Assembly: GCF_000478585.1 (NCBI RefSeq)
Contig: NZ_ARWI01000001.1
Span: 2,418,001-2,482,000 of the forward strand
Source: Thiomicrorhabdus sp. Kp2
Lineage (GTDB): Bacteria; Pseudomonadota; Gammaproteobacteria; Thiomicrospirales; Thiomicrospiraceae
Reading direction: 5' to 3'
Length of the DNA: 64,000 nt
Part shown: positions 1 to 64,000 of the stretch, piece after piece
Numbering within the stretch: position 1 is the first letter of the stretch
Layout: each line of letters opens with the position of its first letter
The notes under the pieces: model-generated
Database searches by the model: none
Seen by the model: only the letters and a program-made list of their open reading frames with translations
Told to the model about the DNA's origin: nothing
Program-made: the position numbers and the translations under genes

Positions 1-921
1 GAGTTTGATTTGGATGAACACCCAGGGGTGAGAGTGGCTGTTGTTGGGCGTCCAAATGTGGGTAAGTCAACGTTAATTAACCGAATGATTGGTGAAGACC
101 GTGTTGTTGCATTTGATATGCCAGGCACTACTCGAGATAGTATCTTTGTTCCATTTGAGCGTAATGGAAAACCTTATACCTTAATTGATACGGCTGGTAT
201 CCGTAGACGTAAGAATATTAAAGAAAAAATTGAAAAATTCAGTATTGTTAAAGCGATTGAAGCGATGGAAGATTCTCATGTAGTTATTCTTCTTATTGAT
301 GGTTCTGAAGGTTTAACGGATCAAGATTTAACCTTACTTGGTTTAGCCATTGAATCAGGTCGTGGCTTAGTCATTGCCGTAAATAAATGGGATAATTTAT
401 CTACTGAGCAAAAAGAGTGGGTTAAGAATGAATTGAGTTTCCGTATTCAGTTTGCGGACTATGCAAAACAACATCTTATTTCCGCTCTTCATGGAACAGG
501 TGTTGGTGATCTGTTTAAAACCATTGATGCGGTTCATTTAGCTGCTTTTAAACGTGTATCCACCTCTGATTTAAACCGAGTGTTGGAACAAGCTGTTCTT
601 GACCATCAACCGCCACTTATTTCAGGACGTCGTGTCAAACTGCGTTATGCTCATTTGGGCGGTTTAAACCCACCAAGAGTTATCGTTCATGGTACTCAGG
701 TGGATAAACTGCCCGCAGCTTACACTAAGTATTTAGTGAATGTATTCCGTAAGGCGTTTAAATGGGTTGGTACACCGGTTACGGTTGAATACAAAGTAAC
801 GCAAAACCCGTTTGAAGGCCGTAAAAATAAATTAAGTTCTCGCTTGTCTGCTAAATCAGAAAAATCTGATATGAAAGCGAAACTTAAGAAAAAGAAAAAA
901 ACTCAAAAACGTCGTACTTAA
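1..921 (+). CDS. der: GTPase Der (EngA), C-terminal part, cut by window start
   Basis: Essential GTPase of 50S ribosome assembly with two tandem G domains and a C-terminal KH-like domain. The reading frame is open from base 1, so the first G domain lies outside the window. The visible fragment of 306 residues holds the second G domain: P-loop GRPNVGKST at fragment residues 16-24, switch motif PGTTRD, DTAG and NKWD. The KH-like domain follows and ends in a very basic tail rich in Lys and Arg. The frame simply continues upstream, so no start codon is assigned. The family identity is clear from the motifs and the domain order. Confidence 0.95.
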   Translation, partial: EFDLDEHPGVRVAVVGRPNVGKSTLINRMIGEDRVVAFDMPGTTRDSIFVPFERNGKPYTLIDTAGIRRRKNIKEKIEKFSIVKAIEAMEDSHVVILLIDGSEGLTDQDLTLLGLAIESGRGLVIAVNKWDNLSTEQKEWVKNELSFRIQFADYAKQHLISALHGTGVGDLFKTIDAVHLAAFKRVSTSDLNRVLEQAVLDHQPPLISGRRVKLRYAHLGGLNPPRVIVHGTQVDKLPAAYTKYLVNVFRKAFKWVGTPVTVEYKVTQNPFEGRKNKLSSRLSAKSEKSDMKAKLKKKKKTQKRRT

Positions 922-1033
922 GTAAAAATTTAAAATTGATAAACAGTGGCTATTTCATTGTTTATCCATACTATTTTCTATTTTAGGCGTTACCATTTTC
1001 AGTCCCCAAAACATTAAGAGTTGAATTAATACC

Positions 1034-4000
1034 ATGAGTCCAAACCCGACGAAACGTATTCGCGAAATCCCTTATAACTACACCTCATTCTCTGATAAAG
1101 AGATTGTTTTAAGGTTTTTGGGGGAGTCGTGTTGGACAACCATAGAGTCGTTACGCCAAACTCGTAATACAGGGCGATCAGCTCGCATGCTTTTTGAGGT
1201 TTTAGGGGATATGTGGGTTATTAGTCGTAACCCTTATATTCAAGATGATTTGATTCAAAATCCTAAACGTCGTGAAGCGTTAATTCAAGCGCTGCATCAC
1301 CGTCTTAAAGAAGTTGAAAAACGTTTGAATGGCAATGAAGTGGCGGCTGACCTGCTGAATTCTACGGCCAAAGCGGTAGAAGAGTTTGCTGCTTGGTTTC
1401 CAAAACAAGTGGTATTGCGTCATAAGGTATTAAAACGTTTAAAAAAATGTACTCGTGAAGACAATATCGATTTTGGTGGTTTAGCCCGTGTATCTCATGC
1501 GACGGATGCGACTGACTGGCGTGTAGAATTACCTTTAGTGGTGCTAACACCAGATTCTGAGCAAGAAACTATCGAGATGGTTCAAGCATGTATTGATCTT
1601 GAGCTAACTATTATCCCGCGTGGTGGAGGTACTGGTTATACGGGTGGAGCGATTCCTTTACATGAAGCAACTGCAGTAATCAATACTGAAAAACTTGAGT
1701 TTATGAGTTTGGTTGAGCAGGTTGAATTACCGATGATTGGTAAAGTCCCCACTGTTCGAACGGGAGCAGGGGTTGTCACTCGAAGAGTCTCTGAACAGGC
1801 TGAACGTTTTGGATATGTTTTTGCCGTAGATCCAACCTCTCAAGATGCTTCAACGATTGGTGGCAATATCTCTATGAATGCGGGTGGTAAAAAAGCCGTT
1901 TTATGGGGAACTACCTTGGATAACCTAGCGTCATGGAGAATGGTGACACCTGATGCAAAATGGTTAGAAGTTGAGCGTATCAACCATAATTTAGGTAAGT
2001 TACAAGATCAAAAAACCGTCATTTTCGATATCCGCAGATTTGAAAAAGATGGTCAAACGCAAATTGGTGAAACCGAGCGTTTAGAGATTCCAGGTTCAGG
2101 TTTTAGACAAGCAGGCCTGGGTAAAGATGTTACAGATAAGTTTTTGAGTGGATTGCCAGGTATTCAAAAAGAAGGGTGTGATGGTCTGATTACCTCAAGC
2201 CGTTTTATTGTGCACCGCATGCCGAGCCATACTCGTACCGTTTGTTTGGAATTTTTTGGTACGGATTTAAGTCTCGCGGTACCTGCTATTGTTGAAATTT
2301 TAGATTACGTTGAGTCTAAGAAAAAAGAAGGTATTCTGATTGCAGGGCTTGAACATTTAGATGATCGTTATATCAAGGCCGTTAAGTACAATACCAAAGC
2401 AAGCCGTAAAGAGCTGCCAAAAATGTTGTTATTGGCTGATATTTGTGGCGAAAATGGGTTTGAAGTCGCTAATACCTGTACTGAGATTGTGGCGCTTGCC
2501 AATAAACGAAATGCCGAAGGGTTTATTGCGGTCAGTGACGAAGCACGTAAACGTTTTTGGTTGGATCGCTCTCGTACTGCAGCTATTTCATCTCATACTA
2601 ATGCCTTTAAAATTAACGAAGATGTGGTCATTCCTTTAGATCGTTTGAATGAATACAATATTGAAATTGAAAAAATCAATATTGAAATGTCGATTAAGAA
2701 TAAGGTTGATATTCTTAATGCCTACATTGAGTACTTTGAAGGCGATATTCCTGAGTTTAGCCAAGAAGATGATTTTGAGGATATCTCTGGACCTTCTAAG
2801 TACTTTAGAGGCAAGGTTGAGGAGACGCTTGAACATTTCAAAACCGTTAAAGCTCGTTGGTTAGGTAAGTTAGAACGTCTGCATAGTCCTGCTAGTGAGT
2901 GTTTAGACCTTTTGCCAAAAGAGTCACACGGTAATGTGAGAGACGGTGATACTTTAGCAAGCCTTTTCTTGCGTCGTGAGACGGTACTCTCATACCGTAA
3001 AGAAGTTAAAGAGTTCTTAAAGCAAACTTTCTTAGGCCATGATTTTGAAGCGTTACACAAACGTTTAGACAAAATTCATGCTGAGATTCGTACCGCACGT
3101 CTTTTTGTTGCATTACATATGCACGCAGGTGATGGAAATATTCATACCAATATCCCAGTACATTCTGGTAATTACGAAATGGTTCATTTAGCCGAATCGT
3201 TAGTTGATCGTATTATGGATATAGCCCATCAATTGGGCGGTGTTATTTCTGGTGAACATGGTATCGGTTTAACGAAATTTCAGTATTTAGAAAACTCTAA
3301 AATTGAGGCTTTTGTTAAGTACAAAAATGAAGTGGATCCAAATGGCTACTTCAATAAAGGCAAGTTAATGCCTGGTTCAGGACTAGATAACGCTTATACG
3401 CCATCGTTAAGTTTAGTGAATCAAGAGGCAATTATCCTAGAGGCAAATGAGCTTGATGAGCTGAATAATGACATTAAAGACTGTTTGCGATGTGGTAAAT
3501 GTAAGCCTGTTTGTCAGACGCATATTCCACGAGCGAATTTGCTGTATTCACCGCGTAATAAAATTTTGGCTACAGGTCAGGTCATTGAAGCCTTTATGTA
3601 TGAAGAACAGACAAGACGTGGTATCTCTTTACAGCATTTTGATGCCATGAATGATGTCGCAGACCATTGTACAACTTGCCACAAGTGTGAAGCGCCTTGC
3701 CCTGTTAATATTGATTTTGGTGATGTTTCGATTCGTATGCGAAATATTCTAACCAAAATGGGTAGAAAGCGTTCTTCACTTACTGTTAAAGCCGCGTTGT
3801 TCTTCTTAAATACTAAGAACCCTGTGACAATCAAATTGCTAAGAAAAACCATGATTGGTTGGAGTGCTAACTTTATAACCTTAGGCTATAAGTTTGCAAA
3901 AACATTTGGTTTTTTAGGTAAGCCAAAAGATATTCCACCTCAATCGACCACAATTGCTCCTGTTCAACAACAGGTGATTAACTTTGTTCGAAAACCATTG

Positions 4001-4897
4001 AATACAGGGCCTAACCAGTCAACTATGCGCGGTTTATTAGGGTTAGAAGAACCTAATATGGTGCCTATTATTAGTAACCCGAGCAAAGTGGATGATGATT
4101 CTGATGCGGTATTTTACTTTCCTGGCTGTGGTTCTGAGCGATTATTTAGTGATATTGGTCTAGCGACCATTGCGATGTTGTCTGAGTCAGGAGCACAAAC
4201 CGTTTTGCCACCTGGTTACTTGTGTTGTGGTTACCCTCAAACAGCGGCTGGTCAAGCGGACAAAGGTGCACAAATTACGGCAGAAAACCGCGCTTTATTC
4301 CACCGTGTTGCTAATACACTCAATTATTTAGATATTAAAACAGTCATTGTTTCTTGTGGTACCTGTATGGATCAGCTTCTGAAATATGAATTTGAACGCA
4401 TTTTTCCAGGATGTCGTTTGTTAGACATCCATGAATATCTATCAGAAAAGGGTATGTCGGTTGATTCCTCAAATGGTGTTAAGTATCTCTATCACGCGCC
4501 ATGCCATGATCCTATGAAAAAAATGGAAGGCACAAGTGTTGTTAAAGATTTACTGAAAACAGAAGAGGTGCTACTCTCTGATCGTTGTTGTAGTGAAGCT
4601 GGTACTTTAGCGACGGCAAGGCCCGATATTTCTGAACAGTTACGTTTTAGAAAAAGCATTGAACTGACTAATGGCATTAATGAACTTACTGGGCACGATA
4701 AATCGATTGGTGGTGAGGTGAAGTTATTGACCTCATGTCCCGCATGTCAGCAGGGGCTGAACCGTTATGAAGATGAAACAGGCCTTAAAACGGATTATAT
4801 CGTGGTTGAATTGGCCAAAAATCTTTATGGAGATAGTTGGAAAACCCAATTTATTAATCGATTAGAAAAAGAGGGGGTAGAGAAAGTACTCCTATAA
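1034..4897 (+). CDS. Fused FAD-binding / Fe-S oxidoreductase, GlcD-GlcF type with N-terminal DUF3683
   Basis: A 1287-residue cytoplasmic or membrane-associated dehydrogenase of the D-lactate/glycolate oxidase type. The order seen is an N-terminal DUF3683-like region, an FAD-binding PCMH domain near residues 165-310 ([12 protein letters not shown]), the FAD-oxidase C-terminal domain with [12 protein letters not shown] and GEHGIGLTK, two 4Fe-4S motifs ([23 protein letters not shown]), and two CCG-type cysteine-rich repeats ([26 protein letters not shown]). Families of this architecture oxidise 2-hydroxy acids and pass electrons to quinone. The substrate cannot be read from sequence. It stands alone, with its own terminator downstream. 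The start at ATG 1034 gives a normal N-terminus. Confidence 0.88.
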
Positions 4898-4941
4898 GGC
4901 TTTTAAAACTCTCTTAAAATATTTTTAAAATCTTCTTAATA

Positions 4942-4971
4942 AAAAAGGCACATCAATTGATGTGCCTTTTT
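4942..4971. terminator. Bidirectional Rho-independent terminator
   Basis: A perfect 30-bp palindrome with a GC-containing stem (GGCACATC / GATGTGCC) flanked by an A-run on the left and a T-run on the right. It sits between the converging FAD/Fe-S dehydrogenase and cytochrome c genes and can terminate both. Confidence 0.85.
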
Positions 4972-4983
4972 GTTTTATAAACA

Positions 4984-5005
4984 AACTTACCAGGCCTGGT
5001 AAGTT
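4984..5005. repeat. 22-bp palindrome containing CCAGGCCTGG
   Basis: The palindrome is perfect over 22 bp, and the decamer core is at 4990-4999. It lies between the terminator and the 3' end of the minus-strand cytochrome c gene. It belongs to the repeated palindrome family described in the findings. Confidence 0.85.
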
Positions 5006-5025
5006 GATGCTTTGCTATTAGAGCT

Positions 5026-5322
5026 TTATTGCGCTGCGTAATAGTCGGCTAATTCTTGAATTTCTTGATCTGTTAAGCCCTTAGCAAAAGTAGACATGGT
5101 TGCATCTTTACGGAAACCATCACGAAAATCTTTTAACTGTTTAGCTGTATAGCTTGCATGTTGCCCAGCGAGTTTAGGGAAGTTAGGTACCACGCTGTTG
5201 CCATTTGCACCGTGACAACCAATACACATTGCTGCTTTAGCTGGGGCGGCTGGCGCTTCGGCTTGAGCATTTGCAGAAAGTAGTAAGCCTGTTGAAAGTG
5301 TTGCAATCAGTAAATTTTTCAT
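5026..5322 (-). CDS. Small monoheme cytochrome c (c553 type)
   Basis: A 98-residue periplasmic electron carrier. A Sec signal peptide covers about residues 1-22 (positive MKN start, hydrophobic core, ANAQA cleavage region). The heme c motif CIGCH is at residues 33-37 (the rest of the fold is short), with a distal Met likely in MSTF. Class I cytochromes of this kind shuttle electrons between periplasmic oxidases and terminal reductases. A second small cytochrome gene lies just upstream on the same strand, but that gene has its own terminator, so they are probably separate units. The redox partner cannot be told from sequence. Confidence 0.85.
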   Translation of the reverse strand: MKNLLIATLSTGLLLSANAQAEAPAAPAKAAMCIGCHGANGNSVVPNFPKLAGQHASYTAKQLKDFRDGFRKDATMSTFAKGLTDQEIQELADYYAAQ

Positions 5323-5446
5323 ATCAATTCTCTTTAAAAATAAATGTTAATACCTAAAGGGTTAATTTATAGCGGTAGAGTGATTAAATCAAGTCTAGAA
5401 GGGTGAAGATTCCGTTTTAAACGCATCTATTATTAAAATTTAGGCA

Positions 5447-5487
5447 TAAAAAAACCGCCTAAGGTATTTCACCTGTAGGCGGTTTCT
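5447..5487 (-). terminator. Rho-independent terminator of the second cytochrome c gene
   Basis: A 10-bp inverted repeat (AAACCGCCTA / TAGGCGGTTT) with a 14-nt loop. On the minus strand it is followed by seven T. It lies just downstream of the cytochrome gene ending at 5509. Confidence 0.85.
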
Positions 5488-5508
5488 TCAACGTATTAAT
5501 CTATAAAA

Positions 5509-5814
5509 TTATAGACCAGCAACGTAAGCAGCGATGTTTTCCATGTCTGCGTCAGAAAGACCAGCAGCCATTGGAGCCATCATAGAAGTCATAGGACCTA
5601 CTTGTTCACCTGCTTTGTAAGCTTGAAGCTTAGCAACAACATCAGCTGGAGCTTGACCAGCTAATTTAGGACCAACTCCACCTTCAGCCGCAGCACCGTG
5701 ACAACCTACGCAAGTTGCGTATGCAGATTGACCAGCAGTTGCGTCACCAGCTTGAGCAGCTGCACCAAAAGAAACTAAACCAGCCGCAGCTAGTGCAATT
5801 AATGTATTTTTCAT
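5509..5814 (-). CDS. Small monoheme cytochrome c
   Basis: A 101-residue periplasmic class I cytochrome c. The signal peptide covers about residues 1-22 and ends at an AQA motif. The heme motif CVGCH is at residues 35-39. The Met-rich segment MTSMMAPMAAG probably supplies the sixth heme ligand. A good Shine-Dalgarno (GGAGAG) precedes the ATG. It is paralogous to the cytochrome gene at 5026-5322, but has its own terminator. Its likely role is as an electron shuttle in sulfur oxidation or aerobic respiration; the specific partner is unknown. Confidence 0.85.
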   Translation of the reverse strand: MKNTLIALAAAGLVSFGAAAQAGDATAGQSAYATCVGCHGAAAEGGVGPKLAGQAPADVVAKLQAYKAGEQVGPMTSMMAPMAAGLSDADMENIAAYVAGL

Positions 5815-6127
5815 CGTGTACTCTCCTAAAGCACTTTAAAAAAAGTTCGGGTTTTATCCCTGGGTGCAATTACAAACGAAAAGGGGGGGTTAGTCAAGAA
5901 AGAAGACTTGAGTAACCCTTAATTTTCAATGAAATTCTGTCAAGAAACGTAATAAAAGGTGATAAGCCTTAAAAAATCTATTTTATTTATTGGATGAAGC
6001 TTCATTTTCAAAATAGGTGACAGTGCGATTTGTTAGGTAAAATCAGAAAAAACGATTCCATTTAACATGGAGAGAAATGGAATTCGCTATAATGAGGTTC
6101 TTAATTACTTAAAGGAAAAGACAAATA
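5815..6127. other. Intergenic stretch between divergent genes
   Basis: AT-rich DNA holding the promoter region of the minus-strand cytochrome gene and of the small plus-strand gene at 6128. A TATAAT hexamer at 6088-6093 is a candidate -10 element for the latter; no convincing -35 at normal spacing was found. No gene or RNA was recognised. Confidence 0.5.
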
Positions 6128-6304
6128 ATGGTATTAATTCGCTTATGGCTCATTGCGCTGGTGTTAACAGTAATCAGCTGGTTCTTGCTAAAGTTAATTA
6201 GAAAACCGATTCATATTGGTTGGGTTTTTCTTTTTTGGGTGGCGGCCATCTTTGGAACAATGGGACTCATCTACGCAGGATCTGTTTGGCTAGCCTCTAA
6301 CTAA
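6128..6304 (+). CDS. Small two-helix membrane protein, 58 residues
   Basis: Short gene beginning ATG 6128, preceded by an AAAGGA Shine-Dalgarno, ending TAA at 6304 directly against the rsgA stop codon at 6305. The product has two hydrophobic segments, about residues 3-23 and 32-55, separated by a short basic turn (LIRKP), so it is probably an inner-membrane hairpin. The family is not recognised. The ribosome binding site, the membrane pattern and the tight fit against the convergent rsgA gene argue that it is real. No function is proposed. Confidence 0.65.
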   Translation: MVLIRLWLIALVLTVISWFLLKLIRKPIHIGWVFLFWVAAIFGTMGLIYAGSVWLASN

Positions 6305-7348
6305 TTAAAAACCAGCTTCAGTTTCTGCCGTTTTAAACTCTTCTAATAGACGTTGAAAACTTTGATAGCGGCTTAAAGCAATGTCATCGTTTTCTACAGC
6401 CATTTTTATGGCACAATTTGGCTCAATTGAATGGGTACAATTGTTGTATTTACACTGGCCTAAAAATGGCGCAAAATCTGGATAGTAACTTTCAAGTTCA
6501 GATAGATCACAAGGCGTTGGGCTAAATTGCCTAACACCAGGTGAGTCAATCAAGTTTCCTGTTGTTCGTAATTCCTGACTGTCGTTATCTTGCACGGTTA
6601 AATGGTAAAGAATACTATTGGTCGTAGTGTGCTTTCCCAGTCCAGTGGCTTCAGATAGTTGACCAACACGTATGTCTAAATCGGGTATTAAAGCATTGAT
6701 GAGGGAGGATTTACCTGCACCTGATGGGCCGACAAATACACTGTTTTTATCGGCCATAAAATCTTGCAAGGTCTGTAAACCTTCTTGTGAAACGGTTGAC
6801 GCAGGAATAAGTTCAATCTCCAGGGCATCATAAGGCTCAAGAAGTTCAGCTATCGCTTCCCAATCGTCTTCAGACTCAAGTAAATCGACCTTATTGATAA
6901 TAATAATGGCGGGAATATCGAGCTGCTTAGCTGCGATTAGATAGCGGTCAATCATATCTGGATGAATCCCAGGTACAACGGGCATTACAATACCAATAAA
7001 ATCAATATTAGCGGCAATCATGCGAGTTTGCCCTCTAAAACCAGGCCTGCTAAGTTCATGTGTTCTTGGCTGAACCCTTACCACGACACCTGTATTGGCT
7101 TCAATATCACTTTGCCAAACCACTTGGTCACCTGCGACCAGTTTGCCTAAGTGTTGGCGAATCGCGCAGCTGTGGTTCTCACCATGAATGTCTTCTACCA
7201 GTACACGTTTGCCAAAGCTGGTAATGACCAGGCCTGGTTGTTCTGCACCTAGAGAACCATTCTCAATATTGGCTTGAGCAACGGTTTGAGTACTGTTTTT
7301 CTTTTGCACTCGGCGTTTTTGTTGGTGTGAAAGCTTACGTTTGGCCAT
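6305..7348 (-). CDS. rsgA: Ribosome small-subunit-dependent GTPase RsgA
   Basis: A 347-residue circularly permuted GTPase that helps late 30S maturation. Visible in order: a basic N-terminus, an OB-fold region (about 35-105), the G4 motif NKVD at 152-155 ahead of the P-loop GPSGAGKSS at 207-215 (the permuted order is diagnostic), then a C-terminal zinc-binding Cys/His cluster (CKYNNCTH followed by a further Cys). The length is normal for the family. It is convergent with the small membrane gene at 6128. Two in-frame copies of the CAGGCCTG core fall in the N-terminal half (7041-7050 and 7228-7237). Confidence 0.95.
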   Translation of the reverse strand: MAKRKLSHQQKRRVQKKNSTQTVAQANIENGSLGAEQPGLVITSFGKRVLVEDIHGENHSCAIRQHLGKLVAGDQVVWQSDIEANTGVVVRVQPRTHELSRPGFRGQTRMIAANIDFIGIVMPVVPGIHPDMIDRYLIAAKQLDIPAIIIINKVDLLESEDDWEAIAELLEPYDALEIELIPASTVSQEGLQTLQDFMADKNSVFVGPSGAGKSSLINALIPDLDIRVGQLSEATGLGKHTTTNSILYHLTVQDNDSQELRTTGNLIDSPGVRQFSPTPCDLSELESYYPDFAPFLGQCKYNNCTHSIEPNCAIKMAVENDDIALSRYQSFQRLLEEFKTAETEAGF

Positions 7349-7385
7349 TCTATTTAGGGTTACCAGTTATTGATATGGATAGGGT

Positions 7386-7739
7386 TTAGTCTAACAATGC
7401 ATTAATTTTAGCGGCTAATATCATGTCGTTCATAGTTAGCCCTTTTGCATTATGCGTGGTTAATGTAATCTCACATGAATTGTAGTCAAAACAAATTTTT
7501 GGGTGATGGTCTTCTTTATTTGCTAACCAAGTCACCGCATTAACAAACGCAATGGTTTGATGGTAGTTTTTAAACTGAAACGTTTTAGAGATAGAGGCAT
7601 AGTTTAACGGAGCATCCCAGCCATCAAGATGGCTTAAATTACTCTCAATGGTGGGAATAATAATCGGTTTGCTGCCTTTAGGAATGTCTATGCATTGTTG
7701 GTTTAAAAGTTCTTGGACTAAAGGTGAAGTATCGCTCAT
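7386..7739 (-). CDS. phhB: 4a-hydroxytetrahydrobiopterin dehydratase
   Basis: A 117-residue pterin-4a-carbinolamine dehydratase-like protein. The family dehydrates 4a-hydroxytetrahydrobiopterin in pterin recycling; many bacteria carry it without phenylalanine hydroxylase, possibly acting with molybdopterin. The active-site signature DHHPKI is present. The preceding helix FVNAVTWLANKEDHHP matches the family pattern of an alpha helix leading into a paired histidine. It lies upstream of rsgA on the same strand with a 37-bp gap, so co-transcription is possible. The physiological role here is uncertain. Confidence 0.85.
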   Translation of the reverse strand: MSDTSPLVQELLNQQCIDIPKGSKPIIIPTIESNLSHLDGWDAPLNYASISKTFQFKNYHQTIAFVNAVTWLANKEDHHPKICFDYNSCEITLTTHNAKGLTMNDMILAAKINALLD

Positions 7740-7855
7740 CGTTTTTATCCTAAAATTATATGGGTTATAAAAATTCTAAATATTCTATATTTGGGTTAAG
7801 TTCAACTTTTCAAGTTTGTTCGTTATTGGTTCGCGGTTAATTAGCTATCTATTAG

Positions 7856-9106
7856 CTATTTATCCGCTAAGGATTTTAAGTGTTCAATACGAATCTTAGC
7901 TGGTGGGTGACTGTCATGATAAGCTGAAAACAGCGGATCTGGTGTTAAAGTGCTAGCGTTATCGCGGTACATCTTTAACAGTGCTGAAATCAAGTGTTCA
8001 GCACCTACGTGTTCTGCTGCAAAGGCGTCCGCTTCAAATTCATGTTTACGACTTTTCATGGCACTAATTGGCCCCATAAAAAAGAACATCACTGGGATGG
8101 CTGTCATAAACAATAATAGTGCAATGGCAGGTGATTGATCTTGCATACCCAGGCCTGTATAGAATTGTGGCATTTGAATTAACCAGCCTAATAGAGCTAA
8201 GCCAATTAAACTATATACCGTACCTTCAATTAAACGTTTGCGAATATGGCCATGTTTAAAGTGGCCTAATTCATGTGCTAAAACCGCCTCAACCTCTTCT
8301 GGAGAGAGTTTTTCTAACAAGGTGTCAAAAAAGACAATACGTTTGTTTTTGCCCATGCCAGTAAAGTACGCATTACCATGACCAGAACGTGAAGAACCAT
8401 CCATCACAAAAATACCGTTCGATTCAAAACCAGTACGTTCCAGTAGGTTGGTTATGCGAGTTTTCATCTCCTCATCTTCAAGCGGGGTAAATTTATTGAA
8501 AATAGGGGCAATCCATTTTGGGTAAGCCCACATAATGATTAACTGAAAACTCATCCAAACGACCCAAGTATAAAACCACCAGGCCTGGTCAAAAAATTGA
8601 GTCATAATGCTTAAAATCACCCAAATCAGCGGTAGCCCTAAAGCGAGAATCAGGAGCCACTGTTTAAACAAGTCACTCACAAATTTCATCGGAGTGGTTT
8701 TATTGAAGCCAAACTCAGCTTCGATTTTAAACGTGCTCATAATGGCAAAAGGTAGATGTAAGATGGATAAAACCCATAAGGTTGACAGTAAAAAACCGAC
8801 TTCAATCCATTGAGTGTCTAAGCCACTTTGTTGCCAAAGTGAATAGATGTCTTGAAAGCCACCGCCTAGCGTCATAAACCATAAAATCCCCGCATCATAA
8901 AATAACCCTAGGCGACTAAGTTGTAATTTGGCACGACTGTAATCGGCGGCTTTTTGATGAGCTTCTAAACTGACGACTTCTGAAAAGTCCTCTGGGACAT
9001 TGTCACGATGTTTGCCAATATGAAATTGATTTTTGATGTTAAGCCAAACTTCAATTATGAGGTTTAGCAATAATGCGCCTAAAAAAAGTGGAGTTATCCA
9101 GTTCAT
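7856..9106 (-). CDS. M48-family membrane metalloprotease (Ste24/CAAX protease 1-like)
   Basis: A 416-residue integral membrane zinc protease. The zinc site HELGH is at residues 278-282, and the third ligand lies in the downstream ExxxD motif within HEFEADAFA. Hydrophobic segments occur near residues 4-20, 70-90, 100-122, 150-168, 175-195, 290-310 and 325-350, as in Ste24-type proteases with an N-terminal peptidase_M48_N region. Bacterial homologues are thought to act in envelope protein quality control; the substrate is unknown. Divergent from orn. Confidence 0.9.
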   Translation of the reverse strand: MNWITPLFLGALLLNLIIEVWLNIKNQFHIGKHRDNVPEDFSEVVSLEAHQKAADYSRAKLQLSRLGLFYDAGILWFMTLGGGFQDIYSLWQQSGLDTQWIEVGFLLSTLWVLSILHLPFAIMSTFKIEAEFGFNKTTPMKFVSDLFKQWLLILALGLPLIWVILSIMTQFFDQAWWFYTWVVWMSFQLIIMWAYPKWIAPIFNKFTPLEDEEMKTRITNLLERTGFESNGIFVMDGSSRSGHGNAYFTGMGKNKRIVFFDTLLEKLSPEEVEAVLAHELGHFKHGHIRKRLIEGTVYSLIGLALLGWLIQMPQFYTGLGMQDQSPAIALLLFMTAIPVMFFFMGPISAMKSRKHEFEADAFAAEHVGAEHLISALLKMYRDNASTLTPDPLFSAYHDSHPPAKIRIEHLKSLADK

Positions 9107-9270
9107 ACAAAACCTATTTATTCTGTGTAGTTATCGTTTTCAAATTTGGAGTTTCAGTGTTTTCTGCACAAATTCTACGTTAATATAAGCGCATATTGTA
9201 TGTTATGAGCCGTTTTCACGATAGGTGTTGATTAAAAAGTAATGAATATCGAGTTGTTAGCAACTATTTA

Positions 9271-9280
9271 GCAGGCCTGG
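9271..9280. repeat. Palindrome-family site GCAGGCCTGG
   Basis: One-base variant of the CCAGGCCTGG decamer in the promoter region 40 bp upstream of orn. Confidence 0.6.
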
Positions 9281-9319
9281 TAAGTCTGTAACACGGTTCT
9301 AATTTTAAAGAGAATTTGT

Positions 9320-9874
9320 ATGAAATCAGATAAAAATCTAATCTGGATAGATCTAGAAATGACAGGTTTGGAGCCTAAAGAGCATAAGATTATTGAAATT
9401 GCGACCTTGGTGACCGATAGCGATTTGAATGTATTGGCAGAAGGTCCCGTTTTAGCCATTCAGACTGAGCAGGCTGAATTGGATAAAATGGATGAATGGT
9501 GTACGACACACCACGGTAATTCAGGTTTAACGAAACGTGTTCAACAAAGTACGGTAACGATGGATGAGGCTCAAGCTTTGACGATTGAGTTTCTAAAAAA
9601 ATATGTACCCATCGGTAAATCCCCGATGTGCGGTAATAGCATCTGTCAAGACCGTCGTTTTATGGTGGAGCAAATGCCAGTGTTGGAGGCGTTCTTTCAC
9701 TATCGTAATTTAGACGTGAGTACCTTGAAAGAGCTGGCGAGACGATGGGCGCCAAAAGTGTATCAATCACATCAAAAAAATGGTGCTCACCTGGCTTTAG
9801 CGGATATTTTAGAGTCGATTGATGAATTACAACATTACCGAAAGTTTTTGTTTTTACCAGAGTATCAAAACTAG
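9320..9874 (+). CDS. orn: Oligoribonuclease
   Basis: A 184-residue DEDDh 3'-5' exoribonuclease that degrades very short RNAs and pGpG, the last step of cyclic-di-GMP breakdown. Exo I is WIDLEMTGL (D11, E13), Exo II holds the CQDRRF region, and Exo III contains H and D in HLALADI. The length equals the family standard. The start is ATG 9320, preceded by AAAGAGAA. It stands as a single gene between the divergent protease and the ilv operon. Given the three HDOD-only proteins and the chemoreceptor in this window, pGpG turnover may matter for signalling, but that is only context. Confidence 0.95.
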
Positions 9875-10159
9875 ACTGTAAAACGCTCGCTATTAATTTT
9901 ATTGATGCTATTAATCATTATTTCTACGGCTTTTATTGAAATCCATGGTTAATGGTTCAATTTCTGACCGATTTTATCGATAAAAAAGCCTCTCTTAAGG
10001 TTCTAAAGTATTAGAAAATCTTATATAATTCCTTCCCTTATCACATTTGAAAATCTGTGATGAATTTAACTAATTTTTACTTTGTTTCTTTTTGAACTGT
10101 TTCCGACACAGGATTTTGCAGTTGAAAAGGGAATAAATTATTACTAAGAGGACGATGTT

Positions 10160-11863
10160 GTGGAAATGACTGGTGCCCAAATCTTCGTAAATTATCTAGA
10201 AGATGAGGGAGTAGAGCATATATGGGGTTATCCAGGTGGTGCAGTTTTGCCTATCTACGATGCCTTAGATACGGACGCTAAAAAAGTAAATCATATTTTG
10301 GTGCGTCACGAACAAGCTGCAGTGCATGCTGCAGATGGCTATGCACGCTCTACAGGCAAACCAGGAGTGGTACTTGTAACGTCTGGCCCTGGCGCAACCA
10401 ATGCGGTAACAGGGATAGCAACAGCTTATATGGATTCAATTCCAATGGTATGTATTACTGGTCAGGTGCCTACGGCTCTGATTGGTTTAGATGCCTTTCA
10501 AGAAATTGATACTGTTGGTATTACAAGACCTATCGTAAAACACAACTTCTTAGTTAAGGATGTTAATGACCTTGCTATTACGCTCAAAAAAGCGTTTTAC
10601 TTAGCAACAACTGGCCGACCTGGTCCAGTTGTGATTGACATTCCAAAAGATATCCAAAACGCCAAAAGCTCCTATGTGTATCCACAAGAAGTTGATATGC
10701 GCTCCTATTTGCCTGTAACAAAGGGTCATAGTGGACAAATTAAGAAAGCGGTTGAAATGATGCTTTCGGCTAAACGACCAATTTTATATACTGGTGGTGG
10801 TGTTATTTTAGGTGATGCTTCAGCAGAGCTAACAGAACTGACTCACAAGTTAGGTTTTCCTATTACCCAAACACTGATGGGCTTAGGTGCTTTCCCAGCA
10901 TCTGATAAGCAGTCTGTTGGTATGTTGGGTATGCATGGTACTTATGAAGCAAACTTATCCATGCATCATAGTGATGTAATTATTGCGATTGGTTCACGTT
11001 TTGATGACCGTGTAACGGGAAATCTAGAGAAGTTCTGTCCTGATGCAAAAATCATTCATGTAGATATTGACCCAGCGTCTATCTCAAAAAACGTCTTGGT
11101 TGATATTCCAATTGTTGGGCCTGTTAAACAGGTTCTGACTGAAATGAATGCGATCTTAGATAAGACAGAATTGAAATCAGATGCCGATGCTTTAGCAGAT
11201 TGGTGGACTCAAATTGAAGAGTGGCGTGCAACTAAGTGTTTACGTTATGACACTATGGGTTCAAAAATCAAACCTCAAGCGGCCGTTGAGTCAGTTTGGC
11301 GTGCAACAAAAGGGGATGCTTTTGTAGCCTCTGACGTTGGTCAGCACCAAATGTATGCGGCGCAATACTATCCGTTTGATAAACCGCGTCGTTGGTTAAA
11401 CTCTGGTGGTTTAGGCACAATGGGCTTTGGATTACCCGCTGCAATGGGAGCGCAAATGGCACACCCAGACGCTACGGTAGTTTGTGTAACAGGCGAAGGT
11501 TCTATTCAAATGAATATTCAAGAGCTTTCAACCTGTTTACAGTACGGTTTACCTGTCAAAATCATCTGTTTAAATAATGGTTTCTTAGGCATGGTTCGTC
11601 AGTGGCAAGAGTTCTTTTATGAGCGTCGTTACTCGATGTCTTATATGGAATCGCTTCCTGATTTTGTTAAGTTGGCAGAGTCTTACGGTCACGTTGGTGT
11701 ACGTATTGAAGATCCAAAAACATTGGATGCTCAATTAGACGAAGTTTTCTCTGATAAATATAAAGACCGTTTGGTTTTTGTAGACATCCTAACGGATCAA
11801 CAAGAAAACGTTTACCCAATGATCCCTGCTGGTGCAGGCCTTAATGAAATGATTTTGGTATAG
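10160..11863 (+). CDS. ilvI: Acetolactate synthase large subunit, IlvI type
   Basis: A 567-residue ThDP- and FAD-dependent enzyme that condenses two pyruvates, or pyruvate and 2-oxobutyrate, in branched-chain amino acid synthesis. Visible are the N-terminal GGAVLPIYD motif, the catalytic Glu in [15 protein letters not shown], the central FAD/DHS-like domain, and the C-terminal ThDP motif beginning [11 protein letters not shown] rather than GDG is normal for this subfamily. GTG at 10160 is chosen because AGAGGA precedes it at proper spacing; an in-frame ATG at 10166 is an alternative. It is followed after 9 bp by ilvH, so they are co-transcribed. Confidence 0.95.
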
Positions 11864-11872
11864 GGGCTGACG

Positions 11873-12364
11873 ATGAAACATATTATTTCAATGTTAATAG
11901 AAAATGAATCAGGGGCACTTTCACGTGTTGCAGGATTGTTTTCAGCTCGTGGCTATAACATTCATGCCTTAACGGTAGCGCCTACTGAAGACGATTCTTT
12001 ATCGCGTTTAACGCTTGTTACCAGTGGTACATCTGCTCAAGTTGAGCAGATTGTTAAACACCTTAATCGTCTAATTGACGTGGTTAAGGTTTTAGACTTA
12101 ACAGAAGGTACACACATTGAGCGTGAACTGATGTTAATCAAACTATCCGCAACGGGTGAAATGCGTGAAGAGTATAAGCGTTTAGCGGATATTTTTAGAG
12201 GTGACATCATTGATGTTACTTCAACAACATACACGGTACAAATGGTTGGCGAGTCTAAAAAATTAGATGCGTTTATCGATGCGATTGACCCAGTATTGAT
12301 TCTTGAAACGATTCGTTCTGGAACAGTTGGTGTCATGCGTGGAGAAAAGTGTTTACACATATAG
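11873..12364 (+). CDS. ilvH: Acetolactate synthase regulatory subunit
   Basis: A 163-residue small subunit with an N-terminal ACT domain (about residues 4-78, ENESGALSRVAGLFSARGYNI) and a C-terminal ACT-like domain (about 80-158). It activates the large subunit and confers valine feedback inhibition. ATG at 11873 lies 9 bp after ilvI, with GGGG upstream. The length and the ending (RGEK near the C-terminus) are typical of the IlvH family. A 119-bp gap separates it from ilvC. Confidence 0.95.
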   Translation: MKHIISMLIENESGALSRVAGLFSARGYNIHALTVAPTEDDSLSRLTLVTSGTSAQVEQIVKHLNRLIDVVKVLDLTEGTHIERELMLIKLSATGEMREEYKRLADIFRGDIIDVTSTTYTVQMVGESKKLDAFIDAIDPVLILETIRSGTVGVMRGEKCLHI

Positions 12365-12405
12365 TTAAGTCGTTGATAATGCCCGCATAAATAAGTGGCT
12401 ATTAA

Positions 12406-13500
<1,095 letters not shown>

Positions 13501-13501
13501 T

Positions 13502-13612
13502 TTTTTAGCGGCTTATTTTGCCAATCTCTGCGTTGGATTCAAACTCGTTTACTTAATGTAAACTTCGCTTGAACCCGCCTTGACCTTGACAAAAACGCTC
13601 GCTAAAAAGGTT
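13502..13612. repeat. Long imperfect hairpin, first tandem copy
   Basis: TTTTTAGCG at the left end and CGCTAAAAA at the right end bound about 110 bp whose two halves are imperfect reverse complements: TTTTGCCAA and TTGGATTCAA on the left against TTGAACCCGCC and TTGACAAAA on the right. The centre is GTTTAC-TTAAT-GTAAAC. As RNA it would fold into one very long stem. It is repeated 195 and 390 bp downstream. Confidence 0.7.
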
Positions 13613-13705
13613 GAGTTTATTGAAACCCTGTAAATTGTTTGATTTACGGGGTTTTTTATTGTCTTTGATTTGCTATTTTTGTATTTTACCAGGCCTGGTT
13701 GGTGG
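13511..13705. repeat. 195-bp tandem repeat, copy 1
   Basis: First of three nearly identical units spaced exactly 195 bp apart (the CCAATCTCTG landmark is at 13521, 13716 and 13911). Each unit holds a long hairpin, a Rho-independent terminator, and ends with CCAGGCCTGG. The copies differ by a few bases, so the duplication is recent. It directly follows ilvC. Confidence 0.9.
13625..13654 (+). terminator. Rho-independent terminator of ilvC (copy 1)
   Basis: Stem CCCTGTAAAT / ATTTACGGGG (one G-T pair) with a short loop, followed by TTTTTT. The same element recurs at 13820-13849 and 14015-14044 in the next repeat units, giving three terminators in series behind ilvC. Confidence 0.8.
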
Positions 13706-13900
13706 GCTTGTTTTGCCAATCTCTGCGTTGGATTCAAACTCGTTTACTTAATGTAAACTTCGCTTGAACCCGCCTTGACCTTGACAAAAACGCTCGCTAA
13801 AAAGGTTTAGTTTATTAAAACCCTGTAAATTGTTTGATTTACGGGGTTTTTTATTGTCTTTGGTTTGCTGTTTTTGTATTTTACCAGGCCTGGTAGGTTG
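13706..13900. repeat. 195-bp tandem repeat, copy 2
   Basis: Second unit of the triple repeat, with the terminator at 13820-13849 and the palindrome CCAGGCCTGG at 13884-13893. It differs from copy 1 at only a few scattered positions. Confidence 0.9.
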
Positions 13901-14091
13901 GCTTGTTTTGCCAATCTCTGCGTTGGATTCAAACTCGTTTACTTAATGTAAACTTCGCTCGAACCCGTCTTGACCTTGACAAAAACGCTCGCTAAAAAGG
14001 TTGAGTTTATTGAAACCCTGTAAATTGTTTGATTTACGGGGTTTTTTATTGTCTTTGATTTGCTGTTTTTGTATTTTACCAGGCCTGGTAA
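13901..14091. repeat. 195-bp tandem repeat, copy 3
   Basis: Third unit, with the terminator at 14015-14044 and the palindrome at 14079-14088, where the array ends. One visible substitution is CCCGTC instead of CCCGCC in the right arm of the hairpin. Confidence 0.9.
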
Positions 14092-14117
14092 CTTATGAAA
14101 AAAGGGGGGCGGTTAAA

Positions 14118-14435
14118 TCAGTTGATTAGTGATTGAATAATCGTTTCAGGGTCACTGTTTTCGGTGGTATAAACTTTAATGTTATCTTGGGCTAGGCGGT
14201 TTTTTAGACCCTCCCCAAGGCTTTGGGTGATAAAGGTATCTATTCCGTAGAGAGGATGCTCTGTGTTAAGTGAGAGAGCGCCTGAGAGGTTTTTGAGAAC
14301 CTGTTCTTTGGTTAATTTAATATGTGTTTTTTGAATGTCTTGATTGCTATCAATTTCATAAATTAAATATCCAGGACATTTTCCAGCATGGCCGCTAATG
14401 GTTTTGGCATTTGGGCTGGTAATTGCAATTTTCAT
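14118..14435 (-). CDS. NifX/NifB-like dinitrogenase cofactor-family protein
   Basis: A 105-residue protein of the dinitrogenase iron-molybdenum cofactor biosynthesis superfamily (NifX, NafY and NifB C-terminus fold). The start MKIAITSPNAKTISGHAGKC, the FGHAG-like segment, and the ending pattern of a ribonuclease-H-like fold (ITQSLGEGLKNRLAQDNIKVY) fit the family. No nif genes are visible, so the role is probably unrelated to nitrogenase, for example metal cluster handling or a stand-alone regulator. It lies 10 bp after the thioesterase gene on the same strand, so co-transcription is likely. Confidence 0.75.
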   Translation of the reverse strand: MKIAITSPNAKTISGHAGKCPGYLIYEIDSNQDIQKTHIKLTKEQVLKNLSGALSLNTEHPLYGIDTFITQSLGEGLKNRLAQDNIKVYTTENSDPETIIQSLIN

Positions 14436-14445
14436 TTATATCTTC

Positions 14446-14853
14446 CTAACTGAATAAAGTGTGCAAAGGGCTGTTTTTAAGCGGTTTAGAAAAGGCTCCA
14501 ACGGGTACAACGGTTGTATTGGCAATGGCCATTAGTTGCTGAGTCTTTTCTAAATAGAGTTTTTGTTCAAAACGAACCTTTAGTTTGGATACTTGAATGG
14601 CTTGAACTGAAATATAAAACCGATCATGCGCCTTTAATGATGATTTATAGTTAATCTCGATATGGCTTACCATTAAGTTGATATTTTGTTTAGCCAGTTC
14701 GGCAAAGTCTATGCCGTTTTTAAGTAGGAACTGATGACGTGCGTGTTCAAAATAATGTTGATAATGGGCATTATTGACCACACCTTGAATGTCACATTCA
14801 TGGTCTCTGGCTTCCATACTCGTTGTAAACAGTGTTTGTTTGAGTTGAGTCAT
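14446..14853 (-). CDS. Acyl-CoA thioesterase, hotdog fold (YbgC/4HBT type)
   Basis: A 135-residue hotdog-fold thioesterase. The YbgC/4HBT signature is seen in the N-terminal part: REHECDIQ-like segment ARDHECDIQGVVNNAHYQHY, with the catalytic Asp region and the NNAHYxxYFEHAR helix. The rest follows the fold pattern of five strands. The family hydrolyses acyl-CoA or acyl-ACP thioesters; the substrate is not predictable. It sits 9 bp after the TDT transporter gene and before the NifX-like gene, forming a likely three-gene unit. Confidence 0.8.
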   Translation of the reverse strand: MTQLKQTLFTTSMEARDHECDIQGVVNNAHYQHYFEHARHQFLLKNGIDFAELAKQNINLMVSHIEINYKSSLKAHDRFYISVQAIQVSKLKVRFEQKLYLEKTQQLMAIANTTVVPVGAFSKPLKNSPLHTLFS

Positions 14854-14862
14854 AATAATTTA

Positions 14863-15831
14863 TTAGTGCTTGTCATTACATATTTGCTGTAAATAGACGG
14901 CTTTGGCAGTTTTTATCAAAAAGAATAAAACAATTACAAATAGAAATGCATGAATGGCTATTGCAATGTAAAGGTAAAAATCATGGCTTGTGTGATGTGC
15001 CATTTTGTAACTGGCAATAGCCATGGCCGCTAATGGAAACGTAAATGCCCACCAAGATAAAGCAAAAGATAGTTTCATAAACTTACCAGCTGACACGAGC
15101 ATCAAAAGTGTCATGGCTAAACCAAAGAAAAATAAAACCATCGCAAACTGATTGATTTCTTGGTTGTTTAGTGCCAAATAAGAGATAAATCCAACGGCTG
15201 GGGGCGCAATAAAAATAAATAGAGTAGGAATCAGTTTCTCTTGAAGAGGGGTGTGAAAGATGATTCTGTTGATTAAAATCGCTTTAACAACTACCCAAAA
15301 AATAATCCCAACAGAAAAGAAAAACCAACTTAATTCTATTGGTGCATGATGAACGCCGACAATGGGCACAACAATATTACCTACGATTGGGATAAACCAA
15401 GCGGGATTTGAGTGCTCTGGGGTAAAGAAGTCTTGGTGTACCCAGTTGTATAACACCCAGTAGGTCAGGCTTAACTGCAAAGCCGCACCAATCATCCATG
15501 TGTATTTTGAAAGCTCAGTATAGCCAAGTGCATAAAATGCAATGCTTAATAGCAGTAAACTGATGCTTATGGCAGGTACAAAATTCATTTTGATAGGGTG
15601 TTTTAATTCAGCAAGGACTTCCCTTGGAAATTTAACAATTTTAAAGGTGTACATCATCATTAAGATGATAAATAGAAACAGTGTGAAATTGAGTGAAACA
15701 CTCATGAGTGTTGCAGTGCTGGCGAATATTTTAGATAACTCAATAAAGGCGATACTCAGGCCTGTTAAACCCATAATCATGCCAAAAAAGCTGGCTGGAA
15801 AATAGGCGATATTTTGTAACCTTTGTGACAT
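14863..15831 (-). CDS. TDT/SLAC1-family transporter (TehA/Mae1/SSU1 type)
   Basis: A 322-residue integral membrane protein with ten predicted helices. The opening FPASFFGMIMGLTGLS is the characteristic first helix of the tellurite-resistance/dicarboxylate (TDT) family, whose members include TehA, the malate carrier Mae1 and the sulfite exporter SSU1. The substrate cannot be decided from sequence. The neighbouring sulfide-oxidation operon makes export of sulfite or another anion a reasonable guess. Head of the unit with the thioesterase and NifX-like genes. ATG 15831 is preceded by GGAGAG. Confidence 0.8.
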   Translation of the reverse strand: MSQRLQNIAYFPASFFGMIMGLTGLSIAFIELSKIFASTATLMSVSLNFTLFLFIILMMMYTFKIVKFPREVLAELKHPIKMNFVPAISISLLLLSIAFYALGYTELSKYTWMIGAALQLSLTYWVLYNWVHQDFFTPEHSNPAWFIPIVGNIVVPIVGVHHAPIELSWFFFSVGIIFWVVVKAILINRIIFHTPLQEKLIPTLFIFIAPPAVGFISYLALNNQEINQFAMVLFFFGLAMTLLMLVSAGKFMKLSFALSWWAFTFPLAAMAIASYKMAHHTSHDFYLYIAIAIHAFLFVIVLFFLIKTAKAVYLQQICNDKH

Positions 15832-15879
15832 GATGCTCTCCAGTTCTATACGAAGAAGGTTGTGTACTACAGAAAGAAA

Positions 15880-16167
15880 TTAACGAAATGCGCTTCTACG
15901 ACTTAATACTTTAGCCTTATAAATAAAGGTACCAAAAGGGATGAGTGAAGCTATAAAACCAAGAGCGGCATATTTCTTTTTAAGTTTAAATTTTGAGATT
16001 GCAAACAAAATAAACAGGTTAAAAATAATAAATAATCCACCATGAACTGGCCCAATGATACTCACCGCCTCAGGCATATCGTTAAGGCGTTTTAAGGGTA
16101 CAGCAATAAAAAGAAGTAAAAGCAGTGAGCTTCCTTCTAAAATTGAAAGTGTTTTTAAGGTTTTCAT
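15880..16167 (-). CDS. DUF3817-type small membrane protein
   Basis: A 95-residue protein with three hydrophobic segments, about residues 10-25, 38-58 and 65-85. The N-terminal pattern LEGSSLLLLL, then MPEAVSIIGPVHGGLF, matches the DUF3817 (YdzA-like) family of uncharacterised integral membrane proteins. It lies between the TDT transporter gene and the cytochrome/FCSD operon on the same strand. The gaps of 48 and 148 bp leave open whether it is transcribed with either. No function is known. Confidence 0.7.
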   Translation of the reverse strand: MKTLKTLSILEGSSLLLLLFIAVPLKRLNDMPEAVSIIGPVHGGLFIIFNLFILFAISKFKLKKKYAALGFIASLIPFGTFIYKAKVLSRRSAFR

Positions 16168-16261
16168 AATTAAATTCTTGTGTTTGGGTTAGTGGGGTTT
16201 AAAACAGTTAGGTTTGCACACTTCTTCATGCACAAAACGAATGATTTTAAATGAGTAAGAA

Positions 16262-16286
16262 CCTCTCAAAATAAATCTTGAGAGGT
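16262..16286 (-). terminator. Possible terminator of the sulfide-oxidation operon
   Basis: Inverted repeat CCTCTCAA / TTGAGAGG with an 8-nt loop, 30 bp downstream of the last small gene of the operon. On the minus strand only a weak T-rich tract follows, so termination is uncertain. Confidence 0.5.
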
Positions 16287-16315
16287 GACTTAGGAGAGTC
16301 TAAAGGGTTGATAAC

Positions 16316-16414
16316 TTAAACAGCAACAACCGTGATGGTGCTTAACCACCACATAAGTGCAATTGAGCCAAAGGTTAAGAATAGACCCCATAAAATGGCT
16401 TTAATACCTGTCAT
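16316..16414 (-). CDS. 32-residue single-helix membrane peptide, possible small oxidase subunit
   Basis: A short gene with an excellent ribosome binding site (GGAGA, 7 nt before ATG) at the end of the cytochrome bd-like/FCSD operon, 12 bp after the diheme cytochrome gene. The product is a single transmembrane helix with a short MTGIK start. Canonical bd oxidases need a small one-helix subunit (CydX) of similar size. This peptide resembles CydX in size, topology and position, not in obvious sequence. Assignment as an oxidase accessory subunit is an inference. Confidence 0.6.
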   Translation of the reverse strand: MTGIKAILWGLFLTFGSIALMWWLSTITVVAV

Positions 16415-16426
16415 AACGGTCTCCTT

Positions 16427-17134
16427 TTATTTACTTAAAGTTGCGTAGTAATCCGCTAGCGCTTGGATTTCTTCGTCAGTTAAGTCGTGGGTGAATTGTC
16501 CCATACCATCGTTAACATCATTTTTACGATGTTTACCTTGATATGCCTTCATAGTTCGTACGAAGTACTCTGGTACTTGTCCAGCAATAGCAGGCGTGAT
16601 TGATTTACCCTCTCCATGAGCTCCATGACATGATGCACAAGGAGTAATCATTCGGCTTACATCGCCCTTACGAATAAGTTGGTCAATTTTGGCTGAAACA
16701 GGTTGAGCCTCGATTTCCCAAACGGTTGATGGATTGCTTGCATAAAAAGCCGCTACATCGGCAATTTGCTGAACGTCCATTGCTTTAGCAAGTTTAACCA
16801 TGATATTGGCTTGTTTATAGTTTTCCCAACGGCGACCATCACGATAATCCAGCATCATCTTAGCGGTATATTCTGCTGTTTGACCATTCAGTGAGGCGTA
16901 GTTACGTGAAGGGGATTCACCTTTTTCACCATGACAAGCATTACACATCATTTGAGTATGAATTTCTTGACCACGAGTTGCATCACCCTGAGGCATTGCT
17001 TTTAGCGTATTTTCTAGCGCAAAGTTTGACCAAGGTGTTGCGTGTGGTTTTTCACCATGTCCACCTGAAAGGGCGGCGCTGCTTGCCAGAGTGACTCCAA
17101 CTAAAGCAGCAGTTAATAAAGTTTGTTTTAACAT
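16427..17134 (-). CDS. Diheme cytochrome c, FccA-like subunit
   Basis: A 235-residue periplasmic diheme cytochrome c. The signal peptide covers about residues 1-22. Heme motifs are CNACH (64-68) and CASCH (166-170), one in each of two cytochrome c4/c553-like domains. Its gene directly follows the FCSD flavoprotein, 16 bp apart, and flavocytochrome c sulfide dehydrogenase uses just such a diheme subunit (FccA) to take electrons from the flavin. That pairing is the best interpretation. The alternative is a cytochrome c4 serving the bd-like oxidase of the same operon. Confidence 0.8.
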   Translation of the reverse strand: MLKQTLLTAALVGVTLASSAALSGGHGEKPHATPWSNFALENTLKAMPQGDATRGQEIHTQMMCNACHGEKGESPSRNYASLNGQTAEYTAKMMLDYRDGRRWENYKQANIMVKLAKAMDVQQIADVAAFYASNPSTVWEIEAQPVSAKIDQLIRKGDVSRMITPCASCHGAHGEGKSITPAIAGQVPEYFVRTMKAYQGKHRKNDVNDGMGQFTHDLTDEEIQALADYYATLSK

Positions 17135-17150
17135 ATCTTATCTACCTTAA

Positions 17151-18482
17151 TTATGAGAACACATCTTTAACGAATTCACGTTGCCAGTTTTTTTGGTAAA
17201 CGGCTTCAAGTATGGGTTGCGCTGGTTTGTCTGTTATTTCTGAAACACCAGCAGACTTACCTTTAGGCTGAATTAATCCATCTTTGACTTCATAAATAGC
17301 CGCAATAGAAACGCCGTAGTTCTCGCCAGCAAGGCTATAACAAACGTTTGAATAGATTGCTGTGCCAGGTGTTTGTCCTTTTAAGGTATCGGCAACGGCT
17401 TGTGCGCATACTTTAGCTTGTGAGTTAGCTGAATAACCTGATTTAGGCATTGCATCAGCGATAGAGCTGTCTCCTAATACATAAACACCTTCCTGAATCT
17501 CAGATTCCATTGTGTTACGCTTAATTGGGCACCAGCCAGATTGATTGGTTAAGCCTAATTTTTGTGCCAATACGCCTGCACGTTGGTTTGGAATAATGTT
17601 GATTAAGTCCGCTTTAAAGTCACCGCCGTCTGTTTCAACCATTTTGTTAGCCGCATCTAAACGAACAACACGCCCACCGTCAGATCCTGATACCCATTCG
17701 ATTAAAGCGTTGTCGGTTTTATAACCATAAAGTCTTTCCCACGCTTTTTTGAAAGGGACATCTTTGGTGAAACGGTCTTTTGGGTCTAACACAATTAACT
17801 TAGCCGTTGGGTTGTGTTTCTTCAAATGTTCAGCAAAGAAAGACGCTCTTTCATAAGGCCCAGGAGGGCAGCGGAAAGGGTTTTGAGGTGGTGCAATAAT
17901 CGCTGTTCCACCTTTAGGTAAAGCTAACAATTGTTCTCTTAATTTTAGCGTTTGAGGTCCTGCTTTGTAAGCATGAGGAAATTCCCCCGCGGCTAACTCG
18001 GCATCGTAACCTTCATAATCTTCAAACTTAAAATCAATTCCTGGAGAAACAACAAGCTTGTCATAAGTGAAGCTGTCACCTTTTGCTGTGGTCACTGTTT
18101 TCTTGTCGAAGTCAGCACCAATCACTTTATCAATCACAACATTGATATTGTATTTAGTACGAATGGTGTCAAGGTTAAAAGTCAGCTCATCTAATGTGTG
18201 CATACCCACAATAACATCGTTGCTTCTTAAACAAGTGATGTATTCAGGCTCTTGTTCAATAATAGTAATTTTAACATCAGGGTCTGCAAATCGAAGGTAT
18301 TTGGCAAAGGTAGAACCACCTACACCTCCACCTAAAACCACAACATGGGCAGCTGATTTAGCGTAGGCTTTAGAGCTTGCCCCAAAAATACCTGTACTTG
18401 CTACGGCGGTTGCGCCAAAGATTTTCATTAGATCACGACGAGTAATTTTCTGATCAAATGTTTTATTTTCTAGTTGGCTCAT
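17151..18482 (-). CDS. fccB: Flavocytochrome c sulfide dehydrogenase, flavoprotein subunit
   Basis: A 443-residue exported flavoprotein that oxidises sulfide and hands electrons to a c-type cytochrome. A Tat signal (TRRDLMKIF) precedes a hydrophobic stretch and an AYA cleavage region. The FAD Rossmann motif is GGGVGGSTFA at 51-60. Three key cysteines are present: C84 in YITCLRSN (covalent FAD site in FccB), and C205 (NPFRCPPGPYER) with C318 (SGWCPI), corresponding to the redox disulfide pair. The C-terminal FCSD flavin-binding domain is complete. Its start overlaps the stop of the upstream cytochrome gene by 4 bp, so translation is coupled. Confidence 0.9.
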   Translation of the reverse strand: MSQLENKTFDQKITRRDLMKIFGATAVASTGIFGASSKAYAKSAAHVVVLGGGVGGSTFAKYLRFADPDVKITIIEQEPEYITCLRSNDVIVGMHTLDELTFNLDTIRTKYNINVVIDKVIGADFDKKTVTTAKGDSFTYDKLVVSPGIDFKFEDYEGYDAELAAGEFPHAYKAGPQTLKLREQLLALPKGGTAIIAPPQNPFRCPPGPYERASFFAEHLKKHNPTAKLIVLDPKDRFTKDVPFKKAWERLYGYKTDNALIEWVSGSDGGRVVRLDAANKMVETDGGDFKADLINIIPNQRAGVLAQKLGLTNQSGWCPIKRNTMESEIQEGVYVLGDSSIADAMPKSGYSANSQAKVCAQAVADTLKGQTPGTAIYSNVCYSLAGENYGVSIAAIYEVKDGLIQPKGKSAGVSEITDKPAQPILEAVYQKNWQREFVKDVFS

Positions 18483-18883
18483 TTTTGACCTCCTGTCGCT
18501 TGGGTCTCAGTTTTATTATTAATTTCCTGAGCTTCATTTAAGCTGGTATTTTCCCACTGCTTAACGGGTTGTTTTTCAAACCAAACAGCCATGGCATCAA
18601 TTTCAGCATCGGTAAATCCGCGTGCTACACGATCCATAATGATTGCAGGTCGCGTACCTTCACGGTATGCAATCATTGCTTTTGTAAATTGCTCTACAGG
18701 CATGCCTGCTAGTGGTGGCATCGCTTCTAAAAATTCTTGACCATTTGTTCCATGGCAAGGAGCACATTGCCATGCCATAGCTGCACCCGAAGCAATTGGG
18801 TTTTGGGCGTCAGCTAAAGCAGGGTGGGTAAGAGCAATAGTAGATGCGCTAATTAGTGCGCCAATTAATAGTTTATTTCTCAT
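18479..18883 (-). CDS. Monoheme cytochrome c
   Basis: A 134-residue periplasmic class I cytochrome c. The signal peptide covers about residues 1-25 (ALA cleavage). The heme motif CAPCH is at 40-44 and a likely distal Met lies in MPPLAGMP. A 25-residue polar tail follows the domain. It sits between the membrane oxidase-like subunits and the FCSD flavoprotein, overlapping the latter by 4 bp. It may carry electrons from FCSD to the heme c domain of the oxidase-like subunit, which is an inference from gene order. Confidence 0.85.
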   Translation of the reverse strand: MRNKLLIGALISASTIALTHPALADAQNPIASGAAMAWQCAPCHGTNGQEFLEAMPPLAGMPVEQFTKAMIAYREGTRPAIIMDRVARGFTDAEIDAMAVWFEKQPVKQWENTSLNEAQEINNKTETQATGGQK

Positions 18884-18892
18884 ATTGTTCTC

Positions 18893-20140
18893 CTATTTCG
18901 CCCAGATGTAGAAACCAACTACAAAGAACTGAATTGTCCAAATGGCAACAACCCAGATTGCAATCGTTCCCATTCTATTAACTAATGGGCTTGGTGTATA
19001 AACACCAACTGTTTGACCAGCTTGCCAAGCTATTGTTAAGAAGTAAGCTAAAACAGAGCCACCCACTACTGCAAATGTTAAGAAGAATAAGCCTGTTGAA
19101 TACCAATCCATCACAATTTTGTAGTCCATAAAGTCATAGCCAAAGAAACCATCTAAGATTCCATAACGTAACATTTCACGAGAGATGGCAACCACTAGAC
19201 CAATAACTAATGCCATAGGTAGAGCCATATAGCTACAGAACATAGCATCACCACGTAAACGAACCTGTGCCCAAATAGCATAGAACAGAACCATTACACC
19301 ACCAATAATGCCCCAGAAAGAGGTAGCAAAATCACCTGCTGTTTCAGGAATAGTTATCATCCAAGCAACATAAAGAGCGGCTGCAATAACAGAACCGACT
19401 TTAATCCATTTTTTACCAACTTCGGCAGCCCAGTTTAGGTATTCGTGGTCTGCATCTTCACGAACCATTTTAAACCGACGGTAAGTCACTAACATACCAC
19501 CTGTAACAGGGATAGCCATACTGATAAAGAATGCAAAACGCCATAGGTTATATGCGTGTAGTTGAGAACCTGAATAATCAATTACACCATTTTGTACATA
19601 CCACTCTTTCCATAATTCAGGATGAAGGATTTGAGAGGTTAAGCTGTGCATAATAAAACCAACGACTAGCATTAATGAAATGCTGACCAACATCCAAACT
19701 CTACCTTTTGGTTGCTTCGTTTTGTCTTTCTCTTTGCTATTCATGAAGTAGTAGGCATACATAGCCCAATAGGCAAAAATAAGAATGACAATAAAAGCAA
19801 TAACCCAAACAGCAGATAATACGTTTGATGTATACCAATGTGGATCATAGACAACCTGCACAAACAGAAGTGGTGCAACACCAATAACGATTGCAACAGA
19901 AACAGAAACCTTTGAGATTTCCAGCATAGCTGCTGCTAACCGGCGCCATTTATCGTCATTTTTGAATGCGCCAAAAATAGTAATGGCAGATGTGCCCAGC
20001 ATAAGTTGTACAAACAGTATATGAAGGGCAAAAGTTAATACACCTAGTCCAATAAAAATAATTGGGTAGGTTGGTATGCCTGCGGGATTACGCAGTGCAT
20101 ACATCATCTCAGTGACTTGAGCTACTTGAGAAGCATCCAT
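18893..20140 (-). CDS. Cytochrome bd superfamily-like membrane subunit (second subunit)
   Basis: A 415-residue integral membrane protein with about nine helices. No heme c motif. The first helix carries a His at residue 40 in ALHILFVQLMLG, which resembles the heme-ligand region of CydA rather than CydB. Its start codon shares one base with the stop of the upstream heme-c-bearing subunit, so the two are certainly co-translated and probably form one complex. The nearest described situation is the CydAA'-type or heme-c-containing branches of the bd superfamily. Catalytic or structural role is not established. Confidence 0.65.
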   Translation of the reverse strand: MDASQVAQVTEMMYALRNPAGIPTYPIIFIGLGVLTFALHILFVQLMLGTSAITIFGAFKNDDKWRRLAAAMLEISKVSVSVAIVIGVAPLLFVQVVYDPHWYTSNVLSAVWVIAFIVILIFAYWAMYAYYFMNSKEKDKTKQPKGRVWMLVSISLMLVVGFIMHSLTSQILHPELWKEWYVQNGVIDYSGSQLHAYNLWRFAFFISMAIPVTGGMLVTYRRFKMVREDADHEYLNWAAEVGKKWIKVGSVIAAALYVAWMITIPETAGDFATSFWGIIGGVMVLFYAIWAQVRLRGDAMFCSYMALPMALVIGLVVAISREMLRYGILDGFFGYDFMDYKIVMDWYSTGLFFLTFAVVGGSVLAYFLTIAWQAGQTVGVYTPSPLVNRMGTIAIWVVAIWTIQFFVVGFYIWAK

Positions 20141-21597
20141 TATTTCACCTCCTGTGAGATAGTCGCAGTGGCAACTTTATCAGCGGCATTTTTTTCAGCT
20201 AATGCACGATTGCGGTTATTCACTTCATCTTTAATTGCCGCTACAACAGCATCTTGACCTTGGTTGTTATTCATTACTAAGTAGGCTGATAGAGCTTCTA
20301 CTTCTGAATCTAACATAGGCATTTTAGGCATGTACGCGATGTTACCAGTGGTTAATACCCCTTTAACATAGTTCTCCATACGTGCTTGTGTAACACCATC
20401 AGGGAAGTAACGATGTAGTGGACGAATTCCTGTCTCACTAGGAGAGTGGCAGTTTGAACAATAAACCATTGCAATATATTCACCCGCTTGGATTTTGTTA
20501 GTATCACTCACGGTTTGCAAATGTTCAGGTGTAAATGGGTGCGCCTTTAAAATACCGACTTTTTCAATAGTTGGTAGTTGAGACTTAATATCCATACCAG
20601 GTACGTCACGCCCAATTACTTGGTTAGAGTAAACATACTGACCTGCTACATAAGGTTTACGCATAGACTCACGAGCCGTCTCTTCAGGCCATAAACCAGC
20701 AACTAGAATAATAACTGCCATTGCACCTGCAAAACCTTCAATAAGAACTTGAGGGCGTAGCATGGTGATAACAAAATAAGCTAGCGTTCCAGAAAGTACG
20801 GCAATAATGCTTGGCTCAAAGTAAGCTGGTAAACGGTTTTCCATAACCAATAACGCTTGGTCAGGTACAGAAGTTAAATACCACTGGAACATCAGTGCTC
20901 CAATAATAGTAGAAACGATACCTAACCAGCCAAGTTTGCGTGCCATCTCTTTTTTGAAGGCAGGGTCTTTAATGCCAGCTACTACGATTCCACCTACAAC
21001 GGCTGTCATAGTAAACATAAAGGCAATACGCATACCTGTTTGGATAAAGGTGTTAGTTCCGTAGAAACCATTTAAATATCCACCTTCTTCAAACCAAACT
21101 TCTTTACCAGGAAGCATCATGAATGACAGAATACCTACAATAATAAGAAGGGTTGCAAAAGAAGCGACACCGAAAATGATAGAAATTTTCATGTGGGTTC
21201 TTTTATCCACTTTTCCGACTAGGTAAACAATCATGTAAACACCAACAACTTCGATAACGAAGAATACCCACTCAGTTGCCCATTTCCATACAAATGAGTG
21301 AATCAGTGCGCCAATACCATTAGGACTAGCAACGGTTGTTGAGTACCAAATTCCTGGACCAGTAATGGATCCGGCAACATAGGTAAAGACAAGTAAGAAC
21401 AGACCGTATTTCTTAATGAAATCTAGAAGGTCATCACGATCTTCTCGGTAAGCTTTATGTGAAAGGTATGCGAATAACATAGCTGCACCCACTGATGTGT
21501 GAGAAGCAAGTACGTGGAAAGTCGCAATCAGCGCAACTACCCAGCCTGAACCAACCATAGGTTCAAACCACGTAGGATAAAGGCTAATCAAATCCAT
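20140..21597 (-). CDS. Cytochrome bd-like subunit I with C-terminal heme c domain
   Basis: A 485-residue protein with about nine transmembrane helices and a periplasmic C-terminal cytochrome c domain (CSNCH at 380-384). His28 and His33 in the first helix (ATFHVLASHTSVG) parallel the heme ligand of CydA. The canonical quinol-binding GRQPW motif is not seen; the corresponding segment reads SMRKPYVAGQY. The fused heme c and the missing Q-loop signature suggest that it takes electrons from cytochrome c rather than from quinol. First gene of a six-gene operon with FCSD. Oxygen reduction is inferred from the superfamily. Confidence 0.75.
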   Translation of the reverse strand: MDLISLYPTWFEPMVGSGWVVALIATFHVLASHTSVGAAMLFAYLSHKAYREDRDDLLDFIKKYGLFLLVFTYVAGSITGPGIWYSTTVASPNGIGALIHSFVWKWATEWVFFVIEVVGVYMIVYLVGKVDKRTHMKISIIFGVASFATLLIIVGILSFMMLPGKEVWFEEGGYLNGFYGTNTFIQTGMRIAFMFTMTAVVGGIVVAGIKDPAFKKEMARKLGWLGIVSTIIGALMFQWYLTSVPDQALLVMENRLPAYFEPSIIAVLSGTLAYFVITMLRPQVLIEGFAGAMAVIILVAGLWPEETARESMRKPYVAGQYVYSNQVIGRDVPGMDIKSQLPTIEKVGILKAHPFTPEHLQTVSDTNKIQAGEYIAMVYCSNCHSPSETGIRPLHRYFPDGVTQARMENYVKGVLTTGNIAYMPKMPMLDSEVEALSAYLVMNNNQGQDAVVAAIKDEVNNRNRALAEKNAADKVATATISQEVK

Positions 21598-21727
21598 GTG
21601 AATTTCCTTATTATTAATAGGGTTTATATAGCATAAGGTAAACTTATGTCGTAGTGCTATTCTAGGGTTTAAACGGTTTTAAATAAATTCAAAATGTTTT
21701 ATCAATGAGGGTATAAAAAAACTTATG

Positions 21728-21744
21728 ACATGTCTGTTACATGT
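21728..21744. promoter_or_regulatory. Possible operator of the sulfide-oxidation operon
   Basis: Two ACATGT hexamers separated by 5 bp form a 17-bp symmetric site 131 bp upstream of the first operon gene. The spacing of about one helical turn between centres fits a dimeric regulator. No regulator is identified. Confidence 0.35.
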
Positions 21745-21829
21745 TGATTAAGTTTTAAAAATCATTCTAAGCTAGATTACTTAGAAAGTGAAGTTTTGGA
21801 AAAAGGTGTTTAGTAAGAGTGGTATATGC

Positions 21830-21858
21830 CTTTAGCCAACAGGTGGTTGTGGCTAAAG
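21830..21858. other. 9-bp-stem hairpin downstream of pcm
   Basis: CTTTAGCCA and TGGCTAAAG form a perfect stem with an 11-nt loop. A run of seven T follows on the plus strand, whereas the adjacent genes are both on the minus strand. It may block antisense transcription or be a weak minus-strand terminator of pcm. Confidence 0.4.
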
Positions 21859-21883
21859 ATTTTTTTGAATAATGAGAAGAGGG

Positions 21884-22531
21884 TTAGAAAGTAAATGAGC
21901 TTTTGGGTTTTGAAGTAATCAGTGCCGCTAAATCTGTTTCAAAAAGCGTTTCTGTTTCCCATTCTTGATTACTAATACGCGTGATGGTTTGAGCTGTCAT
22001 AGCTGGTGAATTGCCAGAGATGACAACTAAACGACCACCCAAGTTGAGTTTTTCTTTATAGTTTTGTGGAACTTCTGTAACAGAACCTGTTAATACGATA
22101 ACATCGTAATCTTTACCGTCATTCCAGTTGTCAGAGCCATCACCTTCTTGAAAATCAATATTTTTGTAACTTGCTAAACGAGTCTTGGCAATAGCTTGAA
22201 TGTCAGGGTGAATTTCAACGGTGGTTACAGACTTACCAAGGTTTGCCATAAGAGCTGTTAAGTAGCCTGAGCCAGTTCCGATTTCAAGAATGGTATCACT
22301 GTCATCAATGTCTAAAGCCTGCAACAAGCGTCCTTCAATTTTAGGCGCCATCATGGTTTGGTTTTGACCAATTGGTAATTCAATATCCGAATAAGCTAAT
22401 TCTTCGTTACCAGATTCAACAAATAAATGGCGTGGAAGATCCATTAATAAATCTAGAATTTTGGGGTCTAAAACATCCCAAGGGCGGATTTGCTGTTCTA
22501 CCATGTAAAAGCGCGCTTGATCTAGATTCAT
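21884..22531 (-). CDS. pcm: Protein-L-isoaspartate O-methyltransferase
   Basis: A 215-residue SAM-dependent methyltransferase of the PCMT family, repairing isoaspartyl residues. The SAM-binding motif I ILEIGTGSGYLTALM lies near residues 80-95, preceded by the family motif IGQNQTMMAPKI (the PIGxxQTxSxP-like region). The length is normal. Several sulfur oxidisers and pseudomonads carry this form upstream of export genes (tolC); here no such neighbour is visible. It is monocistronic between the sulfide operon and the kinase-like gene, which is divergent. Confidence 0.9.
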   Translation of the reverse strand: MNLDQARFYMVEQQIRPWDVLDPKILDLLMDLPRHLFVESGNEELAYSDIELPIGQNQTMMAPKIEGRLLQALDIDDSDTILEIGTGSGYLTALMANLGKSVTTVEIHPDIQAIAKTRLASYKNIDFQEGDGSDNWNDGKDYDVIVLTGSVTEVPQNYKEKLNLGGRLVVISGNSPAMTAQTITRISNQEWETETLFETDLAALITSKPKSSFTF

Positions 22532-22730
22532 GTTTTATCCTTTTAATGCTTTTATATTCTTGAAGATTGTGTGGTCGATGTATTTGGCCGAGCCACAAAA
22601 TTAAAGTCGAACGATTATATCTAATTCGTCGAGTTTTATAAATGCTTTGTTTGTTTCTATCCCAAAAAAGCGATTATTCTTTATAATCTAGTAATGCTTT
22701 TTCAATTTAAAATCAATAGAGGGCTTATTT

Positions 22731-23720
22731 TTGGCGGCCAGGCAATTAATTAATCCTTTTTTACAAAAAAAGCCATTTTCAAGCTATGGTGTGGGTGAAC
22801 TCCAAAAGTATTCAGCGGTTTTATCAGTTAATTTATTACCAGGCCTGTTTGATGATAGCAGTTCTGAGGTGTGGGAGATTGTTTGTGCGGAATCTAAAAT
22901 TAGTGTATTTCCCTATCCCGAATTCATCCTAAAAAGCCACAATAAAGAATCTTTAGAGGGCAAAACTCCTTTTTGGCAAGCGATGGAATTCCTTTTTGGT
23001 TTGACCTTAACCCAATCTTATCTGAATTCTGCTTACAGTTATGAATACCTTTCACAGCACTCCGCTTTAAAAATACCCCAAATTTATGACACTCTTAATG
23101 GAGGTTCTAACTGTGCAATTGTGCTTGAAAAAATAGATGCCGTGAGTATGTCTGATAATGATATTAATAGTCAAAATATAGAAAAATTTGCTCATCACTT
23201 GGCTAGCCTGCATAGACAGGAAATTGATGAAGTTGGGGTGATAGCGCCTTTTTCAACCAAATCGAATTTATCCAATCCGAATTTGAATAAGGCAGTGTTC
23301 TGGCGAGAAAGAGTTGCCCTAACTATTACTACGCTTTCCAAGCATTTAGACTTGAATTCTGGTTATATTGATAAGGCTCTAGATTGGATACAAGCGGTTA
23401 GTCTTCATAAAATAGTGCCTGTAATGATGGATTTGCGTTGGGATCAGTTTGCAATTCAGGATGGACAGTTAGTTGGTGTATTTGATTTAGATGCTTATGT
23501 TTTTGCACCCATAGAATTGGATTTCGTAATTCTTGAATATCTATTAACGGCTGAGCAAGCGCAGGTGTTTTGCAGTAAATACGTTTCTATTACAGGTCAA
23601 AGAATACAACTAATAGAAGAGCAGAGATATGTTTACCGAGTATTGTTTTATTTAATGAATGCGTTGGGAGAGACAGATTTTGAAAAGTGGATGAATCAGC
23701 CAGAGTTGTTCACTGGCTGA
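22731..23720 (+). CDS. Aminoglycoside-phosphotransferase-like kinase, possibly thiamine salvage
   Basis: A 329-residue protein with a protein-kinase-like (APH/choline kinase) fold in its second half. The catalytic loop reads MMDLRWDQF where the family has HGDLHxGN, so the Asp is kept while His and Asn are replaced. The Mg-binding segment is GVFDLDAYVFAPIELDF. The start is taken at TTG 22731, 8 nt after AGAGGG; there is no nearby in-frame ATG. It converges on the PnuC-type transporter of the thiamine region, with 10 bp between the stops. A role as a thiamine or precursor kinase is a guess from context. Confidence 0.6.
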   Translation: MAARQLINPFLQKKPFSSYGVGELQKYSAVLSVNLLPGLFDDSSSEVWEIVCAESKISVFPYPEFILKSHNKESLEGKTPFWQAMEFLFGLTLTQSYLNSAYSYEYLSQHSALKIPQIYDTLNGGSNCAIVLEKIDAVSMSDNDINSQNIEKFAHHLASLHRQEIDEVGVIAPFSTKSNLSNPNLNKAVFWRERVALTITTLSKHLDLNSGYIDKALDWIQAVSLHKIVPVMMDLRWDQFAIQDGQLVGVFDLDAYVFAPIELDFVILEYLLTAEQAQVFCSKYVSITGQRIQLIEEQRYVYRVLFYLMNALGETDFEKWMNQPELFTG

Positions 23721-23732
23721 TTTGGCTTTTTT
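23694..23732 (+). terminator. Terminator overlapping the 3' end of the kinase-like gene
   Basis: A 10-bp stem (AATCAGCCAG / CTGGCTGATT) with a 9-nt loop, followed by a TTTTTT run at 23727-23732. The left arm lies inside the last codons of the kinase-like gene. The T-run overlaps the stop region of the convergent transporter gene. Confidence 0.75.
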
Positions 23733-24345
23733 AATCTTTAACCAAAGGTGTTTTTAGTTTTAACCAATTACTGTAGCCATACACTGCCAAAACTAAGTAA
23801 ACCAAAAACATGACGATAGTGACATAAAATCCCGTCTGCCAATATAGTGCAATGGCAAAGGAATCAATAACTATCCAGTAAAGCCAGTTCTCTATCACTT
23901 TTCTCGCCATTAAGACGGTTGTCATAATGGAAAATACCATTACAAGAGCGTCTAAGTAAGGAAAGCGAGTTTCTGGAATGCTTGCTAGATAAAAACCAAT
24001 TATTAAAGTAATTACCAGGCCTGCTAAGATATAAGTGGCATGGAACTTAAATGAGCGTGAGCTAATGTTTACTGAGTTATTATCTGAAGACTGTTTTTTC
24101 CAAAGAAAAAAGCCATAAATCGCCATCCCCATATAGTAAAAGTTTAAAAGCGCTTGCATGGGGAGTTGTCCTTCCCAAAATAACGCGGTATAAATTAATG
24201 TACTAATAAAGGCCGCAGGCCAGCACCAAACAGATTCTTTGGCGGCAAGAATAACATAGAGAATTCCCAAACTTGCAGCCAACCATTCCCAGCCGGATTG
24301 GGCTAAAAATGCTTGTAAAATAGCATTTAATAATTCATTACTCAC
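23731..24345 (-). CDS. PnuC-family vitamin transporter, probably PnuT (thiamine)
   Basis: A 204-residue inner-membrane protein with about seven helices and the PnuC family pattern (WEWLAASLGILYVILAAKES, then WCWPAAF, and the NFYYMGMAIYGFFLWKK segment). PnuC proteins move vitamins such as nicotinamide riboside by facilitated diffusion. Clusters with TPP-riboswitch and thiamine-binding genes define the PnuT subgroup. Here it follows a YkoF-type thiamine-binding gene with an 8-bp overlap, which supports thiamine or a precursor as substrate. Trapping by phosphorylation would need a kinase; the convergent kinase-like gene is a candidate. Confidence 0.8.
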   Translation of the reverse strand: MSNELLNAILQAFLAQSGWEWLAASLGILYVILAAKESVWCWPAAFISTLIYTALFWEGQLPMQALLNFYYMGMAIYGFFLWKKQSSDNNSVNISSRSFKFHATYILAGLVITLIIGFYLASIPETRFPYLDALVMVFSIMTTVLMARKVIENWLYWIVIDSFAIALYWQTGFYVTIVMFLVYLVLAVYGYSNWLKLKTPLVKD

Positions 24346-24607
24346 AAGCGTTAATCACTGCTTTTTCACGGTCAGTACCAATTAATTTGATGACAAAGAC
24401 CGTTTCAGGAATTTGTTCAAGCACCTTAAGCATTTCTGAATCCAGAGTATTCATTACATCGTGATAATTACCATAGATATGTGTAGACATGCTATTACGT
24501 TGAATACTAACGTTAGCTTGTTGTTCGAGGCGGTCAATAAAATCAATAATTGGCTGGCAGTACTCTTCTTGTAATGGGTACATGCTAATTTCGACAGAGA
24601 CTTTCAT
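24338..24607 (-). CDS. Thiamine-binding protein, YkoF/MTH1187 family
   Basis: An 89-residue single-domain protein of the thiamine-binding (YkoF-like, PF01910) family. The opening VSVEISMYPLQEEY is the family's first strand and the segment NSMSTHIYGNY is its conserved loop. It binds hydroxymethylpyrimidine or thiamine in characterised members. No signal peptide, so it is cytoplasmic. Paralogous to the 80-residue gene at 25277-25519 in the same operon (shared MSTxxxGxYxDxM and PxxVFVxKL patterns). It overlaps the PnuT-like gene by 8 bp and follows the methyltransferase gene after 10 bp. Confidence 0.85.
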   Translation of the reverse strand: MKVSVEISMYPLQEEYCQPIIDFIDRLEQQANVSIQRNSMSTHIYGNYHDVMNTLDSEMLKVLEQIPETVFVIKLIGTDREKAVINACE

Positions 24608-24617
24608 TTTTTATTCC

Positions 24618-25241
24618 TTATTTTTCGGCAGAGATTACTACAAACGCGCCTTGGTCATGGCCAGCTAAAACATCATTTGTTTTTTGTGATTCATTTTCAG
24701 GCAATACGGTTTGCATGCTCTTGAAGTTTTTATAACCTGCTTGGCTTAAAAGAGATTCAATATCGGCATAGCTATAAAATGTGGCATCACAATAAAAAGG
24801 GCTGTCTGCTTTATGTTCTTCATAAACTTTGCCCAGTTCAGAGTTTTTTTCTAAAAAGGCAATAATGATTTTGCCGTTATCTTTGGTTACTCGTGCCGCT
24901 TCTTGATAAGCTTTTAATGGACTATCTAAAAAGCAAGTTGAGGTAATAAAAATGGCAAAGTCATATTGCCCGTCTTCTATTGGCAGGTTTTCAGCAACAC
25001 CATCAATTAAATCTATCCCTTTAGCTTTGGCTAAATTACGCATTGCTGGTGATGGTTCAATACCTGTATCTATTTGTAAAGGAAGAGTAAATTGACCACT
25101 TCCAGCACCAATTTCAATACCTTTTCCCAATGGCTGTAGGGTTTTAATAGCTTTAATTTCCGCGTTACGTATTTCAGGGTTTTCAGTAAACCACTGGTCA
25201 TACTCTACTGCATGGGATTCATATCCTTGGATTTTAGGCAT
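24618..25241 (-). CDS. Class I SAM-dependent methyltransferase in the thiamine operon
   Basis: A 207-residue methyltransferase of the Methyltransf_11 type. Motif I is IEIGAGSGQFT near residue 43, followed by the acidic end of strand 2 (GIEPSP), and the DGQYDFAIFITSTCF segment for strand 4. The start is put at ATG 25241 because AAGAGA precedes it at correct spacing; an upstream TTG at 25271 has no ribosome binding site. It sits between the two thiamine-binding genes. A methyltransferase is not part of known thiamine salvage, so its substrate is open. Confidence 0.8.
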   Translation of the reverse strand: MPKIQGYESHAVEYDQWFTENPEIRNAEIKAIKTLQPLGKGIEIGAGSGQFTLPLQIDTGIEPSPAMRNLAKAKGIDLIDGVAENLPIEDGQYDFAIFITSTCFLDSPLKAYQEAARVTKDNGKIIIAFLEKNSELGKVYEEHKADSPFYCDATFYSYADIESLLSQAGYKNFKSMQTVLPENESQKTNDVLAGHDQGAFVVISAEK

Positions 25242-25276
25242 AATATTCTCTTTAATACGTTTATTTAACAACAGTT

Positions 25277-25519
25277 TTAATGACAGCCACCAGAGAGCTT
25301 AACAACAAATACACTTTCTGGTATCTCGTTGAGCGTTGTCAGCATGGCTTGTTTTAAGAATGGCATAATGTCAGTGTAATCGCCAAACAGAGTTGTACTC
25401 ATTGAATTGGCGGTTAACTCTACATTAGGCATCTGTTCAATTTGATGAATAAATATCTTGATCGCTTCTCTGTAGTTTTCTTGTAAAGGGTAGAGGCTTA
25501 TATCAACGGAAATTTTCAT
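25277..25519 (-). CDS. Thiamine-binding protein, YkoF/MTH1187 family (paralog)
   Basis: An 80-residue protein of the same family as the 89-residue protein at 24338-24607 (ISVDISLYPLQENY at the start, NSMSTTLFGDYTDIM in the middle, PESVFVVKLSGGCH at the end). It lies between the TonB receptor and the methyltransferase genes. A terminator hairpin separates it from the receptor, so it depends on readthrough or on its own promoter. Cytoplasmic, with no signal peptide. Two copies may form a heteromer or bind different pyrimidine or thiamine forms. Confidence 0.85.
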   Translation of the reverse strand: MKISVDISLYPLQENYREAIKIFIHQIEQMPNVELTANSMSTTLFGDYTDIMPFLKQAMLTTLNEIPESVFVVKLSGGCH

Positions 25520-25532
25520 TTATGCAGACTCC

Positions 25533-25554
25533 AAAAAAAGGCTCATTATGAGCC
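25533..25554 (-). terminator. Rho-independent terminator after the TonB receptor gene
   Basis: GGCTCATTATGAGCC is a perfect hairpin, followed on the minus strand by seven T. It lies 19 bp after the receptor stop codon and before the thiamine-binding genes. It would make the receptor mRNA more abundant than that of the downstream genes. Confidence 0.8.
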
Positions 25555-25573
25555 CTTAACTTTAAACGGTTTA

Positions 25574-27670
25574 TTAAAAATAAACTCTACCAGTAATACC
25601 AATTTGACGAGGGTCGCCAAGTTTAATAAAGCTGTCAACATTTGGTGCACCAAAGAAATTTTCGAAACCTCTAGTTGCATAACGTTCATCCATTAGGTTT
25701 TTACCCCATAAATAGACTTCATAGTCTTTGTTTTCATAACCTAAGCGGGCATTAACTAGATGGTAAGAGTTTGATTCAACACTGTGTACATTGTCAAAAT
25801 AGAATTTATCAACAGCAGTAATGTCAGCCTGAATATACATGCCGTTTGTATTTCTATACTTTGCGCCAAAATTTATTTGGTAGTTTGGAGCGTGTGCCTG
25901 CTCTCGATCTGAAACTTCAAAGTCGGCACTCACGGGTGTTCCATTGACATCGGTCTGAATTAACCCAACGCTGCCATATAGATTGAAGTGTGGGGTTGCT
26001 TGCCAGTTAAACTCTGACTCAAGTCCGTAGTTAGTGGCATTGTCAAGGTTTTCAGTGAAAAAAGTATAGATGCCATTTTCGTAAATGTAACCATCAAATT
26101 GTGGATTGTATCTATCCATGTAAAAAAAGTTGGTTGATGTTGTTAGGTTGTATTTCGAATAAACAGATTTTAAGCCTATCTCATAATTAAATAAGGTTTC
26201 AGAATGGAATTCAGTATTATCCCCTTGACCACCTGTACCTGTTTTAAACCCACCTGCTTTGTAACCTCTTGTTACACCAGCAAATGCAGTATGTTGGTCA
26301 TTATATTTATAAGAGTAGTGAATTGAACCACCCCAGAGTGTTTCGTCTGTATTAGTTGAAAAGGGTAAGCTAGCAGGATAGGTTCCTGTAAGCTCTTTTT
26401 GTTCATTAAAATCTTGAATGTTTCTTTCTACCCTTAGACTGTATGTTAGTTTGGTCTTTTGATTTATTGCTTGATCTAACTGACCATAAACGGCGACTTT
26501 ATTGTGAATAAAATCGCTTTTCGCATCAGTATTGTATGTTTCTGCATAGGCTAAAGAGTAGTACCTTTCTTTAAACGAGTTTTCCTCTTCTAAATGAGAG
26601 AAGTAAGCTCCAATAAGCCAGTCGGTTGATTGGTTGAAAATTTTAGAGTTTTCAGTAGAAATTAATCGTAAATCTTGAGTAAAACTTCTTCGATGTTTAC
26701 TATTTTTATATGTTCCTTCATCGTAGCTTGAAGTGTCGGCCATCCAGTCTTCATCATAGCTGTAAAGCATGTCAGAGTTGGCAAGCCCCGTATTACTGGT
26801 AAATATAAAGTTTGGATTTGCCTTTGACTCAAGTTTTAAAGAACCAGCATTTGAAAGTTGGGAATCTTTACCAGGTTGGTCTGACAATGTTGTGAAAGAG
26901 TTATCACGAGACCACGCATCATACCCATTATTTAAATCAGCATGTAATACAGTGATATCTACAGTCGTATCCGAGTCTGGGAAAAAACGCATTTTGCCGC
27001 GTAAAGTGAGTTCATCACGACCATTGGTATCTGTTCTATCTAAGGTTTCGTTTGTACGAAAACCATCGCTACTGTGATTAAAGATAGCTAGACGGTATTG
27101 TGGTGCATTTTCTTTTGAATTGATTGGGCCACTTGTCATAATGCCTAGTTCTTGTAGATTGTCTTCGCCCAGTGAAATTTCAGCCATACCTTCTTCATAA
27201 GGAGTAGGGTCATTGGTTTTGATATTAATTAAACCACCAATGGCACTTTGACCGTAACGGGTATTTTGCGGCCCACGTAAAACTTCTACCTGTTTAACAT
27301 CAAATAAATTGCCCGTCATGCCTATTCCGCTGAAATCGATATCGTCAATCGCAAAACCTACGCTTGAATTGGGTGCACCAGTATATTCATCACGTTCACC
27401 CATTCCTCGAATTTGAATATGACGAGCCCGAGAGCTTTGGCCTGAGAAGTTAACATTAGGTGTTTTTAATAAAACATCATCAAAGTGTGTAGCACCTTGA
27501 TCTTGTAGTTCTGCTTGGGTTTTTATATCTACACTTGCAGGGATGTCTTGTTCAGTGGTTTCACGTAAATCGGCACTCACTATAACAGGGGCAAGTTCTT
27601 CTGAAAAAACAGGGCTTGCTGAAAGTGCGGTTAAAACAGCCAATGAGATGGGTGTTAATTTATTGGTCAT
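25574..27670 (-). CDS. TonB-dependent outer-membrane receptor, thiamine-regulated
   Basis: A 698-residue receptor. The signal peptide (about 1-23, ending VFSEE) is followed by the TonB-box region (APVIVSADL), a plug domain (about 45-155, with the GxGERDEYTG and QVEVLRGPQNTRYGQSA motifs), and a 22-strand barrel ending in Phe (GRVYF). ATG 27670 is chosen over an in-frame start 33 bp upstream because AAGGAAAG precedes it and it gives a normal signal peptide. A TPP riboswitch sits in its leader, so it probably imports thiamine or a thiamine precursor. The ligand is an inference from regulation. Confidence 0.9.
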   Translation of the reverse strand: MTNKLTPISLAVLTALSASPVFSEELAPVIVSADLRETTEQDIPASVDIKTQAELQDQGATHFDDVLLKTPNVNFSGQSSRARHIQIRGMGERDEYTGAPNSSVGFAIDDIDFSGIGMTGNLFDVKQVEVLRGPQNTRYGQSAIGGLINIKTNDPTPYEEGMAEISLGEDNLQELGIMTSGPINSKENAPQYRLAIFNHSSDGFRTNETLDRTDTNGRDELTLRGKMRFFPDSDTTVDITVLHADLNNGYDAWSRDNSFTTLSDQPGKDSQLSNAGSLKLESKANPNFIFTSNTGLANSDMLYSYDEDWMADTSSYDEGTYKNSKHRRSFTQDLRLISTENSKIFNQSTDWLIGAYFSHLEEENSFKERYYSLAYAETYNTDAKSDFIHNKVAVYGQLDQAINQKTKLTYSLRVERNIQDFNEQKELTGTYPASLPFSTNTDETLWGGSIHYSYKYNDQHTAFAGVTRGYKAGGFKTGTGGQGDNTEFHSETLFNYEIGLKSVYSKYNLTTSTNFFYMDRYNPQFDGYIYENGIYTFFTENLDNATNYGLESEFNWQATPHFNLYGSVGLIQTDVNGTPVSADFEVSDREQAHAPNYQINFGAKYRNTNGMYIQADITAVDKFYFDNVHSVESNSYHLVNARLGYENKDYEVYLWGKNLMDERYATRGFENFFGAPNVDSFIKLGDPRQIGITGRVYF

Positions 27671-27713
27671 GGTCTTTCCTTTTGACGAGGAATAAGAACA
27701 CATGAGGTGATGG

Positions 27714-27755
27714 AAAAAATAGAGTGCAAGGGTTTCTGATTGCAGTCAGAATCCC
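27714..27755 (-). promoter_or_regulatory. Possible expression platform of the TPP riboswitch
   Basis: On the minus strand, downstream of the aptamer, GGGATTCTGA and TCAGAAACCC pair around a 6-nt loop at 27730-27755. A six-T run follows about 10 nt later. It could act as an intrinsic terminator toggled by the aptamer. The T-run is rather far from the stem, so control of translation start is the alternative. Confidence 0.4.
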
Positions 27756-27782
27756 AGCTTATTTTTAACAAATTGATCGTGT

Positions 27783-27872
27783 GTGCCGTTCCTACGCCAG
27801 TATTATCTGGATCAGGTTCAAAGGGTCTTTCAGTGTCTCGAAATCTCAGGTCTTAATTGACCACCCCTGGCA
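27783..27872 (-). promoter_or_regulatory. TPP (thi-box) riboswitch
   Basis: The minus strand contains the conserved thi-box elements in order: GGGGTG near the 5' end, CTGAGA, ACCCTTTGAACCTGATC, then GATAATACTGGCGTAGG. These match the TPP aptamer's P2/J3-2 and P4-P5 regions. It is located about 115 bp upstream of the TonB receptor start and should turn the gene off at high thiamine diphosphate. Confidence 0.95.
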
Positions 27873-28028
27873 AACTAAAGCTTTAGTATTTAAAGCCTTA
27901 GTGTTAACGCTTATGTTTTAAAATTTGTGCGGATTGTACCTGAAATTTGTATAAAATGGAAATGGCTTAGGATAGGTCTTATTTTTAATAAAAAGTGTGT
28001 AGGTTGTATTTAACTAAAGGGTTTTTGG

Positions 28029-28904
28029 ATGGCTGAAGATGTAAAACCAAATATCAGTAAAGAGATTATGGAGCGCTTAAAGTCGTTGGATGAGTTGCCA
28101 TATTTTCCTGATGCTCTTATGCGACTAGAGCAGGCATTAAATGAGAATGAAAACTTGCCGATGGAGAATATTGTTCAGTTAATTGCACAAGACCCTCGAT
28201 TAGTGGCAGGTCTAATAAAAATGGCCAATAGCGCTAAGTATATGACAGGGAATGAGGTCAATGATTTAGCGGATGCCGTGACCATTATTGGTTTAAAAGA
28301 GATGCGTTTGATTGCACATTTAATACACTATCAAACCTCTTTTAGACGTAAACCACCGTTTAGTGATGCGTTCTTTTTGAAACATGCCTTTTTATCAGCA
28401 TTGGTCGCTCAGAAGATGGCAATATTTTTCGGGCTTGATTCAGGAGAGGCTTTTTTAGCGGCTTTAATGCGTGATATTGGTGTGTATTTATTGGCCACTG
28501 AGGACAGAGAAAAGTACTTGGAAGTGATTAAACTAACAGATTATGATATTTCTAAATTAGCATTAGCCGAAAATAAAGTTTTTGGTACTTATCACGCTTT
28601 GATGAGTGCTCGCTTGTTACAACAATGGAATTTCTCTAAAGAAACCATTATCGGAGTGGCATTTCATCACAATCCAGAGAAAGCGGAGGAAAGCTGTCAG
28701 TCTTACGCTTATTTAACATTCTTAGCAGAACAAGCGGTTTTTAGACTTGGTATTGATAATGGCATTGCAGATATCACCGATGAAGAGAGAGAGATGCCTT
28801 CTAAAAAGTTATTGGATGCCTTGGCTTATTTTGACCTTTCTATAGATAAATATGATGAGTTTGCACAGCAGGCATATGCAGAGGCTGAAAAAATGGGAAT
28901 ATAA
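28029..28904 (+). CDS. HDOD-domain signalling protein
   Basis: A 291-residue protein made essentially of one HDOD domain (about residues 18-215), a catalytically degenerate HD-domain relative tied to signal transduction. Visible family features: LPYFPDALMRLEQALN at the start, then LIAQDPRLVAGLIKMANSAKY, and the FHHNPEKAE segment. It lacks an attached GGDEF, EAL or CheY domain. It is divergent from the thiamine receptor and is followed by its own terminator. Its ligand or partner is unknown. Two further HDOD genes lie at 49345-51196. Confidence 0.85.
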   Translation: MAEDVKPNISKEIMERLKSLDELPYFPDALMRLEQALNENENLPMENIVQLIAQDPRLVAGLIKMANSAKYMTGNEVNDLADAVTIIGLKEMRLIAHLIHYQTSFRRKPPFSDAFFLKHAFLSALVAQKMAIFFGLDSGEAFLAALMRDIGVYLLATEDREKYLEVIKLTDYDISKLALAENKVFGTYHALMSARLLQQWNFSKETIIGVAFHHNPEKAEESCQSYAYLTFLAEQAVFRLGIDNGIADITDEEREMPSKKLLDALAYFDLSIDKYDEFAQQAYAEAEKMGI

Positions 28905-28950
28905 TCCTGTTTATAGTCGTTTTTTCAACGAGTTGAGCGTGTATAAAAAG

Positions 28951-28976
28951 AAACCACCAGGCCTGGTGGTTTTTTG
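28951..28976 (+). terminator. Rho-independent terminator built on CCAGGCCTGG
   Basis: The 22-bp palindrome AAACCACCAGG/CCTGGTGGTTT is followed by TTTTT. It lies 46 bp after the HDOD gene and contains the repeated decamer at 28957-28966 as the top of the stem. Confidence 0.85.
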
Positions 28977-29105
28977 TTTGGAGCAAATGTTATACATAAT
29001 TATTTTATGTGTATGTAAAGTCTAGATAAAGCGTATAAGAAAATGCTAAAATAACGGGCTTAATTTTTAAACCTTGTAATTTTTACAGACAAAGAGACTA
29101 AATCT

Positions 29106-31040
29106 ATGCCAATCATTACGTTACCAGACGGTTCTACTAAAGAGTTTGATCAAGCTATATCAGTTATGCAAGTGGCTGAAAGCATTGGAACGGGACTGGC
29201 GAAAGCGACGGTAGCGGGGCGTGTTAATGGTCAGCTTAAAGATGCGAGTGATTTAATCTCTGAAGATGCAAGTTTAGAAATTATTACCATGCGAGATGAA
29301 GATGGTCTACATATTATGCGCCATTCATGTGCTCATTTGTTAGGCCATGCGTTAAAACAATTATATCCAGATGTCAAAATGGCTATTGGCCCAGTCATTG
29401 AGAATGGTTTTTATTATGACGTTGATATGGATTACAAAATTACGCCAGAAGATTTAAAGAAAATTGAAAAGCGTATGTTGGAATTGGCTAAAACAAAATA
29501 CCCTGTTGTTAAGAAAATGCTATCACGTGATGAAGCGGTTGCAACGTTTGAGTCTCGTGGTGAAGAGTACAAATTAGAATTGATTCGTGATCTGCCGAAT
29601 GAAACAGAGTTTGGTTTTTATTTTCACGAAGAGTATGTGGATATGTGTGTTGGGCCACATGTGCCAAATATGAGTTTTGTTAAAGCATTAAAACTCACTC
29701 ATGTTGCAGGCGCATACTGGCGCGGTAACTCAGACAATAAAATGTTACAACGTATTTATGGTGTCGCTTTCCCAGATAAGCAATCTTTAAAAGATTACTT
29801 ACATATGATGGAAGAGGCTGAAAAGCGTGATCACCGTAAGTTAGGTAAAACGCTTGATTTATTCCACGTTGAAGATTTAGCACCTGGTATGGCATTTTGG
29901 CACCCTAAAGGAATGACTTTATACCGCATTGTAGAAGAGTATATGCGTGGTCAGTTAGTAGCGAATGATTATGATGAAATTCGCACACCACTGATTCTTG
30001 ATCGTTCTTTATGGGAGAAGTCAGGGCACTGGGATAAATTTAAAGACAATATGTTCACTACCGAGACGGATAACCGAGATTACGCGGTTAAACCAATGAA
30101 CTGCCCAGGGCATATTCAGGTTTATAACCGTCATTTAACCAGTTACCGTGATTTACCTATCCGTATTGCTGAATTTGGTACGGTACATCGTAATGAACCA
30201 TCTGGAACATTGCATGGTTTGATGCGCGTTCGTTCATTTACCCAAGATGATGCACATATTTTCTGTACAGAAGAACAGATTAAAGAAGAAGTACAAGCTT
30301 GTATTGATTTAGTATTTGAAACCTATGCGGATTTTGGTTTTGACAATATTGCAGTAAAGTTTTCAACTCGTCCAGAACAGCGTGTAGGTGCGGATGATGT
30401 TTGGGATTTAGCCGAATCTGCACTAGAAGCAACGTTAAAAGATGCAGGTTTAGATTACAAATTACAGCCAGGCGAAGGTGCATTTTATGGCCCTAAAATT
30501 GAGTTTCAATTAAAAGACTGTATTGGACGTGTATGGCAGTGTGGTACCATTCAGCTTGATTTCTCAATGACCCAAGCTGAACGCTTGAATGCGGTTTATG
30601 TTGGTCAAGATAATGAAAAACACCATCCTGTCATGATTCACCGTGCCATCTTAGGTTCACTAGAGCGTTTTGTGGGTATTTTGATTGAACATTACGAAGG
30701 TCGTTTCCCAACTTGGTTGGCTCCAGTTCAAGCTGTAATGGCGCCAATTTCAGAAGTCCACAATGAATATGTGGTCGAAATGACTAAAAAATTGAAAAAA
30801 CATGGGTTTAGAGTCGATTCGGACTTGAGAAATGAGAAGGTTGGGTTTAAAATTCGCGAACACACAATGCAACGTGTTCCATATATCTTGGTTGTAGGTG
30901 ATCAAGAGATGGAAGAGGGCAGTGTCAATGTTCGTGCAAGAAACGGTCAAAACCTAGGTTCATTTAGCTTTGAACAACTTGTAGAACTATTTAATAACGA
31001 TATAGCTAATTTAGGACGTGTTGTCGAAACACAAGAATAG
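29106..31040 (+). CDS. thrS: Threonyl-tRNA synthetase
   Basis: A 644-residue class II synthetase. Domains in order: TGS (about 1-62), the editing domain (about 65-225, with the zinc/editing motif [10 protein letters not shown]), the catalytic core with motif 2 ([13 protein letters not shown]), the zinc ligand Cys in MNCPGH, and the anticodon-binding domain (about 535-640). The length is normal. It heads the conserved run thrS-infC-rpmI-rplT-pheS-pheT-ihfA-merR. ATG 29106 is preceded by a purine-rich tract (AAAGAGAC). Confidence 0.97.
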
Positions 31041-31101
31041 CAAATGGTTATGCTTGTTAAGAGCAAGCAAAAAAGAATTTAATTAATTGGAGGATATTGC
31101 T

Positions 31102-31671
31102 ATCGCAATCAGAAGAGGTGGTCGTGGAAGACCGCAACAACCAGAAGCACCAAAAGATAGAATCAACAAGGCAATTACTGCAACACCAGAAGTGCGTTTA
31201 ATCGATGCTGAAGGTGAGCAAGCGGGTGTGGTATCCATTCAGGATGCCTTAGCACAAGCGGCAGAAGCTGGGTTAGATTTGGTTGAGATTACTGCGAAAG
31301 CAAATCCTCCAGTTTGTAAGATCATGGACTATGGTAAATATCTTTACCAGCAGCAAAAAAAGCAGCATGAAGCTAAGAAAAAGCAGAAGCAAGTCCAGGT
31401 TAAAGAGGTTAAGTTTCGCCCAGGAACTGAGGAGGGAGATTATCAGGTAAAACTACGCAACCTGGTGAAATTCCTAGATAACGGTGATCGCGTCAAGGTA
31501 ACTATTTGGTTCCGTGGCCGTGAAATCACCCATAAGGAACTGGGACTTAAAATGTTGGAACGTATTAGGGATGATATTCAAGAGGTTGCTACCGTTGAAC
31601 AAATGCCTAAAATGGAAGGTCGTCAAATGCAAATGATGGTCGCTCCAACAAAGAAAAAGCAAGCTAATTAA
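31102..31671 (+). CDS. infC: Translation initiation factor IF-3 with non-standard start codon
   Basis: About 189 residues, with an N-domain ([20 protein letters not shown]), a Lys-rich linker ([14 protein letters not shown]) and a C-domain ([19 protein letters not shown]). No ATG or GTG is in place. The strong Shine-Dalgarno GGAGG is at 31089-31093 and the in-frame rare codons ATT 31096, ATC 31102 and ATC 31108 follow; ATC 31102 has the best spacing (8 nt). A TTG at 31087 overlaps the Shine-Dalgarno and is unlikely. Rare AUU/AUC starts are known in infC and let IF-3 limit its own translation. Confidence 0.93.
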
Positions 31672-31878
31672 TTTTAATATTTTTTAAAATAATTAAATTG
31701 CAATACAACAGCTGGGGTTTACCTTGTTTATTTAATAACTAGGTAAATTTCTGGTGCAGCTCCCTCAGTGCTGTTCGTTGTGCCGAGAATAAATCTCATG
31801 TTTTATTACATAAGGTTTAATTTAAAACTGAAAGTGGCTCAATTTATTGAGTAACACTTAAATGCGGAGTTTCATTCA
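31672..31878 (+). promoter_or_regulatory. Possible L20-type ribosomal leader
   Basis: The 207-bp gap between infC and rpmI, where gammaproteobacteria often have an L20-binding leader. Short complementary segments (TACCT/AGGTA; CAGCTGGGG and CAGCTCCCTCAG) suggest structured RNA. No alignment was possible, so this is a positional guess. Confidence 0.35.
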
Positions 31879-32076
31879 ATGCCAAAGATGAAAACAAATA
31901 GTAGTGCTAAAAAGCGCTTCTCGAAAACTGGCTCAGGTCGTTTCAAATGTAAACAGTCTCACTTACGTCATATTTTGACTAAGAAGTCTACCAAGCGTAA
32001 GCGTCAACTTCGTTCTGGAAGTATGATTCACGATCACGATGTAGCGATGGTTCGCCGCATGTTACCGTTCGCTTAA
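31879..32076 (+). CDS. rpmI: 50S ribosomal protein L35
   Basis: A 65-residue basic ribosomal protein with the L35 signature [18 protein letters not shown] near the N-terminus and the ending RRMLPFA. It sits directly before rplT with 16 bp between them, as in most bacteria. Confidence 0.97.
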
Positions 32077-32092
32077 TTGGAGATTTGAAACA

Positions 32093-32449
32093 ATGGCAAG
32101 AGTTAAAAGAGGTGTCATCGCACGCCGTAGACACAACAAAGTATTAAAAGCAGCAAAAGGTTATTACGGAGCTCGTAGTAAAGTTTTTCGTGTTGCTAAA
32201 CAAGCAGTAATTAAAGCTGGTCAATATGCATACCGTGACCGTCGTACTAAAAAACGTCAGTTCCGTCGTTTATGGATTGCGCGTATCAACGCAGCAGCTC
32301 GTATGAACGATATGACATATAGCCGTTTCATTAACGGTTTGAACAAAGCAGGTGTTGCAGTTGACCGTAAGGTTCTTGCTGACATCGCAGTTCATGATGC
32401 AGCCGCATTCACTGCTATCGCTGAAAAAGCAAAAGCTGCTTTAGCGTAA
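32093..32449 (+). CDS. rplT: 50S ribosomal protein L20
   Basis: A 118-residue ribosomal protein with the L20 signature ([20 protein letters not shown] near the N-terminus, then [15 protein letters not shown]). It binds 23S rRNA early in 50S assembly and in many bacteria represses its own operon. A GGAG ribosome binding site precedes it. It is followed by a strong terminator. Confidence 0.97.
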
Positions 32450-32477
32450 TTAGTGCTACTAGGGTGACCTAGTTTTT

Positions 32478-32509
32478 AAATAGGGGACTTTATAGTCCCC
32501 TATTTTTTT
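32478..32509 (+). terminator. Rho-independent terminator after rplT
   Basis: A 12-bp stem (AAATAGGGGACT / AGTCCCCTATTT) with a TTAT loop and a run of seven T. It separates thrS-infC-rpmI-rplT from pheST. Confidence 0.92.
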
Positions 32510-32641
32510 CATTAAAATTGCAATTTGCAAGATTCAATTTAATGGCTATGCAAGATTTCACTGGGAGAAGCTTAGTGACTCACAGTGCAATGTTTCATAA
32601 CCATTTCAAACCATATTAATACCGTTTAGGACATTTATTAA

Positions 32642-33637
<996 letters not shown>

Positions 33638-33640
<3 letters not shown>

Positions 33641-33653
33641 CCAGGCCTGGTTA
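33638..33653. repeat. 16-bp palindrome containing CCAGGCCTGG
   Basis: Perfect palindrome between pheS and pheT, starting in the pheS stop codon. The decamer core is at 33641-33650. No T-run follows, so it is not an obvious terminator; read as RNA it could form a short hairpin before the pheT ribosome binding site. Confidence 0.8.
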
Positions 33654-33675
33654 AATTAGGGTTAGAGAATAGAAT

Positions 33676-36066
33676 ATGAAATTTAGTGAAAATTGGTTAA
33701 GAGAGTGGACAAATCCTAACTGGGATACCAATACATTATCTGAAGAATTAAGTTTAGCAGGCCTGGAAGTTGATGATGTTGAGCCTGTTGCAGGTCAATT
33801 TACCAATGTGGTGGTTGGACATGTTCTTTCAGTAGAAAAGCACCCTGATGCAGATAAATTAAATGTTACCCAAGTTGATGTGGGGGATGAAGAACCCGTA
33901 CAAATCGTTTGTGGTGCTAAAAATGTAGTAGCTGGAATGAAAGCCTGTTGTGCCAAAGTGGGTGCGGTTCTTCCTGGTGACTTCAAAATTAAAAAAGCCA
34001 AACTTCGTGGCGTGCCTTCTCATGGTATGTTATGTGGTGCGACAGAAATCGGTCTACCAGATGACGGTGTAGACGGTTTACATGTTTTACCAACCGATGC
34101 ACCTATCGGTATGGATATTCGTGAATATCTTGACTTGAATGATAGCTCTATCGATGTTGACTTAACGCCTAACCGTGCAGACTGTTTTAGTGTTTTAGGC
34201 TTAGCGCGTGACGTTCACGCCATTAGTGGTGCCCAGTTCACTCAACCTTTTGAAGATAAAGATATGGCTGGAACGGTGGCTTGCACTCAAAAGGTTGTTG
34301 TTTCAGAACCGCAAGCTTGTCCTAAATATTTAGGTTGTATGGTAACGAACTTTGATAATAATGCCAAAACACCTGCTTGGATGGTACAAAAATTACAGCG
34401 TTCAGGTTTACGCTCTTTAAGCTTGGTGGTTGATATTACTAACTACGTGCTTTTAGAGCTCGGGCAACCTATGCATGCGTTTGACTTAGATAAGCTCAAA
34501 GGTGATGTGCAAGTGCGTATGGCTAAAGCAGGTGAGCAGTTAACCACTCTTGATGAAAAAGAGATTACACTTGCTGATAATACGCTGGTTATTGCCGACG
34601 ACAACGGTGCAATTGCTCTGGCAGGTATTATGGGCGGTTTATCTACGTCTGTAACCGATTCAACAAGCCAAATATTCTTTGAATGTGCCCATTTTTCACG
34701 TTTAGCGATTACCGGTAAAGCACGTCAATATGGTCTTCATACTGATTCTTCCATGCGTTTTGAACGTGGTGTAGATCCTATGTTACCAGAGCGTGCTTTA
34801 AATAGAGCATTGCAGTTATTTACTGAGATTGCTGGTGGTGTGGTTTCTACATTTACATCGATTATTTCTGAAGATAACTTACCAGAAATTGCCAAAATTC
34901 AATTACGTCGTGAAACGATTGCCAACCGTTTAGGTGTTGAGGTTGCAGATAAACAAGTTGAACAAATCTTTACAGGCCTGGGCTTCACGATTGAAGTGAA
35001 TGATAGTGGTTGGTTAGTTACCGCACCTTCATTCCGTTTTGATATGGCGATTGAAATGGACTTAATCGAAGAGATTGGGCGTGTTTACGGCTATAACAAC
35101 TTACCTGAAACACCTGTTATGGCGCCAATGACTTTAAATGAATTAGATGAATCAGAACAGTCATTGAGTGCACTTAAAAATGCCTTAGTTCAGCGTGGTT
35201 ACAACGAGGTAGTCACTTACAGCTTTGTGGCTGAAGATAAGCAGCAAGCGATTGCACCTGATTTACCTCATGTATTGTTAAAGAATCCGATTTCAGATGA
35301 CATGAAGGCGATGCGTACTACGTTATTCCCAGGTTTATTACAAACAATGGGTTATAACCAAAACCGCCAGCAATCACGAGTGCGTTTATTTGAAGCAGGC
35401 TTGGTTTTCTATAAGAATGAGCAAGATCCTACTGGTGCAACACAAATTCCAATGTTTGCAGGGGCCGTTGTAGGTTCAGCACATAAATCAGGTTGGGATA
35501 TGGATTCACGTAATGTTGATTTCTATGACCTAAAAGGGGATGTAGAAAACCTATTAAGTATGAGTCATCAACTAGATAATGTACGTTTTGAGGCGTGTAA
35601 TAATCCCGCTTTGCATCCTGGTCAATCGGCTTCTTTAATCAAAGAGGGTCAAGAGATTGGTGTAATGGGGCAGTTGCACCCACAGCTTGTTAAAACAATG
35701 GGTGTAAGTGGCACGGTTTATATGTTCCAAATACGTCAAGACGCTTTAATGACAATGAATGTACCGAGTGCTTTACCTATTTCTAAATTCCCTGAAACAC
35801 AGCGCGATTTGGCCTTTGTGGTAGAAGAGAGCTTACCAGTTCAAAAATTAATAGATGCTGTGACTGCAGTACAATCAGATATTTTACAATCGGTAGAAAT
35901 TTTTGATATCTATCGTGGGCAAGGTATTGAAGCAACGCAAAAGAGTGTGGCAATAGCCTTAAAAATTCAACACCAAGAGCGCACGCTACAAGATGAAGAA
36001 GTAGAAAGTTTAGTGAATGAAATTTTGGCTTCGGCTAAAAAATCAGTCAATGCAGAACTTCGTTAA
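33676..36066 (+). CDS. pheT: Phenylalanyl-tRNA synthetase beta subunit
   Basis: A 796-residue subunit with an N-terminal tRNA-binding EMAP-like domain (about 40-150), B3/B4 editing domain (about 210-380), B5 domain (about 400-475), a catalytic-like core, and the C-terminal ferredoxin-fold anticodon-binding domain (about 700-795, [13 protein letters not shown]). The length is normal. Two in-frame variants of the repeated palindrome core occur (33757 and 34972). Confidence 0.97.
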
Positions 36067-36110
36067 GAATAAATTAAACAAAAACTAAAGATAATAATTA
36101 GGAAAACCCT

Positions 36111-36398
36111 ATGACATTGACTAAAGCAGATATAGCACAAGATCTAGCCGATACGTTTGGCTTTAATAAGCGTGAGTCTAAAGAGTTAGTAGAGCAGTTT
36201 TACGATGAAATCAGTGATGTATTGGTATCTGGTGAACAGATTAAACTTTCTGGTTTTGGAAACTTTGAGTTGCGTGATAAAGCTCCTCGTCCAGGAAGAA
36301 ATCCTAGAACAGGGGAAGATGTTCCAATTTCAGCACGAAGAGTGGTAACATTTAAACCTGGTCAAAAACTACGTGCGCAAATAGATAACAATGGCTAA
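36111..36398 (+). CDS. ihfA: Integration host factor alpha subunit
   Basis: A 95-residue DNA-bending protein of the HU/IHF family, with the IHF-alpha pattern ([20 protein letters not shown] at the start, [20 protein letters not shown] including the Pro-containing arm that intercalates into DNA). It needs an IhfB partner not in this window. Translation runs into the MerR gene with an 8-bp overlap, the standard pheST-ihfA-merR arrangement. Confidence 0.97.
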
Positions 36399-36792
36399 AC
36401 CCAAAAAAAACAGTCAGTTTGCTGAGCAACTTGAAATAGAGTTGCCAGATAAAAAATACTTTACCATTGGTGAGGTGGCTGATATTTGCCAGTTAAAATC
36501 GCATGTACTTCGTTATTGGGAGCAAGTTTTTCCACAACTTGAACCCAGTAAACGTCGTGGGCGTCGCTATTACCAAAAAAACGATGTTATTTTGGTATTA
36601 GAGATTAAAAGTTTACTGCAAGATCAAGGTTTTACTATTCCTGGTGCGAAAGCAAGGCTCTCAAAAAGAGATATTGATGTTTCTGACACCACAAGTTTGA
36701 ATCGAGATCAAAAAAATACGGTTGAACTGCTTCAACTGATGAAACATGAACTTGCTGAATTCAGAAGTTATATTAATAAACGTTTTCAATAA
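36391..36792 (+). CDS. MerR-family transcriptional regulator
   Basis: A 133-residue regulator with a MerR winged-helix domain ([20 protein letters not shown], then [12 protein letters not shown]) and a short helical C-terminus without effector cysteines. Such a gene always follows ihfA in gammaproteobacteria; its function is poorly known. It overlaps ihfA by 8 bp and is therefore translated with it. Confidence 0.93.
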
Positions 36793-36826
36793 TAAAAGAA
36801 AAGTTAGTTTGATATAATGCCTACAA

Positions 36827-36844
36827 TTTACCAGGCCTGGTAAA
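36827..36844. repeat. 18-bp palindrome containing CCAGGCCTGG
   Basis: Perfect palindrome, with AT-rich arms, between the MerR gene and tRNA-Pro. Core at 36831-36840. It may serve as a weak hairpin at the end of the pheST-ihfA-merR unit; no T-run follows. Confidence 0.8.
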
Positions 36845-36976
36845 CCTCGTGGCTATAACGCCTTGTGAGCATCAGCTAGGCTGGCATAAACTGAATTAAT
36901 CTAAAACCATTTATTGACGACCACTAAACACATTAGTTGTGCTTTAAAGGTCTTTTTGATGAATGAAAATCTATAT

Positions 36977-37053
36977 CGGAATGTAGCGCAGCTTGGTAGC
37001 GCACTTGTCTGGGGGACAAGTGGTCGCAGGTTCAAATCCTGTCATTCCGACCA
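36977..37053 (+). tRNA. tRNA-Pro (anticodon GGG)
   Basis: A 77-nt tRNA with encoded CCA. The acceptor stem CGGAATG pairs with CATTCCG. The D arm, an anticodon stem CTTGT/ACAAG with a 7-nt loop CTGGGGG (anticodon GGG), and the TPsiC arm with GGTTCAAATCC are all clear. Its 3' end is the integration site of the element that follows. Confidence 0.97.
37031..37053. repeat. attL: 3' end of tRNA-Pro
   Basis: The 23 bases from TTCAAATCC to the final CCA of the tRNA recur exactly at 42166-42188. They restore an intact tRNA gene on the left side of the inserted element. Confidence 0.93.
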
Positions 37054-37172
37054 TTTAATATTTTAAATCTCTGTGTTTTCAATAGGTTGTAATTTTCTTT
37101 CTTGTTAGATGTAACTAGGTTGTAACTAGGTTTTCATTATTTCTTCTTTTTGTTTTCTTTCGTCCGCTAGAC

Positions 37173-37187
37173 TGTCCACTATGGACA
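37173..37187. promoter_or_regulatory. Inverted repeat TGTCCA-CTA-TGGACA
   Basis: A perfect 6-bp inverted repeat with a 3-bp centre in the 261-bp non-coding left end of the element. It could be the binding site of the element's ParB-like or ribbon-helix-helix protein. A tandem 11-bp duplication (TGTAACTAGGT twice) lies about 50 bp to its left. No gene was found in this stretch. Confidence 0.4.
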
Positions 37188-37314
37188 CCCAAGGTTCATC
37201 CCTTAGGTGCGTCAATCCCTTTGTTCATAGGGCTTACAAATGTTTCCAGGTGTTCCACTAAGTGTGCAAAAGTGTTCACTTTATGCCTATTCCCATTTAG
37301 GAATGTGTATATGG

Positions 37315-38169
37315 CTAAAAGTCAAAGGACACCTCAGGTTCTTCATCTGTAAAGTCCCATCCAAGCATCCTTTTAGCTAATTTTTCTTTAGTAGAATCAT
37401 CAAGTAACCGCCAGTCCTTTGAGTCCGTAAGTCTTGTCAGGGCTGTGCTTATTGTAATCTCAGCTTTGAGTTTAGCTTGCTCATAAGCATCTGTATCCGA
37501 GTCCAAGAGATGTTTATACTTAGTACTCATTAGTCTCCAAGGCTCTACACTAGGTTTATCCGAATTAATTTTATAGGAATACAGTTCGGCTTCCTCTTCT
37601 AGTAAATGTTTGACGGTCTTTCTCATCTTACCTAGGGTAGTTCTACCGACATTTCCCTCAAAGTGACTCGCTAGGTCTCTAAGTGACTTCTCTTTTAGTT
37701 CATCCCAATTCATCCAAAGGTTAATCCAGGTGGCCTGATATTTCTCTTGGGGTGTCATGTTTAAGGTGTCTTTTAAGTTAGTCTTAAGGGCATAGTCTTT
37801 GGCTTCTTTTCGGTCTATGTCTAGTAGTTCCTTACACCTTACTCTTTTGGTCGTTATTAAGCCTAATCTGTAGGCTTCCTTATAGGCTTGTAATCTGTGA
37901 TGCCCATCTATAACGGTGTACCTGGGTCTACCATCAGAACCTAGCTTTTCATCCTTGTGAACACTGATAGGGTCTAGGATTCCTCCTTGGCTTAAGGCCG
38001 TTGTGAGTCCCTCGATATGTTCTCTACTCTTGCTAAGGGCTTTACCTTTATTGGCACCGTTAGCTGTAAAGTCTCTCACTTGGTTTTCGCCTTTGATGAC
38101 ATCCCCCGAGATTCTCTCAAAGGATACTGTTAAGCGTTTAGATTTAGGCTTAAATGTTAGGTTGCTCAT
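37315..38169 (-). CDS. ParB/Srx-domain protein of the integrative element
   Basis: A 284-residue protein with a ParB N-terminal nuclease-like domain (about 20-125, including VIDGHHRLQAYK, a ParB-type catalytic/CTPase region) followed by a helix-turn-helix region (about 160-190, LRDLASHFEGNVGRTTLGKM). It has no ParA partner nearby. Its start overlaps the stop region of the 68-residue gene upstream by 20 bp, so the two form one unit. It may be a partition or copy-control protein of the element, or a regulator. Function is not proven. Confidence 0.8.
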   Translation of the reverse strand: MSNLTFKPKSKRLTVSFERISGDVIKGENQVRDFTANGANKGKALSKSREHIEGLTTALSQGGILDPISVHKDEKLGSDGRPRYTVIDGHHRLQAYKEAYRLGLITTKRVRCKELLDIDRKEAKDYALKTNLKDTLNMTPQEKYQATWINLWMNWDELKEKSLRDLASHFEGNVGRTTLGKMRKTVKHLLEEEAELYSYKINSDKPSVEPWRLMSTKYKHLLDSDTDAYEQAKLKAEITISTALTRLTDSKDWRLLDDSTKEKLAKRMLGWDFTDEEPEVSFDF

Positions 38170-38356
38170 TCTTTAGGTTTCCTCTTACAGTGTCATTCAT
38201 TTGTTGGTGTGCATTTGTAATTAACTCAGCGATAACTTGAGAGTTATCTAATGGTTTGCCTTGGTCGCTGTAGGCTCTCTGTATGTCCTTGAATTTGTCA
38301 AAGATAGACACAGGTAATCCAATGGTGCGAAAGACCTTAAAGTCTTTATTTTTCAT
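38150..38356 (-). CDS. Small ribbon-helix-helix-like protein
   Basis: A 68-residue protein starting MKNKDFKVFRTIGLPVSIFD, where a beta-strand-like basic start followed by two predicted helices (DKFKDIQRAYS and SQVIAELITNAHQQM) suits a ribbon-helix-helix DNA-binding fold. It lies upstream of the ParB-like gene and overlaps it by 20 bp. It may bind the element's control region. The assignment is by shape, not by a firm family match. Confidence 0.55.
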   Translation of the reverse strand: MKNKDFKVFRTIGLPVSIFDKFKDIQRAYSDQGKPLDNSQVIAELITNAHQQMNDTVRGNLKNEQPNI

Positions 38357-38609
38357 TGTGGTTCCTTAGGTTAGTTTATTGGTTAGATTTACAGGGGGTG
38401 AATAAGACACTTCAAAGCTTGCTTTTCTTTTCCCCTATAGGAAGTGTTTCCTTCCATAGGGAGCATATTGAAATACTAGGTAATAAAGCCGTAGGTTGCA
38501 AAGTGGTTTACCTAGAGGTGAAAAAGACCTTATGAGAGGCTTTTAGGTTCAGTGTTAGGTTGCTCCTGGAAAACCCCGTGGTGAGGCTCTCAGGAGCTTA
38601 CAGGCCTAT
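38357..38609. other. Non-coding stretch inside the element
   Basis: About 250 bp upstream of the ribbon-helix-helix-like gene. It contains a partly symmetric run, CCCTATAGGAA then TTCCTTCCATAGGG, near 38435-38462. It probably holds the promoter of the two-gene unit. No gene supported. Confidence 0.4.
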
Positions 38610-38810
38610 CTATTCTATTGAGTCTAATCTAAAGAAAAGCCCTGAGACTTCTACACAGGTATCGCCACTTTGTTCATACTGTTCTAGCAGTTGTATATTT
38701 GGTTTAACCATGGGTACTAAGGTAATCACACCAAGGTCACTGAGGAACTCAGGTGTAAGAGAGGTTGTTGCTATCTTGTTGGTTACTTCACATAGGTAAT
38801 GCTCAATCAT
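38610..38810 (-). CDS. 66-residue protein of unknown function
   Basis: A small element gene with a good ribosome binding site (AAAGGA before ATG 38810) on the same strand as its neighbours. The product has no signal peptide and no membrane segment. It is mildly acidic with one LSDLGVITLVPMV hydrophobic stretch. No family recognised. An overlapping plus-strand frame at 38560-38799 is judged spurious because it lacks a ribosome binding site. Confidence 0.55.
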   Translation of the reverse strand: MIEHYLCEVTNKIATTSLTPEFLSDLGVITLVPMVKPNIQLLEQYEQSGDTCVEVSGLFFRLDSIE

Positions 38811-39038
38811 AAGGTGTCCTTTGGCTCTTATAGGTTGTGTTAAGAGGTATTATGATACACAAAGATAATTCAAGGTAAAGCCTTATTTATCAATAAGTTA
38901 GATTCACAAAGGAGACTATAAAGTAGATAGGATAAAGTATACTTAGGGCTACTTTAGGTCGAAGTCTTACATGAACACTAGATGATACTTGTTCTCATTT
39001 GGAGAGCATAGAGGTGAGGGCTTTCGATACCATAGAGC

Positions 39039-39716
39039 TTAAAGGTCTAATCTTTTGATTAATCGACTAACTGTCATAGGTTTAAAGTCTTTACCCTGAG
39101 CGGTCTTATGACCTGAGGTGTTGAGAGCGTTAGCGATAGACTCTAGGCTCATTTGGTTTTTAACCATGGGGGTGAGTAGGCCTCTAAGTTTACTTGCAAA
39201 GATGTCCGCCTGGTCTCTTCTAGCCTGGTTAGCCTTAGCGGTAGAGCCTCTAAGTCCACCCTGGTTGTGAGGTCTTCCTTCTTTCTTGGCTCTCTCCCTA
39301 GCTTCAAGCATAGCGGCCTTGGTTCGCTTAGAGATAAACTCTCTTTCTTGTTCAGCTAAAGCTGCATAGATATGCAACTGAAACTTATCAGCATTGGGCA
39401 TTTGAGCCACTTTAAGATTTAACCCTTTGTCATCCATTAGGTTAGCCACAAAGGACACCTTACGGCTTAATCTATCCAGTTTAGCAACCAACAAAACCGC
39501 CCCCTCAGCTTTCGCTAATCTGATAGCCTCATTGAGTTCTTTTCTATCTGAGTTAGCCCCTGAGTCAATCTCTATGTACTCTGCCATGACTTCATAAGGT
39601 GTCCCTGAGTAGTTCTCTAGGTATAGCTGAATGTCTCGTTTCTGTGCATCCAGGCCAAGCCCAGAATCTCCTTGCTTCTTGGTTGATACACGATAGTAAG
39701 TCACATACTTAATCAC
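39039..39716 (-). CDS. Serine recombinase (resolvase/invertase family)
   Basis: A 225-residue small serine recombinase. The catalytic Ser is at residue 11 in YYRVSTKKQ, and the resolvase domain continues to about residue 150 (QEREFISKRTKAAMLEARERAKKEG). A C-terminal helix-turn-helix follows (about 175-220, SLESIANALNTSGHKTAQGKDFKPMTVSRLI would span it). Such proteins resolve dimers or invert segments, and might work together with the ParB-like protein in maintenance of the element. No inverted res-like sites were identified by eye. Confidence 0.88.
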   Translation of the reverse strand: MIKYVTYYRVSTKKQGDSGLGLDAQKRDIQLYLENYSGTPYEVMAEYIEIDSGANSDRKELNEAIRLAKAEGAVLLVAKLDRLSRKVSFVANLMDDKGLNLKVAQMPNADKFQLHIYAALAEQEREFISKRTKAAMLEARERAKKEGRPHNQGGLRGSTAKANQARRDQADIFASKLRGLLTPMVKNQMSLESIANALNTSGHKTAQGKDFKPMTVSRLIKRLDL

Positions 39717-39945
39717 TGTTAATAGTCCTTATAAGGTAGTTGATAACAGTCTATCATTAAGTTTTAACAAAATGCAAGGTTCGTTGTGCATGTTATGAAG
39801 TGAAAGGTTAAGGGACTCCTAGGCTAAAAAGCACCCCCATGGGGTTTGTTAAACGGTCATTTCAAAAAGAGGGAGTAAAGGGTGTTGTAGTCGTCGTGGT
39901 AGTTGTGTTAGTATTTTTACTTGTTTTAATAAAAGGAGGCGTTTA

Positions 39946-40365
39946 ATGCCCTCTAAATTCGTAGTAAGTTTGGCTTTGGTAATGTCTTTGAATGCTTTAG
40001 TTGTTAAAGCTGAGCAGGTCTCACTATCCTTTAATAACCTAAAGGGTATGGGGTGTTATTCAACTGCTCCAGTGGGTTGCTCTGAGGATAAGTTATTAAA
40101 TCCTTTGACGGCTACTTTGTTTAAGAATGCTAAAGGTGATAAGAAGTTATTGATGGGAAGTATGGAGTACGAAAGTGTTCCTTCTCCTAGTAAAGATGCT
40201 CTGATTTTTCTTGGCTTGGATGCAAATCCTGAGAAGGGATGGGCAGTCCTCGAGTTAGTCTCTATTGATGTTAAGAACAGAAAAGTTTCAATAGTCGGTA
40301 CTCGTTCAACTTCTGTTTTTGAGAAGCCGATTTACCAACTCATGGGGGATTTGAGTTTTGAATAA
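39946..40365 (+). CDS. Small predicted exported protein, element cargo 1
   Basis: A 139-residue protein with a signal peptide (about residues 1-22, cleavage after VKA) and a mature part containing two cysteines (GMGCYSTAPVGCSEDK), predicted mostly as beta strands. GGAGGC lies before ATG 39946. It is the first of two plus-strand genes, opposite to all recombination genes, and overlaps the second by 8 bp. No family recognised. As the only genes not tied to mobility, this pair is the probable cargo. Confidence 0.7.
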   Translation: MPSKFVVSLALVMSLNALVVKAEQVSLSFNNLKGMGCYSTAPVGCSEDKLLNPLTATLFKNAKGDKKLLMGSMEYESVPSPSKDALIFLGLDANPEKGWAVLELVSIDVKNRKVSIVGTRSTSVFEKPIYQLMGDLSFE

Positions 40366-40735
40366 GTTGATTATGTTTTTAGGATTGCTGTTGGTTGTAC
40401 CGTTTGCATACGGAGGTGTTTTTTCGTGGGGTTGTTTATATAACTCAACGGCATCATCTAAGGGGCTTAGTGATATATCAGCTAACCCTTTTAAACTTGA
40501 GTTTAAGTTGGATACTGTGACTAAAAAGGCCTTTGTGGTTGGGAATAATGGTTTATCTGAGGTTCAATATTGGTCAGGTGATAAAGGCATAACCTTCCTG
40601 GAATCTCTTACTTCGGGAGGGATGCAGACAACAGTTATAAGTGATAAAGGACAATCTGTTCACAGTCGGGGTACAATCATTGTTAACCTGGTTCCAAGTC
40701 AATATTATGGTGTATGCAAAGTAACAAGTGATTAA
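40358..40735 (+). CDS. Small predicted exported protein, element cargo 2
   Basis: A 125-residue protein starting at TTG 40358, chosen because it gives a normal signal peptide (MNKLIMFLGLLLVV, cleavage after AYG) and has GGGGGA 8 nt upstream. It overlaps cargo gene 1 by 8 bp. The mature protein contains cysteines in WGCLYN and VCKV that could form a disulfide bond. No family recognised. With its partner it may form a secreted or periplasmic pair; a toxin-immunity or inhibitor role is only a possibility. Confidence 0.65.
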   Translation: MNKLIMFLGLLLVVPFAYGGVFSWGCLYNSTASSKGLSDISANPFKLEFKLDTVTKKAFVVGNNGLSEVQYWSGDKGITFLESLTSGGMQTTVISDKGQSVHSRGTIIVNLVPSQYYGVCKVTSD

Positions 40736-40795
40736 CTAATAACTGTTGATGTGAGTTAGTTCTTTATTGGTGATTGTTTACTTATGGTTAAAATT

Positions 40796-42076
40796 TTAAA
40801 TCTTTGGTATTGCCGTAACAGCCTCATAAAGTATATCAAGCCCATACCCGTGAAAGTAAGTTTGGTAACTCTCAGTGCGGATTGTTCTTGTGTGGCCTGT
40901 CAACCAGTCAACTAAATGAGGTTGTTCTCGTAAATGGTTATGCAGGGTTGTACTAAAGGTATGTCTTAGACTGTGTAAGGAGTGGCTCTCCGCAAATTCT
41001 TTTCCATATAGTTTGATTGTGGTTTTGAGTCTATGGGTGCCGAAGGTGTTCGGGGCAAAGTCAAAACCGTTGAAACCTTCTAAGTGAGGCTCAAGCTCAG
41101 GGTGTATAGGGATGTAACGTGTAGCGTTCACGGTCTTACCCTCACCATTAGGAGCAATGGAAAAACATTTGATGTTCCCTTTTTCTGATTCCTTCATGAC
41201 GATACTAGAGGCTGAAAGTTTAAATAGCTCTTCTCTTCGTATCCCTGTGTAATAAGCAATACGCCATACAAGCTTAAACTTCTCAGGTAATGCCTCTAAA
41301 ATTGCACTAGCCTCTGAAACACTAAAAGCTTCTCTGTGTTTGGTTCTTTTAGTTGAAAGGTTAGGTTCCAAGAAAGGGTTGTTACTGGTCACCATGTTTT
41401 TACGTTTAACCGTTCTAAAAATAGATGATAGGGCTGTAATATCGTTCTTAACTGTTTTTGGAGTGACGGTGCTTAACCTGTGTTCAATAAAGTCATCAAC
41501 GGTTTGGGTATCTATCCAGTCAAGCTCAATGTCTGCAACACCTAAGAACGTAATGAATTGGCTTACAGCGTTATCAAAGCTGTTGATATATCTTTGAGCT
41601 TGCCCATTAGCTTTGGCTTTACTTCTAGCAATCTCAAGAGCTTGTAAAAGGGTGGCTTTGATGGGTGCCTTTGTTTTACCTCTAGCTCTATCTATGTAGG
41701 CTTTAAAGGCTAGTATCATAGGGTCTTTCTTGTATGCAGGGTCTAGTCGTCCACCAAGGTCATAAGTGTCTTCAAGGCTATCTAAAGCACACCAAAGGTT
41801 TTCTAATTTGTCATCAGTTGCGGTCGCAGGGTGTCCTTCATCTTCAACAAGTTGTCTGTACGCCTCCTCATATTCAGAGATTAAGTCACCTCTAATGATG
41901 GCTTCAAGTTTGGCGTCTTCTGCATCTCTCAATTTGAGAGCTACTTGAAGTGAATCGGTCTTTAATGATTTGCGTATGACCTTCTTGCCTGTAAATTTAG
42001 GATGGTCTTTTAGTTCTGCGGGGACTCTTCTTTGATAAGTCCAGGTATTGAATTGTTTGGTTAGGTGTTTCGGCAT
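40796..42076 (-). CDS. Tyrosine site-specific integrase
   Basis: A 426-residue phage-type integrase. N-terminal arm-binding region (MPKHLTKQFNTWTYQRRVP), SAM-like core-binding domain (about 145-235), and a catalytic domain with the tetrad visible: Arg in YYTGIRREELF, HSLRH, then the His of LTGHT and the Tyr in ESYQTYFHG. It reads from the right end of the element inward to it. The attR lies 90 bp upstream. This gene is almost certainly responsible for insertion in tRNA-Pro. Confidence 0.93.
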   Translation of the reverse strand: MPKHLTKQFNTWTYQRRVPAELKDHPKFTGKKVIRKSLKTDSLQVALKLRDAEDAKLEAIIRGDLISEYEEAYRQLVEDEGHPATATDDKLENLWCALDSLEDTYDLGGRLDPAYKKDPMILAFKAYIDRARGKTKAPIKATLLQALEIARSKAKANGQAQRYINSFDNAVSQFITFLGVADIELDWIDTQTVDDFIEHRLSTVTPKTVKNDITALSSIFRTVKRKNMVTSNNPFLEPNLSTKRTKHREAFSVSEASAILEALPEKFKLVWRIAYYTGIRREELFKLSASSIVMKESEKGNIKCFSIAPNGEGKTVNATRYIPIHPELEPHLEGFNGFDFAPNTFGTHRLKTTIKLYGKEFAESHSLHSLRHTFSTTLHNHLREQPHLVDWLTGHTRTIRTESYQTYFHGYGLDILYEAVTAIPKI

Positions 42077-42165
42077 GATTCACTGGTGTATGTAACTAGA
42101 TATTGTACACAGTAAACCCTTTATGTCCAGTGTTTAGGGGACGGGGAAAGGAGGTCGGCTACAGT

Positions 42166-42188
42166 TTCAAATCCTGTCATTCCGACCA
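42166..42188. repeat. attR: duplicated 3' end of tRNA-Pro
   Basis: Exact copy of the 23 bases at 37031-37053. The bases before it do not continue the tRNA, so it is a partial tRNA remnant that marks the right end of the element. Confidence 0.93.
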
Positions 42189-42245
42189 CTCTTTTTCTAT
42201 AACCATTATCAATTTCTTTTTTACTGATTTGTAAGCCTTTCTTGA

Positions 42246-42392
42246 TTAATGTTTACGTTTTTTCTGTTCAATCTCTAATTGAATCATCTCTTTTAATAGA
42301 GAGGTTGCGCGCTCTTCATCATGCTTAAGGTTGGCTTTTAATAAGTGCTTCCATGTTTTATTTAATTTTTTTTCTAACTTTGAATTTTCCAT
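42246..42392 (-). CDS. 48-residue basic helical protein of unknown function
   Basis: Short gene starting ATG 42392 with GGAG 7 nt upstream. The product is highly charged (ENSKLEKKLNKTWKHLLK at the start, EQKKRKH at the end) and predicted as one long helix. It lies outside the element, between attR and the ABC transporter. No family recognised. Confidence 0.5.
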   Translation of the reverse strand: MENSKLEKKLNKTWKHLLKANLKHDEERATSLLKEMIQLEIEQKKRKH

Positions 42393-42536
42393 AACTAAAC
42401 TCCATTTAATGTATGAGTTAGTTATATATTATTACTATTTGTGTCAAATATCAAATTTTTCAATGAAAAAACATAAGTATAGACCGAGGTTTGAACACGG
42501 ATTTTAAAAATTAAAGGTAGTTATTTATCTGTTTTA

Positions 42537-42546
42537 GCAGGCCTGG
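42537..42546. repeat. Palindrome-family site GCAGGCCTGG
   Basis: One-base variant of the decamer, 35 bp downstream of the 3' end of the minus-strand ABC permease gene. Confidence 0.6.
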
Positions 42547-42580
42547 TGAAAGGCTGGCTTCTACATTTGTTTGTATATGT

Positions 42581-45073
42581 TTAACTATTTGTTAAATAAC
42601 GTTTGAGTTTTTGAGGGCTTTGCTGGATATAACCCCATTGAGTAACTAAACCAATAAGTAAAAACAGTCCGCTACCAACAAGAACACTCAGTAGCCATAA
42701 AGAAATATCTAAAGAAGGCGATGTTTTCAGTAAGTAGAGACTGATTAAAATACTCGCTATTTGTGCAAAACTGGCTGCTAAAACGCCTGCGAGTCCTCCT
42801 AAAAAGACAAATTCAGTTAAACCAATCTTAATTATCTCTTTATTCTGTGCGCCCAGGGTTCTGAGTAACAGCCAGCTTTGTATACGCGACTGCTGACTGG
42901 CTAAGGTGGCTGTAAAGAGTACCCCTATGCTTGCAAGAAGCGTAAAAGCATATAACGCAGAAACCGCCCAGCTTGCTTGGTTCATAATGTCTTGAATTTG
43001 TTGCATGATTTTTCGTACATCAATCAACATCACGCCAGGTGTTTCAATAGCAAGTTGTTTGGTTAGCTTAGGGGTTATTTCTGTATTTTCTGCTGGAATG
43101 TGAAAATTACTCAAATAAGAGAGTGGGAGATCGATACCTTCAACGGGTTGAATGATAAAGAAAAAATTCAATTGAAAGCTTTGCCAATCGACTTTTCGAA
43201 GACTACTAACCTGATAGGTGTAATCTTGCCCCGAGATATTAAACGTTAATTTATCATCAATATGAATATTGAAGAGTTCTGCAATGCTTTCTTCAACAGA
43301 AACAAAAGGCAGTTGAGTCACTTTGCTACTTTGTGTCACGATTATATTATGAGAGGGAAGACGGTTTAATACCGCAATATTGGCTTCTCGCTGTAATAAA
43401 CGTTTACCACGTTCGCTTTCTTGTTGGCTAGCGAGTATTTCTTTGTTATTAATTTTAGTTAAGCGCCCTCTAACCATCGGGGCTTCAGTTTTGTTTGGGA
43501 TAGTTATTAAGAGGTTATCCACAGCTTCTTTTTGGTCTGGCTGAATATTCATAACAAAGGCATTAGGAGTGTTGCTTGGTAAAGACGCTTGCCAGTTATA
43601 GAGTAAATCTTGTCTGACAAAAGTCATTAGCATTAACACAAAGAGCACCATGCCAACTGAAACCAGCTGAATTTGTACCAGGCCTGGCTCTTTATTGAGA
43701 TTAGAAAGTGCGATTTTGAACCAACCATGACTGTATTTTTGCAGGACATTTAAAAACTTAAGCAGCAGCAAAGAAGCTAGGAACAGTAAAATACTGAAGG
43801 CAATAATCCCTAATAAAATCCAAATAATTGCATTGATATTGAGCATTAAGCTAATCAGAGTGAGTAATAAAAAGAAACTCACCAACCAATGCACATAGCC
43901 TGTTTGACTCGGCACCGATTTTAGTATTTGTATAGGCGGTGTTTTTAGTGCACTTTGAAATGCTTGCCAGGCAAAAGTCCATAAGACCAAAATGCCACTC
44001 AAAAATCCAATTGATAAAGCGGGGATTGGGTTAGCTGTGACCAAAGGGGTAAAAAAGTTTTCTAAATAAGGGTGAATTATAAGAGAAATTAAATATCCCA
44101 AGAAGGCACCTATCGCGCTGCTAAACACCGCAATCCAGGTTAATTGAAAGGCAAATAGCCGAGTCATTTTGCCATTGCTTGCGCCAAATGCTCTCATTAA
44201 TGCCATGCTATTTTTCCAACGAGTTAAATAAAATCGGCTGGCAATCAGTATGGACATACCCGCAACTAAAATAGCAGAGAGTGCAGAGAGGTCTAAAAAT
44301 AACCAAGCCGTTTCTAGGGAGTTACCTAAATCCTCAGAAGGAGCTTGTGCGGAGATTAGTTGCCAATGAGGTTGTTGGTTTTTTTGAATGAGCTTAGCAA
44401 ACTTTTGCACATTTTTATCCGCTCCTGCAACATTAAGAGCGTAGCTAACGCGGCTGCCAGGGCCTATTAGCTCTGTTTGATTAAGTGCTGTAAGTGGTAG
44501 CCAAACTTGCGGAGCAAAACTTGCCATTGGATTAGTAACTTGAGGGCTTTCAACGGTACCTGCCAATGAAAATTTTTGTGTGCCTAATGTTATTTGTGAA
44601 GATGCATCCAATTGCATTAACGAGATTAACTTAGGTTCTACCCACACACTTTGGTTATTCAGCATTTTAAATGGTAATGCATCGTTCGATATTAATTGAC
44701 CTCGCAGAGGTTGATTGGCCGAGATACCTTTTAGCTGTATGAGTTGAAACTTTTGTTCACCGTTGGTATTTTCTGCCAATGCCATTGTGACTAGAGAGGT
44801 TGCCTGTGAAGTTTTTAGGCCTAGTTTCTCGGCTTCTAGCTGCCATTTGCTCTCAATTGGGCGAGAACTTTGAATGACAAAGTCTGCACCAAGAGATTCT
44901 GCCGCTTTTCGCAACATACTTTGTTGTACAGATTCACCAAGTTGTTTGACCACGGTTACGGTTGTGCTTGCAATAATAACCGCAATGATGAGCCATAACC
45001 AATCGCCTTTTTTTAGGCTACGAAAAAACCATTTTGAAGCGGTACTGGCTTCTTGTTTTATTGTGTTAAGCAT
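42581..45073 (-). CDS. FtsX-family ABC transporter permease (YbbP type)
   Basis: An 830-residue inner-membrane permease with a cytoplasmic N-terminal helix, a large periplasmic domain (about 55-250), and two FtsX-like domains with several helices each (about 260-390 and 700-820), separated by further helices near 395-490. The duplicated-FtsX size is typical of YbbP, partner of YbbA. It begins 10 bp after the ATPase gene, so they form a two-gene transporter. The family moves lipids or acts on lipoproteins or peptides at the envelope; the substrate is undefined. An in-frame CCAGGCCTGG at 43678 encodes Pro-Gly-Leu. Confidence 0.88.
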   Translation of the reverse strand: MLNTIKQEASTASKWFFRSLKKGDWLWLIIAVIIASTTVTVVKQLGESVQQSMLRKAAESLGADFVIQSSRPIESKWQLEAEKLGLKTSQATSLVTMALAENTNGEQKFQLIQLKGISANQPLRGQLISNDALPFKMLNNQSVWVEPKLISLMQLDASSQITLGTQKFSLAGTVESPQVTNPMASFAPQVWLPLTALNQTELIGPGSRVSYALNVAGADKNVQKFAKLIQKNQQPHWQLISAQAPSEDLGNSLETAWLFLDLSALSAILVAGMSILIASRFYLTRWKNSMALMRAFGASNGKMTRLFAFQLTWIAVFSSAIGAFLGYLISLIIHPYLENFFTPLVTANPIPALSIGFLSGILVLWTFAWQAFQSALKTPPIQILKSVPSQTGYVHWLVSFFLLLTLISLMLNINAIIWILLGIIAFSILLFLASLLLLKFLNVLQKYSHGWFKIALSNLNKEPGLVQIQLVSVGMVLFVLMLMTFVRQDLLYNWQASLPSNTPNAFVMNIQPDQKEAVDNLLITIPNKTEAPMVRGRLTKINNKEILASQQESERGKRLLQREANIAVLNRLPSHNIIVTQSSKVTQLPFVSVEESIAELFNIHIDDKLTFNISGQDYTYQVSSLRKVDWQSFQLNFFFIIQPVEGIDLPLSYLSNFHIPAENTEITPKLTKQLAIETPGVMLIDVRKIMQQIQDIMNQASWAVSALYAFTLLASIGVLFTATLASQQSRIQSWLLLRTLGAQNKEIIKIGLTEFVFLGGLAGVLAASFAQIASILISLYLLKTSPSLDISLWLLSVLVGSGLFLLIGLVTQWGYIQQSPQKLKRYLTNS

Positions 45074-45083
45074 TGGTTAATCC

Positions 45084-45788
45084 CTAAGAAGACTGTTCTA
45101 TTAACTGGCCATTGGTTAAGTGATAGACTTTTTGACAAGTCTGAGCAAACTCAGTGTCATGAGTCACCAGAATCAGCGTGGTTTTTAAGGTGCGATTTAG
45201 CTCAAATAGTAAAGCTTGAATTTGTTGGGCGGTTTCTTCGTCTAAGTTACCTGTTGGTTCATCCGCAAAGAGTATTTTAGGTTCTGTGACAAAAGCGCGG
45301 GCAATTGCAACGCGTTGCTGTTCGCCACCTGAAAGTTCTGCAGGTCGGTGGTTTGCTCTATTTGCCAACCCAACTTGTTCAAGCGCCTTGTGTGCTTTTT
45401 CATTGGCATTATTTATATCAAATAACTCTAGTGGCATTAATACATTTTCTAAGGCCGTCATGCTGGGCATTAATTGAAAATTTTGAAAGATAAAACCCAC
45501 TTGTTGTGCTCTGATTTGCGCACGCTCATCTTCAGAGCAAGCATTAATGGTTTGGCCAAGTAGACTCACTTTTCCTGACGTGGCAGATTCAAGCCCTGCC
45601 ATTAAAGAAAGCAGCGTTGATTTTCCAGAGCCAGAACGACCTACAATAGCAATGACTTCTTCAGGCTGGACTCTTAAGTCACAGGCTTTTATGATATCTA
45701 AAACCTCTGAATCAGAAGGGATCTGATAATGCACATTTTGCAGTTCAATTACATAATTAATTTCTTTAGTAGGGTTGCTGGCACTCAT
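45084..45788 (-). CDS. ABC transporter ATP-binding protein (LolD/YbbA type)
   Basis: A 234-residue ATPase with Walker [10 protein letters not shown], signature [14 protein letters not shown], Walker B ILFADEP and the His switch LVTHD. The segment [16 protein letters not shown] is typical of the LolD/MacB/YbbA subgroup. It pairs with the FtsX-family permease gene 10 bp downstream. In E. coli the ybbA-ybbP pair stands divergent from tesA, and the same arrangement is present here. Confidence 0.92.
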
Positions 45789-46508
45789 CTGTTTAAGCTT
45801 CTCTTATCATTGCTTGTAATAGTAAATATAGCCTTTCATCCTAGTCTAAGCGCTGCACAACCGCAAGCTGCAATGGCGGGTGAAAACATGAAATATCCTG
45901 AAGTTACTCTCGTCTCACAAGGCACGACAGCTACAATACCTACCAGGCCTGGTAAGATTTTAGTCATGGGTGATAGTTTAAGTGCGGCTTATGGCTTAGA
46001 GGTTGAAAAAGGGTGGGTTGCTTTATTACAAAAAAAATATCCACAAATTGATGTGGTAAATGCCAGTATTAGTGGTGAAACAACATCTGGCGGTAAGCAG
46101 AGATTACAGGCGTTACTGGAAAAACATCAGCCTAGGATTATGATTTTAGAACTTGGCGCTAATGATGCATTACGGGGCCAAGATTTGAATGTTACCAAAC
46201 GCAACTTACAAAGTATGATTGAGGCGTGTCCAATGTTTAATAAAGCCTGTAAAGTAATTTTGCTAGGGGTGCAGTTACCCACAAATTATGGCCCGCTCTA
46301 CGACCAGATGTTTCAAAAAATGTACCGTGACTTGGCCGAAAAAAATACACTTGCATTCGATCCGTTTTTTATTGAACCCGTCGCTTTAGATCCTGACTTA
46401 ATGCAATCGGATGGTTTGCACCCAAATGCAGAAGGGCAACCCCTTATATTGCAACGAATATTGCAAATAGTTGCGCCGCTGTTTGAAAACTTTGTTACTG
46501 AACAATAG
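45729..46508 (+). CDS. TesA-like SGNH/GDSL esterase
   Basis: A periplasmic multifunctional esterase/thioesterase. SGNH blocks: block I GDSLSAAYG, block III GANDALRG, and block V SDGLHPN with Asp and His. A hydrophobic signal-like segment (FKLLLSLLVIVNIAF) precedes an Ala-rich stretch. The start is uncertain: the frame is open from ATG 45729, but this overlaps the divergent ATPase gene by 60 bp, and no better start codon with a ribosome binding site is evident. The mature part from about 45890 is secure. Confidence 0.85.
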   Translation: MHILQFNYIINFFSRVAGTHLFKLLLSLLVIVNIAFHPSLSAAQPQAAMAGENMKYPEVTLVSQGTTATIPTRPGKILVMGDSLSAAYGLEVEKGWVALLQKKYPQIDVVNASISGETTSGGKQRLQALLEKHQPRIMILELGANDALRGQDLNVTKRNLQSMIEACPMFNKACKVILLGVQLPTNYGPLYDQMFQKMYRDLAEKNTLAFDPFFIEPVALDPDLMQSDGLHPNAEGQPLILQRILQIVAPLFENFVTEQ

Positions 46509-46538
46509 TTGATTTGAGTGGGTTTATATTAACTGAAT

Positions 46539-49091
46539 TTAAGCGACTCTTAAGGTTGTTTTTGTCAGTGCTATTGGGCTAACAGGTAAAACCTTAAAGG
46601 TATCTACGGAGCCTTCTAATGCTTGCATTTGCCTAATGATATTAACCGAAGTGGACGAAATTTCTTCAACCAGTGCCGCATTTTGCTGAGTGGTATTATC
46701 TATTGCGTTAAAAGCTAGACTAATTTCTTGAATCCCTGAGACTTGTTGCTCTAAGTTTAGATGCATCTCAGAGATTCTTTCAGAGACTTCTTCAACGGCT
46801 TTTTGATTATGTGAAAACGTTGCCGTGGTTTGCTTGCTTAATTCTAAGCCTGCTTCTACCTTTGTTAAGCTACTCTCTGAAACCTGTTTAATCTGTTTAG
46901 CGGCTTCTGCAGAACGACCTGCAAGATTTCGTACTTCGCTCGCCACAACGGCAAAACCTCGTCCAGCCTCTCCCGCTCTAGCGGCTTCAACAGCCGCATT
47001 TAAAGCGAGAAGGTTGGTTTGGAAAGCAATGCTATCAATGACTTCGGTAATATTGGCAATCTCTTGACTCGCTTTAGAGATTTCATTCATTGCTTGATCC
47101 ATATGGTTTACCACTTCACTACCTTGTTGAATTTCATACTTAACCGATTCACTTAAAGCGGTCACATCTTTAGCCTGTTGCAACGATTCCGCAATGGTAC
47201 TGGTCATCGTTTCCATATTTTGTGCAGTACTCTGTAAGGCCGCTGCTTGAGTTTGAACACGTTGATTTAAGTCTTGGTTGCCAGAGCTAATCTCTTCAAC
47301 CCCTGTTAAAGCATCATGAGTAGCCTGTTTTACAGAGAATAGCATTTGGCTCATGTGGTTTGCCACTGAGTCCATATTTTCCTTGAGTTCGTGTAACCGT
47401 CCATCAAATTGAGTTTGAGTTTGAAATGAGAAGTTGCCTTGGCGGTAGTTATCTAAAATAGTGTTAGCGGTGTCGATAACCATCTCAAGTTTGTCGGATG
47501 AGTTGTTTAAGTACTCTTTTAAATGCTGGTATTCACCTGGTAATTCAGCCTCAATGCGATGGCTGAAATCACCCATGCTCATATTTTTCATAACATTGAT
47601 GATTGAGGAAATAGAGGATTTTTGAATATCAATGGCTTTTTGTAGGTTTTGCATGACATGATGATAGTCACCGTTAAAATTGTTCAGTTCTATATTTGTT
47701 TTTAGTTCACCTTGAGCTAAAGCGAGACTGGCATTATCAATCTCTTTTAAGGTCTCTTTTACTTGGTGCATTGAGTCATTAAAATTATCTTTTAGTATGG
47801 CTAAATCGCCTTTGTATTCTCCTTTTAAATTGGCGGATAAATCACCTTTAACCAATGACTCACTGACTTGATTAATTTCATTGGTTACTGAACTAATCGA
47901 GTTCAGTAATATTTGAACGCTTTCACCAATATCATTCAATTCATTCTTTCCAGAAGGCGACTTCCACCCTTTATAAGAGCCGTTTTGCGCAATGTTAATA
48001 ATCTGTTCACGCATGTTGTATAGCGGACGAATAATCGATGTCACCAGCAACATATTAACAATTATTAAAGCCATTAATATTGCCAAACTTTCATAGACAA
48101 CTTGATTGATAACAGTGGCACTTAACTGATCAAGGTTGTTGATTAAATTTGCGGTTTTTGTTTCAGTTTCGCTTAATCTGTTTTGAACCAGTTTTGTTGC
48201 ACTATAGGAGAGTTCACTGATGGTATGATTGTTTTGTTGGGTTGTTTTTAGATAATCAGCCAAGTCATTAAAGGATTCTTGATAGCCATCTCTAGCGTTC
48301 GTTAATTCTTCAAAAGTGCCACGATTTATAAAATCACTTTCAAAAATTTCAGCTAGGGATTCAAACGTTGATTCAGCACCATCACCAAGACCTTTGTTAT
48401 CAAAAAACAGTTTATTTTTTAAATCACTGGTTGATGTCATTTTTGACATGCTCATCTGCGATACTTTTAAACGTTGTTCAATTTCTGATAATAGACTGAG
48501 AGCCGTTGAATCAATTTCATCAATCGCTTTAAGAGATTCTATTAATGTTTGAATATTATTGGCTGAAGGTTCAATGCCATAAACGATGGTATCTTGGATT
48601 TGACGTTTTAAAAACACCAATGAATTGGCTGATTTTTTGATTTTTCTTAAGGTTTCAGCCATCTCGCTTACTTCAACATCCAGTTGCGGTTCAAGCTCTT
48701 CTTGAGGTGTGTTATTGATTTCTGATACAGGCTCTAAATCAGAATTTTTCTTTTCTAATTCTAGCGTTGAAGCTTTTATTTGTTGAGTTGAATTAAGTGA
48801 AAGATTGAGCGCTTTAAGCACTTCAATTTGGTTATTAAATTCATCTCCATGCTCTTTTTCTAAAGTGAGAGCATAGTTGTTCATGCTTAAAATGGTATTA
48901 GAGAATAAGGTCTGAAACTCTGATATTTTGGAGCTCTGAGTAGACTGAATATTTTTTAACTCTGAACTGCTTTGATTGATTAGCTGTAATGCCGTTCGAG
49001 ATTCGCTCACGATGATGACTAAAAAAGTAATGACAATCAGTAGGTTAATCCATAATCTTTGCTTCACTGAAAGCTTATTTAAAAAAAGCAT
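46539..49091 (-). CDS. Methyl-accepting chemotaxis protein
   Basis: An 850-residue chemoreceptor. Helices near residues 10-30 and 335-358 frame a large periplasmic sensor region rich in predicted coiled coil. HAMP-like repeats follow (about 360-570), then the signalling domain whose hairpin tip reads [30 protein letters not shown] in pieces. ATG 49091 is chosen over an upstream in-frame ATG because GGGAG sits 5 nt before it. No ligand-binding motif recognised. Long extra HAMP segments are a notable feature. Confidence 0.92.
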
Positions 49092-49344
49092 CGTTTCTCC
49101 CATTACCATTTGCTTATGTTTTAATTTGTCACTATTTTACGATTGGCTTATTACATTAACGTGAAATTTGATTAGGATTATGTTCTCTATTTAATGTGAT
49201 AGAGGTAAAATATTCAGTTACTTTGCTCAGTGTTATTGCGAACTACCGTATTTTGGATGACAGTTTTATGACATCCTTGTATTCATTTCTACATACGGCA
49301 CTATTGCTATAAATTTAACTAATTCATGGAAGCATTTTAAAACT

Positions 49345-50178
49345 ATGCAACAAAAACTTCGTAACGCATTACACGCGATTAAAGGCCAAACTATTCCAGA
49401 GCTTCCTGATGATATTTTGCGTCTTGAAAAAGAGATTAAGAGCAAGTTTGCCAGTACCGCTTCTGTCGCAGAAATCATTGAAATGAACACCACGCTGTCT
49501 GGTGAAGTGATGAAGTTGGTGAACTCACCTGTGGTTAAGTTAAAAACGCCCATCAGATCAATTCGTGAGGCTGTGAATGTTATGGGGTTAGACAATATCT
49601 ATAACCTCGTGGTTTCTGCCGCAATCACCAATATGTTTGGCAAAAAAGGCCTCTTTAAAGACATTATGGATCAAAGTGTTGATGTGGCCTTTTGTATGGC
49701 GGATATATCTGAGTGGGTTGAAGGCGTTACCCGCGATGAAGCGTATATGCTTGGTCTATTTCATAATGTTGGGGCATTAATGCTGGCCTCTAAAAATGAA
49801 GGACAGTACGAGTCAATATTCAGAAACTCGATGTCTTTGCCATTTAAAATTATCTTAAAAGAGCGCGAAGCTTTTGGCTCTGATCACGCAATGATAGGTG
49901 TATTAATTGGCCAAAAATGGCATTTACCAGTCAATATGCTGAATGCCATTATGTTGCATCACAATGAAGATTGTTCTCGAATTCAAAATGACCAAGTTAG
50001 AGCGATGGTTGCCATGATTAAATTAGCCAATGCAATTGTGGCTGAAATATCGCTAGGAGCTTATCGTGGTGGCGAAATGCGAGCTTATGAACAAGATGGT
50101 TTGAATGAATTAATGATTGAAGACCATGTGATATCTGAGATTAGATCGGCATTAATGTCGTATAACTTTAAAGATTGA
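49345..50178 (+). CDS. HDOD-domain protein (paralog A)
   Basis: A 277-residue protein with an HDOD domain (about 15-215). It starts KLRNALHAIKGQTIPELPDD and includes LVNSPVVKLKTPIRSIREAVNVMG and AIMLHHNEDCS. It closely resembles the next gene at 50363-51196 over its whole length, so the pair arose by tandem duplication. No attached output domain. It lies near a chemoreceptor, but any connection is only positional. A different HDOD protein is encoded at 28029-28904. Confidence 0.88.
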   Translation: MQQKLRNALHAIKGQTIPELPDDILRLEKEIKSKFASTASVAEIIEMNTTLSGEVMKLVNSPVVKLKTPIRSIREAVNVMGLDNIYNLVVSAAITNMFGKKGLFKDIMDQSVDVAFCMADISEWVEGVTRDEAYMLGLFHNVGALMLASKNEGQYESIFRNSMSLPFKIILKEREAFGSDHAMIGVLIGQKWHLPVNMLNAIMLHHNEDCSRIQNDQVRAMVAMIKLANAIVAEISLGAYRGGEMRAYEQDGLNELMIEDHVISEIRSALMSYNFKD

Positions 50179-50362
50179 GTTGAGGTTTAGATTACTCAAA
50201 AGTAACGATTTATGTCATAACTTTTTATAGTTCTATCTGCCTATAGATTTTAGTGAAGATTTTTAAGTGAAAAATATTTACTCTATTAAATTATCGTTGG
50301 TAATATACTACTGAACATTATTTTTTAGTATCTGACCTTTACAATTAGGACGATTTACCCGC

Positions 50363-51196
50363 ATGCAAGACAAACTTCGCCAAGCCATTAAGGCTATCCA
50401 TGGGCAAAAAATCCCCGAGTTACCTGAAGAAATTATTGAACTTGATAAAGAAATATCAAGTAAATTCGCCAATATGGGAAATGTAGCGGATATTATCTCA
50501 AAAAACACGACTCTTTCTGGTGAGCTAATGCGCTTAATTAATTCCCCAGCTGTTAAGCTCAAAGAGCCTGTTAATTCAATTCGTGAAGCGGTAACCGTAA
50601 TGGGGCTTACTAATATATCAAACCTATTGGTCGCAGCGGCAATCAAGAATATCTTTGGCAGTAAGGGATTATCCAAAGACATTATGGATCACAGTGTGGA
50701 TGTGGCCTTTTGTATGGCGGATTTATCGGAATGGGTGCATGGGATTACTCGAGATGAGGCCTACATGCTTGGTTTGTTTCATAATGTGGGCGCGATGATG
50801 CTTGCAGCAAAAGATGAAGAAACTTATGCAGGGCTTTTTAGGGATTCAATGTCCAAACCCGTCTCGGCAATCAGAAAAGAGGAAGAGGTTTTTGATTCAA
50901 ATCATGCCATGATTGGAGTTTTAATTGGCCAAAAATGGCGTTTGCCTGTGAATATGCTTAATGCCATTATGCTGCATCATAATGAAAAATGTGAACGTAT
51001 TAAAAATGATCAAGTCAGGGCGATGGTAGCAATGATTAAAGTTGCGAATGCGATCGTTTCAGAAGTTTCATTGGGTGCTTACCGTAGTGAAGAAATGAGG
51101 AATTACGAACAAGATGGAATCAGTGAGTTAATGCTTGATTCAGAAGAAGTCCAAGATATACGATCATCATTAATGTGTTGTTCGCTTAAAAGCTAG
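50363..51196 (+). CDS. HDOD-domain protein (paralog B)
   Basis: A 277-residue HDOD protein of exactly the same length as its upstream neighbour, with aligned motifs (KLRQAIKAIHGQKIPELPEE, then LINSPAVKLKEPVNSIREAV, then AIMLHHNEKCE). Separated from paralog A by 184 bp, with its own upstream region. It ends before a strong palindrome-based terminator. Function unknown. Confidence 0.88.
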   Translation: MQDKLRQAIKAIHGQKIPELPEEIIELDKEISSKFANMGNVADIISKNTTLSGELMRLINSPAVKLKEPVNSIREAVTVMGLTNISNLLVAAAIKNIFGSKGLSKDIMDHSVDVAFCMADLSEWVHGITRDEAYMLGLFHNVGAMMLAAKDEETYAGLFRDSMSKPVSAIRKEEEVFDSNHAMIGVLIGQKWRLPVNMLNAIMLHHNEKCERIKNDQVRAMVAMIKVANAIVSEVSLGAYRSEEMRNYEQDGISELMLDSEEVQDIRSSLMCCSLKS

Positions 51197-51217
51197 CGAA
51201 GTTTATAAACTAGAATT

Positions 51218-51257
51218 AAAACCCCGACTTACCAGGCCTGGTAAGTCGGGGTTTTTT
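51218..51257. terminator. Strong terminator built on CCAGGCCTGG
   Basis: A perfect 38-bp palindrome (AAAACCCCGACTTACCAGG with its complement) followed by more T. The decamer is at 51232-51241 at the tip. It lies between the converging HDOD and lon genes and can serve both strands. Confidence 0.92.
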
Positions 51258-51299
51258 GTCGGTTTTAAAAACGAATGGTGGGCTGGTTGTTAATAGATT

Positions 51300-53984
51300 T
51301 TAATGCTGGGTATTAAATTCTTCAGCCGCCGCTTTATGCGCTAAGTAGGTTTTTAACGCGATAGATTTTGTGCGAATATTAAACGTTAAACGCGCTACCT
51401 CATCAAAGTTTTTAGCAAAGTGAATGCCCATTCCTTCTTGTAAATAGTCAGGTAGTTCTTGGTAATCTTTACGGTTGTCTTCTGGCAGAATTAACTCTTT
51501 AATACCAATGCGTTTTGCCGCAATCACCTTTTCTCTAATGCCTCCAACGGGCAATACCAGGCCTGTCAAACTTAACTCTCCGGTCATGGCCAAAGCTGTT
51601 TTTATGGGTTCACCACGCGCTAAAGAGAGTAGAGCCGTTGCCATAGTTACCCCAGCGCTAGGCCCATCTTTGGGGGTGGCACCATCTGGCACGTGCAAAT
51701 GCACAAAGGCTTTATCAAAGAACTCAGGATCGGCTTTATATTTCTCTAAGTTTGAAGAGATAAAGCTGTAAGCGATGCCTGCCGATTCTTGCATCACTTC
51801 ACCGAGTTGACCTGATAACTTAAAACCACGGTTTAAAGTATGTACTCGGCTGGCTTCAATGGTGAGGGTTGCGCCACCCATTGATGTCCAAGCCAACCCT
51901 GTCACAGTACCAATTTGTTGATTAACTTTTTCAGGTACAAAACGGGGTTGCCCAAGCATCTCTTCGAGTTCATTAACGTGAATTTTAAAGTGCGTTAAAT
52001 CAGAGGTGACAAACTTAAATGCTAATTTTCGTACCAATTTGGCCAGTTGTTTTTTCAAATTACGCACACCCGATTCACGCGCATAACCTTCAATAACATG
52101 GCGAATCGCGGCTGGGGTGATTTGCACTTGTTCTTTAGTGAGTCCAGCCTCTTCAAGAAGGGATGGCCATAGATGATGTTTGGCAATTTGCACCTTCTCT
52201 TCAGTAATATAACCCGATAGGCGAATCACCTCCATACGGTCAAGCAGAGGGCCTGGAATTGAATCTAAGGTATTGGCGGTGCAGACAAAAAGTGCTTTAG
52301 ATAAATCAAAACGCACATCCATAAAGTGATCCATAAACTCACTGTTTTGCTCGGGGTCTAAAACCTCTAACAGCGCAGATGCAGGGTCACCCTGAAAAGA
52401 GGCACCAATTTTATCGACTTCATCTAACATAATCACAGGGTTTGCGGTTTCGCAGTCTTTGAGTGCTTGCACAAACTTACCAGGCATGGCACCAATATAG
52501 GTCCGTCTGTGGCCCTTTATTTCAGCTTCATCACGCATTCCGCCTACTGAAAAACGATAAAACTTACGTCCTAAAGATTCGGCAATCGAGCGGCCAATTG
52601 AGGTTTTACCCACACCAGGCGGCCCCACTAAACAGATGATAGAGCCTGCCACTTCACCTTTTAAAGCGCCTACGGCTAAAAACTCAAGAATACGGTCTTT
52701 TACATCTTCTAAACCATCGTGGCCTTTATCGAGCACCTTTTTAGCACGTTTTAAATCTAATAAATCTTTGCTGTGTTTTCCCCAAGGCAGTTGCGTTAAC
52801 CAGTCTAACCAGTTGCGTGCGACATTATATTCAGGCGACTGAGGGTCAAGCATATTGAGTTTACTTAGCTCTTCTTCGGCCTTTTTACTGGCTTCTTCAG
52901 AGAGGGCGAGTTTTTCAATGCGCTCTCTAAAACGGTCGGTATCAACTGTTTGGTCATCCTTGACCATCCCCAACTCTTTTTGAATTTCATTGAGTTGTTG
53001 ACGTAGAAAGAAATCGCGTTGATGTTCTGATAAATTTTCTTCAACTCGTTCACGAATATTAAACTGCAGTTTGGTGACTTCAATTTCTTGTTTAAAGAGT
53101 GCCAGTACCTTTTCCATTCGTTCAGCAAGTTTTAGAGTTTCTAAAACATCTTGCAGTTTATCGTTCTCAGCGGTGGTTAAACCCGCAGCAAAGTCCGCTA
53201 ATTGTGAAGGTTCGCTGGCGCTATAGCGGTTTAAGAAGTACTTTAACTCTTCACTGTAAAGTGGGTTTAAAGGTAATAACTCTCTAAAGGCATTCATAAT
53301 GGCCAAACCGTAAGCCTTAAACTCTTTGTCCGAACCATCAATAACGTCTTTAGGGTAATTTACTAAAGCACGATAGGGGGCTTTACCCGAAATCCATTCT
53401 TTAATTTCAAAACGTTTTACCCCTTCAGCAATGAGCTGAATGTAATCCTCTTTCACTTTGGGATCATGGATTTTAACCAAGGTACCTATTTGGCAGAAAT
53501 CGCTCGGTTCCGCTCTATCATGCTGTTCGGTATTAACAAAAATAATCCCAATGTATTTGCATTTGCTGGCTTTAATGGCTTCGTAGGTTTCTCCCCAGCT
53601 CTCTTTATTAAGCAAAACAGGCAATTGTTGACCTGGAAAAAACGGACGTTCCTTAACGGGCAGTAAAAAAATCTCACGAGGAATGGTTAATTCAGGTTTA
53701 GCGAGTTGGCCAAAAATACTGCCTGGATTACTCACAATGTGTTCCCCCTCAAGCACCGCATTAGCGGTTTGAATGAGTTTTTTAGCTAGGGCTTCATTGA
53801 CTTCAATTTTGATCTGTTCTTCGTCAATGTCATCCTCTTCCTCATCAATAACGGCTTCAATATCTGACGCTTCCTCAAAGGTTATGGCATTTTGGGTACG
53901 TGTGGATTCACCTTCTTCAGAATGGGAAGGTTTTATGTCAACTTCGGCAAGTTCAGGGATTTCATTGTTGTTTTTATCAGTCAT
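51300..53984 (-). CDS. lon: ATP-dependent protease Lon
   Basis: About 894 residues. An acidic N-terminal extension (Glu/Asp-rich, about 1-75) precedes the LAN substrate-binding domain (about 100-310), the AAA+ module with the P-loop GPPGVGKTS and Walker B VIMLDEVDK, and the C-terminal protease domain with the catalytic Ser in DGPSAGVT and Lys in REKVIAAKR. The start is ambiguous: ATG 53984 or TTG 54026, neither with a clear ribosome binding site; ATG is preferred. The long acidic extension is larger than in E. coli Lon (784 residues). Confidence 0.92.
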   Translation of the reverse strand: MTDKNNNEIPELAEVDIKPSHSEEGESTRTQNAITFEEASDIEAVIDEEEDDIDEEQIKIEVNEALAKKLIQTANAVLEGEHIVSNPGSIFGQLAKPELTIPREIFLLPVKERPFFPGQQLPVLLNKESWGETYEAIKASKCKYIGIIFVNTEQHDRAEPSDFCQIGTLVKIHDPKVKEDYIQLIAEGVKRFEIKEWISGKAPYRALVNYPKDVIDGSDKEFKAYGLAIMNAFRELLPLNPLYSEELKYFLNRYSASEPSQLADFAAGLTTAENDKLQDVLETLKLAERMEKVLALFKQEIEVTKLQFNIRERVEENLSEHQRDFFLRQQLNEIQKELGMVKDDQTVDTDRFRERIEKLALSEEASKKAEEELSKLNMLDPQSPEYNVARNWLDWLTQLPWGKHSKDLLDLKRAKKVLDKGHDGLEDVKDRILEFLAVGALKGEVAGSIICLVGPPGVGKTSIGRSIAESLGRKFYRFSVGGMRDEAEIKGHRRTYIGAMPGKFVQALKDCETANPVIMLDEVDKIGASFQGDPASALLEVLDPEQNSEFMDHFMDVRFDLSKALFVCTANTLDSIPGPLLDRMEVIRLSGYITEEKVQIAKHHLWPSLLEEAGLTKEQVQITPAAIRHVIEGYARESGVRNLKKQLAKLVRKLAFKFVTSDLTHFKIHVNELEEMLGQPRFVPEKVNQQIGTVTGLAWTSMGGATLTIEASRVHTLNRGFKLSGQLGEVMQESAGIAYSFISSNLEKYKADPEFFDKAFVHLHVPDGATPKDGPSAGVTMATALLSLARGEPIKTALAMTGELSLTGLVLPVGGIREKVIAAKRIGIKELILPEDNRKDYQELPDYLQEGMGIHFAKNFDEVARLTFNIRTKSIALKTYLAHKAAAEEFNTQH

Positions 53985-54110
53985 ATTTTGGTTATGTCTT
54001 TGCTTTTCTTTATGTTTAAATTTCAACGTTGAAACTTAGGATTTCGTCTTAATAACGGGCAGAATACGGTATTATATGTGGACTTAAATTCATAGATTCA
54101 AGAGTCAAAG

Positions 54111-54665
54111 ATGCAAAAGAGTGAAATTAAAATTGGTTTTGTCACCGTGTCCGATCGAGCAAGCCGTGGTGAGTATGAAGATTTGGGTGGTCCAGCTATG
54201 CAAGAGTGGATTGGCCAGGCACTTAGCAATGATTGGACAGCCGTCGCTAAGGTGATTGAAGACGAGCAAAGCGTGATTGAAGCCACACTGATTGATATGG
54301 TTGATAATCACGGTTGTGGACTGATTTTAACGACGGGCGGTACAGGCCCTGCAAAACGTGATGTCACGCCAGAAGCGACTGAAAATGTCTGCGATAAAAT
54401 TTTAGATGGTTTTGCCGAGCAGATGCGTGCGGTCTCTTTACAATATGTGCCTACGGCAATTTTATCGCGCCAAATTGCGGGAACACGTGGTAGCTGTTTA
54501 ATTATTAATTTACCAGGTAAGCCGTCTGCAATAGGCGAATGTTTAGAAGCCGTTTTTCCAGCGGTTCCTTACTGCATTGACTTAATTGAAGGTCCTTATC
54601 TTGAAACCAATGACAGCTTTGTAAAAGGTTTTAGACCCAAACACGCTAAAAAACCAAACGCCTAA
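54111..54665 (+). CDS. mogA: Molybdopterin adenylyltransferase MogA
   Basis: A 184-residue MoaB/Mog-fold enzyme that adenylylates molybdopterin before molybdenum insertion. The signature TTGGTGPAKRDVTPEAT is present, with the first strand reading IGFVTVSDRASRGEYED and the ending INLPGKPSAIGECLEAVFPA. Divergent from lon with an 84-bp shared promoter region. It points to molybdoenzymes elsewhere in the genome. Confidence 0.93.
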   Translation: MQKSEIKIGFVTVSDRASRGEYEDLGGPAMQEWIGQALSNDWTAVAKVIEDEQSVIEATLIDMVDNHGCGLILTTGGTGPAKRDVTPEATENVCDKILDGFAEQMRAVSLQYVPTAILSRQIAGTRGSCLIINLPGKPSAIGECLEAVFPAVPYCIDLIEGPYLETNDSFVKGFRPKHAKKPNA

Positions 54666-54698
54666 CAATCCCAAGCAATCTTTTAGAGACATATAATT

Positions 54699-55634
54699 AT
54701 GAGCAATGTAAATTACCAAAGTGAAGGCTTAGAAAATGTACTGGACTTTGTCCGCTGGGGTGGTAGCTTATTTAAAAAAGCCGAACTCTATTTTGGTCAT
54801 GGTACCGATAACGCTTTTGATGAAGCGCGCGTTTTGGTATTTTTTGTGTTAAATCTGCCAGCAGAGATTCCAGAAAATTATTGGCAAGCAAAACTAACCG
54901 CTCAAGAAAGACATCAAGTGACCGAACTGTTTCAGCGCCGTATAGAATCACGTAAACCCGCGGCCTATTTAACGGGTGAAGCTTGGTTTGCAGGCCTGCG
55001 TTTTATTGTGAATGAAAACACGCTGGTACCACGTTCCCCTATAGCAGAACTGATTTCACAGAGTTATGCGCCATGGATTCAAGATGCTGAAGCGGTGACT
55101 CATGTTTTAGATTTGTGCACAGGCAGCGGTTGTATTGGGATTGCCTCTTTGAAAGCCTTTCCCAATTCAGAAGTGGATTTGGTCGATATCTCTGCAGAAG
55201 CTTTAGAGGTGGCACAGAAAAATATCGACCAATATGGCTTAAATGATTTTGCCCATGCAATTCAGTCCGATTTATATTCGGCTTTAGAAGGCAAACAATA
55301 CGATTTAATTGTCTCTAATCCACCTTATGTGGATGAAATAGAGATGCAGGCTTTGCCCGAAGAGTTTAAGCAAGAACCTGAGTTGGGTTTGGCAGCAGGG
55401 CATGACGGGTTGGATTTGGTTCGCAAGATTTTGGCTGAAGCGCCAAAGTACCTAAAAGAAGATGGGGTGTTGATTGTTGAAGTCGGTGTTTCACAATATT
55501 TTGTTGAACAAGAGTACCCTGAATTACCTCTGTATTGGTTTGAGTTTGAACATGGAGGGGAAGGGGTGTTTGCTATTCAAAAATCTGAATTAGAACTCTT
55601 TCAAGATGTGCTCGATGCAAAAGCGTTCAATTAA
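54699..55634 (+). CDS. prmB: Ribosomal protein L3 N5-glutamine methyltransferase PrmB
   Basis: A 311-residue methyltransferase of the HemK/PrmB family. An N-terminal helical region is followed by the SAM motif I VLDLCTGSGCIGIA and the catalytic NPPY motif (SNPPYVDEIEM). The opening segment (VLDFVRWGGSLFKKAEL) and VPRSPIAELI identify PrmB rather than PrmC. It modifies a Gln of ribosomal protein L3. Tandem with mogA (33 bp gap), probably co-transcribed. Confidence 0.93.
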   Translation: MSNVNYQSEGLENVLDFVRWGGSLFKKAELYFGHGTDNAFDEARVLVFFVLNLPAEIPENYWQAKLTAQERHQVTELFQRRIESRKPAAYLTGEAWFAGLRFIVNENTLVPRSPIAELISQSYAPWIQDAEAVTHVLDLCTGSGCIGIASLKAFPNSEVDLVDISAEALEVAQKNIDQYGLNDFAHAIQSDLYSALEGKQYDLIVSNPPYVDEIEMQALPEEFKQEPELGLAAGHDGLDLVRKILAEAPKYLKEDGVLIVEVGVSQYFVEQEYPELPLYWFEFEHGGEGVFAIQKSELELFQDVLDAKAFN

Positions 55635-55758
55635 CCCACTTTATAAAACGATGTTTATTTGCTTAACTTAATAGGGTCAAATCTATAGGGCCAAACCTAT
55701 TTCGACTTTATTTTAAGAGATAGGCATCGTCTCTATTCCTTTTCTATACGCTATAGAA

Positions 55759-55768
55759 CCAGGCCTGG
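55759..55768. repeat. CCAGGCCTGG in the carbonic anhydrase upstream region
   Basis: Exact decamer, with no extended symmetry, 71 bp before the carbonic anhydrase start. Confidence 0.7.
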
Positions 55769-55838
55769 CAAAGTTATTGCTTGGCTGGTATCAATTAATT
55801 GTCATCTAAAAAAACCTCTATTAAGCTCGGAGTAAGTT

Positions 55839-56804
55839 ATGAAGCACCCTGTATTAAAATCTTTAATTGTTGCGTTAGGCTTATGTGCTTTGCCCGCCAT
55901 GTCGCAAACGCATGAAACGCCAAAAGAGCCATTAGTGGATTTAGGTGCTGAGATTAAAGCTAAAACGGGTAAGGATAACTTGGCCAAGCCAGAGGTGACC
56001 TCTTCTACACCTAAGGTTATAGAAAAAAAGAGTGAGCCAAAGGTAGAACCTCCCAAGGTTGAACAAGAGCACAAACCGCATTGGGGATACTCGGGTGAGT
56101 CAGGGCCGAAGCATTGGGGGGGGTTAGCTCCTGAAAATATTCAATGTAAGGTAGGTAAAAACCAATCGCCTATTAACTTAAAAGATAAAGCTGGCGTGGG
56201 CACAATGGGTTTGCCACAACTCGATATACATTATCGTGATGTACCTTTAAAAATCGTCAATAATGGCCATACCGTGCAAGTCAATTACCCGCTTGGCAGT
56301 TACATTAAGCTCGCTGGCCATCGTTATGAACTTCTACAGTTTCACTTTCATACGCCAAGTGAGCACCAGAAGGATGGTTTTAATTATCCTATGGAAGTGC
56401 ATCTAGTGCATAAAGATGGTGATGGGAATCTCGCAGTAATGGGGGTGATTTTTCAGGAAGGTGAAGAGAATCCTGAAATTCAGACACTATTAAGCAACCT
56501 TCCAAAAGAGATTGGTAAAGAGGAGATTCGTAGAGGAGCAAGTATAAACCCCGTTATGTTTATTCCTGGAAATACGGAGTTTTATAAATACAGCGGTTCT
56601 TTAACAACCCCACCTTGTTCTGAAGGGGTGTATTGGATGGTTTTTAAAAACCCAATTGAAGCGTCTATTGAACAAATTCAGCAGTTGAATGAAGTCATGG
56701 GCGAAAATGCACGTCCAGTTCAAGAGATCAATTCACGTACCCTACTTAAATCTTGGTCAGAACAATTATTGGAGCAGGAAGCTCCAAGGTATGAATTTTA
56801 TTAA
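55839..56804 (+). CDS. Periplasmic alpha-carbonic anhydrase
   Basis: A 321-residue zinc enzyme for CO2/bicarbonate interconversion. The signal peptide covers about residues 1-22. A Lys/Pro/Glu-rich linker (about 25-78) follows, then the alpha-CA domain from HWGYSGESGPKHW. Zinc ligands H169 and H171 (LLQFHFH) and H188 (MEVHLVH) are present, as is SLTTPPCSEGV. A similar periplasmic alpha-CA is known from Thiomicrospira crunogena. In an autotroph it probably helps supply inorganic carbon. The linker is a less common addition. Confidence 0.92.
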   Translation: MKHPVLKSLIVALGLCALPAMSQTHETPKEPLVDLGAEIKAKTGKDNLAKPEVTSSTPKVIEKKSEPKVEPPKVEQEHKPHWGYSGESGPKHWGGLAPENIQCKVGKNQSPINLKDKAGVGTMGLPQLDIHYRDVPLKIVNNGHTVQVNYPLGSYIKLAGHRYELLQFHFHTPSEHQKDGFNYPMEVHLVHKDGDGNLAVMGVIFQEGEENPEIQTLLSNLPKEIGKEEIRRGASINPVMFIPGNTEFYKYSGSLTTPPCSEGVYWMVFKNPIEASIEQIQQLNEVMGENARPVQEINSRTLLKSWSEQLLEQEAPRYEFY

Positions 56805-56856
56805 AAATAATAAACACTAATTTAAATATTAAAATTGAATACTTAAAAACAAATAG

Positions 56857-56891
56857 CCAGGCCTGGTAAGAATCATTTCTACCAGGCCTGG
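56857..56891. repeat. Two CCAGGCCTGG copies 25 bp apart
   Basis: Decamers at 56857-56866 and 56882-56891 frame a short spacer whose halves are themselves partly complementary (GGTAAGAA, then TTTCTACC). The pair can fold as one larger hairpin behind the carbonic anhydrase gene, with a T-rich tail. Confidence 0.8.
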
Positions 56892-57040
56892 TTGTTTCTT
56901 AAAACACGCTTTCTCCTCAATTTTCTGTATTTTTCTTTATTGTTCTATTAAATAGAACGGTCTTTTATTTTTTAACTGGTTTTTTGCGCTTTTGTATCGT
57001 TATAGACTACACCTTAGCAATCAACAAGTTGGAATGTATT

Positions 57041-57595
57041 ATGCAATTAACAAATCAACAACATACTTATGGCTGGGTTTCCATTGTGCTTCACTGGACG
57101 GTTGCTATTTCAGTATTGGCTATGTTTGCTTTAGGTTTGTGGATGGTTGAATTAGATTACTATTCAACCTGGTATCACGATGCGCCCTATATTCATAAAT
57201 CAGTCGGTGTACTGTTAGTTTCGCTGATGTTGCTGAGGTATTTCTGGAATATCTTAAATCCAAAACCGAGTGCGCTTGGGGAATCCATTTTTTTAAAAGT
57301 TATCGCTTCAAGTGTGCATTTGCTTTTGTATCTATTGGTGTTTTTGTTAGGTCTTAGTGGCTATTTCATTTCAACAGCCGAGTCTCAAGCTATTTCTGTT
57401 TTTAACTGGTTTTCTGTTCCCGCTCTAGTAGCGCCAATCTCTGAACAAGCGGATATTGCTGGTGAGGTACACAAATGGCTAGCTTTTACCTTAATAGGCT
57501 TTGTTGCTTTACATTTTATTGGCGCGCTAAAACATCACTTTATAGATAAAGACAGCACTTTGAAACGAATGCTAAAACCCCTTTTAAAACCGTAA
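57041..57595 (+). CDS. Cytochrome b561-type membrane protein
   Basis: A 184-residue inner-membrane protein with four helices and conserved heme-ligand histidines (VLHWTVA in helix 1, IHKSVG in helix 2, VHKWLAF and LHFIGALKHH in helices 3 and 4). ATG 57041 is chosen over an in-frame ATG 57 bp upstream, because GGA precedes it and because the family starts just before the first His helix. It precedes a YceI gene by 28 bp, a common pairing. Likely role: quinol-linked electron transfer. Confidence 0.88.
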   Translation: MQLTNQQHTYGWVSIVLHWTVAISVLAMFALGLWMVELDYYSTWYHDAPYIHKSVGVLLVSLMLLRYFWNILNPKPSALGESIFLKVIASSVHLLLYLLVFLLGLSGYFISTAESQAISVFNWFSVPALVAPISEQADIAGEVHKWLAFTLIGFVALHFIGALKHHFIDKDSTLKRMLKPLLKP

Positions 57596-57623
57596 GCCCC
57601 ATTATTAAATTAGGAGAACGACC

Positions 57624-58202
57624 ATGACTAAAATCCGTACTTTATTTTTATCAGTAGCACTGCTGTCTGTATCAGGCACTGCGATTTCCGCTCCAGTCAG
57701 TTATGCAATTGATACGCCAGGGATGCACGCGTCAATCAATTTTAAAATTAAGCACTTAGGTTACAGTTGGTTAACAGGGCGCTTTAACCAGTTTTCTGGT
57801 GAATATCAATATGATGATAAAAATCTTGCGAATAGTAAAATCAATGTAAAAATTGATACTAAAAGTGTGAGCACAAATCATGCAGAACGAGATAAACATT
57901 TGCGTAGTGATGAGTTTCTGAATGTGAGTAAATATCCTGAATCAACCTTTATCAGCAGTTCAATCTCTGGCACAGATGAAAATATGCAGGTGAAAGGTGA
58001 CTTTACTTTAAATGGGGTTACCAAACCAGTCACGATTCAGGCGCATAAAATTGGTGAAGGCAAAGACCCTTGGGGTGGTTACCGTTCTGGTTTTAGTGGT
58101 ACCACTGAAATTAAATTAGCTGACTACAATATCACTAAAAATTTAGGGCCAGCATCTACAACTGTTTTACTTGAATTGCATATTGAAGGAACCAAAAAAT
58201 AA
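57624..58202 (+). CDS. YceI-family periplasmic lipid-binding protein
   Basis: A 192-residue protein with a signal peptide (about 1-22, ending ISA) and the YceI lipocalin-like fold (YAIDTPGMHASINFKIKHLG at the start, later FTLNGVTKPVT). YceI proteins bind polyisoprenoids such as quinones. It follows the cytochrome b561 gene directly, with a GGAGAA ribosome binding site, and is probably transcribed with it. Confidence 0.92.
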   Translation: MTKIRTLFLSVALLSVSGTAISAPVSYAIDTPGMHASINFKIKHLGYSWLTGRFNQFSGEYQYDDKNLANSKINVKIDTKSVSTNHAERDKHLRSDEFLNVSKYPESTFISSSISGTDENMQVKGDFTLNGVTKPVTIQAHKIGEGKDPWGGYRSGFSGTTEIKLADYNITKNLGPASTTVLLELHIEGTKK

Positions 58203-58345
58203 CCTATTGAGTGTTACAGAGTTTAAATACAGTCTGTAAAAGAGATGTAACTTCAAAGTTACACCCAAATAAAATCTAGGTTAGCTTATAATCGCTCTCC
58301 TAGATTTTTTATTTATCAATCCGTTTATAGGAGAAATTAAGTTAG

Positions 58346-58582
58346 ATGTTTCACGCAAAATACCAATCGATTTTATTCGCATTTTTTATGGCCTTTTTTA
58401 TGTCTTTTTTAATGTCCGCGATTATTAGTTTTTTTAACGTTGGCTTGCCAGAAGGCTTTATGGTTATTTGGATGAAAGCTTGGTTTATGGCTTTTATAGT
58501 CGCGTTTCCAATCGTGATTTTTGTTGCACCAGCGGTGCGTAAATTGGTAGGGCGTTTAGTGAAAATTGAGACACAAGCCTAG
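58346..58582 (+). CDS. DUF2798-family small membrane protein
   Basis: A 78-residue protein with two helices (about 9-30 and 45-65) and the DUF2798 pattern (FMSFLMSAIISFFNVGLPEG, WMKAWFMAFIVAFPIV). GGAGAA precedes the ATG. The family is of unknown function and is often found as a single gene. It ends 5 bp from the convergent thioesterase stop codon. Confidence 0.8.
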   Translation: MFHAKYQSILFAFFMAFFMSFLMSAIISFFNVGLPEGFMVIWMKAWFMAFIVAFPIVIFVAPAVRKLVGRLVKIETQA

Positions 58583-58587
58583 ATTGG

Positions 58588-59034
58588 CTAAGGGTTTGTT
58601 TGATAGGGCTTTATAAACTCAGCGGGTATTTTTTTGGGTTTATGGTCTGTTAAATCAATACAGACATAGGTTGCTTGAGCGGTAAACACCGTTTTTAGGT
58701 CACTCTCTCTAATAATTTGAAAGTAGCGTTTACGTAAGCAATAACCTTGTTGTTCGCCCACCCAAGTAGCAATCAGTAGTTTATCCCCCAAATAACAGCT
58801 TGCTAAATACTGCATACAGTTTTCATACACCGCCATAATACGGTTTAGTTCACGCTGCTTTTCATGGCTTATGCCCACCGATTTTGCGTGTTGCCACGCG
58901 ACGTTTTCCATCCAGGCCAGGTAACTTTTATTGTTTACGTGCCCCAAAAAATCCAGGTCTCCTTGCTGGACAGTGTGTTGAAAAATAAATGGCTTTGGAT
59001 ATTGCCAATTTAATGATGTAGAAATCAATGTCAT
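58588..59034 (-). CDS. Acyl-CoA thioesterase, hotdog fold (4HBT type)
   Basis: A 148-residue hotdog-fold thioesterase with the GDLDFLGHVNNKSYLAWME segment, where Asp and the HVNN motif are the family's catalytic region. It is unrelated in detail to the YbgC-like gene at 14446-14853. Divergent from aroC. The substrate is unknown. Confidence 0.82.
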   Translation of the reverse strand: MTLISTSLNWQYPKPFIFQHTVQQGDLDFLGHVNNKSYLAWMENVAWQHAKSVGISHEKQRELNRIMAVYENCMQYLASCYLGDKLLIATWVGEQQGYCLRKRYFQIIRESDLKTVFTAQATYVCIDLTDHKPKKIPAEFIKPYQTNP

Positions 59035-59120
59035 TTAAGTAAAACTCGACTGTGTGAAAATGCAATTTAGGCGGTTTTTAGGTAGAATACCCCGATTATA
59101 ACGAATTTGAGAACAGGTTT

Positions 59121-60221
59121 ATGTCTGGTAATACTTTAGGTCAAAATTTTAGAGTCACCACCTTTGGCGAAAGTCATGGTTTGGCATTGGGTTGCATTGT
59201 GGATGGTTGCCCTCCAGGTTTAGAGTTAACCGAAGCGGATATTCAACAAGAACTTGACCGCAGAAAGCCAGGTACCTCTAAACACGCTACCGCTCGTCGT
59301 GAAGATGACGAAGTACAAATTTTGTCGGGCGTGTTTGAAGGGAAAACCACGGGTACGCCAATTGGAATGATTATTCATAACAAAGACCAGCGTTCAAAAG
59401 ACTACTCAAAAGTGGCTGAGACCTTTAGACCTGCTCATGCGGATTATACCTACACGCAAAAATATGGTTTTCGTGATTACCGTGGCGGTGGGCGTTCATC
59501 CGCACGTGAAACGGCCATGCGTGTTGCTGCGGGTGCAATCGCTAAAAAGTATTTAAAAGAGCGTTTAGGTATTGAAGTCAAAGGTTACCTTTCTCAGTTA
59601 GGGCCTATTACGGTGGATAATGTCACTTGGCCATTCGATAACTTAAACGAATATTTTTGCCCAAGCCCAGAGAAGAGCGAAGAGATTCGTGACTACATGG
59701 ATAATTTGCTCAAGCAAAAAGATTCAGTGGGTGCCAAAATTACCATCGTGGCTAAAAATGTGCCTGTTGGATTAGGTGAACCCGTATTTGACCGTTTAGA
59801 TGCCGATTTAGCGCACGCTTTAATGAGCATTAATGCCGTTAAAGGTGTTGAAATAGGTGATGGTTTTGCGGTGGCTGCTCAGCGTGGTACAGAGCACCGA
59901 GATGAGATGTCACCGCAAGGGTTTGCCTCTAATCATGCGGGTGGTATTTTGGGTGGTATCTCAACGGGTCAAGATATTGTGGCTCATATCGCTTTAAAGC
60001 CAACGTCGAGCATTATGACACCAGGTAAAAGTATTAATGCAGATGGTGAAGCGATTGAGATGGTGACTAAAGGACGTCATGATCCATGTGTCGGAATTAG
60101 AGCAACCCCGATTGCTGAAGCACAAATGGCGATAGTCTTACTTGACCACTTTATGCGTAACCGTGCTCAGAATGGCGATGTGGTTCCACCTATTATGGAT
60201 TTGGCTCACGCTGGCGAATGA
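59121..60221 (+). CDS. aroC: Chorismate synthase
   Basis: A 366-residue enzyme for the last common step in aromatic amino acid synthesis, using reduced FMN. The motifs GESHG near the start, RRGTEHRDE-like [11 protein letters not shown], and GGISTGQDI are present. The length is normal. It is followed by a strong Rho-independent terminator. Confidence 0.97.
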
Positions 60222-60273
60222 TTGTAATGGGTTAAAATTAGGCTAATCGGACTAATTAAAGCCATGCACAAAG

Positions 60274-60322
60274 CGGAGTAAAGGACGGAATAAAATACAT
60301 TTCGTCTTTACTCCGTTTTTTT
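60274..60322 (+). terminator. Rho-independent terminator after aroC
   Basis: CGGAGTAAAGGACG pairs with CGTCTTTACTCCG (one bulged base), followed by seven T. It lies 52 bp after the aroC stop. Confidence 0.88.
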
Positions 60323-60332
60323 ATTTCTATTC

Positions 60333-60352
60333 ATTTACCAGGCCTGGTAAAT
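60333..60352. repeat. 20-bp palindrome containing CCAGGCCTGG
   Basis: Perfect palindrome ATTTACCAGG/CCTGGTAAAT in the gap between the aroC terminator and the MFS gene. No T-run follows. Confidence 0.85.
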
Positions 60353-60404
60353 TAGATGAATCCAAAACTAATCCTTCTTTTTTGTTGAGAGTCATTCAAG
60401 CTAA

Positions 60405-61562
60405 ATGAAAAACTGTTCTTATCAAAACGCTTATAAAAAGCTCTCATTTCACTATTTTTTATACTTTGCGGTATTAGGAACAACCGTTCCTTATATGGGC
60501 TATTACCTGCAATCGTTAAGCTTTTCAGCCATAGAAATTGGTCAGCTTCTGGGTATTATGATGTTCACCAAAGTGATTGCACCCAATATTTGGGGGTGGT
60601 TGGCAGACCGAAGCGGTAAATCAATCTATTGGGTACGATTAGCCACTGTTTTGGCCGCAATGTCATCCATTGGTTTACTCTTTTTTGAAACCTATTGGCC
60701 TGTCTTTTTTACCTTGATGGTGTTCAGTTTTTTTTGGCACTCCTCGTTACCTCAATTTGAATCTTATACATTCAACTGTTTAGGCCTTGAAGATAAACAT
60801 CGTTACGGTCAAATTCGACTATGGGGTTCAATCGGCTTTATTGCGGCGGTTGTGTCGATTGGTTGGCAGATAGAGCACTTCTCAGTGGCTTGGCTACCAT
60901 TGGATTTATTGCTGATTTTATTGATTGTTTGGGGCAGCAGTTATTTGGTAAAAGACGGTAAACGTCTGCCACACGAAGGCGAAGTACACGGCTTTATGCA
61001 AATCGTTAAACGTCCTGAAGTTTTGAGTTTATTGATAGTGAGTTTTTTAGTGCAGCTCTCTCACGGTGCTTATTATGGCTTCTATACTATTCAACTTGCT
61101 GACTTAGGTTATGAAAAAACCACAATTTCCTTACTTTGGGCATTAGGGGTTTTATCGGAAATTGCGGTGTTTTTTTGGATGAGTCAGCTTTTTAGGCGTT
61201 ATGCTGTACGCACCTTAATATTACTCAGTATTGTATTAACAGTGATTCGCTGGGCAATGATTGGTTCATTGGCCGATTCCGTTTTTTGGATGTTATTTGC
61301 CCAGTTGTTGCATGCCGCCAGTTTTGGTCTGTTTCATGCCGCTGCAATCTATTTGATAGATAGTTTTTTTAAAGGAAAAAATCATGGTAAAGGCCAGGCG
61401 ATATTCGCGGCATCGAGTCATGGTTTAGGTGGTGCTTTAGGAATGCTATTGGCTGGATATAGTTGGTCTGCTGGTGGAGCCTCATTGGCTTATGGTTTAA
61501 GTGTGATTATGGCAACAATGGCTTTATTAATCGCTTTAAAATGGACAAAAGAACCCGTTTAA
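60405..61562 (+). CDS. MFS transporter of the PPP/LacY-like family
   Basis: A 385-residue permease with 12 helices. The start of the family is recognisable in FHYFLYFAVLGTTVPYMGYYL and the loop motif WGWLADRSGK between helices 2 and 3. The group includes HcaT-like 3-phenylpropionate transporters and nucleoside transporters, so the substrate here is open. It is followed after 41 bp by gloA. Confidence 0.85.
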   Translation: MKNCSYQNAYKKLSFHYFLYFAVLGTTVPYMGYYLQSLSFSAIEIGQLLGIMMFTKVIAPNIWGWLADRSGKSIYWVRLATVLAAMSSIGLLFFETYWPVFFTLMVFSFFWHSSLPQFESYTFNCLGLEDKHRYGQIRLWGSIGFIAAVVSIGWQIEHFSVAWLPLDLLLILLIVWGSSYLVKDGKRLPHEGEVHGFMQIVKRPEVLSLLIVSFLVQLSHGAYYGFYTIQLADLGYEKTTISLLWALGVLSEIAVFFWMSQLFRRYAVRTLILLSIVLTVIRWAMIGSLADSVFWMLFAQLLHAASFGLFHAAAIYLIDSFFKGKNHGKGQAIFAASSHGLGGALGMLLAGYSWSAGGASLAYGLSVIMATMALLIALKWTKEPV

Positions 61563-61603
61563 ATTGGTATTATTCAACTAAAGAAAACTAGAAAGGAGTA
61601 GAT

Positions 61604-61999
61604 ATGCGTTTATTACATACGATGTTACGAGTTGGAAATTTAGAAAAATCCATCGCCTTTTATACAGAGGTGATGGGGATGCAGTTACTTCGCCAAAAAG
61701 AGTATCCAAAAGGCGAATTTACCTTGGCGTTTTTAGGTTACGGCAATGAAGAAGAAAATACCGTTTTAGAGCTAACCTATAACTGGGGTGTTGACAGTTA
61801 TGATTTGGGTAATGCCTATGGACATATCGCTATTGAAGTGCCTGATGTTTATAAAGCGGCAGAAGCCGTAAAAGCGGGTGGCGGTAAAATTATTCGTGAA
61901 GCAGGGCCTATGAATGGTGGTGAAACGATTATCGCTTTTGCCGAAGATCCAGACGGTTACCAAATTGAGTTTATTGGTGAAAATCATGTTAGGAAGTAA
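61604..61999 (+). CDS. gloA: Lactoylglutathione lyase (glyoxalase I)
   Basis: A 131-residue metalloenzyme of the VOC fold that isomerises the methylglyoxal-glutathione adduct. Metal ligands and family signatures are present: [18 protein letters not shown] (His), [12 protein letters not shown] (Glu), GHIAIEV (His) and IEFIGE (Glu). The ribosome binding site is AAAGGAG before ATG 61604. Confidence 0.95.
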
Positions 62000-62082
62000 A
62001 TCATGTTAACAAAGCTTGGTGATTTTTAATAAATGGCTATAATTAGCCAAAATTTATAAAATGATTTTTTAAAGGAAAAAGA

Positions 62083-62400
62083 ATGTCTAAATTTGAAAAT
62101 GTAACGGTATTAAAAGAAGCGTCAGTGTATTTTGACGGTAAAGTAACGAGCCGTACTGTGATTTTTGCCGATGGTTCTAAAAAAACATTGGGTATTATGA
62201 TGCCTGGTGAATACGAATTTGGTACTGAATTAGCAGAAGTAATGGAAATGCAATCAGGTGATGTAGAGGTATTATTACCAGGTGAAACTGAGTGGAAAGC
62301 GATTCCAAATGGTTCAAGCTTTGAAGTGCCAGCCAACTCTAAGTTTGGTATTAAAGTAAATCATATTGCTGATTATTGCTGTACTTATATTGCAGAATAA
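62083..62400 (+). CDS. ppnP: Pyrimidine/purine nucleoside phosphorylase PpnP
   Basis: A 105-residue cupin-like protein of the DUF1255/PpnP family, which phosphorolyses various nucleosides. Start [20 protein letters not shown] and segment [20 protein letters not shown] match the family, as does the ending [14 protein letters not shown]. It is followed by a palindrome-based terminator. Confidence 0.92.
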
Positions 62401-62429
62401 ATTCTAAATTATTTTAGAATTTTGTAATG

Positions 62430-62467
62430 AAAAGCCCATTTTACCAGGCCTGGTAAAATGGGCTTTT
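62430..62467. terminator. Strong bidirectional terminator built on CCAGGCCTGG
   Basis: A perfect 38-bp palindrome, from AAAAGCCCATTTTACCAGG to its complement, with TTTTT on the right. The decamer is at 62444-62453. It lies between the converging ppnP and nuclease-like genes. Confidence 0.92.
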
Positions 62468-62474
62468 TGCTAGA

Positions 62475-63365
62475 TTAATAAGCTTGAACACCAAATTTTA
62501 AAAGTAATTTTGGAAGATGGTCATCCAAGTTTTGAACTTCATGGTCTTTCAGTTCAATTAAATTAAAACCGTACTTTTTATAGATTTCTATTTTTTTCTG
62601 TTTTCTTTCTAAATATTTTGGTTGCTCTTCAAGCCCCCAATATTCAATGTAGACCTTTCCAGCGGGGATGTAAAAATCAGAATAGACATCTTCTTCTATG
62701 GGGAGCTTGCGTTCATAGGCATGAACTATTTCAGCCATATAGAGCCAATTATCTATAAGCATTTCGGCTTTTGAACGCACCATGTGGCCATCAGTTGTTC
62801 TGTGAGTCGCTTTAAATTTATCTCTGAATTCTTTTTTGGTTTCTTCTAGTGAACTAGGTTCTTTGTTATTACCCTTTAGTTGCTCAATAGTTTCTTTTAG
62901 TGATTTATTATCAAGAATGCTTTGCGGCCAACGCACATAGGGAATACCTGAACGATAGTCCTCCGATTGTATCGCTTTCAATTTAAGACCTTGAGCCGTT
63001 GCTTGCCATCCTTTTAGGGCTTTTTTAATCCAGCCAAGCTCAGAGAGAATTTGATTGGTTTTATTAGCCGAAATTTGAAAGTGTTGACCAATTGTTTTAG
63101 ATGTTAATTGTGAATCTTGCGGGGATGTTGTTTCTTGTGCCTGTGCTGTTAAGCTTGAAAGATTTTCAGGCCAAACAATGTATTGACCAAATCGTTTGCT
63201 TTCTTGGTAACGGCCTCCTTGAGAAATACCTAAATCAGTCAATTCCCAGGAGTCATTAGACTTCTGTATCCATTGAGCTTTTTCAAGCAGGTTAAAAAGC
63301 TCTTTACTGCTTATATTTTCTTTTTTACTTAATGCAGAAGTAGAAAGATAGGCCACGGTAGTCAT
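62475..63365 (-). CDS. Probable PD-(D/E)XK nuclease with two N-terminal DNA-binding-like repeats
   Basis: A 296-residue protein not assigned to a named family. Residues about 6-67 and 85-152 are two copies of one module (a helix-turn-helix-like core, then W-x-x-T-x-x-G and a Y-V-x-W-P ending). The C-terminal part fits a PD-(D/E)XK nuclease: E201 in RSKAEMLIDNWL, D230 in YSDFYIP, E241 with a following G in VYIEYWG, and Lys near 255-258. The gene stands alone and is convergent with ppnP. Nuclease activity and a role in DNA repair or defence are inferences. Confidence 0.6.
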   Translation of the reverse strand: MTTVAYLSTSALSKKENISSKELFNLLEKAQWIQKSNDSWELTDLGISQGGRYQESKRFGQYIVWPENLSSLTAQAQETTSPQDSQLTSKTIGQHFQISANKTNQILSELGWIKKALKGWQATAQGLKLKAIQSEDYRSGIPYVRWPQSILDNKSLKETIEQLKGNNKEPSSLEETKKEFRDKFKATHRTTDGHMVRSKAEMLIDNWLYMAEIVHAYERKLPIEEDVYSDFYIPAGKVYIEYWGLEEQPKYLERKQKKIEIYKKYGFNLIELKDHEVQNLDDHLPKLLLKFGVQAY

Positions 63366-63447
63366 TGCACACCTTTGTTTTATGTAAAAATCCTTATTCT
63401 ATAAGTTTTTACAATAGTAGTCATGCTTTGAGAGGGGTTAAATTATT

Positions 63448-63588
63448 TTAATTTTGTTTCTGTTGTTGATTTTTTTTATTTTTTTGATATTTAAAAAGAA
63501 AATGCAAACCAAAATGTATCAAAATTAAGAATACAAAAAATCCTATCGCAATTTCGCCAATGTAGTGAATCCACATAATGTTTCCCAT
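63448..63588 (-). CDS. 46-residue single-helix membrane protein
   Basis: Short frame starting ATG 63588 (or ATG 63576, which has GGGAA upstream). The product has one hydrophobic helix (IGFFVFLILIHFGLHFLF) and a Lys/Gln-rich tail. No family recognised. It lies divergent from the SulP gene. Confidence 0.45.
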   Translation of the reverse strand: MGNIMWIHYIGEIAIGFFVFLILIHFGLHFLFKYQKNKKNQQQKQN

Positions 63589-63689
63589 ATCTGTTTTAAC
63601 GATTAAGTTCGCCAACTAAGGCTTTGAATATCCGACAATTGTACTGTGTTTTTGTTAGAATTTGCACACATTAAATTTTAGGAGTTTTT

Positions 63690-64000
63690 ATGAGTCATCC
63701 AAGCCAGCCATTTCATTGGCAAACCTATAAAAATGACACCCTATCAGGCATTACTGTAGCGCTTGCATTAGTACCTGAAGCGGTGGCTTTTGCTTTTGTA
63801 GCGGGCGTTCACCCGCTAGTTGGTCTTTATGCCGCTATTATTGTGGGCATGATTACGGCTGTATTTGGTGGTCGTCCTGGGATGATTACGGCAGCAGCGG
63901 GTTCTCTTGCCGTGGTAATGATGCACCTGGTAATGGAACATGGTGCGTCCTTTTTGTTCTTAGCGGTGATTATGATGGGTCTCTTTCAAATATTCATAGG
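63690..64000 (+). CDS. SulP-family anion transporter, N-terminal part, cut by window end
   Basis: 103 residues visible from ATG 63690 (GGAG ribosome binding site just before). The start [20 protein letters not shown] and [20 protein letters not shown] are the first helices of the SulP/SLC26 family. SulP members move sulfate or bicarbonate. Some SulP proteins in Thiomicrospira-group autotrophs take up inorganic carbon, which fits the nearby alpha-carbonic anhydrase. The C-terminal STAS domain, if any, is outside the window. Confidence 0.88.

What the first reader, a model, noticed from the sequence alone, without database searches (positions are those of the whole stretch)
62475..63365. Stand-alone PD-(D/E)XK-like protein with an internal DNA-binding repeat
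Residues 6-67 and 85-152 are two copies of one module, each ending in a Tyr-Val-x-Trp-Pro-like motif. The C-terminal part has the E ... D ... ExY-x-G ... K arrangement of PD-(D/E)XK nucleases. Two DNA-recognition repeats fused to a nuclease suggest sequence- or structure-specific cleavage. It could be connected with the overrepresented palindrome, but that is pure speculation.
Basis: partly seen in the sequence, partly recalled or inferred. Interest (0 to 1): 0.55.

Follow-up and report, generated by a model that had tools for sequence, protein, structure and literature searches.

The report
DNA-binding nuclease, candidate phage defence
The gene makes a protein with two DNA-gripping modules joined to a DNA-cutting domain; it belongs to a scattered, little-studied family listed as candidate virus defence, one branch of which, common in what are almost certainly Vibrio bacteria, seems to have lost its cutting residues while being kept by selection.

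Summary
Window 62475-63365 (-) encodes 296 aa: two homologous winged helices (repeat profiles match at probability 99.2, E 8e-20) and a PD-(D/E)XK domain whose predicted fold is near the I-Bth0305I and Vsr endonucleases (Z 10.7, 10.2). It is not an orphan: it matches PADLOC's candidate single-gene defence family PDC-S69 over its full length (E 9e-114); that name occurs in no paper of the library searched. The gene is a one-gene insertion at a site empty in relatives, found in 2 of 95 related genomes. The suggested link to CCAGGCCTGG is not supported: 8 of 10 palindrome-rich congeneric genomes lack the gene, and the palindrome sits in the same terminator at empty sites.

(2) 15 of 80 other loci have a NERD, Mrr or UvrD/HelD-like helicase protein as nearest neighbour (NERD 6 of 147 neighbours, about 0.014 expected).

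Most likely a stand-alone DNA endonuclease against foreign DNA; the defence role is unproven.

The parts
62475..63365 (-). PDC-S69-type protein, 296 aa: winged helix 1 (residues about 3-68), winged helix 2 (84-152), linker (153-180, partly low confidence), Vsr-like PD-(D/E)XK domain (184-292)
63162..63359 (-). winged helix 1, residues 3-68, ending YIVWP
62910..63116 (-). winged helix 2, residues 84-152, ending YVRWP
62490..62816 (-). Vsr-like PD-(D/E)XK domain, residues 184-292, with E201, D230, E241, K258
62430..62467. 38-bp perfect inverted repeat, terminator-like by eye (the scan listed no terminator), between the convergent ppnP gene and this gene, with CCAGGCCTGG at its centre; the same kind of element is at empty sites in relatives
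63448..63576 (-). 42-aa small membrane-protein-like ORF directly upstream on the same strand; part of the older locus
   Evidence: presence in relatives read by eye

Best explanation
The protein is a stand-alone DNA endonuclease. Two tandem winged helices grip double-stranded DNA, and a flexible linker presents a Vsr-like PD-(D/E)XK domain that nicks or cuts nearby with E201, D230, E241 and probably K258. No methyltransferase lies beside it, so the host is most likely spared because the target is a structure, a modification or a replication state found on incoming phage or plasmid DNA, or because cutting needs a partner. It spreads as a single gene between distant bacteria and serves mainly against foreign DNA. 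Shown: predicted fold, internal repeat, conservation, insertion, patchy spread. Inferred: DNA binding, cutting, the kind of target, and the defence role.
For: Full-length match to PADLOC candidate defence family PDC-S69. Model with two winged helices (best matches RacA-DNA and MerR-type structures, Z up to 5.9) and a nuclease core (I-Bth0305I Z 10.7, Vsr 10.2, TnsA 7.5). Active-site residues kept in nearly all of 87 rows from nine named phyla, exceptions told under the observation check. Sparse: 2 of 95 relatives, own genome included; 6 of 369 class genomes with a full-length match at E 2e-100 or better; 9 of 74 genomes of another family, one of them partial. Single-gene insertion; the copy in congener G015 is at another locus, 57% identical, and does not group with the window copy on a weakly supported tree. 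A related nuclease domain is built into PDC-S68, HEAT_CxxC_PDDEXK and HelD-like helicases. Some neighbours are defence-type genes: type IV restriction helicases (2 of 147 nearest neighbours), a TIR-NACHT protein, an OLD-like ATPase.
Against: No general enrichment of PADLOC models beside the gene by a rough measure: 70 distinct models matched among 147 nearest neighbours, 55 among 114 genes further out. The family is near-core in one genus and in Photobacterium five loci share neighbours, which is unlike a typical defence gene. PDC labels are mostly unproven; two other PDC systems tested in a native host showed no evidence of activity (PMC12409345, passages read). In the window the neighbours are not defence genes.
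Confidence: 0.48

Rival explanations
1. A genome-maintenance nuclease: the winged helices and Vsr-like domain recognise a DNA lesion or branched structure, and the nick is processed by a helicase or nuclease partner.
For: Seven Methylococcales loci, one on a conjugative plasmid, have a HelD-like UvrD helicase directly upstream on the same strand, 34-58 bp away, while the genes beyond differ; NERD and Mrr proteins recur beside it; fold near Vsr, a repair enzyme; near-core in one genus.
Against: Absent from most genomes, including 93 of 95 relatives, so not needed for ordinary repair; the helicase partner is absent from the window genome at E 1e-60; 65 of 80 loci have none of the three partner types as nearest neighbour, some of them at contig edges.
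Confidence: 0.28
2. A DNA-binding regulator whose nuclease part is now only structural, as proposed for the Vibrio-type branch.
For: In 58 copies of one genus (Vibrio by inference) E241 is lost in 55 and K258 in 54, with dN/dS median 0.037 and the fold kept.
Against: The window copy and the rows nearest to it keep E201, D230, E241 and K258.
Confidence: 0.13
3. A homing-type selfish endonuclease that spreads by cutting empty sites.
For: Top fold match is the homing endonuclease I-Bth0305I, tied with Vsr; single-gene insertion at an empty site.
Against: It lies between genes, not in an intron, intein or conserved gene; the two congeneric copies sit at different loci; no relative confirmed in the viral collection.
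Confidence: 0.06

Closest known systems
PADLOC PDC-S69 (PDLC05067), candidate single-gene phage defence
   Same: Matches residues 6-296 to profile 5-289 of 289, E 9e-114
   Different: No paper of the library searched names it; the profile fits Vibrio-type copies better (E about 1e-133) than the window's form, and most such copies read have a changed active site
Vsr / I-Bth0305I / TnsA branch of PD-(D/E)XK nucleases
   Same: Core fold of residues about 184-294, Z 7.5-10.7; mitoribosomal chains and 3hrl score as high, so the fold alone does not pick one member
   Different: No Pfam Vsr match listed up to E 10; different active-site spelling; tandem winged helices in front
KilAC/ANT winged-helix domain (PF03374)
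   Same: Close relatives exceed the Pfam cut-off, L004 with two matched stretches
   Different: The window protein itself scores 22.8 bits against a cut-off of 25.3
HelD-like UvrD helicases with a PD-(D/E)XK insert
   Same: Insert is homologous, blastp E 3e-10, with E201, D230, E241 and K258 aligned to identical residues
   Different: Those are about 980-aa helicases with zinc ribbons; here the nuclease stands alone behind winged helices

Membership tests
PADLOC PDC-S69 | full-length profile match | tested here: met
   6-296 to 5-289/289, E 9e-114
PADLOC PDC-S69 | anti-phage activity | not testable with these tools
   candidate family; 'PDC-S69' in 0 papers of the library
PD-(D/E)XK superfamily | core fold | tested here: met
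   Z 10.7 (rmsd 2.7, 92 aligned) to 3r3p, 10.2 (2.9, 99) to 1cw0; predicted model only
PD-(D/E)XK superfamily | motif II Asp and motif III Glu | tested here: met
   D230 and E241 in the window protein; 87 of 87 and 83 of 87 rows
PD-(D/E)XK superfamily | catalytic Lys of motif III | tested here: inconclusive
   ExY instead of ExK; K258 on the next helix is the candidate: mostly lost together with E241, but on only 2-3 tree changes
Vsr mismatch endonuclease | sequence membership (Pfam Vsr) | tested here: not met
   not among the four families listed up to E 10, (HMMER filters drop most matches above about 0.1)
Vsr mismatch endonuclease | T:G mismatch nicking | not testable with these tools
   needs an enzyme assay
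KilAC/ANT winged helix (PF03374) | score over the Pfam cut-off | tested here: inconclusive
   window 22.8 bits, below 25.3; L003 26.6, L004 37.4, L005 29.5 bits; L007 and L009 not listed
Type II restriction-modification | cognate methyltransferase beside the nuclease | tested here: not met
   window neighbours are ppnP, a 42-aa ORF and sulP (gene names recalled from sequence); only adjacency tested, not the rest of the genome
Homing endonuclease | location in intron, intein or interrupted gene | tested here: not met
   intergenic insertion between ppnP and the small ORF

The most novel reading that the evidence does not exclude
PDC-S69 is a two-state family. In most phyla it is a sparse, mobile, catalytically intact DNA nuclease that repeatedly sits beside NERD, Mrr or HelD-like zinc-ribbon proteins and may work with them. 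In Vibrio it was domesticated, apparently once, into a near-core protein that kept the DNA-binding modules and the nuclease fold but gave up motif-III Glu and Lys, so that defence catalogues count a non-cutting housekeeping or regulatory protein as phage defence there.
Probability: 0.4. Interest if true: 0.62.

Novelty: new member of a known kind. Interest (0 to 1): 0.46.

Why it matters
A catalogued but, in the library searched, functionally untouched defence candidate gains a concrete anatomy, named active-site residues and candidate partners that can be tested. The Vibrio-type branch, near-core and under strong selection with changed catalytic residues, would mean that automated counts of this family in that genus may not count a cutting defence system, and it offers a case of a nuclease turned to a different conserved function.

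Tried and rejected
Link to the CCAGGCCTGG palindrome: tested by phyletic pattern and by the empty site, not supported. Viral relatives: two scans of viral contigs found none confirmed; in the phage records 9 of 50,697 matched, each over only one repeat or only the nuclease part. In plasmid records 78 of 72,556 matched, 7 over at least 80% of the query. Solved relatives by sequence: the single sequence gave nothing below E 0.25, the 62-row profile nothing up to E 10; Foldseek against the PDB gave no match with E of 0.001 or less. Defence-island test: the number of PADLOC models matched was not raised near the gene (distinct models, not proteins, so a rough measure), so I do not use 'defence island' as an argument. 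HelD-like partner in the window genome: only partial helicase hits, best E 5.6e-13, none at E 1e-60. A regular expression for zinc ribbons found only 2 and was too strict; Pfam counts were used instead. The independent-pairs test of E241 against K258 has too few independent changes to be a test. Literature: 'PDC-S69' 0 papers; further searches gave background only; four papers were seen as passages, the rest as search listings. That the Vibrio-type branch and the neighbour pattern are not in print rests alone, in a library without preprints and with supplements not searched.

Weak points of the counts: gene calls in flanks are greedy longest ORFs; the near and far sets leave out genes under 100 aa or over 1100 aa; the 80 loci are the best of 346, so they lean towards the window protein; the NERD base rate (34 matches in 100 Pseudomonadota genomes) assumes about 3,500 genes a genome and ignores relatedness of loci (L060 and L081 are neighbours on the tree, L019 and L020 near each other) and that half the NERD phyla were not in the base sample. 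55 of the 109 positive species of the Vibrio-type genus were read at the residue level, chosen as the best-scoring ones plus a hand-picked set mostly from the lower part of the list.

Full report
What is there. The reading frame at 62475-63365 (-) is real and intact. Family columns for the two proposed repeats align with each other at probability 99.2 and E 8e-20, while neither aligns with the nuclease part. An AlphaFold2 model from an alignment of 62 sequences (mean pLDDT 83.9, pTM 0.44, so domain placement is unsure) shows two winged helices with the same order of elements and a separate nuclease core. Against solved structures the core matches the I-Bth0305I catalytic domain (Z 10.7, rmsd 2.7, 92 residues), Vsr (Z 10.2, 2.9, 99) and TnsA (7.5); two chains of the Toxoplasma mitoribosome (10.3, 10.0) and the putative endonuclease 3hrl (9.9) score as high, so the fold does not single out one relative. 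The winged helices match RacA and MerR-type DNA-binding domains at Z up to 5.9, which by itself is only a common arrangement. Foldseek alone gave no PDB match with E of 0.001 or less.

What it is called. Pfam and NCBIfam list no family over its cut-off. PADLOC does: PDC-S69, full length, E 9e-114; a related nuclease part also appears in PDC-S68 and HEAT_CxxC_PDDEXK. PDC systems are described as putative candidates from a guilt-by-embedding approach, most of them not validated (PMC12988326, passages read; the preprint on embedded defences by Payne and colleagues was seen as a reference in PMC12629846). The name PDC-S69 occurs in no paper of the library.

Distribution. A scan of one genome per species found 346 relatives, of which the best 80 were kept. 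With the other rows they fall in nine named phyla; the phylum label needs 12 changes on the tree against 24.2 in shuffles, so there is both clade-wise inheritance and probable crossing between groups (quick tree, many weak branches). In the window's own surroundings the gene is rare: 2 of 95 relatives, own genome included, and 6 of 369 genomes of the class with a full-length match at E 2e-100 or better (16 of 369 counting partial matches down to E 0.001). In 398 genomes of the phylum, 20 match at E 1e-40 or better, 8 of them of one Vibrio-type genus and 9 of one other family. The two congeneric copies are 57% identical, lie at different loci and do not group together on the weakly supported tree.

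The insertion. Of 30 fetched ppnP loci, 19 show sulP within reach; one is the window; of the other 18 none has the nuclease, and 16 have ppnP and sulP at most about 650 bp apart against about 1,290 bp in the window (the other two, L101 and L107, have about 1.3 kb of other sequence). In the nine relatives whose interval was printed, a small ORF like the 42-aa one of the window can be read by eye before sulP. The gene therefore sits between an older terminator-like element and an older small ORF. Gene names ppnP, sulP and gloA are recalled from the sequences, not from a call.

The palindrome. CCAGGCCTGG occurs 17 times in the window (0.02 expected) and 718 times in the genome; 10 of 32 congeneric genomes hold at least 100 copies. 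Only 2 of the 32 have the gene, so 8 palindrome-rich genomes show none, 5 of them at least 90% complete. The copy beside the gene is the centre of a 38-bp inverted repeat, and four empty sites (L100, L103, L104, L105) have the same palindrome in the same place; a fifth, L099, of a palindrome-rich genome, does not. I conclude that the two things are independent.

A conserved branch that lost its active site. In the genus of G589, 109 of 148 species carry the family at E 1e-40 or better, a few of them partial or split. The genus is unnamed in the tool; copies from named Vibrio records are 94% and 91% identical to members (L010 to L136, L006 to L200), so I call it Vibrio by inference. I read 58 copies (3 named records and 55 of the 109 species): E201 is kept in 58, D230 in 52, E241 in 3 (51 Q, 3 H, 1 K) and K258 in 4; the three that keep E241 all keep K258, though one of them, L182, has lost D230. 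In 149 rows, counting K or R as kept, no copy has lost K258 while keeping E241, and one of 56 has lost E241 while keeping K258; but these are only 2 to 3 changes on the tree, so the coupling is suggestive, not a test. Among 158 pairs 80-97% identical with dS under 1.5, median dN/dS is 0.037, and 0.053 in the nuclease part, with median dS near 1. A model of one such copy keeps the fold (pLDDT 82.8; Z 11.3 to 3r3p). So selection keeps the protein and its fold while catalysis is probably lost or changed. Outside this genus, L149 and L150 and the Photobacterium plasmid copies L008 and L009 have lost E201.

Neighbours. Among 147 nearest neighbours (100-1100 aa) of the 80 loci, Pfam finds topoisomerase-type zinc ribbons in 11, NERD in 6, UvrD helicase in 6 and Mrr in 3. 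Among 114 genes further out in the same loci none of these four is in the list of 25, which bounds each at 1. The NERD, UvrD and Mrr cases are 15 of the 80 loci. NERD proteins are found 34 times in 100 Pseudomonadota genomes; with an assumed 3,500 genes a genome that predicts 0.014 among 147. The six NERD cases form one blast cluster (two confirmed singly by Pfam) and lie in four phyla (L019, L020, L060; L049; L076; L081), three of them on the same strand 95-110 bp downstream, three on the opposite strand. The helicase case is one order, Methylococcales: seven loci counting the plasmid copy L004, same strand, 34-58 bp, with different genes beyond, L004 being on a conjugative plasmid. The helicase carries a homologous nuclease insert in which E201, D230, E241 and K258 all align to identical residues. 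Three Methylomonas loci (L044, L054, L055) lack the helicase upstream. The window copy has no such neighbour.

How it most likely works. From the anatomy: the winged helices bind DNA, the nuclease nicks or cuts near the bound site. No methyltransferase lies beside it, so the target must differ from host DNA by structure, modification or state, or activity must depend on a partner. Sparse spread, single-gene insertion and the PADLOC assignment favour action on foreign DNA; the helicase pairing, Vsr-like fold and near-core status in one genus favour DNA maintenance. I put the first at 0.48 and the second at 0.28. DNA binding, cutting and biological role were not shown here.

Noticed in passing
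whole genome; 17 sites in the window, e.g. 62444-62453: CCAGGCCTGG is a highly iterated palindrome: 718 copies in this genome, at least 100 in 10 of 32 congeneric genomes, few or none in most others; in 14 of 17 window sites it is the centre of a longer perfect inverted repeat, 12 to 38 bp.
   Followed up: partly
window 13689, 13884, 14079: Three palindrome copies spaced exactly 195 bases apart, hinting at a tandem repeat.
   Followed up: no
window 63448-63576 (-): 42-aa membrane-protein-like ORF between sulP and the nuclease gene; by eye it is present at the same place in relatives.
   Followed up: partly
L133-L140, L152-L201: Near-core copies in the genus inferred to be Vibrio, most with E241 and K258 lost, under strong purifying selection.
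   Followed up: yes
L004:5006-8891: HelD-like helicase and PDC-S69 gene as a tight pair on the conjugative plasmid MEALZ_p.
   Followed up: yes
L008, L009: Distant copies on Photobacterium plasmids (24-25% identity) without E201 and E241.
   Followed up: partly
L007:7866-8672: A Nostoc plasmid copy aligns with one winged helix only, with a cysteine-containing N-terminus in place of the first.
   Followed up: no
G934:C1:931955-932819: A copy that appears split into two overlapping reading frames.
   Followed up: no
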